From the IMG/VR virus record IMGVR_UViG_3300017748_000121, positions 1 through 25,648 of that record: a DNA stretch of 25,648 nt; one strand, written 5' to 3'. Positions 1 to 25,648 of the stretch are shown piece by piece. How positions within the stretch are numbered: the stretch's first letter is position 1; each line of letters starts with the position of its first letter. Below the pieces are notes generated by a model. That model made no database searches. It saw only the letters and a list, made by a program, of their open reading frames with translations, and was not told the origin of the DNA. Both the position numbers and the translations under genes were made by a program. Source of the DNA: a virus.

Positions 1-336
1 AGAACTCTTGGCGGCATTCTGATGCCAGAGAACCCTGACGGTTCTTCCAAAGAAGATGCTATGCGTGTTCGCATTAATCTTCCTCAAGAGCCGAATGTTA
101 TCGATGTAGACTTTGATGATGAGCCTGACGAGGACGCAGGGGATTTTGTATTCCGTGGCCCGATGACTAACAGGCGTAAGAAGATATGGGATACTTTTAC
201 CGGCTTATTACAAACATCACAGATGAGTATTCCTTCCTCAATGACTGAGATGCGGAATAACTATGATGCTATTGCGTCAGACCCTTCTAATGATCTTCCC
301 ACTACAGATGAACTTGTAACCCAAGGAGTATATTAA
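1..336 (+). CDS. Hypothetical protein, C-terminal part (cut by window edge)
   Basis: The frame is open from the first base, and seven codons precede the first ATG at position 22, so this is probably the tail of a longer gene that starts outside the window. The visible part has an acidic stretch near residues 28-42 (DVDFDDEPDEDAGDF), and its C-terminus ends in DELVTQGVY. I do not recognise the family. Its stop TAA overlaps the ATG of the LysM gene by one base, which suggests translational coupling with the small-gene chain that leads to terminase. An alternative is a complete 104-residue protein starting at 22, but no good ribosome binding site is visible before that ATG. Confidence 0.7.
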   Translation, partial: RTLGGILMPENPDGSSKEDAMRVRINLPQEPNVIDVDFDDEPDEDAGDFVFRGPMTNRRKKIWDTFTGLLQTSQMSIPSSMTEMRNNYDAIASDPSNDLPTTDELVTQGVY

Positions 337-842
337 TGTTTGGCTTATTTACTAAAAGCGAAAACAAGCGGCTTGATGCTGTTCGTGATAGAGCAAAGAA
401 GCTGGCTGACAAGCCTAAACCTCCGGCTACTAAAGCCACTGCTACTGGCTCTTCTTTGTCAAAGAAAGCAGTAGCAAAAGCTACCAAGAGAAAAGCGGCT
501 GCTAAAGCTACAGCTAAAAAACCTGAACCTAAGAAGATTAAGAAGGACGTAACTGTACGTTCTGGCGATACGCTTTCTGATATTGCAAAGAAGTACAGCA
601 CATCTGTTCGTCAGATGATGGCTGCTAATCCAGGCATTAAGAACGCTGACAAAATCCGTGTAGGGCAAGTCTTGAAGCTTCCTAAAGAAGTTATCACTGG
701 CTCATCTGTTGGCAAAACAAACAACCCATATCAGGGTCAGTCTTCCAAAGAGATTACATCCGGCGAGTCAAAGCGTGAAACTGCAACGCAGCGTTTAAAG
801 CGTAAGGCTTTAACAAAGCGTAGAGGTCGTACTGATGCCTAA
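336..842 (+). CDS. LysM-domain protein with lysine/alanine-rich N-terminal half
   Basis: This 168-residue protein has a single LysM module at about residues 72-116 (VRSGDTLSDIAKKYS, then IRVGQVLKLP), the classic peptidoglycan/chitin-binding fold. The first 70 residues are a low-complexity Lys/Ala/Pro segment with no signal peptide or membrane segment, and the C-terminus is Arg/Lys-rich. LysM modules bind N-acetylglucosamine polymers, so in a phage it could help a virion or lysis protein engage the cell wall; that role is inferred. No catalytic domain is present. It starts one base inside the stop of the preceding gene and overlaps the next gene by 8 bp. The LysM call is firm, the biological role is not. 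Confidence 0.9.
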   Translation: MFGLFTKSENKRLDAVRDRAKKLADKPKPPATKATATGSSLSKKAVAKATKRKAAAKATAKKPEPKKIKKDVTVRSGDTLSDIAKKYSTSVRQMMAANPGIKNADKIRVGQVLKLPKEVITGSSVGKTNNPYQGQSSKEITSGESKRETATQRLKRKALTKRRGRTDA

Positions 843-1086
843 ATATAAACTTCATAACGGTTCGATCTATGAAGGCGCAACGATTACTATGCCTGATGGT
901 AGGATCAAGACAGGCGAAACATTAACTGCCGATAGCCAGAGATGTTTCCCCCTTGAGGCTGGTGATGAGATTGTTCGCGCTCGTAAGTCTGATGGCACTC
1001 TCAAAGCAGATAACAAAGCAACTCCTGATACTAATGAAGCATGGGTTGCCAAGAAGCCTGCAAAGAAAAAAGCTGCTAAGAAGTAA
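835..1086 (+). CDS. Small hypothetical protein with lysine-rich tail
   Basis: This is an 83-residue protein of unknown family. Its N-terminal 60 residues look like a small beta-rich domain (KYKLHNGSIYEGATITMPDG), and the tail is Lys/Ala-rich (AKKPAKKKAAKK). It overlaps the LysM gene by 8 bp, and its TAA overlaps the ATG of the DUF6321 gene by one base, so it sits in a tightly coupled chain. The basic tail resembles those of its neighbours and suggests nucleic-acid or acidic-surface binding, but nothing proves this. Confidence 0.8.
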   Translation: MPKYKLHNGSIYEGATITMPDGRIKTGETLTADSQRCFPLEAGDEIVRARKSDGTLKADNKATPDTNEAWVAKKPAKKKAAKK

Positions 1087-1388
1087 TGGCTACTACTCCG
1101 GCATGGACACGCAAGGCAGGCAAGAATCCTAAAGGTGGATTAAATGCTGAAGGCCGTAAAGGCACAGGCATGAAAGCACCAGTTAAAGCTGGTGATAATC
1201 CTCGCAGAGCAAGCTTCCTACAACGCATGGGCGCAGCTAAAGGGCCGGAGCGTGACGAGAAAGGCAGACCTACACGGCTGCTTAAATCATTACAAGTATG
1301 GGGTGCGTCTTCTAAAGCAGATGCCGTTAAAAAGGGCAGAGCAATTAGTGCGCGTAATAAAGCAAAGAAGGGAAGAGCAAATGCCTAA
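1086..1388 (+). CDS. DUF6321-like small basic protein
   Basis: This 100-residue, strongly basic protein carries the signature WTRKAGKNPKGGLNAEGR near the N-terminus, GDNPRRASFLQRMG in the middle and WGASSKADAVKKGRAISARN near the end. That pattern matches a widespread family in marine viruses that I know as DUF6321; its function is unknown. There is no signal peptide or membrane segment. The start ATG overlaps the upstream TAA, and the last 8 bp overlap the start of the 23-residue peptide at 1381. Its place upstream of terminase and its charge make DNA binding or virion packaging plausible, as inference only. Confidence 0.88.
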   Translation: MATTPAWTRKAGKNPKGGLNAEGRKGTGMKAPVKAGDNPRRASFLQRMGAAKGPERDEKGRPTRLLKSLQVWGASSKADAVKKGRAISARNKAKKGRANA

Positions 1389-1452
1389 AGGTATTGGAAC
1401 GTATGGATCTAAAAAAGGCAGACCACCTAAGAAGCCAGTTAAAAAGAAATGA
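1381..1452 (+). CDS. 23-residue AT-hook-like peptide
   Basis: A 24-codon frame encodes MPKGIGTYGSKKGRPPKKPV plus three lysines. The core KKGRPPKK resembles an AT-hook (GRP flanked by basic residues), which binds the minor groove of AT-rich DNA. The start overlaps the DUF6321 gene by 8 bp, and the stop TGA overlaps the next ATG (ATGA at 1449-1452), which is the spacing expected of a translated gene rather than chance. I recall near-identical peptides in marine phages, which supports a real gene. The frame stays open further upstream, but that part is out of frame with DUF6321 and is not credible as coding. Confidence 0.75.
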   Translation: MPKGIGTYGSKKGRPPKKPVKKK

Positions 1453-1625
1453 GCAAGTCCAAAGTAAATGAAGCCGGTAACTACACCAAGCCAACTATGC
1501 GTAAGTCTTTATTCAATCGCATCAAGGCTGGCAACAAAGGTGGTGGTTCTGGTCAATGGTCTGCTCGTAAAGCGCAAATGCTTGCGAAAGCTTATAAAGC
1601 TAAAGGTGGGGGCTACACCTCTTGA
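1449..1625 (+). CDS. Small basic hypothetical protein (58 aa)
   Basis: ATG at 1449 overlaps the stop of the preceding peptide (ATGA), and the frame runs to TGA at 1623-1625. The 58-residue product contains NEAGNYTKPTMRKSLFNRIK, then GGGSGQWSARKAQMLAKAYK and a glycine-rich end. This arrangement is one I recognise from many marine phage genomes, always as a hypothetical protein near DUF6321 and DUF5872 genes. It is basic and has no membrane segment. Its end overlaps the TTG start of the next gene. Function is unknown. Confidence 0.8.
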   Translation: MSKSKVNEAGNYTKPTMRKSLFNRIKAGNKGGGSGQWSARKAQMLAKAYKAKGGGYTS

Positions 1626-1870
1626 AAGCTCCACAGAAATCTTTGTTTAAGTGGGGCGAACAGAAGTGGCGCACTAAAAGTGGAAAACCATCTACTCAAG
1701 GTTCAAAAGCTACTGGCGAAAGGTATCTACCTTCCGCTGCCATCAAAGCGTTATCATCGCAGGAGTACGCCAAAACCACGGCTGCTAAAAGAAAAGGACG
1801 TGCGTCTGGTAAGCAATTCGTTAGCCAGCCTAAAAAAGTACGAGATAAAGTAAGGAAGTATAGAACATGA
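1622..1870 (+). CDS. DUF5872-like small basic protein (TTG start)
   Basis: This 82-residue protein contains SLFKWGEQKWRTKSGKPSTQ, then KATGERYLPSAAIKALSS and a basic C-terminus, a pattern I know as DUF5872 (function unknown, common in phages and large DNA viruses). The start is TTG at 1622, overlapping the upstream TGA, with the G-rich stretch around 1606-1614 as a possible ribosome binding site. No in-frame ATG exists that would keep the conserved N-terminus. The last codons overlap the ATG at 1867. Confidence 0.85.
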   Translation: MKAPQKSLFKWGEQKWRTKSGKPSTQGSKATGERYLPSAAIKALSSQEYAKTTAAKRKGRASGKQFVSQPKKVRDKVRKYRT

Positions 1871-2061
1871 GTTTTATGCATACGCTTAAAGTTGAAGAGC
1901 GTGAGATACTTCGCACTGTTGTGAAGAAGGTACATCTTGTCCATCACCCGAAAGAGTTCTGCACTGACTATGAAGCAGATAAACTTATTGCGGTTATCGG
2001 GCCGGAAGTTGTTTCTCAAATGATTAAGTTTGGCAAGGATAACAAGGTTGACCAACTTTAA
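1867..2061 (+). CDS. Hypothetical 64-aa protein directly upstream of terminase
   Basis: The 64-residue product (LKVEEREILRTVVKKVHLVH at the start, YEADKLIAVIGPEVVSQMIK later) is unlike its lysine-rich neighbours in composition. It is probably all-helical and has no recognised domain. Its position just before the large terminase is where a small terminase subunit is often found, but I see no clear helix-turn-helix, so that remains speculation. It overlaps the terminase start by 14 bp. Confidence 0.82.
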   Translation: MSFMHTLKVEEREILRTVVKKVHLVHHPKEFCTDYEADKLIAVIGPEVVSQMIKFGKDNKVDQL

Positions 2062-3568
2062 GTACAAGCCTGATGGCAACGTACTGAAATCATTTATGAA
2101 ATCAGACGTATTCTTTCGTGGCTTGCGCGGCCCTGTTGGGTCAGGCAAGTCTGTTGGTTGTTGCGTAGAAATATTCCGCAGAGCCTTACAACAGAAAAAA
2201 GCAGAAGATGGTAAACGTCATTCCAGATGGGCTGTGATCAGAAACACAAATCCGCAGTTAAAAACCACAACCATTAAGACTTGGCTTGATTGGTTTCCCG
2301 AAGAACAGTGGGGTAAATTTACTTGGTCTGTTCCTTTTACGCACCACATCAAAAAGAACGATATAGACCTTGAAGTAATCTTCCTTGCTCTTGACAGGCC
2401 AGAAGATGTCAAGAAGCTCCTCTCCCTTGAACTGACTGGCATCTGGGTCAACGAGGCAAGGGAGATACCTAAATCCATCATAGACGCTTGTACGATGCGT
2501 GTAGGCCGCTTTCCGTCCATGAAAGATGGCGGAGCTACATGGACAGGCGTTATCTGCGATACCAACGCACCAGAGGAGGATCACTGGTGGCCTATCATGT
2601 CAGGCGAGGTTCCTGTTCCAGATCACATAGCAAAAGAAGAAGCCAAGATGCTGATCAAGCCAGACAACTGGCTATTCTTTACACAACCCGCAGGAATGAT
2701 AGAACGCAAAACCGAAGACGGAGACATCTCCGAATACGTTCCAAACGACACCGCAGAGAACAAACTAAATATGCGGAAGGATTATTATCCGAACATTGTG
2801 CAGGGCAAAACCAAAAGCTGGATCGATGTTTACGTTATGAACCGCCTCGGAAGTATAAAGGATGGTAAGCCTGTCTATCCTATGTTTGCACCTGACATCC
2901 ATGTAGCCAGAGAAGAGATACCAGTAGCCAATGGTGTGCCTGTTTATATTGGCATTGACTTTGGATTAACGCCTGTGGCTGTCTTTGGGCAAAAGGTTCG
3001 CGGCAGATGGATGCTGCTACAAGAGATTGTGGCATTTGATATGGGCATTGTAAGGTTTGCCGAAGTGCTGCGGCAAGACATAGCAACAAGATATGGTGGC
3101 TGCGAAATTATTATCTTTGGTGATCCGGCTGGTGACTTTAGAGCGCAGACAGATGAGACTACACCATTCCAGATAATGCGTGGTGCTGGCCTGTCAGCAA
3201 GACCTGCGCCATCTAATGATGTGGCTTTGCGTCTGGAATCTGTATCTGCGCCACTAAATAGAATGATCGAAGGGCAGTCTGGTTTGCTGATCGATCAACG
3301 CTGCCGGACAATCATTAAAGGCTTTGAAGGTGGTTATCAATACAAACGTATGCAGGTATCTGGTGAGCGTTACGCTGACAAGCCAGACAAGAACCACTTC
3401 TCTCACATCCATGATGCATTGCAGTACCTAATGCTTGGCTCTGGTGAGGGTAGGCAGATACTTCACAACATGAGCAACGCTCCTAGACCATTCCAAGCCA
3501 AGCGTGAATTTGATGTGTTCACTCGTAAGCCCAAGCAAAGAAGAGAAGGTCTTTGGTCGCGCATGTAA
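2048..3568 (+). CDS. terL: Terminase large subunit
   Basis: This is the ATP-driven DNA packaging motor and its nuclease. With TTG at 2048 the protein is 506 residues. The Walker A loop is GPVGSGKS with the lysine at residue 34, the Walker B-like strand is TGIWVNEARE with Glu136, and the C-terminal RNase H-fold nuclease shows GIDFGLTP (Asp304), FGDPAGDFR (Asp359) and HIHDALQYL (Asp456). I chose TTG 2048 because AAGGA at 2035-2039 lies 8 bases upstream. A longer start, TTG 2030, adds six residues but has a poor ribosome binding site. There is no in-frame ATG near the N-terminus. Length and motifs indicate a complete, active enzyme. It follows the small-gene chain and precedes the portal block. 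Confidence 0.97.
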   Translation: MTNFKYKPDGNVLKSFMKSDVFFRGLRGPVGSGKSVGCCVEIFRRALQQKKAEDGKRHSRWAVIRNTNPQLKTTTIKTWLDWFPEEQWGKFTWSVPFTHHIKKNDIDLEVIFLALDRPEDVKKLLSLELTGIWVNEAREIPKSIIDACTMRVGRFPSMKDGGATWTGVICDTNAPEEDHWWPIMSGEVPVPDHIAKEEAKMLIKPDNWLFFTQPAGMIERKTEDGDISEYVPNDTAENKLNMRKDYYPNIVQGKTKSWIDVYVMNRLGSIKDGKPVYPMFAPDIHVAREEIPVANGVPVYIGIDFGLTPVAVFGQKVRGRWMLLQEIVAFDMGIVRFAEVLRQDIATRYGGCEIIIFGDPAGDFRAQTDETTPFQIMRGAGLSARPAPSNDVALRLESVSAPLNRMIEGQSGLLIDQRCRTIIKGFEGGYQYKRMQVSGERYADKPDKNHFSHIHDALQYLMLGSGEGRQILHNMSNAPRPFQAKREFDVFTRKPKQRREGLWSRM

Positions 3569-3570
3569 TT

Positions 3571-3600
3571 TTGTGCGTTGCCATGCATTAATGCAGTCAG
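3571..3600 (+). promoter_or_regulatory. Candidate late promoter or regulatory motif, copy A
   Basis: The 68-bp gap after terminase contains TTGTGCGTTGCC followed by the perfect palindrome TGCATTAATGCA. A closely similar stretch, TTGTGCGTGGC then TGCATTACTGCA, lies in the gap before the tail fibre gene at 16838. T7 has its own promoters at comparable places (before the portal block and before gene 17), so a phage-specific promoter or operator is possible. No classical -35/-10 pair is convincing here. Function is inferred from position and similarity only. Confidence 0.3.
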
Positions 3601-3636
3601 TTACACAGAGTTTATAGCTATGAGAGGAATTTAATT

Positions 3637-3855
3637 ATGTGTTTAGGTGGCGGTTCATCAAAGCCAGCAGTTGATCCTAATGATAAGATCGAAGCTGACA
3701 ATAAAGCAGCAGAAGCCCAGCAAAAAAAAGAGGAAGCTAAAGCAAAGCGGACTGAAGAGCAGGTTGCTCGTAAGAAAGTTGGCGGTGGTGCAGGTAGGCG
3801 TTCTTTGCTTACAAGCAACAAAGCTGCGCTTGGCTATTATGACGAGACTCTTTAA
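3637..3855 (+). CDS. Small hypothetical protein before portal
   Basis: This 72-residue protein begins MCLGGGSSKPAVDPNDK and continues as a charged, Ala/Glu/Lys-rich helix (about residues 15-48), then GGGAGRRSLLTSNKAALGYY. A ribosome binding site (GAGAGGAAT, 3622-3630) precedes the ATG. Small MCLGGG-type proteins next to the portal are frequent in T7-like marine phages. The N-terminal MCLGGG is not a standard lipobox, because no hydrophobic stretch precedes the cysteine. Its stop overlaps the portal ATG by one base. Function is unknown; a head-completion or portal-associated role would fit the position. Confidence 0.85.
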   Translation: MCLGGGSSKPAVDPNDKIEADNKAAEAQQKKEEAKAKRTEEQVARKKVGGGAGRRSLLTSNKAALGYYDETL

Positions 3856-5408
3856 TGGATCAAATTGCAGAACGAATGCTGCAAAAGTACGAGCGTGCTA
3901 AACAAGCTCGGGTAAATTTTGAGCCTTTGTTTGAGGATTGCTTTGAGTACGCATTGCCTATGCGTCAGAGTTTCTACACGGAAAATCCGGGTCAGAGGCG
4001 TGACGATAAGATTTTTGATGAAACTGCTGTTGTTGGTGTGCAAGAGTTTGCATCTAGGTTGCAGGCTGGTCTTGTTCCCAACTTTGCAAGATGGGCAGAC
4101 TTTGTAGCTGGCTCTGAGATACCGCCAGACAAACAAGACACAGTTAATAACAGCCTTGATGAAGTTACTGATTATGTTTTTGAAGTCATTCAGAACTCTA
4201 ATTTTGGACAAGAAATACATGAAAGCTTTATGGATCTCGCGGTTGGAACAGGCGTTCTCTTGGTTGAAGAAGGGGATGCAATTAATCCTGTCAGGTTTAA
4301 TGCGATTCCTTTGCCAACTGTGCATCTCGATACTGGGCCTGATGATAAGATTGACCACGTTTACAGAGAGCGCACTCTTAAAAACTCAGAGATCCCTATT
4401 GCATATCCAAAGGGGGTTCTAGGAGAAAAGACTACAATGGCTGTAGCTAATCAGCCAGATACCAAAACAAAAATATTAGAAGTTATCTGCCGCAACTATA
4501 GCAAACCTAATGAAGACAGGTTTGATTACTATGTTGTAAATGTAGGCGATAAGGAAATCATTCTCCAAGAAAGCTATGAAGGCACAGGCTCAAATCCGTT
4601 TGTGTGTTTCCGTTGGTCTAAAGCTAGCGGCGAAGTATATGGGCGCGGCCCTCTAATTAACGCCCTTAGTGCAATCAAAACTACTAACCTTACTATTGAG
4701 TTGGTGCTTGAGAATGCACAGATGGCTATCTCTGGTGTGTACCAGATGGATGATGATGGCATCATAAACACTGATACAATCAATCTTGTGCCAGGCACAA
4801 TTATTCCAAAGGCTATGGGTTCGGCTGGCTTACAGCCAATCAAGAACGCAGGTAACTTTGACGTAGCCAATCTTGTCTTGAATGATATGCGTACAAACAT
4901 CAAACGTGCGCTTTACAATGATATGTTGGGCGATCCCAACAAAACACCTGCGTCTGCTACGGAAATAGCAGAACGCATGGCTGATCTATCCAGACGTATT
5001 GGATCAGCTTTCGGCAGGTTGCAGGCTGAGATGGTTCAGCCAGTATTGCAGCGTGTTGTTTACATTCTGAAGAAGCAAGGCCGTATTGAAGTTCCATCCA
5101 TTAATGGGCGGGAAGTCAAAGTCAGGTCTGTGTCACCATTGGCGCAAGCACAAGCCAATCAGGACATCAGCGCAGTCTCACGTTATTTGCAAATGGTCGG
5201 TGCTACATTCGGGCCAGAGGTTCTTAACGTACTTATTAACTCTGAGGACGTTGCGCTGTATCTCGCTAAGAAGTTTGGAGTGCCAGACAATCTAGTGAGA
5301 GATAAAGTGGAACGGCAACAGTTGTTAGAAGCTGCACAACAATATCAACAGCAACAACAACAGCAGGGCGTAGATGCAACGCAAATCCCTTCACTTGGGG
5401 GTGGATAA
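3855..5408 (+). CDS. Portal (head-tail connector) protein, T7 gp8-like
   Basis: The 517-residue product matches the podoviral head-to-tail connector family in length and sequence: RVNFEPLFEDCFEYALPMRQ near residue 20, EFASRLQAGLVPNFARWADF near 60-80, and the region GDPNKTPASATEIAERMADL near 360. Portals form the dodecameric ring at one capsid vertex through which terminase pumps DNA. The C-terminus is glutamine-rich (QQYQQQQQQQG). It starts one base inside the previous stop and overlaps the following gene by 35 bp. The family assignment is firm. Confidence 0.95.
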   Translation: MDQIAERMLQKYERAKQARVNFEPLFEDCFEYALPMRQSFYTENPGQRRDDKIFDETAVVGVQEFASRLQAGLVPNFARWADFVAGSEIPPDKQDTVNNSLDEVTDYVFEVIQNSNFGQEIHESFMDLAVGTGVLLVEEGDAINPVRFNAIPLPTVHLDTGPDDKIDHVYRERTLKNSEIPIAYPKGVLGEKTTMAVANQPDTKTKILEVICRNYSKPNEDRFDYYVVNVGDKEIILQESYEGTGSNPFVCFRWSKASGEVYGRGPLINALSAIKTTNLTIELVLENAQMAISGVYQMDDDGIINTDTINLVPGTIIPKAMGSAGLQPIKNAGNFDVANLVLNDMRTNIKRALYNDMLGDPNKTPASATEIAERMADLSRRIGSAFGRLQAEMVQPVLQRVVYILKKQGRIEVPSINGREVKVRSVSPLAQAQANQDISAVSRYLQMVGATFGPEVLNVLINSEDVALYLAKKFGVPDNLVRDKVERQQLLEAAQQYQQQQQQQGVDATQIPSLGGG

Positions 5409-5637
5409 TTTTCCACGCCCCAAAACAGATGATGATCTCATCTCTCGTAATATAAACTCTGTATTCAAAACACCAAACGGCGTAGCCGTTTTAAAGTATT
5501 TGCGTTCGATAACCATTGAATCCGTTCAAGGGCCGAATGCAAGTGATGCCGAACTGCGCCATCTTGAGGGGCAGCGGTATCTTGTTGGCCTCATTGAGAG
5601 GCGTATTAATCATGGACAAAAGGTAGATCAACAATGA
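5374..5637 (+). CDS. Bbp19-like phage protein
   Basis: This 87-residue protein carries the pattern FKTPNGVAVLKYLRS followed by AELRHLEGQRYLVGLIERRI, which I associate with the Bbp19 family, small proteins found between portal and scaffold or capsid genes in many podoviruses. The biochemical role is not established. ATG 5374 overlaps the portal end by 35 bp and is preceded by AGCAGGGCG. GTG 5401 is a possible shorter start that keeps the conserved part. Its end overlaps the scaffold ATG by 4 bp. Confidence 0.8.
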   Translation: MQRKSLHLGVDNFPRPKTDDDLISRNINSVFKTPNGVAVLKYLRSITIESVQGPNASDAELRHLEGQRYLVGLIERRINHGQKVDQQ

Positions 5638-6344
5638 ATGAAGCAGATAATGTGGAATTAGCTGACGAAGTTGCAGTTGAAGAAGCACCTGTCTCTGAGC
5701 GTCCTGAGTGGTTGCCAGAGAAATTCAACTCACCAGAAGATATGGCAGCATCGTATTCATCACTGGAATCCAAACTAGGACAAGGCAGGGATGATATAAG
5801 GGCTGAACTAGAACAAGAGCTTGAGATAGAAGCCCTTGAAGGTAGGCCGGAAACGGCTGGTGATTATGAATTGCCTGACATTATAGATGAAGAACAAGCA
5901 GTTGATAATGAAATGCTTGCATGGTGGGCAGATCATGCTCACGAAAATGGTTACTCTCAAGAAGAGTTTGCTGCTGGCATTGCTAAATATGCAGAACATA
6001 TGGAATCTCAAGAACCAGACTTAGAAGCTGAAAGATTATCATTAGGCGAAAATGCTGATGCTCGCATTGAAGCTGCTCAGTTATGGTCTGAAAATAGCCT
6101 GCCAGAAGAGTTTCAAGATCAAGCAGTCTTGCTTGCTGGATCAGCACAAGGCATTAAGTTTATTGAATACTTAATGGCAGATGGCAAACAAGCTACACCT
6201 AATGGCAACTTTACTGCGGCTGCGGCAACTACATTAGAAGATTTGCAAGCAATGCAGAAAGATCCTCGTTACTGGAATCCGGCACAAAGGGATATGGCAT
6301 TTGTTAAAAAAGTCGATGATGGTTTTTCCAAACTCTACAGATAA
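5634..6344 (+). CDS. Capsid assembly scaffolding protein
   Basis: This is a 236-residue, very acidic, mostly helical protein located immediately between portal and capsid genes, as in T7 gp9. The N-terminal RPEWLPEKFNSPEDMAASYS is typical of podoviral scaffolds. The middle is Glu-rich, and the C-terminus (MAFVKKVDDGFSKLYR) is basic, matching the usual helix that binds the coat protein. It would form the internal core around which the procapsid assembles and then leave. The last 29 bp overlap the gp13-like gene. Confidence 0.92.
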   Translation: MNEADNVELADEVAVEEAPVSERPEWLPEKFNSPEDMAASYSSLESKLGQGRDDIRAELEQELEIEALEGRPETAGDYELPDIIDEEQAVDNEMLAWWADHAHENGYSQEEFAAGIAKYAEHMESQEPDLEAERLSLGENADARIEAAQLWSENSLPEEFQDQAVLLAGSAQGIKFIEYLMADGKQATPNGNFTAAAATTLEDLQAMQKDPRYWNPAQRDMAFVKKVDDGFSKLYR

Positions 6345-6846
6345 TGCATTCCATGTAGATGGTGATGTAGAGATCGTAGAAGCTACTTATGAGCATGCAG
6401 AATATCTGCAAAATCATCTGCGATCACCTGATGTAAGAGAGTGCATGATACATGGTGCAACGCCTTGGCGGGCGTTGCGCTATCCTATAATGCGAAAGGA
6501 TGCTGTAACATTCACAGCACTTCACAAAAATACACCTGCTTGTATGTTTGGTGTAGTTCCTATCTATGATGATAGTGAGATGAAGACAGGCACTATCTGG
6601 CTTCTTGGCACTGATGAGATTGACAAGCACCCAAGGAAGTTTCTTCGCGCTTCAAAAAACATGCTGCAATACTTCTGTGACCGCTGGGATGTGGTTGAGA
6701 ATGTAGTTCCTATTGATCATATAGCAACCTTGCAATGGCTGAACTGGCTAGGATTTTTGTTTTGTGATGAACCAACCACTGTAAACGGCTTTGAGTGTGT
6801 CCGTTTTGTGCGTTGCGCTCCTCATGTAGAGATGCCATTCCAATAG
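6316..6846 (+). CDS. T7 gp13-like internal virion protein (DUF2833, GNAT-like fold)
   Basis: The product of about 176 residues shows MFGVVPIYDD, IWLLGTDEIDKHPRKFLRAS and HIATLQWLNWLGFLF, a pattern shared with the gp13/DUF2833 family of T7-like phages, which resembles GNAT acetyltransferases. In T7, gp13 is needed for virion morphogenesis. Start choice is uncertain: ATG 6316 or 6319 lack strong ribosome binding sites, and TTG 6301 is also in frame, so translation may depend on coupling to the scaffold gene it overlaps. The GNAT acetyl-CoA site is not obvious. Here it sits before the capsid gene rather than after the tail genes as in T7. Confidence 0.85.
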   Translation: MMVFPNSTDNAFHVDGDVEIVEATYEHAEYLQNHLRSPDVRECMIHGATPWRALRYPIMRKDAVTFTALHKNTPACMFGVVPIYDDSEMKTGTIWLLGTDEIDKHPRKFLRASKNMLQYFCDRWDVVENVVPIDHIATLQWLNWLGFLFCDEPTTVNGFECVRFVRCAPHVEMPFQ

Positions 6847-6952
6847 CATACGGCCTGTTTCAAACTGACAGCCCCATTGGGATAACTGGATGACGAGAGA
6901 GACGGACAACCGCGATGTAAATGTAACTTCTTTTAGACAAGGAACTTAACGA
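6847..6952 (+). promoter_or_regulatory. Leader of the major capsid gene with a hairpin
   Basis: This 106-bp untranslated stretch is the longest gap in the late region. It contains a hairpin at 6852-6873 (GGCcTGT pairing with ACAGCC, with one bulged C) and a second small one, CCCATTGGG at 6873-6881. No T-run follows, so it is not a normal terminator. The capsid ribosome binding site AAGGAA is at 6941-6946. A promoter, a processing site or an mRNA-stabilising leader for the most highly expressed gene is plausible but inferred. No convincing sigma-70 promoter is seen. Confidence 0.35.
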
Positions 6953-7765
6953 ATGGCTAATACAATTGACGTAGCTTTCATTAAGCAGTTTGAGTCCGAG
7001 GTTCACATGGCTTATCAGCGTATGGGGTCTAAGCTCCGCAATACAGTACGCACATCTGGTAATGTCCGTGGTAACACTGTTCGCTTTCAGAAAATCGGAA
7101 CTGGCTCTGCTTCAACGAAATCTAGAAACGGTTCTGTGACACCGATGGAATTGGTGCATACAACCGTAGAAGCAACAATGGCAGACTTCTATGCTGCTGA
7201 GTACATTGACAAGCTGGACGAGTTAAAGACCAACATTGATGAGCGTCAGGCTGTAGCACAATCTGCTGCTGCTGCTCTTGGTCGTAAGACTGACGAAATC
7301 CTTTACACTGCAATGGACGCTGGTGCTAACTCAACTCAGATCAGTGCTACTGGTGCTGCTGTTACCAAGGCTAACCTTCTCTCATTGTTTGAGACTTTTG
7401 GTTCAGCCGATATTCCAGAGGACGGCAACCGCTATCTTGCAATGTCTCCGGCTGGTTATGCTGATCTATTCAACATTACAGAGTTTGCAAGTTCAGACTT
7501 TGTAGGTGATCAGAACCTTCCGTTTGCTGGCGGCATGACAATGAAAAGCTTTCTTGGTTTCAAGATCTTCTCAACGTCTGCAATCACTGGCGGCAAGAAT
7601 ATGGCGTACCACACCTCGGCTATTGGCCTTGGCGTAAACGCTGATGTTTCAACCGAACTGAACTATGTGCCTGAGAAAGCCTCACACCTTGCTACATCAA
7701 TGATGTCAATGGGTGCTGTGGTTATCAACGACAACGGCATATACGAAGTCTTAGACAACAACTAG
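6953..7765 (+). CDS. Major capsid protein
   Basis: The 270-residue protein has the composition and order of an HK97-fold coat protein of the short type found in marine podoviruses: FESEVHMAYQRMGSKLRNTV, GNVRGNTVRFQKIG, a helical stretch around IDERQAVAQSAAAALGRKTD, and the hydrophobic C-terminal region ATSMMSMGAVVINDNGIYEV. It follows the scaffold and gp13-like genes and has its own leader and a good ribosome binding site, as expected for the most abundant virion protein. No delta domain or fused protease is visible; the scaffold gene provides that function separately. Confidence 0.93.
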   Translation: MANTIDVAFIKQFESEVHMAYQRMGSKLRNTVRTSGNVRGNTVRFQKIGTGSASTKSRNGSVTPMELVHTTVEATMADFYAAEYIDKLDELKTNIDERQAVAQSAAAALGRKTDEILYTAMDAGANSTQISATGAAVTKANLLSLFETFGSADIPEDGNRYLAMSPAGYADLFNITEFASSDFVGDQNLPFAGGMTMKSFLGFKIFSTSAITGGKNMAYHTSAIGLGVNADVSTELNYVPEKASHLATSMMSMGAVVINDNGIYEVLDNN

Positions 7766-7777
7766 GAGGGTTAGGAA

Positions 7778-8041
7778 ATGGCTTTTGCTTCAAGTGGACT
7801 AACTCGTGTTGGCGGTGATTCAAATGGTAGCTTGTGGATGTACACATCTGCTGATGCCATTGCTACTGTAAATACCGAAGGGTATTTTAATAGCGCAGCA
7901 AACATGCTGGATGTTCGTGACTTGATTATCGTGCGCGATACCAATGTACCGACAACAAGCTTTTGCACCGTTTTGTCAAATACTGGTTCAGTAGTCGATG
8001 TGTCTGACGGCACAGCGGTAGCTGAAACAGACGGCGATTAA
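7778..8041 (+). CDS. Small post-capsid protein, possible head decoration
   Basis: This 87-residue, beta-rich protein lies 12 bp after the capsid gene with a strong ribosome binding site (AGGAGGGTTAGGAA, 7764-7777). It has no cysteine cluster and no membrane segment. Its position and size fit a capsid decoration or cement protein, but I do not recognise the family and give that role as inference only. It is followed by the GC hairpin at 8048-8065. Confidence 0.82.
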   Translation: MAFASSGLTRVGGDSNGSLWMYTSADAIATVNTEGYFNSAANMLDVRDLIIVRDTNVPTTSFCTVLSNTGSVVDVSDGTAVAETDGD

Positions 8042-8075
8042 AGGAGTGGGGGGCTAACGCCCCCCTCTTATCTAT
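8041..8075 (+). promoter_or_regulatory. GC hairpin bridging a Shine-Dalgarno to the gp11-like start codon
   Basis: AAGGAG (8041-8046) is followed at 8048-8065 by a perfect 7-bp stem, GGGGGGC-TAAC-GCCCCCC, and then by ten bases before the ATG at 8076. Without folding, AAGGAG is 29 bases from the ATG, too far to act; with the hairpin formed it is about 11-12 bases away. The tail (TCTTATCTAT) is only mildly T-rich, so a weak terminator or attenuator is the alternative reading. Confidence 0.6.
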
Positions 8076-8660
8076 ATGCCATCAAAAGCTAATTCAGATA
8101 TAGACATTGCGGCTCGCGCTTTAGTTCTTATTGGCGCAGAGCCTATTACGTCTTTTACATCCACATCTACCGAGGCACTTGTTGCCTCAAATATTTATGA
8201 GGATGTTGTTCAAACTGCGCTCTGCGCTAGTCGCTGGCGGTTTGCTACTAACCAAGCTGTGCTAAATCTTTTAACTGCCGCACCTACTGGACGCTTTGCG
8301 ACAGCACATCAGCTACCTACTGATCTGCTTATGTTGCATGCTATCACAGTTAATAGTGCCAACATTGAATATAATGTGTACGGAGACAAAGTATTCTCTG
8401 ACATGAGTAGCGGTGACGTAGTTGTGGCTGACTATTCATTCCGCGCTGGCGAACAAGAGTTCCCAAGTTATTTTACGCTATCTGTTGAATATGCTTTAGC
8501 TGCGGCCTTTGCTCTTGCAATTGCCAGAGATGAGCAGCTTGCAACCATGTTTGAAAAGAAAGCAGCGCAGTTAATGCAACAGGCTAAGACATTAGATAGC
8601 CAGCAACAGACAACGCGCAGAATTAGAACATCGAGGTTTATAGCTGAAAGGCGAAGTTAA
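8076..8660 (+). CDS. Tail tubular protein A, T7 gp11-like
   Basis: The 194-residue protein begins with IAARALVLIGAEPITSFTST and continues EDVVQTALCASRWRFATNQA, hallmarks of the podoviral tail tubular protein A family, a dodecameric adaptor ring between portal and nozzle. Length matches T7 gp11 (about 196). No Shine-Dalgarno lies at normal distance from the ATG; translation probably depends on the hairpin just upstream. Its stop overlaps the next ATG by one base. Confidence 0.93.
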   Translation: MPSKANSDIDIAARALVLIGAEPITSFTSTSTEALVASNIYEDVVQTALCASRWRFATNQAVLNLLTAAPTGRFATAHQLPTDLLMLHAITVNSANIEYNVYGDKVFSDMSSGDVVVADYSFRAGEQEFPSYFTLSVEYALAAAFALAIARDEQLATMFEKKAAQLMQQAKTLDSQQQTTRRIRTSRFIAERRS

Positions 8661-10882
8661 TGGCGAGGATTCGCGTACCGCTTAATAACTTTTCTTTTGG
8701 TGAAGTCAGTCCGTCATTACGATCCAGAACTGACAGCCCTGTTTATGTAGCGGCTGCGGAATCTGTTAAGAACTTTTTTATTAGAGCAGAGGGCGGTGTC
8801 ATTAACAGACCTGGCACTGAACGCATATATGAATTTGGTCTTACATATGATGCTGCGTTGGCTCAACAAGTTAGGCTTGAGCCATTTATATTCTCCGATG
8901 ATGAGAAATACATTATTGCTTTCTCAAATGTTCGCATTGATATTTTCCGTATCGCAACCAACGGCACTGTCTCCCATGTTCAAACGCTTACTGCTGACGT
9001 TAATGGTGACGCTGTTCCTTTCGACAATACTAATCTTGTAGAATTTACTTACACCCAAAAGGGTGACTTCATGTTTATTGCTCACCGCACGTTTTTATGC
9101 CGTGAGTTAGTACGCACTGGATTAACTACGTTTGAGATGCGTGTCTTTGCTTTTGATCAATCGATTGATGGCAATAAAAAACATCAGCCCTATTATAACT
9201 TTCAAGGCGCTGGCACTACCATTTCTTCTAGCGGCACATCAGGAACAGTAACGCTTACCTGTTCTCAAAATTATTTTGCGGCTGGTCATGTAGGCACAAG
9301 ATTATTGATAGGCGAGACTGAAGCACTAATTAGTGTATTTACAAACGCCACTACAGTTACGGCAATCCTTCAAGGCGAACTAACAACGCAGCTAGATATT
9401 GATGCTTTAAAAACCAAAAAGGATTCAAACAAAATAGAAGTAACGCACGTTCTTCATGGCCTTGCTTCTGGTGCAACTGTTGTTATTGCTGAGGCTGGTG
9501 GGCTAGGCGGTATTGCTGCAAGTAACATTAATGGCAGTCGAACCATTAGCCGTATCATTGATGACAACAAATACGAGATAACCGCAGGTGCGTCTGCAAC
9601 GTCTGAGGCTGACGGAGGAGGCTCTCCAACTGTAAAGAGCAGTGCAGCTACCACTGAATGGTATGAGCAGTCTTACAGCGCACTCAGAGGCTTTCCGCAG
9701 GCTATCACATTCCATGAGGATAGGTTGTGGTTTGGTGGTACGCCAAGTCAGCCAGACGGATTATGGGGATCAAAGACTGGATATTATTTTAACTTTGATA
9801 TTGGTACGGCTGAAGATGATGATGCAATTGACATTGATGCAAGTGTTGGTGTTACCAATCAAATACGCCATTTGGTGTCTAATCGCGACTTGCAAGTGTT
9901 TGCATCACAATCAGAGTTTTATGTACCAGCTTTTCAAGACGCACCAGTAACACCAGCTAAAGCTAAGGTATCTCTGCAAACGCCTGTTGGTTCTGGTTAT
10001 GTCAGACCACAATCTCTTGATGGTGCAACTTTGTATGTTCAAGCTACTGGCACAGCCATTAGAGAATATATCTTTTCGGATTCTGAAGCAGCTTACACAT
10101 CTACAATGGTGTCATTGTTGTCCAGCCATCTTATAAGCAACCCTATTCAATTGACTACGGTTAAAGGTTCGCTTGCAAGACCAGGCGCATATGGAATGTT
10201 TATTATAGACAATGGTGAAATTGCTGCGTTCCATAGTTTGCGTGATGAGAAACGTGCTGGCTGGATGAGATGGGAAACTGAAGGCAGGTTCCATTCTGTA
10301 TGTGCTGTAGATGAAGATCTCTTTACTGTTTCAATAAGGGATACTGGTGCTGGCACTAACAAGCTGGTTCTTGAACAATTCAACACATCTATGAAAATGG
10401 ATTTCTGTAATGACTTTACTGGCAGCAATGGTGTGTTTGATGTGTCATCTCATTTTGCAAATGGTGCAACTGTTGAGGTCGTAGATGGCACTGAGTTTCT
10501 TGGTACGTTTACTGTAGGTAGTGGCAATGTAGATGTCAGCGCAGTTAAATTATCTACGGCTGCACAGATTGGATACAGATTTACACCAGAGTTAAAAACT
10601 CTGCCTATCGATGGCGCGGTTCCGGGCGGCCCTCTTACTGGTGCGCCTCGTAAAATAACAAAAGTTACGTTGGATCTTGAGAATACATTGAGTGTGTCAG
10701 TCAATGGCACAGATATGATTATTCGTACAGTTCAGCAAAATCAGGCAAGTGGTGTTGCTGCGGTCAGCGGTAAGGAAGAGTTTAGGGTGCTTGGGTATAG
10801 TAAAGACCCTCGCGTTACGATATCTCAATCTGCGCCACTGTCTATTCAGATAAATGGTTTGGTAACTGAGGTGGCTTTTTAA
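8660..10882 (+). CDS. Tail tubular protein B (nozzle), T7 gp12-like
   Basis: The 740-residue protein opens with PLNNFSFGEVSPSLRSRTDS and FIRAEGGVINRPGTERIYEF, the typical start of gp12-type nozzle proteins. The rest is beta-rich and includes FHEDRLWFGGTPSQPDGLWG near residue 350 and LVSNRDLQVFASQSEFYV near 405, also typical of the family. It forms the hexameric nozzle of the short tail and works with gp11 to anchor the fibres. It is coupled to its neighbours by one-base overlaps on both sides. Length is close to T7 gp12 (about 794). Confidence 0.95.
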   Translation: MARIRVPLNNFSFGEVSPSLRSRTDSPVYVAAAESVKNFFIRAEGGVINRPGTERIYEFGLTYDAALAQQVRLEPFIFSDDEKYIIAFSNVRIDIFRIATNGTVSHVQTLTADVNGDAVPFDNTNLVEFTYTQKGDFMFIAHRTFLCRELVRTGLTTFEMRVFAFDQSIDGNKKHQPYYNFQGAGTTISSSGTSGTVTLTCSQNYFAAGHVGTRLLIGETEALISVFTNATTVTAILQGELTTQLDIDALKTKKDSNKIEVTHVLHGLASGATVVIAEAGGLGGIAASNINGSRTISRIIDDNKYEITAGASATSEADGGGSPTVKSSAATTEWYEQSYSALRGFPQAITFHEDRLWFGGTPSQPDGLWGSKTGYYFNFDIGTAEDDDAIDIDASVGVTNQIRHLVSNRDLQVFASQSEFYVPAFQDAPVTPAKAKVSLQTPVGSGYVRPQSLDGATLYVQATGTAIREYIFSDSEAAYTSTMVSLLSSHLISNPIQLTTVKGSLARPGAYGMFIIDNGEIAAFHSLRDEKRAGWMRWETEGRFHSVCAVDEDLFTVSIRDTGAGTNKLVLEQFNTSMKMDFCNDFTGSNGVFDVSSHFANGATVEVVDGTEFLGTFTVGSGNVDVSAVKLSTAAQIGYRFTPELKTLPIDGAVPGGPLTGAPRKITKVTLDLENTLSVSVNGTDMIIRTVQQNQASGVAAVSGKEEFRVLGYSKDPRVTISQSAPLSIQINGLVTEVAF

Positions 10883-11325
10883 TGAATTTAATGATGATAG
10901 GTCAGGCAATAAGCTTGTTTGGTTCGTTTCAACAGGCTTCTGCACAACGCAGGCAAGCGGCTCGCGTTGCAGAGCAGCAAGAGTTTAACGCTAGGCTTGA
11001 GCGTATTCGGTCTGAGCAAGAGCATAATGATCGCCTTGATGCATTTGAAACCTATCGCTCAACAGCAAACGCAGTTCGCGGTGTCAACAATATAGATCAG
11101 AACTCTCGTTCATTTAAAGCAAGGGTTAATGCTGGCAAAGATAAAAGCATTGAGCAGATGAACAGAGCTACAACGCAAAGCATGTTTACGCAAAATCGTA
11201 TGCGTTACCAAGCAGAGAACACAAGGATGCAAGGCAACATCAATGCTAACGCAACGATGATGTCTGGCATGGCTAGCTTTGCAATTGGCATGGATAAGAT
11301 TACATCCGTAACAGGGGGTGATTAA
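10882..11325 (+). CDS. Internal virion protein, T7 gp14-like
   Basis: This is a 147-residue protein with a hydrophobic N-terminus (MNLMMIGQAISLFGSF), a long charged helix rich in Arg/Glu/Gln (about residues 18-60) and a second hydrophobic stretch at the C-terminus (ANATMMSGMASFAIGM). This layout, and the position directly after the nozzle gene and before two very large proteins, matches gp14 of T7, which is ejected first and inserts in the outer membrane. The assignment rests on architecture and synteny more than on sequence motifs. Confidence 0.82.
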   Translation: MNLMMIGQAISLFGSFQQASAQRRQAARVAEQQEFNARLERIRSEQEHNDRLDAFETYRSTANAVRGVNNIDQNSRSFKARVNAGKDKSIEQMNRATTQSMFTQNRMRYQAENTRMQGNINANATMMSGMASFAIGMDKITSVTGGD

Positions 11326-13586
11326 TGGCTGAGATACCTAAATTCAAAGGCACTCCTGTTTATAACCAGCCTATTGGTGTGGTTCAGCCTATGCGTGATA
11401 CTTCTGGTGAAGCATTCCAGCGTATCGGGCAGGCACTTTTTGAGCATGACTATGCCAAAGTTTATGCTGCTGAAGAAACAAAAGGTAAAGCATTTGGTGC
11501 GGCTGCGGCATTCGGTAAAGCTAAAGATGGTGGTTTAGGGCCAATAGAAATACCAGAAAATTTTTCTAAGGTTGCTCGACAAAACGCTCTGCCTATTGGT
11601 GATAAAAGATATATTGAGCGATTAACCTTAGATGCTCAAATGCATGCTAACGAGTTACATGCTCAACATGATATTAAAAAAGATTATGTTGGCTTTCAAG
11701 CAAAGTGGAAAGCTTACTCTGAAGACACACTAAAGAGGTTATCTTCTGATCCTAGCTTATCTAAATATGCTGCATCTATTGCGTCTGCGCTTGATGCTGA
11801 AGGTTTTTCACATGGCAAAAAGCTTTATGCTGACAGGCTAGGTGTTGAGCATAAACAAGCTTTTGTTAATCGTGTGCAGATTTTAGAAAGTGCAATTAAA
11901 GATCAACGTGCTTTGGTTAATATCCAATCAAAAGATTTTGAGGGTGGTGATGTAGTTGGCGATGATGCTGATTACAATAAAAATAACATTCTTGAAATTA
12001 TTGATGGATTAGAAGAAGAGTTTCCAACTCTTGTTGAAAGAGAGATGCTCCAAACTTTAAGAGATAAGATTAATACAGAGCATTTTCTTGGCAAGCTTGA
12101 CAATGTTGCATCAACATTAATTCAAAATATTGGTGACAATTTTAATCCATACACAAGTGATATACCTATTGGCAATATCATGCAGTCTGCTCAGACCGCT
12201 ATTCGTACTGGCAATATGGGCAACATTACAAATGAAACCCACAGAAAAATATTGGATGAGGTTGGGTTAAGTGAAATTATTTCTACCAGTGGTTATGGCG
12301 ATGTCAGAGATAAGCTTGCATCAGCATTTGATAGCGTAGAAAACAATATCGTTGCACAGGCAAAAGCTAACAAAGATGGTTTGCTACGCAGCGCATATGC
12401 AAACATGGCAGCACAAGGTGTGCCGATGTCTGCTAAAGCATCTGGTCATATATTAAAAACAGGTGCGTATGCTATTGGTACGCCGCAAGATCTTTTAAAC
12501 AACCTGCCTACTATTTTAATGGGTGACAGAAATGCACCTGAGTATCAGGTTCTTATGGGCAATGGTCAGTTACCAGATTTTGTAATCAAAGCATTTAGTC
12601 CAGATATAATCGAAGGTTATCTTGCACAGAATAGCGATAACCCTATGGCTCTTCTTACAATGCGTAACTTTTTTAAGCAGGCTACGCATCGTATGCGTGA
12701 TGGTCGGCTAGACATAAACCAGCGTGGGTTTAGTGATGATACCTTTATGATGTTTGAAACAATGGATGCTGTTTCCAATACACATTTGTTTAAAGACTTC
12801 ACGCCTGCTGATCTTATGGCTAAACAAGCACAGTTGGATCGTGATCCAGATGCAAAAGAATTAGTGAAAACGTTAAGAGCAGGTCATTTTGGTGACAAAG
12901 GCAAGCAACCATCTACGCTTGATTTTGTTCGTGATGCAACAGGCAGCACTGATGCTGCTGTTAATTTACATTTTACCAGATACGCTGATGCACTCATCTA
13001 TACATTCGGTGCGGCTGAAGCTGCTAGTATAATTGCTAACTCTGTAGAAAAAGTATTCAAGAAATCTGACTATATGTTTATGCAAGGCGGTCAGAAAAAC
13101 TTTACGCGCATGGCTCCTGAGCAGCATTTTCGTGGTGATGGCGAGATGGATATAATCTTAGAAGTTGCACAACAAAAGCTACGATTAAGTGCCAAAGGTA
13201 AAAATCTTAAAATAGGCAGCACAGCTTTTTTTGCACCAACTACAGGCACAGCACCAATCAAAGGTGTGCCAACTAATCTTCCAAGCTATCGTCTTGTAGA
13301 TAGAAATGGGCAGGTATTGCTTGATGCTAACTCACAGCCTTTGGTTGTTGGGCCGCAGGCTGTTATGCAAGCGCGAGACATTAAAACTAAAGAACAGATT
13401 GAAAGTTATGTAGCTAAAGCAGAAGCAGCCAGAGCTAGGCATCTTAGCGGTACTAATCAGATTGGACAGTTTAAACCTAGATCAAGTGGTGGCGCAGCTT
13501 CATCACTTGGCGGTACGAGTAAAACAATTAATCAATTGCTTGATGCACAGCGAGAAAGAGCAAGGCAGTTAGCAGGGCAGAAGTAA
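11325..13586 (+). CDS. Internal virion protein, T7 gp15-like
   Basis: The 753-residue, largely helical protein sits between the gp14-like and gp16-like genes. T7 gp15 has about the same length (747) and forms the periplasmic tube of the ejection channel. There is no signal peptide, membrane segment or enzyme motif that I can recognise. The C-terminal 60 residues are Arg/Ser/Gly-rich (around FKPRSSGGAASSLGG) and look disordered. Assignment is by synteny and size. It overlaps both neighbours by one base. Confidence 0.85.
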   Translation: MAEIPKFKGTPVYNQPIGVVQPMRDTSGEAFQRIGQALFEHDYAKVYAAEETKGKAFGAAAAFGKAKDGGLGPIEIPENFSKVARQNALPIGDKRYIERLTLDAQMHANELHAQHDIKKDYVGFQAKWKAYSEDTLKRLSSDPSLSKYAASIASALDAEGFSHGKKLYADRLGVEHKQAFVNRVQILESAIKDQRALVNIQSKDFEGGDVVGDDADYNKNNILEIIDGLEEEFPTLVEREMLQTLRDKINTEHFLGKLDNVASTLIQNIGDNFNPYTSDIPIGNIMQSAQTAIRTGNMGNITNETHRKILDEVGLSEIISTSGYGDVRDKLASAFDSVENNIVAQAKANKDGLLRSAYANMAAQGVPMSAKASGHILKTGAYAIGTPQDLLNNLPTILMGDRNAPEYQVLMGNGQLPDFVIKAFSPDIIEGYLAQNSDNPMALLTMRNFFKQATHRMRDGRLDINQRGFSDDTFMMFETMDAVSNTHLFKDFTPADLMAKQAQLDRDPDAKELVKTLRAGHFGDKGKQPSTLDFVRDATGSTDAAVNLHFTRYADALIYTFGAAEAASIIANSVEKVFKKSDYMFMQGGQKNFTRMAPEQHFRGDGEMDIILEVAQQKLRLSAKGKNLKIGSTAFFAPTTGTAPIKGVPTNLPSYRLVDRNGQVLLDANSQPLVVGPQAVMQARDIKTKEQIESYVAKAEAARARHLSGTNQIGQFKPRSSGGAASSLGGTSKTINQLLDAQRERARQLAGQK

Positions 13587-16500
13587 TGGATAATGGCATT
13601 GCCGATTTTTTTGTTACATTAGATAGCGGCTTCGCTGATGGCAGGGCTATCGATCCGTCATGGATGGAAACATTCAAAGCATCATTTACTGATCGCTTGC
13701 CTGTTGGTGGTCACTTTGAAGAAATAAAACGCTTTAGTGATCGCATCAGAGATGAAAGCTATGATGCTGTTGCTAATATTCCTGAGACACATATTCAATA
13801 TTATGATGATCTTGTTCGCGCTAAAGACCAAGAGCATATGGACTTTCTTGTTCATCAGGTAGACCTGGCACTTGAACGTGATCAGGTTATGGCTGATGGA
13901 TCGTTCACAGCTAACATAGCTGGTGATCTTCCCAGCTTTCTTATTGGCTTTGTCCCCATATTAAATGTAGCTGGTGGCGTATCTAAATTTGGTACATTCA
14001 CCAAGTTTGCTGCGGCTGGCTTTGGCGCTAGCGCGGCTTCAGAGCTTGTTCGTGAGCCGTTTCAAGTGGCTGATGCTGATTATGAATCGACACTTAATAT
14101 AGCTGCATCAACAGCTTTGTCTCCTGTGCTTGGCATGGGCATGACTTATTCCAAACCATTCATTCAATCATCAGTTAATAAAATTATAAGTGCTGTTAGT
14201 GGCAGACCAGTAAGACATATTTTTGATGCTGATGGAACTATACATTTATCAAAAGATGAAGATTTAAATATTAACGCCACAACAGAAGCAGCTAAAAAAG
14301 AAATTGGATCTGGTGATGGTGATGACACATTAAAGTTTGCTAACCCACTTAGTAACGATCTTCAGAAGTTTCTTGCTGATCCTAAAATGCCGCAAGCAGC
14401 AAAGGCTATTGCTATTCGTATGTCGAGCAATGCGTCTATTGCAACCAAGGGCAATGTAGAAGGCAAAGCAACGCAGTCATTAGCGCAGCGCATCATTCCT
14501 TACTATGGTGCGTTTAACTCTGTGCAGCGTGGGCTGCGTAATCTTCATGCACAGGACATAGGTGTTGGTGAGAAAGCCAGTTCGTTCGCTGGTGTGTTCT
14601 ACAAGAATAACAAAGAATATAACGCATGGCTGGCTGATACGATTACCAAGCACGTAAGATTAAACTCTAACAATCCACGCATTGCTAGAGAAGCGGCTGA
14701 GAATATTACAGAAGCGCAAAAAAATGCGGCTGCTCTGTTGCAAAAATCATTCAAAGAGATTGGTGAGGATGCAACCTTCTTTGGTGTGTTTCCTAAAAAC
14801 AAAAAACTTCAGGAGCGTATCGATGCTGCAAATAAAAAGCTGGATGAGAAGACAACAAAGCTGGCCGAACTTGAAGAAACCATTAACAAGCAGCCAAACA
14901 AAGGCGCAACCAAAAAGCAGTTTGCATTCCTCCAAGACCTCGACAAGCAAATCAACAAGCTAAGAGATGACATCGATGGGTTTGAGGGGTTGCTAAATAC
15001 ACCGCCTCGCAGAGATTTTGCTTTCCCAATTTATTATGACAAAAAACTTTTAATGAGCGATCCGGCTGCAAGAGAACGCCTGACTGATACGTTTGATAAA
15101 TGGTACACACAAGAACGTGCCAACAATCCTGATCCTAAATTTACTGGTGAAACAAGGGCTGATGCAGAACGCACAGTTGCTAGAATATTAGATGAGGATG
15201 CAGATGAGTTTGAAAGCTTATCGTTTGGTGGCGGCAGCACTAAACATTTAAGAGATCGCAAGACCAACATACCTGAGTGGATGGTAGAGGATTTTATCAT
15301 TAAGGATGAGGATGCGCTTTATAGTTATTTTGAGCGTATGGGTAAGAAGATAGCGTTTGCTGAAACCTATGGTGGCAGAACTATAGATGAAGTAATGGAC
15401 GAGTTTGAGACTGCACTTCGTAAAGCTAATCTATCTGAAGATGAGATCTTAAATGCTAAAGCTGCAATGGTTGGTGACTACGACAGGGTGATGGGCAACT
15501 TTGTTAAGCGTCCTGATCGTTGGGATAACCAGCTAGCCAAAGCAGTCAAGTCATGGACAGGCTGGACATATCTAGGTGGTGCTGGTGTATCTGCTATTAC
15601 AGATGTTGGCAGTGTTGTTATGGCTCATGGCTATAAGGATGTAGCTAAAGCTGGTGCGGCTGCGCTTGCTGACACAGGTTTTGTTGCTGGTGTATTCCGG
15701 CAGGCTAATCTTGCTGGTGAGTTGCTTGACATCTCACGCAACGTAGCTGCAAGAGAAATACTTTCTGATAATGTAAAACGCATACAGCCCAATCTTCTTG
15801 AGAAGACTGTGGCTGCGGGTAACAAAGTTTATTACACAATGAATGGTTTGATGCCTGTTACTGTCAGCGGCAAGTTGCTTGATCAGATAGTTGTGCAAGA
15901 CAAATTCTTTAAGTTGTCTCAAAAATGGTCAAAGGGCAAAATTAACGCCACTGATCGTGAGTATCTTGCTCGTTATGGCATCGATGAGGAGATGGCTAAG
16001 ATCATTGCTGATGCTCCTGTTACCAAGCATCAGTCAGAAAACTTTGTATATTCTAACACAGACGCTTGGGCTAGAGACACGCCGCAACAACGTGCAGCGG
16101 TGCGTCAGTATCAGGCAGCTATTGCATCACACTCTAATAACACCATCATCATGGCTACTACGTTTGATAAGCCGCGTATTATGGATGGTGTAATGTATAT
16201 GAAAGATAACTCATACTTTCAGCAAATGCGTAAAGTATTTCCTAAACTGTACGCTATAGATAAACGTGCATCTACTGGCTCTACGGCTTTGGTTCGTATG
16301 GATAGCCAGATAATGACATTGCCATTTACGTTTATGAACTTTGCCTTTGGTGCAAACAATAAGATTATCGGTGCTATTGCTGATCCAAGCAGGGCTTACA
16401 GACTGCAAGGTGTGTCTGCTTTACTTGGTATGTCTTACTTATCACTGTCGTTAAAAGATCAGTCATGGTGGAAAGATGCAGACAGCATTGAGACTATGGC

Positions 16501-16837
16501 AAGAGTTGTAGATCACTCAGGTATTATGGGTGTGTACTCCGACATTGGTTATAAAACTTTATCGATGGCAGTTAACACTGGATTGATAGATCAAAACGCA
16601 TCTCCTGTTCCACCGAAATGGATTAGCGGCACACCAAGTGAGCGTGGGGCTGATGCTATTAATGAGGTGTTAGGCGCACCAGCTAGCCTTGGATACGAGT
16701 ATTACCGTTTATGGGATCGCTATCTTAAAGGCGATAGGACAGGCGCAACCAAAGACTTGGGATATTCATTGCCGTTTGTTGGGCTACCTTTGTGGCGTGA
16801 TGATGCAAGGGATTTCTTCAACGCAGGGCGGTCTTAA
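13586..16837 (+). CDS. Large internal virion protein, T7 gp16-like without a visible transglycosylase
   Basis: The 1083-residue protein is the last and largest of the three ejection-type proteins. Residues about 108-190 contain hydrophobic helices (DLPSFLIGFVPILNVAGGV and ALSPVLGMGM), a coiled coil is likely at about 415-470 (ANKKLDEKTTKLAELEETIN), and further hydrophobic helices occur near 660-700 and 905-960. T7 gp16 is about 1318 residues and starts with a lytic transglycosylase domain; I do not see that domain's catalytic motif here, and the N-terminus is shorter. It probably lines the inner-membrane part of the DNA channel. The gene ends 42 bp before the fibre gene. Confidence 0.85.
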   Translation: MDNGIADFFVTLDSGFADGRAIDPSWMETFKASFTDRLPVGGHFEEIKRFSDRIRDESYDAVANIPETHIQYYDDLVRAKDQEHMDFLVHQVDLALERDQVMADGSFTANIAGDLPSFLIGFVPILNVAGGVSKFGTFTKFAAAGFGASAASELVREPFQVADADYESTLNIAASTALSPVLGMGMTYSKPFIQSSVNKIISAVSGRPVRHIFDADGTIHLSKDEDLNINATTEAAKKEIGSGDGDDTLKFANPLSNDLQKFLADPKMPQAAKAIAIRMSSNASIATKGNVEGKATQSLAQRIIPYYGAFNSVQRGLRNLHAQDIGVGEKASSFAGVFYKNNKEYNAWLADTITKHVRLNSNNPRIAREAAENITEAQKNAAALLQKSFKEIGEDATFFGVFPKNKKLQERIDAANKKLDEKTTKLAELEETINKQPNKGATKKQFAFLQDLDKQINKLRDDIDGFEGLLNTPPRRDFAFPIYYDKKLLMSDPAARERLTDTFDKWYTQERANNPDPKFTGETRADAERTVARILDEDADEFESLSFGGGSTKHLRDRKTNIPEWMVEDFIIKDEDALYSYFERMGKKIAFAETYGGRTIDEVMDEFETALRKANLSEDEILNAKAAMVGDYDRVMGNFVKRPDRWDNQLAKAVKSWTGWTYLGGAGVSAITDVGSVVMAHGYKDVAKAGAAALADTGFVAGVFRQANLAGELLDISRNVAAREILSDNVKRIQPNLLEKTVAAGNKVYYTMNGLMPVTVSGKLLDQIVVQDKFFKLSQKWSKGKINATDREYLARYGIDEEMAKIIADAPVTKHQSENFVYSNTDAWARDTPQQRAAVRQYQAAIASHSNNTIIMATTFDKPRIMDGVMYMKDNSYFQQMRKVFPKLYAIDKRASTGSTALVRMDSQIMTLPFTFMNFAFGANNKIIGAIADPSRAYRLQGVSALLGMSYLSLSLKDQSWWKDADSIETMARVVDHSGIMGVYSDIGYKTLSMAVNTGLIDQNASPVPPKWISGTPSERGADAINEVLGAPASLGYEYYRLWDRYLKGDRTGATKDLGYSLPFVGLPLWRDDARDFFNAGRS

Positions 16838-16867
16838 TTGTGCGTGGCAACCTGCATTACTGCATGA
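16838..16867 (+). promoter_or_regulatory. Candidate late promoter or regulatory motif, copy B
   Basis: The gap between the gp16-like and fibre genes holds TTGTGCGTGGC and then TGCATTACTGCA, closely resembling the stretch at 3571-3600. A purine-rich ribosome binding site (AAGGGG, about 16870) follows for the fibre gene. Placement before the fibre gene parallels the T7 gene 17 promoter. Evidence is two-copy similarity and position only. Confidence 0.3.
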
Positions 16868-16879
16868 TAAGGGGTTAGT

Positions 16880-19396
16880 ATGACTATAAACTTGAGCGAT
16901 AATTCACCAAGAATATCCTACACTGTGGCGCAAGGTGCAACGCAGACAACCTTTGCTGTGCCGTTTGAGTTCTTTGATGATGCTGATTTAAATGTATATG
17001 TAGATGGCACATTAAAAACAATCACTGCACATTACACAGTATCAGGCGGCAGTGGGTCTACTGGTTCAGTAGGTATTTCTGTTACAGGAATTAGTGGTGG
17101 CAGCACTGTTATTATTACAAGAAACATTGCACTTGCCAGGACTACTGATTTTCCAACATCAGGGCCGTTTGATGTAACAACTCTTAACACAGAACTTGAT
17201 CGTTTTACTGCGCAGCTTGCAGATCAAAAAGACCAGAATGATCGCTCAATTAGTTTGGCTGATGATGATGCAGCCGCGTCAATGACATTACCTGATAAAG
17301 CTGATCGTATAGGTAAAACATTAGCGTTTAATGCCAGCACTGGCGCAGTAGAAGCTGGGCCAAGCGTAGCTGGTGTTACAACTGTAGCTGCCATGGCTGC
17401 TGATATAGCTGCATTAGCTGACATTGAGGATGGGACTACAGCTACAGATGCTATATCTGGGTTAGCTGCAATCAAAGCTAACGTAACTACTGCTGCTGGT
17501 ATTGCAAGTAACATTACTACCGTTGCAGGAATTTCATCTAATGTTACATCGGTAGCTGGTAATAGCAGTAATATTAATACGGTTGCAGGAAACAATACGA
17601 ATATTAATACGGTTGCAGGAGTTAGTAGTGATGTAACTACAGTTGCAGGTATAAGCAGTGATGTTGCTGCTGTAGAAAATATTGCTGCTAATGTAACTAC
17701 TGTTGCCGGAATTAATAGTAATGTTACTACTGTAGCTGGTGTGTCAGCCGACGTAACAACTATAGCTGGCATTAGCTCAGACGTAACAACACTAGCTAAT
17801 GCTTTATCTGCAACAACAACATATGCTGTTACTGTTGCCAGTGTAGGCGGGTCAAATGTATTTGTTTTAGATGGGTCTAATAATCCGGCAATTCAGCTTG
17901 ATCGTGGTAACACATACATTTTTGACCAGTCTAACGCCAGTAACGCTGGCCATACATTAGCGTTTAAAAATGGTAGTAGCAGCTACACAACAGGCGTAAC
18001 AACTACTGGTACGGCTGGGCAAGCTGGAGCCAAAACAACTATTATTGTAGATGCTGGTGCGCCATCTAGCGGATTACTTTACTATTGCGTTGCTCACGGT
18101 AATGCAATGGGTAACACCATTAGCACTGTGACAAGTAATTTTGCTGTGGTTGCTAGTAATATAGGAAACATTAATACTGTAGCTGGAAACAACACTAATA
18201 TTAATACTGTAGCTGGAATTTCTAGTGCGATTTCGGCAGTAAATAGTAACTCAACTAATATTAATGCCGTTAATTCTAATAGCACAAACATCAATACTGT
18301 AGCAGGATCAAATAGCAACATAACATCTGTTGCTGGTTCGATTGCTAACGTAAATACTGTTGCATCCAACTTAACTAATGTTAATTCGTTTGCTGATACA
18401 TACTTTGTAAGTGGAACAGCACCATCATCGCCAACAACTGGCGATCTCTGGTTTGATACATCATCCGATACCATGAAAGTTTACGGTGGATCAGGTTTTC
18501 AAAATGCTGGATCATCAGTAAACGGAACATCTCAGCGTTTTTCTTACACAGCAACGGCTAATCAAACTAGCTTTGCTGCAACTTATGACGCTGGCTTTGT
18601 TGATGTGTACCTTAATGGCATTAAGTTAATTAACGGCACAGACTTTACTGCAACTAATGGCACAGCGGTTGTTTTGGCTTCTGGCGCAGCGGTCAATGAC
18701 ACAGTAGACATTGTAGCTTTTGGTACGTTTGTTCTTAGTAACTTTAGTGTCGGAGACGCTAATGATGTAACAGTATCTGGCGCATCATCAGGTGATGTTC
18801 TGACATATAATGGCTCTGCTTTTGCTCCGGCAGCACCAACAGTGCCAACATTAGCCAGCCTTAGCATTGCTAATCACGATCAAGTAACAGTTACATCTGG
18901 TGGTGCAGTTACAGCTACTAGCTTTGCTGGTGATGGCTCATCTTTAACAGGGCTTATATCTTTTGCATCAGGCACAAAGATGCTGTTTGGTCAGACGGCA
19001 GCTCCGACAGGTCTTACTAAGATAACTTCAAACGATGACGCTGCATTGCGTATTGTTAGCGGAACAGTTGGAACAGGTGGTTCGGTTGCACTATCTACTG
19101 CACTAGCCACGCCGTCTGTAACAGGAACTATCTCTGGTTCTACTGGTTCACACACTCTAAGTACCGCTGAAATGCCAAGCCACAATCACTCCTATACTCA
19201 ACGCACTGGTAGTTCCACAATTAAATGGGATTACTTTAGTAATGCTACCAACGTAACCACGAGTAATAGCGGCAGTTCCACAGGTTCCACAGGCGGCGGT
19301 GGTTCACACAATCACTCATTATCGGCAACATTCTCAAGCGGTACAGCGACAATCAATGTGAAATACGTTGACGTAATTATGGCGAGTAAAGATTGA
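16880..19396 (+). CDS. Tail fibre protein with T7 gp17-type N-terminus, decapeptide repeats and a cupredoxin-like insertion
   Basis: This 838-residue fibre attaches to the tail and probably binds the host surface. Residues 1-125 match the T7 gp17 N-terminal domain (ISYTVAQGATQTTFAVPFEF, LNTELDRFTAQLADQKDQND). Two arrays of 10-residue repeats of the type TTVAGISSNV follow (from residue 203 and from residue 432). Between them, about residues 312-425, lies a cupredoxin-like domain with His358, Cys403, His406 and Met410. After the second array comes a beta module (QTSFAATYDAGFVDVYLNGI). The tip (from about 694) carries two HNH motifs (His768/770 and His810/812) within MPSHNHS and GSHNHS and ends VKYVDVIMASKD, a common fibre-tip type that may bind metal. 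The stop overlaps the next gene. Confidence 0.93.
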   Translation: MTINLSDNSPRISYTVAQGATQTTFAVPFEFFDDADLNVYVDGTLKTITAHYTVSGGSGSTGSVGISVTGISGGSTVIITRNIALARTTDFPTSGPFDVTTLNTELDRFTAQLADQKDQNDRSISLADDDAAASMTLPDKADRIGKTLAFNASTGAVEAGPSVAGVTTVAAMAADIAALADIEDGTTATDAISGLAAIKANVTTAAGIASNITTVAGISSNVTSVAGNSSNINTVAGNNTNINTVAGVSSDVTTVAGISSDVAAVENIAANVTTVAGINSNVTTVAGVSADVTTIAGISSDVTTLANALSATTTYAVTVASVGGSNVFVLDGSNNPAIQLDRGNTYIFDQSNASNAGHTLAFKNGSSSYTTGVTTTGTAGQAGAKTTIIVDAGAPSSGLLYYCVAHGNAMGNTISTVTSNFAVVASNIGNINTVAGNNTNINTVAGISSAISAVNSNSTNINAVNSNSTNINTVAGSNSNITSVAGSIANVNTVASNLTNVNSFADTYFVSGTAPSSPTTGDLWFDTSSDTMKVYGGSGFQNAGSSVNGTSQRFSYTATANQTSFAATYDAGFVDVYLNGIKLINGTDFTATNGTAVVLASGAAVNDTVDIVAFGTFVLSNFSVGDANDVTVSGASSGDVLTYNGSAFAPAAPTVPTLASLSIANHDQVTVTSGGAVTATSFAGDGSSLTGLISFASGTKMLFGQTAAPTGLTKITSNDDAALRIVSGTVGTGGSVALSTALATPSVTGTISGSTGSHTLSTAEMPSHNHSYTQRTGSSTIKWDYFSNATNVTTSNSGSSTGSTGGGGSHNHSLSATFSSGTATINVKYVDVIMASKD
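17486..17785 (+). repeat. Tandem 30-bp coding repeats, array 1 of the fibre shaft
   Basis: Ten consecutive 10-residue units are encoded here, of the form x-T-V-A-G-x-S-S-x-V/I (for example TTVAGISSNV, NTVAGNNTNI, TTVAGVSADV). The DNA units are degenerate but recognisable, for instance AATATTAATACGGTTGCAGG occurs twice in succession. Such arrays form the trimeric shaft of fibres, and unit number can change by slippage or recombination. Confidence 0.85.
18173..18382 (+). repeat. Tandem 30-bp coding repeats, array 2 of the fibre shaft
   Basis: Seven further 10-residue units follow the cupredoxin-like insertion (NTVAGNNTNI, NTVAGISSAI, SAVNSNSTNI, NAVNSNSTNI, NTVAGSNSNI, TSVAGSIANV, NTVASNLTNV). 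They are the same repeat family as at 17486-17785 with more Asn/Ser substitutions, so the insertion interrupts what was probably one shaft. Confidence 0.82.
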
Positions 19397-19701
19397 TGCA
19401 GTTAGAAGTAAAACATAACTGTCCACTTAACAACTTTGAGCCTTGCAAGCAGCTAGACTGCGCTTGGTTTATTAAGCTGGCTGGCAAAGACCCTAACACT
19501 GGAAAAGATGTAGATGAGTTTGGTTGTGCTGTAGCGTGGATGCCAATGCTTTTAATTGAGAATGCACAGCAGTCACGCCAAACAGGTGCGGCAGTCGAAA
19601 GCTTCCGCAATGAGATGGTAAAGCAAAGTGAAACTAGCCACGAATTGCTAGAAAAAATTAAAAACCCATCCTTTGTAGACATGATTGAGGTAAGGCAATG
19701 A
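19396..19701 (+). CDS. Cysteine-containing hypothetical protein after the fibre gene
   Basis: The 101-residue protein has four N-terminal cysteines (HNCPLNNFEPCKQLDCAWF and later FGCAVAW), which could bind a metal, followed by a helical region with AAVESFRNEMVKQSE. I recall similar proteins in marine phages without a known function. ATG 19396 shares its A with the fibre stop (TGATG); a TTG one codon earlier is also open. It overlaps the following gene by 4 bp. Placement suggests a fibre-related or virion role, which is inference. Confidence 0.82.
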   Translation: MQLEVKHNCPLNNFEPCKQLDCAWFIKLAGKDPNTGKDVDEFGCAVAWMPMLLIENAQQSRQTGAAVESFRNEMVKQSETSHELLEKIKNPSFVDMIEVRQ

Positions 19702-19997
19702 AAGTATCAATAATCAAAGAAGATGGCACAGTTGTAAAAGATAGCGTTGCATATGTAGGCTTAGATTTATCTAAATTGTCTAGCGATTTTCACGCTTTGC
19801 AATGGGATGGATCAAACGGTGATGTCGAAACCAAAGATGATAATGGAAACCCTGTTAATACAGCTATTAGTGATTTGTCGCCATATCAGTGGTGTATAGA
19901 TGCTTGGCAAGTTGAGTATGATGCAGAGCAAGCTGCTATTGCGGCTGCTGAAGCTGCGGCTGCTGAAGCTGCTGACGCTAAAGGAGAAGGAGAATGA
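19698..19997 (+). CDS. Small fibre-region protein, possible assembly factor
   Basis: This 99-residue protein has a beta-type N-terminal part (VSIIKEDGTVVKDSVAYVGL, then FHALQWDGSNGDVE) and SPYQWCIDAW, then an Ala/Glu-rich helical tail (AEQAAIAAAEAAAAEAAD). I do not recognise a named domain. Its site among fibre genes suggests a tail-fibre assembly or accessory role. Overlaps of 4 bp with both neighbours show coupling. Confidence 0.8.
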   Translation: MKVSIIKEDGTVVKDSVAYVGLDLSKLSSDFHALQWDGSNGDVETKDDNGNPVNTAISDLSPYQWCIDAWQVEYDAEQAAIAAAEAAAAEAADAKGEGE

Positions 19998-20245
19998 CCA
20001 GAGCAAGAGACATTGCAAATCTTCTTGATGCAAGTGGTGACATTGTTGCTGGTGCATTTCCAGCAACGCTTCCGGCTGTATCCGGTGCAAACCTTACTGG
20101 CATTGAAGCGTTTCCTGCTGGGTGGACTGCTGCTTTAGATGGTTCTGACATGGTGTTTATTTATAATAGCGTTGAAGTTTTTAAGCTTACAACTTCTGGT
20201 GCTATTATTGCTAAAGATAACATAACTGCTTTTGGAACTCCGTAA
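19994..20245 (+). CDS. Short tail-fibre module protein
   Basis: The 83-residue product begins TRARDIANLLDASGDIVAGA, a sequence that usually occurs as a module inside phage tail-fibre proteins, here as its own gene. The second half (GWTAALDGSDMVFIYNSVEV) looks beta-rich. It probably contributes a small fibre or tip subunit; alternatively it is a remnant of a larger fibre gene. The ribosome binding site AAGGAGAAGGAG (19980-19991) is very strong. Confidence 0.82.
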   Translation: MTRARDIANLLDASGDIVAGAFPATLPAVSGANLTGIEAFPAGWTAALDGSDMVFIYNSVEVFKLTTSGAIIAKDNITAFGTP

Positions 20246-21336
20246 TGGCTATAGCAGCATCAGGTGCAGTTTCATTTAGTGATCTTAGGACAGAGTTTGT
20301 TGGCGGCTCATCAGCGATAAGTTTGAGTGATTTGTATCGTGGCGGCTCAAATATTTTGTCTAATGCTGGTGACAATCCATCAACAAATCTTGCAGCTTCT
20401 GTGCCTACATCTGGCGCAATTGATATACAAGATTTTTACAGCACAACCAAAGGATTTAAAAATACTGTTAGCAATTCGACAACGAATGTTGATGCTGATG
20501 CTTTGTTTGGTGATGATTATGATGTTAATTATCCAAAGATTATAGACATTAACTCTGGCGTTACTATTGGTGGGTCTGGTGATGATGCAATAGATATCCC
20601 ATCTGGTTTGGCTGGGACGCTTACTATAAACAATGCTGGTAATATATTAGGTGCAGGTGGCGCTGCTGGGGCGGCTGGTGGTAATGGGATTAACTGTGCT
20701 TCTTCTGGCGTTACCATTAATAACACTGGTTTACTAGCTGGTGGAGGCGGCGGTGGAGGAAACGGCGGAGACGGCGGTGCTGGTGAGGTAAATAATACAG
20801 CAGATTGGTCAGGCAGAGAGCCAGCCGCAAGCTGGACTAATGGATCGGCTTCAGTCGGCTATTATTGGAACATTGGTTCTTATCATGTTCTCATCAGCGG
20901 TGGAACCACCACTATAATGTGGGGTAGTAATATTGGCAGTGCCAGCGGGTCGCCATCTTTCGTAAGAATTGGAAATAACGAATATCACAGAGGCCCTCAT
21001 CGTGGTAGCAGCAAATACGAAATCTACCGTCAAGCAAAAACAGCTACTTCAGCGGGAGCAGGTGGCGCTGGTGGCGTTGGTCAAGGCTATAATCAGACAA
21101 ACGCATCAGGTTCAAACGGAAGTGCTGGCGGTACGGGGGCTGGTACTGGCGGCGTTGGTGGCGCTGGATCTACCTACGCTGTTGCTGGCGTAGCGGGATC
21201 AAGTGGGGCAAACGGAAATTCATATAGCAGCGGTACAGGAAGTGCCGGAAACGCTGGTGGCGCAGCCGGAGCAGCCGTAACAGGTACATCAGTCACAATG
21301 AATAACACAGGAACAATTCACGGAGCAGTAGCATGA
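20245..21336 (+). CDS. Glycine-rich adhesin-like tail protein
   Basis: The 363-residue protein starts with GAVSFSDLRTEFVGGSSAIS, common in phage structural proteins, and continues with beta-helix-like repeats (TINNAGNILGAGG, TINNTGLLAGGGG). Long glycine-rich runs follow (GGGGGGGNGGDGGAGE and, near the C-terminus, SAGAGGAGGVGQGYNQ and GTGAGTGGVGGAG). Such polyglycine segments resemble the receptor-binding adhesins of some T-even phages, in which loops between polyglycine helices set host range. The adhesin role here is inferred. It starts one base inside the previous stop and is followed with a 4-bp overlap by a possible chaperone gene. Confidence 0.85.
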   Translation: MAIAASGAVSFSDLRTEFVGGSSAISLSDLYRGGSNILSNAGDNPSTNLAASVPTSGAIDIQDFYSTTKGFKNTVSNSTTNVDADALFGDDYDVNYPKIIDINSGVTIGGSGDDAIDIPSGLAGTLTINNAGNILGAGGAAGAAGGNGINCASSGVTINNTGLLAGGGGGGGNGGDGGAGEVNNTADWSGREPAASWTNGSASVGYYWNIGSYHVLISGGTTTIMWGSNIGSASGSPSFVRIGNNEYHRGPHRGSSKYEIYRQAKTATSAGAGGAGGVGQGYNQTNASGSNGSAGGTGAGTGGVGGAGSTYAVAGVAGSSGANGNSYSSGTGSAGNAGGAAGAAVTGTSVTMNNTGTIHGAVA

Positions 21337-21692
21337 CCAATTATAACATTGAAAAAGTTGAGGATGGTATTGCGACTTTACGTTACGCCGACAATAGCTG
21401 GGCTGAAATTGTTTTGGCATCGGATATGACGGAGGCTGATCTTGATGATTTGGCATTACAGTACGCACCAAAAGCTGGCGTTGCACCAAGTTTTGCAAAA
21501 GTTGGTTTTACTTCCACAGCCTCGGCTAAATCTGATCCAGAACCTGTTGACGAAAGACCAGACTGGCTTAAAGCTAGAACAGAAGCTTACGGTTTAATAG
21601 AAGCGCAAGTTGAGTACATAACAGAAAATGGTTTGGACAAGTGGCAAGAGCATGTGGCTAAAATTAAAGCTGATAATCCAAAGCCTGACTAA
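21333..21692 (+). CDS. Hypothetical protein, possible fibre assembly chaperone
   Basis: This 119-residue acidic protein (EDGIATLRYADNSWAEIVLA, DERPDWLKARTEAYGLIEAQ) directly follows the glycine-rich protein, the usual place for a tail-fibre chaperone. No conserved chaperone motif is clear to me, so the role is a positional inference. The central part, about residues 60-80, looks disordered and separates a beta N-terminal from a helical C-terminal part. It abuts the next gene with a one-base overlap. Confidence 0.8.
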   Translation: MTNYNIEKVEDGIATLRYADNSWAEIVLASDMTEADLDDLALQYAPKAGVAPSFAKVGFTSTASAKSDPEPVDERPDWLKARTEAYGLIEAQVEYITENGLDKWQEHVAKIKADNPKPD

Positions 21693-22207
21693 TGGTAGTA
21701 GCTGAAGTTCTCACAGGTATCAGTCTTGTTAAGGCTTCAGTTGATTTTATTAAATCTAATATTTCAACATGCCAAGACATAGGGCAGATAGCTAGCCAGA
21801 TAGATGATCTGTTTGCTGGCGAAAAACAGGTGCAGCAAGCAAGAGCCAAGAAGTCTGGCAGTAGTTTGGGCGATCAGTTTGGTGTTGATACTGTAGCTAA
21901 AGAAATGATTGACGCTAAGTTGGCTGCTGAACAGTTACGAGAAGTAGCAACTATGGTTGATATGAGGTTTGGGCATGGTACTTGGGCTGGCATTTTGGCT
22001 GAACGCGCGAAACGTATCGCGGAAGCGAAGGAGGCTGAAGCGGCTGCGAGGCGAGAGAAGATTAAAAGAGCAAATGAAATGGAAGAATCAATCAAGATAG
22101 CTTTAGGTGTTTTTTTGCTTGTAGCTGCGGTTGTTGGCTTGTTTGTTTTCTTAATGTTTAGTGTAGCAATGGCGGTACAGATTGATCACGGTCGAACAGT
22201 TTCTTAA
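21692..22207 (+). CDS. Hypothetical C-terminally membrane-anchored protein
   Basis: The 171-residue protein has a soluble N-terminal part (VAEVLTGISLVKASVDFIKS), a long charged helix rich in Ala/Glu/Arg at about 103-132 and one strong membrane segment at about 134-162 (IALGVFLLVAAVVGLFVFLM). Similar proteins occur near lysis genes in marine phages, function unknown to me. It is the first of three consecutive membrane-protein genes before the muramidase, so a lysis role is plausible. It overlaps the following gene by 26 bp. Confidence 0.85.
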   Translation: MVVAEVLTGISLVKASVDFIKSNISTCQDIGQIASQIDDLFAGEKQVQQARAKKSGSSLGDQFGVDTVAKEMIDAKLAAEQLREVATMVDMRFGHGTWAGILAERAKRIAEAKEAEAAARREKIKRANEMEESIKIALGVFLLVAAVVGLFVFLMFSVAMAVQIDHGRTVS

Positions 22208-22391
22208 ATGGAAAGTATTACCACGCTTTATGATGCTGGTATCTACAGCAATGAGTTGGCGTTGTGCTGAATGGTTTATGGCATTGGATACGCCGACTGC
22301 TTCTCAGTCAGCTTTCGTCAGTGTTGTAATGGGCGTTATGACAGGCGTATTTGGGATTTGGATGGGTCACGAACATAAAGGAGAAAGCTAA
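22182..22391 (+). CDS. Small holin-like membrane protein (TTG start)
   Basis: This 69-residue protein has two probable membrane segments (about 14-30 and 44-62: SAFVSVVMGVMTGVFGIWMG) and a charged C-terminus (GHEHKGES). The pattern FLKWKVLPRFMMLVSTAMSW is one I recall from marine phages. The start is TTG 22182 with GGCGG at 22171-22175 as ribosome binding site, inside the preceding gene; the only in-frame ATGs come later and would remove the first hydrophobic segment. Two-segment small proteins next to endolysins are often holins or antiholins. Confidence 0.75.
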   Translation: MITVEQFLKWKVLPRFMMLVSTAMSWRCAEWFMALDTPTASQSAFVSVVMGVMTGVFGIWMGHEHKGES

Positions 22392-22771
22392 TGTTTACTG
22401 CTTTGATAGGGCCGATTGCATCTCTTGCCGGATCTTTTCTTGAGAACAAGGTAGAGCAATCTAAATCTAAAGGTGCTGTTGCCAAAGCTGAGGCTGAGGC
22501 AAAGGCTAAGGTTCTTGTGAGTTCTGCTACATCGGTAGCGGAATGGGAAAAGATTATGGCTCAGTCTACGCAAAATAGCTGGCGTGATGAGCTTGTTTCG
22601 ATAGTTGTGTTGATTCCTGTCGTGCTGGTTTTTGTGCCTGGCATGGAAGAGATTGTGAAGTCTGGCTTTGATAGACTTAATGAGTTGCCTGAGTGGTACA
22701 CATATCTAGTTTTTCTTGTATGCACCTCGGCATTAGGAATTAAAGGCATAGATAAATTTAGGAAAAAGTAA
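22391..22771 (+). CDS. Holin of the GTA_holin_3TM type
   Basis: The 126-residue protein matches the holin family described from gene transfer agents: an N-terminal amphipathic part (MFTALIGPIASLAGSFLENK), an Ala/Glu/Lys helix, the conserved WEKIMAQSTQNSWRDE segment, then membrane segments at about 69-84 (VSIVVLIPVVLVFV) and 102-118 (WYTYLVFLVCTSALGIKG). Holins open the inner membrane so that the muramidase, which has no signal, can reach the wall. It overlaps the muramidase ATG by one base. The family is typical of alphaproteobacteria and their phages. Confidence 0.85.
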   Translation: MFTALIGPIASLAGSFLENKVEQSKSKGAVAKAEAEAKAKVLVSSATSVAEWEKIMAQSTQNSWRDELVSIVVLIPVVLVFVPGMEEIVKSGFDRLNELPEWYTYLVFLVCTSALGIKGIDKFRKK

Positions 22772-23214
22772 TGGACATAGATCAGTTGCGTAAAGAGTTA
22801 GAAATTGACGAGGGTATTAAGCATGTCACATATAAGTGTAGTGCTGATCGGCTTACTTTTGGGATTGGTCACTTGGTCTTACCAGATGAACCAGAGTATA
22901 ACCAACCAGTCGGAACGCCTGTCTCAGCAGATAGAGTTACAGAGTGCTTTGATCGTGACGTTGGAACAGTCATTGCTGAATCTCAAAGACTGTATCCACA
23001 GTTCGATAACTTGCCAGAAGAAGTAAAATTAATTATATGCAACATGTTATTCAATCTAGGGTTGCCAACTCTGTCTAAATTTAAGAACATGCAAGCTGCT
23101 ATTAATGACAGGTTATGGGATCAAGCAGCCGATGCTATGGCTGATAGCAGGTGGGCAAGGCAGCTTCCTAACCGCAGCGGCAGGCTTATAGAGCGCATGA
23201 GAGCCGTAATTTAG
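22771..23214 (+). CDS. Endolysin: T4-type muramidase (GH24)
   Basis: The 147-residue protein starts IDQLRKELEIDEGIKHVTYK and contains LTFGIGHLV. The catalytic pattern is Glu14, eight residues, Cys23, five residues, Thr29, the known E-8-D/C-5-T arrangement with Cys in place of Asp. The rest follows the T4-lysozyme fold (LPEEVKLIICNMLFNLG, FKNMQAAI, WARQLPNRSGRLIERM). It has no signal peptide, so it depends on the holin. It cleaves the glycan chains of peptidoglycan. A second reading frame lies inside it in the +1 phase. The TAG stop runs directly into the 57-bp repeat element. Confidence 0.93.
   Translation: MDIDQLRKELEIDEGIKHVTYKCSADRLTFGIGHLVLPDEPEYNQPVGTPVSADRVTECFDRDVGTVIAESQRLYPQFDNLPEEVKLIICNMLFNLGLPTLSKFKNMQAAINDRLWDQAADAMADSRWARQLPNRSGRLIERMRAVI
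22823..23026 (+). CDS. Candidate embedded inner-membrane spanin-like protein (within the endolysin gene)
   Basis: In the +1 frame of the muramidase gene, ATG 22823 opens a 67-residue frame. GAGGG at 22810-22814 is 8 bases upstream, ideal Shine-Dalgarno spacing. The product has one N-terminal membrane segment (residues 4-20, ISVVLIGLLLGLVTWSY) and then a Gln-rich helix whose core residues follow a 3-4 heptad pattern (I26, S30, L33, I37, Q40, I44, L47, L51, L54, I58), i.e. a coiled coil. This is the layout of an Rz-type inner-membrane spanin, and no other spanin is found in the lysis cassette. Two cysteines (57, 64) lie near the end. It could still be a chance frame; no outer-membrane partner with a lipobox is visible. 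Confidence 0.45.
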   Translation: MSHISVVLIGLLLGLVTWSYQMNQSITNQSERLSQQIELQSALIVTLEQSLLNLKDCIHSSITCQKK

Positions 23215-23270
23215 GGGGTAGGATCATACACGGAAGGTTGCCAACGCCTGTCCTGACGCATCCTAGAGCG
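23214..23270 (+). repeat. 57-bp direct repeat with conserved fold, copy 1
   Basis: It starts right after the endolysin stop codon. The first 18 bases (GGGGGTAGGATCATACAC) and a 13-base block (GCCTGTCCTGACG) are identical to copy 2 at 24525-24581, and both copies are exactly 57 bp. The 14-base centre differs. Read on the + strand, TAGGAT pairs with ATCCTA as an outer stem and GGAAGG pairs with CCTGTCC (one bulge) as an inner stem. It lies between convergent genes, so it may be a terminator or processed 3' end of the late transcript; a second hairpin, TAGAGC/GCTCTA, follows at 23264-23283. Confidence 0.8.
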
Positions 23271-23272
23271 TT

Positions 23273-23578
23273 CTAATGCTCTAATTCTGATGTAATTGCA
23301 GCATATCCGGCTATATCTACTAATGTATCGTGATGTGGTTTGATGTGTTTGCCAGATTGCGTTGATGCAATTCTTGCTACTTTAAATAGTATCATCATAA
23401 CTCCAACATCTTTTGCAGTTATTTCTTTGTGAAGATAAGTTGGATGAGGTTCGATGTTATTAATGTATTGTTCCCAAAGGTCAGCCACCAATCCTAAGTT
23501 GTCTTGAGGCGAACCAAACTCACCTTCTCTTTCTTTGGTAGCAGTGATGGCATCATTAAGAACTTTACCTCTAGTCAT
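23273..23578 (-). CDS. DUF6378-like protein
   Basis: The 101-residue protein has the order seen in DUF6378 members: an N-terminal helix with TATKEREGEFGSPQDNLGLV, then ITAKDVGVMMILFKVARIAS and HHDTLVDIAGYAAITSELE. Function is unknown; the helical pattern with acidic residues resembles all-alpha NTP pyrophosphatase-like proteins, which is only a loose suggestion. It is the last gene of the minus-strand run and starts one base inside the stop of the preceding gene. Its stop is 2 bp from repeat copy 1. Confidence 0.87.
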   Translation of the reverse strand: MTRGKVLNDAITATKEREGEFGSPQDNLGLVADLWEQYINNIEPHPTYLHKEITAKDVGVMMILFKVARIASTQSGKHIKPHHDTLVDIAGYAAITSELEH

Positions 23579-24291
23579 TATGCATATTCCTCTTCATCAA
23601 TAGGTATGTGATACCTTTGTAGTTGTTTAATTTTGTTACGTTTAAAGTTTTGCACTTGTGCAAATATCCAGCCGCGCATACCTAAACCTTTTGTTTTAAC
23701 TAATTTACCGCAATCTGTGCAGACAAAGTTTGCTTCACCATATTGAGCAAGCATAACTTCGCCAATGGTTGATGGCGGCATGGTACATATTGCACAGGTA
23801 TCGCCATGCCATATCATTTTGCCTGACTCTTGTATTTCTATAAGGTCTATAAATCTTGGGTCATAGGCTGATGCCTTGTCATGATGTTGTTCTTCAATAA
23901 AGTTATCTATGTAATTATAAAATGGTGCAGATGATTCGCCAGCTATTGATGGTTTATCTACTGTTCCTTTTTTTGCACTACTAGCAGACAACAACCCATC
24001 TAAATGAATTTTGTTTACAACTTCATTTGGAGTTGGTGAGTATCGTAGCCACTTTTTGTCTTTTGATTTTTTGGTACGCAATGCAATGTTGTTAAGTCTG
24101 GTTTGTTTAGCAATTTTAGTTTTTTCAACTGGTTCAATACCCATTTCTTTTAGTTCACGCTGTATTCTGATAGGAGAGTTCTTGGGTAAGTGAGCGTGAA
24201 GTTCTACAGATTTAGGCTTTGGTGGTCTACCTTTTGGTTTGATACCATAAGAATCCAGAATTGCTTGCCGCCTTTTAGATATCTTTGGCAT
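23578..24291 (-). CDS. Hypothetical protein with AT-hook-like start and a CxxC zinc motif pair
   Basis: This 237-residue protein begins with a basic segment containing YGIKPKGRPPKPKS (AT-hook-like; the same KGRPPK core occurs in the 23-residue peptide at 1381). The C-terminal third has CAIC and, about 28 residues later, CTDC, a likely zinc ribbon, followed by GLGMRGWIFAQVQNFKRNKI. The middle is unremarkable. No known family is recognised. A DNA- or RNA-binding regulatory role fits the motifs but is inferred. It begins 3 bp after the stop of the upstream zinc-motif gene. Confidence 0.85.
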   Translation of the reverse strand: MPKISKRRQAILDSYGIKPKGRPPKPKSVELHAHLPKNSPIRIQRELKEMGIEPVEKTKIAKQTRLNNIALRTKKSKDKKWLRYSPTPNEVVNKIHLDGLLSASSAKKGTVDKPSIAGESSAPFYNYIDNFIEEQHHDKASAYDPRFIDLIEIQESGKMIWHGDTCAICTMPPSTIGEVMLAQYGEANFVCTDCGKLVKTKGLGMRGWIFAQVQNFKRNKIKQLQRYHIPIDEEEYA

Positions 24292-24293
24292 GA

Positions 24294-24509
24294 TTACTCT
24301 ATCCTTTTATCAACATAAAAACATTCTACACAGTTACCATTTGAAACTAAACGATCTGCAACATGGCCATGAATACAAGTGCTGCCAGTAAAGAATGTTT
24401 TTAATCCTTGTTCTTTAGCTCTGTCACGACTGATCTTTGATTTATATGATGGACTATCACTCACTAATCTAAGTGCATCTTTAATTTCTTGCATTGTAGG
24501 AACTGCCAT
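24294..24509 (-). CDS. Small zinc-motif protein
   Basis: With ATG at 24509 the protein is 71 residues. The C-terminal half reads FFTGSTCIHGHVADRLVSNG followed by CVECF, i.e. C-x2-H-x-H and CxxC spaced as in the zinc-binding segment of endonuclease VII-like and related phage HNH proteins, but the catalytic remainder is absent, so it is more likely a small DNA-binding or regulatory protein. GGAGG lies 6 bases before this ATG. A longer open frame to 24548 exists but runs into repeat copy 2 and lacks a ribosome binding site. Confidence 0.85.
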   Translation of the reverse strand: MAVPTMQEIKDALRLVSDSPSYKSKISRDRAKEQGLKTFFTGSTCIHGHVADRLVSNGNCVECFYVDKRIE

Positions 24510-24524
24510 TATTGCCTCCATTTG

Positions 24525-24581
24525 GGGGGTAGGATCATACACAGGCATATCTTAAAGCCTGTCCTGACGTATTCTAGAGCG
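24525..24581 (+). repeat. 57-bp direct repeat with conserved fold, copy 2
   Basis: This is the same element as at 23214-23270 in the same orientation, located 15 bp upstream of the zinc-motif gene start. The centre differs, yet the fold is kept: ACAGGC pairs with GCCTGT as the inner stem, and TAGGAT pairs with ATTCTA through a G-U wobble as the outer stem. The wobble works only on the + strand RNA. On the minus strand the conserved arm contains TATGAT, which could instead be a -10 box for the zinc-motif gene, but no matching -35 is clear. Confidence 0.8.
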
Positions 24582-24582
24582 A

Positions 24583-24669
24583 TTAATTTAATATAAATGA
24601 AGCAATAAACCCTAATGTGAATGCAATCCAACATATAAGAAGTAATGTAAGCAGGTTACTTAGTTTCAT
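24583..24669 (-). CDS. 28-residue single-pass membrane peptide
   Basis: ATG at 24669 is preceded by a strong ribosome binding site, GGAGGA, at about 24674-24679 and opens a 28-codon frame ending TAA at 24583. The product is almost entirely one hydrophobic helix: MKLSNLL, then TLLLICWIAFTLGFIASFIL and a final Asn. The start lies only about 12 bp past the T-run of the terminator at 24681-24713, and the stop touches repeat copy 2. Candidate roles are a small membrane regulator or a toxin-like or superinfection peptide; nothing in the sequence decides between them. Confidence 0.65.
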   Translation of the reverse strand: MKLSNLLTLLLICWIAFTLGFIASFILN

Positions 24670-24680
24670 AATGTCCTCCA

Positions 24681-24713
24681 ATAAAAAACAGGGATACGGC
24701 TGACATATCCCTG
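24681..24713 (-). terminator. Intrinsic terminator after the SSB-like gene
   Basis: Read on the minus strand, an 8-bp perfect stem, CAGGGATA with TATCCCTG around a 9-base loop, is followed by six T residues. It lies 47 bp past the stop of the SSB-like gene. This is a textbook rho-independent terminator, and it should reduce transcription into the small downstream genes. Confidence 0.88.
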
Positions 24714-24759
24714 CTCTATCCGTCACTAAAGTGGTGGAGATTTCTAGCTTTATCTTTTA

Positions 24760-25188
24760 CTAAAACGGAATATCATCTTTAACCACTTGTTCTCCGTTAG
24801 GTAATGAGACTACATCAGCAACAGGTGCAGCTTGAACAGGCGCAGGTGCGGCTGCGTAGCTTGGGTCTTGTTCGGCAACGCTTAACCCAAGATACTGTTT
24901 GCCATCACTTGTCTCGTTGCGATAGGCAAACACTTTCTTGCCTTCACCAAGAGGGCCAGAGTAAGCATAGTCTTTGCCACTATCTTCAGCTTCAGCAAAC
25001 ATGATGCCTGCTTGCACATACACAGCTAAGTTGCCGTTAGGTTCTTTAACAACGACAGCTTTGTTTACATAGCCATCATCTTTCTTGGTAAAGCTTTCGA
25101 TGTTAAGCTTGCCGGATAGGATCATGTCACCTGATCGATCATCGATAGGAAACACGCTGCCTTTGTTTGGTTTGATCTCGTATGCCAT
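24760..25188 (-). CDS. SSB-like single-stranded DNA-binding protein
   Basis: The 142-residue protein has a probable beta-barrel N-terminal domain (SGKLNIESFTKKDDGYVNKA, NLAVYVQAGIMFAE, KKVFAYRNE), then an Ala/Pro-rich linker (AAAPAPVQAAP) and an acidic tail ending DDIPF, the tip used by bacterial SSB proteins to recruit partners. The core is not a clear match to E. coli SSB, so it may be a divergent phage type. Its ATG overlaps the stop of the ERF gene, so annealase and SSB are made together. A terminator follows. Confidence 0.82.
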   Translation of the reverse strand: MAYEIKPNKGSVFPIDDRSGDMILSGKLNIESFTKKDDGYVNKAVVVKEPNGNLAVYVQAGIMFAEAEDSGKDYAYSGPLGEGKKVFAYRNETSDGKQYLGLSVAEQDPSYAAAPAPVQAAPVADVVSLPNGEQVVKDDIPF

Positions 25189-25648
25189 TAGAATTTTACC
25201 TTTTCAATATTGGAAGAAGATGGAGTTACTTTGACAATATTCGTGTCAGGTTTAGTAGGGCCTTTGGCTGCGTCATTGGCATCGTCATCGGTTGGCAGAC
25301 CGAATGCAGCCAGCAATGAATAGCGTTTGGCATAGGTGATGCCGCTGCCCATTTTCTGTGGGTCAGATGGATCTTTAGTACGAATAGGGCAAATGCTTTG
25401 GCGCATTTCACCAGATGGTTGATGTCTGATCTGAGTACGCACGATCTGCACAATCGTACCTTCAAGTACAATCATGTCTAGCGGCTGCTCAAAGTATATG
25501 CCGAACTGATTAGCTTCTCTAGCAGCATCAATAGCTGCTTCAAGAGATGCATAGCTGTTTTTGAAGTGGGGGTTCTTTTTATCTTGGGTAGCAACTACAG
25601 CTAGTCTTTGATAGGCAAGCATTGCTTCGTCCATAGTCTTTGGCATTG
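25188..25648 (-). CDS. ERF-family single-strand annealing protein (5' end at window edge)
   Basis: The visible 152 residues show the ERF pattern: KKNPHFKNSYASLEAAIDAA, the IRHQPSGEMRQS loop and GSGITYAKRYSLLAAFGLPT with an acidic DDDAND next to it. ERF proteins anneal complementary single strands in phage recombination and genome circularisation. The first ATG is at 25646, and only two bases remain upstream, so the true start may be here, at the next Met or outside the window. The C-terminus is Pro/Ser/Thr-rich. It pairs with the SSB-like gene immediately downstream. Confidence 0.92.
   Translation of the reverse strand, partial: MPKTMDEAMLAYQRLAVVATQDKKNPHFKNSYASLEAAIDAAREANQFGIYFEQPLDMIVLEGTIVQIVRTQIRHQPSGEMRQSICPIRTKDPSDPQKMGSGITYAKRYSLLAAFGLPTDDDANDAAKGPTKPDTNIVKVTPSSSNIEKVKF

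Follow-up and report, generated by a model that had tools for sequence, protein, structure and literature searches.

The endolysin gene of the marine phage DNA analyzed here, a 25,648-base fragment from IMG/VR (the window), almost certainly carries a second, overprinted gene that is under selection, as judged from the sequence. The nested ORF starts with an ATG at 22823, ends with a TAA at 23026 and is read in the +1 frame relative to the endolysin. This start codon, the sequence GAGGG ending 8 nt upstream of it and the +1 frame had been named in the original prediction and were all reproduced, as was the closure of the third frame, which is interrupted by stops throughout the endolysin gene. 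The letters GAGGG at the same time encode Glu-Gly of the conserved DEG of the endolysin. The most likely role of the product, MSHISVVLIGLLLGLVTWSYQMNQSITNQSERLSQQIELQSALIVTLEQSLLNLKDCIHSSITCQKK (67 aa), resembles that of inner-membrane spanins (i-spanins), a reading to which we give about even confidence. The elements concerned are:

22771..23214, plus strand: GH24 (T4-lysozyme-type) endolysin of 147 aa, which holds the nested gene (Pfam Phage_lysozyme, E 2.7e-7; PHROG phrog_7; family alignment)
22810..22814, plus strand: GAGGG, Shine-Dalgarno-like (judged from the sequence; a strong Shine-Dalgarno sequence is common among the homologues)
22823..23026, plus strand: nested +1-frame gene for an inner-membrane-spanin-like protein of 67 aa (conserved open frame, synonymous suppression, Rz-like PHROG matches)
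22832..22888, plus strand: predicted membrane segment, nested-gene codons 4-22 (hydropathy above the synonymous-shuffle null; AlphaFold2 helix)
22898..22993, plus strand: heptad-patterned helix, nested-gene codons 26-57 (heptad score above the synonymous-shuffle null; AlphaFold2 helix 3-66)

Homologues were collected by scanning viral contigs with the endolysin, with an endolysin alignment and with the nested protein, which yielded 115 distinct usable endolysins. In 93 of them the +1 frame, read from the corresponding site, ran for 66 or more codons without a stop, while two codon-shuffling nulls that kept the endolysin protein predicted 3.4 and 2.7 open frames. As anticipated, the frame was kept open in homologous genes, and the start was retained in close relatives. 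Genes found by endolysin queries only gave a similar picture, 74 of 96 distinct genes being open; after such loci had been reduced to 40 representatives by clustering at 80% nucleotide identity, 29 were open (1.4 expected). The chance of an open +1 frame alone is approximately 1% per gene. All 51 loci recovered by searching with the nested protein lay at the same offset inside an endolysin gene, and none was found elsewhere. A strong Shine-Dalgarno sequence was present at the expected spot in 73 of the 85 homologues starting with ATG.

The open frame could also be an untranslated by-product of codon use and of the conserved protein sequence of the endolysin. The conserved TFGIGHL motif indeed tends towards hydrophobic residues in the +1 frame, and the shuffle null averages hydropathies of 0.4-1.6; however, shuffles preserving the endolysin protein left only about three of the 115 frames open, not 93. 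Moreover, the constraint was frame-specific and missing in homologues without the nested ORF. Between near pairs of carriers, endolysin-synonymous differences per usable codon amounted to 0.171 in the overlap and 0.371 downstream of it, the corresponding values for non-carriers being 0.383 and 0.403. For the clade of the window, the same measure gave 0.091 (9.1%) and 0.278 (27.8%). Endolysin-synonymous change in the overlap was thus halved in carriers and three-fold lower in the window's clade. The ratio of observed to expected synonymous change was 0.685 in the overlap and 1.39 downstream in carriers, as compared to 1.01 and 0.99 in homologues devoid of the nested ORF. When changes were classified by their effect in both frames, dNN/dNS was 0.64 in the overlap and 0.94 downstream. 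Endolysin-synonymous changes that create a stop in the +1 frame numbered 3.5 per 292 sites in the overlap versus 36.5 per 112 downstream, a depletion of about 27-fold. The suppression of synonymous variation proposed as a test in the original prediction was therefore found, and only where the nested ORF exists. The two features by which an overlapping gene is judged, a conserved alternate frame and depressed synonymous change in the host gene, are both present, and on the sequence data the by-product explanation is largely refuted; we consider it very improbable.

By the same sequence comparisons, the nested ORF is a widespread family in marine phages and no peculiarity of the window's phage. 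On a quick tree of the endolysins, many forks of which are unresolved and whose root is unsure, carriers were scattered across the family and several apparent losses were seen, including a T4-like myovirus branch and some podophages. A tblastn search with the nested protein against 50,697 phage records gave no match, and no counterpart of the nested protein is encoded in the endolysin genes of C48C1, Aegir, Kolga and HMO-2011, the closest named ones. A scan of a genome collection disclosed three endolysin relatives in MAGs; both full-length ones had a closed +1 frame, so that no host is indicated. The portal and capsid proteins of the window are closest to those of Pelagibacter phage EXVC031P Hodr (34.2 kb; 63% identity for the portal, 54% for the capsid protein); this phage yielded no relatives of the lysis genes of the window.

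The endolysin itself reads E14-X8-C23-X5-T29, in agreement with the GH24 motif Glu-X8-(Asp/Cys)-X5-Thr. Cys occupies the catalytic position in the window's clade, Asp in most other relatives. The motif accepts this residue, Cys being present in P1 lysozyme and the D20C variant of T4L being active (PMC8228626), and the window's endolysin is probably still active. In the window and in L003-L018, the replacement of the catalytic Asp by Cys lies inside a block of changed codons (22834-22857, endolysin codons 22-29) overlapping the membrane segment of the nested protein; both frames still look functional. At one further locus (L015:2282-2719), endolysin and nested gene both appear to be mosaics, with an N-terminal part like the window's clade and a remainder like the L141 group. 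Two similar intergenic copies of GGGGGTAGGATCATACAC...GCCTGTCCTGACG...TCTAGAGCG were also noticed (23213-23277 and 24525-24588), one of them directly 3' of the endolysin gene.

The original prediction described a single N-terminal membrane segment followed by about five heptads, and both are borne out. The nested protein of the window has one N-terminal hydrophobic segment (best 19-residue Kyte-Doolittle mean 1.82), and in the d/a register 26-30-33-37-40-44-47-51-54 seven of nine core positions are hydrophobic; against synonymously shuffled versions of this endolysin gene, P was 0.03 for hydropathy and 0.02 for the heptads. Both features exceeded the shuffles in most of nine members tested (nominal P 0.09 to <0.001), in many relatives more strongly than in the window, and are thus not merely a shadow of the TFGIGHL motif. 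AlphaFold2 modeled a single continuous helix comprising residues 3-66 (pLDDT 84). The 74 distinct nested proteins share a layout of a short N-terminus, a hydrophobic stretch of about 19 residues and a heptad helix; some stop at 47-51 aa, retaining membrane segment and coil and losing the tail. With regard to the N-in/C-out topology of i-spanins, residue 2 is K or R in 62 of the 74 and S in the window's clade, and the window's protein has no positive residue ahead of the membrane segment. The single N-terminal membrane segment (hydropathy, predicted helix) and the periplasmic helical domain of the coiled-coil type, the latter a prediction from sequence only, are two of the features expected of an i-spanin. 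A u-spanin would have an N-terminal lipobox and a C-terminal membrane segment; the nested protein has no lipobox, and its sole membrane segment is N-terminal.

We also compared 68 nested proteins with the PHROG profiles. The families matched by most of them were three Rz-like spanin families (25, 24 and 12 of the 68 members, which are related to each other), while shuffled controls preserving composition and heptad class matched these three in 2-3 of 68 cases, about a tenth as often and at similar single E-values. The best Rz-like match was weak (E 3.2e-5 in 68 scans). Since shuffled controls reached 1.1e-4, much of this signal is a generic one of membrane plus coil. In a six-frame search of the window with phrog_214, the nested ORF was the sole match, and phrog_739 matched the nested ORF in several other contigs; both profiles also match many control genomes and are therefore not specific. 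Matches to Pfam were scattered and were discarded as noise.

Upstream of the endolysin gene, the lysis cassette of the window contains three further genes:

22391..22771, plus strand: membrane protein of 126 aa, phrog_2524 (no assigned function), holin candidate directly upstream of the endolysin (PHROG, position, hydropathy)
22182..22391, plus strand: lysis-cassette membrane protein of 69 aa, phrog_10198 (no assigned function)
21692..22207, plus strand: protein of 171 aa, membrane segment at the C-terminus, which neighbors the endolysin in several phage types carrying the nested gene

The first is a holin candidate by layout, which resembles that of L053, where a curated holin occupies the same place. 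Relatives of the third, 162-180 aa in length and likewise without assigned function, accompany the endolysin in unrelated phage types.

With regard to function, the nested protein might be a single-span holin, an antiholin or another inner-membrane protein of lysis timing, and its production from the endolysin message would then make the membrane lesion depend on how much endolysin is present. One membrane segment, a location in the lysis cassette and the lack of a detected outer-membrane (o-)spanin partner fit this explanation, as do the carriers of 55-60 kb, where the nested ORF and the tail-anchored protein of 162-180 aa stand alone next to the endolysin, with no classical multi-span holin. 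We regard it as rather unlikely, though, because the curated holin of L053 (phrog_3427, E 5e-34) lies directly upstream of an endolysin gene containing the nested ORF, other membrane proteins are present in the window's cassette, no holin PHROG was among the 25 families matched most often by the 68 members, and i-spanins, not holins, typically show a pattern of about five heptads.

A two-component i-spanin would have a cognate outer-membrane lipoprotein (o-spanin) in the same genome. No o-spanin or other lipoprotein was detected in any frame of the window, a fragment in which unusual partners could escape detection, nor in its close relatives or the nearly whole carriers of 55-60 kb. For this reason we did not file the nested protein as a spanin. 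Conventional i- and o-spanin genes exist in the contigs of L050, L104, L116, L021 and L028, while L111 has a conventional i-spanin only, as far as the contig extends. In five of these six contigs the nested coil was broken by proline or the frame closed, whereas 22 of 24 contigs longer than 12 kb without conventional spanin genes had an intact coil (Fisher P 0.011, uncorrected for relatedness; the degraded cases are partly related, and the proline threshold was picked after the data had been seen). A degraded coil in most phages with a conventional pair is what functional replacement predicts. The exception is L050, whose 93-kb contig combines a conventional pair with an intact nested ORF. In L116, a relative with degraded nested coil, overlapping Rz-like (phrog_739, 1.8e-11) and lipoprotein (phrog_812, 1.1e-7) genes, a conventional spanin pair, follow the endolysin gene directly on its 3' side (L116:6612-7542).

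A membrane coiled-coil protein with another role, e.g., one that regulates the endolysin, tethers it to the membrane or disrupts the outer membrane without needing a lipoprotein, would agree with the missing lipoprotein partner, with the encoding of the nested protein always within an endolysin gene and with its coexistence with a conventional pair in L050. Nevertheless, positive evidence for any such role was not found, and the coil degradation in most phages possessing a conventional pair points to an overlapping function. We therefore judge this alternative unlikely.

Marine podophage lysis regions contain another conserved gene, encoding a Cys-containing protein of 62 aa (L168:4562-4750, about 230 further viral contigs, gp62 of HMO-2011). 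Among podophage cassettes, gathered by queries for either gene, 17 had only the nested ORF and 19 only the 62-aa gene. A mutual exclusion of the two was dismissed, because of this way of gathering and because they occur together in four loci of other phage types (L053, L075, L115, L117), and the distribution was read as a lineage effect. A 43-aa ORF with a lipobox, nested in the 62-aa gene of L031 and L032, was rejected as o-spanin, its start and frame not being kept in 34 homologues; on sequence grounds, coding for the 62-aa protein produces it as a by-product.

Taken together, the i-spanin-like reading is favored by the membrane and heptad features, the Rz-like PHROG matches, the position in the lysis cassette and the decay of the coil beside conventional pairs, and it is weakened by the lack of a lipoprotein partner, the low strength of the Rz-like matches, L050 and the missing positive residue before the membrane segment. 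Of the original claim, the selected gene nested out of frame in the endolysin is borne out by the sequence comparisons; the role of the missing inner-membrane spanin is the best-supported function, with weak profile matches and no partner found. Ribosomes would start within the mRNA of the endolysin, guided by a Shine-Dalgarno sequence whose letters double as codons for part of the conserved Asp-Glu-Gly. Reading of the +1 frame would give a 67-aa inner-membrane protein with few cytoplasmic residues, one membrane helix and a periplasmic helix of about 45 residues that may form a coiled coil. Made together with the endolysin, the protein would sit in the inner membrane and, once the cell wall is cut, would help to disrupt or fuse the outer membrane, possibly with a partner.

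Lambda Rz and other Rz-type i-spanins (PHROGs 214, 89, 739) resemble the nested protein in their N-terminal membrane segment followed by a helical region of the coiled-coil type, in their encoding by lysis cassettes and in weak profile matches. The nested protein differs from them in that it is much shorter, lies out of frame inside an endolysin gene and has no detected o-spanin. Single-span lysis proteins overprinted on an older gene are known from phiX174 (E in D) and from the nested lysis genes of ssRNA phages; these are single-gene lysis systems of tiny genomes that overprint non-lysis genes, whereas here a tailed dsDNA phage has its endolysin gene overprinted. Nesting of one lysis gene in the +1 frame of a second is exemplified by lambda Rz1 in Rz and by other embedded o-spanins such as N4 gp60a (PMC6139136, PMC12642591). 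In these cases, however, outer-membrane lipoproteins lie within i-spanin genes (PMC6139136), while in the present case a membrane-anchored protein lies within an endolysin gene. A second product from within an endolysin gene is Lysin384 in lysA of Ms6 (PMC3111421), but this is a shorter, in-frame endolysin and not a different protein from another frame. Disruptins (phiKT type; PMC12819732) are an alternative outer-membrane disruptor of phages without spanins; they are short amphipathic helices resembling antimicrobial peptides, unlike the nested protein with its membrane anchor, whose window version is about charge-neutral. In the open-access literature and the spanin survey (PMC6139136) we found no out-of-frame membrane lysis gene inside an endolysin gene.

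That survey recognised no spanin in 91 of its 677 phages (PMC6139136). We tentatively suggest, as a possibility short of an even chance, that the endolysin genes of many marine phages that appear to be spanin-less harbor an unrecognised class of lysis genes, encoding an inner-membrane coiled-coil disruptor of the outer membrane that acts without a partner or with a host-derived or unrecognised one. The conserved membrane gene sits where annotation does not look, inside the endolysin gene. If its product is a spanin, part of the spanin gap in marine phages would be filled, and a single message would unite two lysis functions through overprinting. In either case, the nested ORFs constitute a well-supported new family of overlapping genes, for which endolysin homologues with and without the nested ORF are available for comparison.
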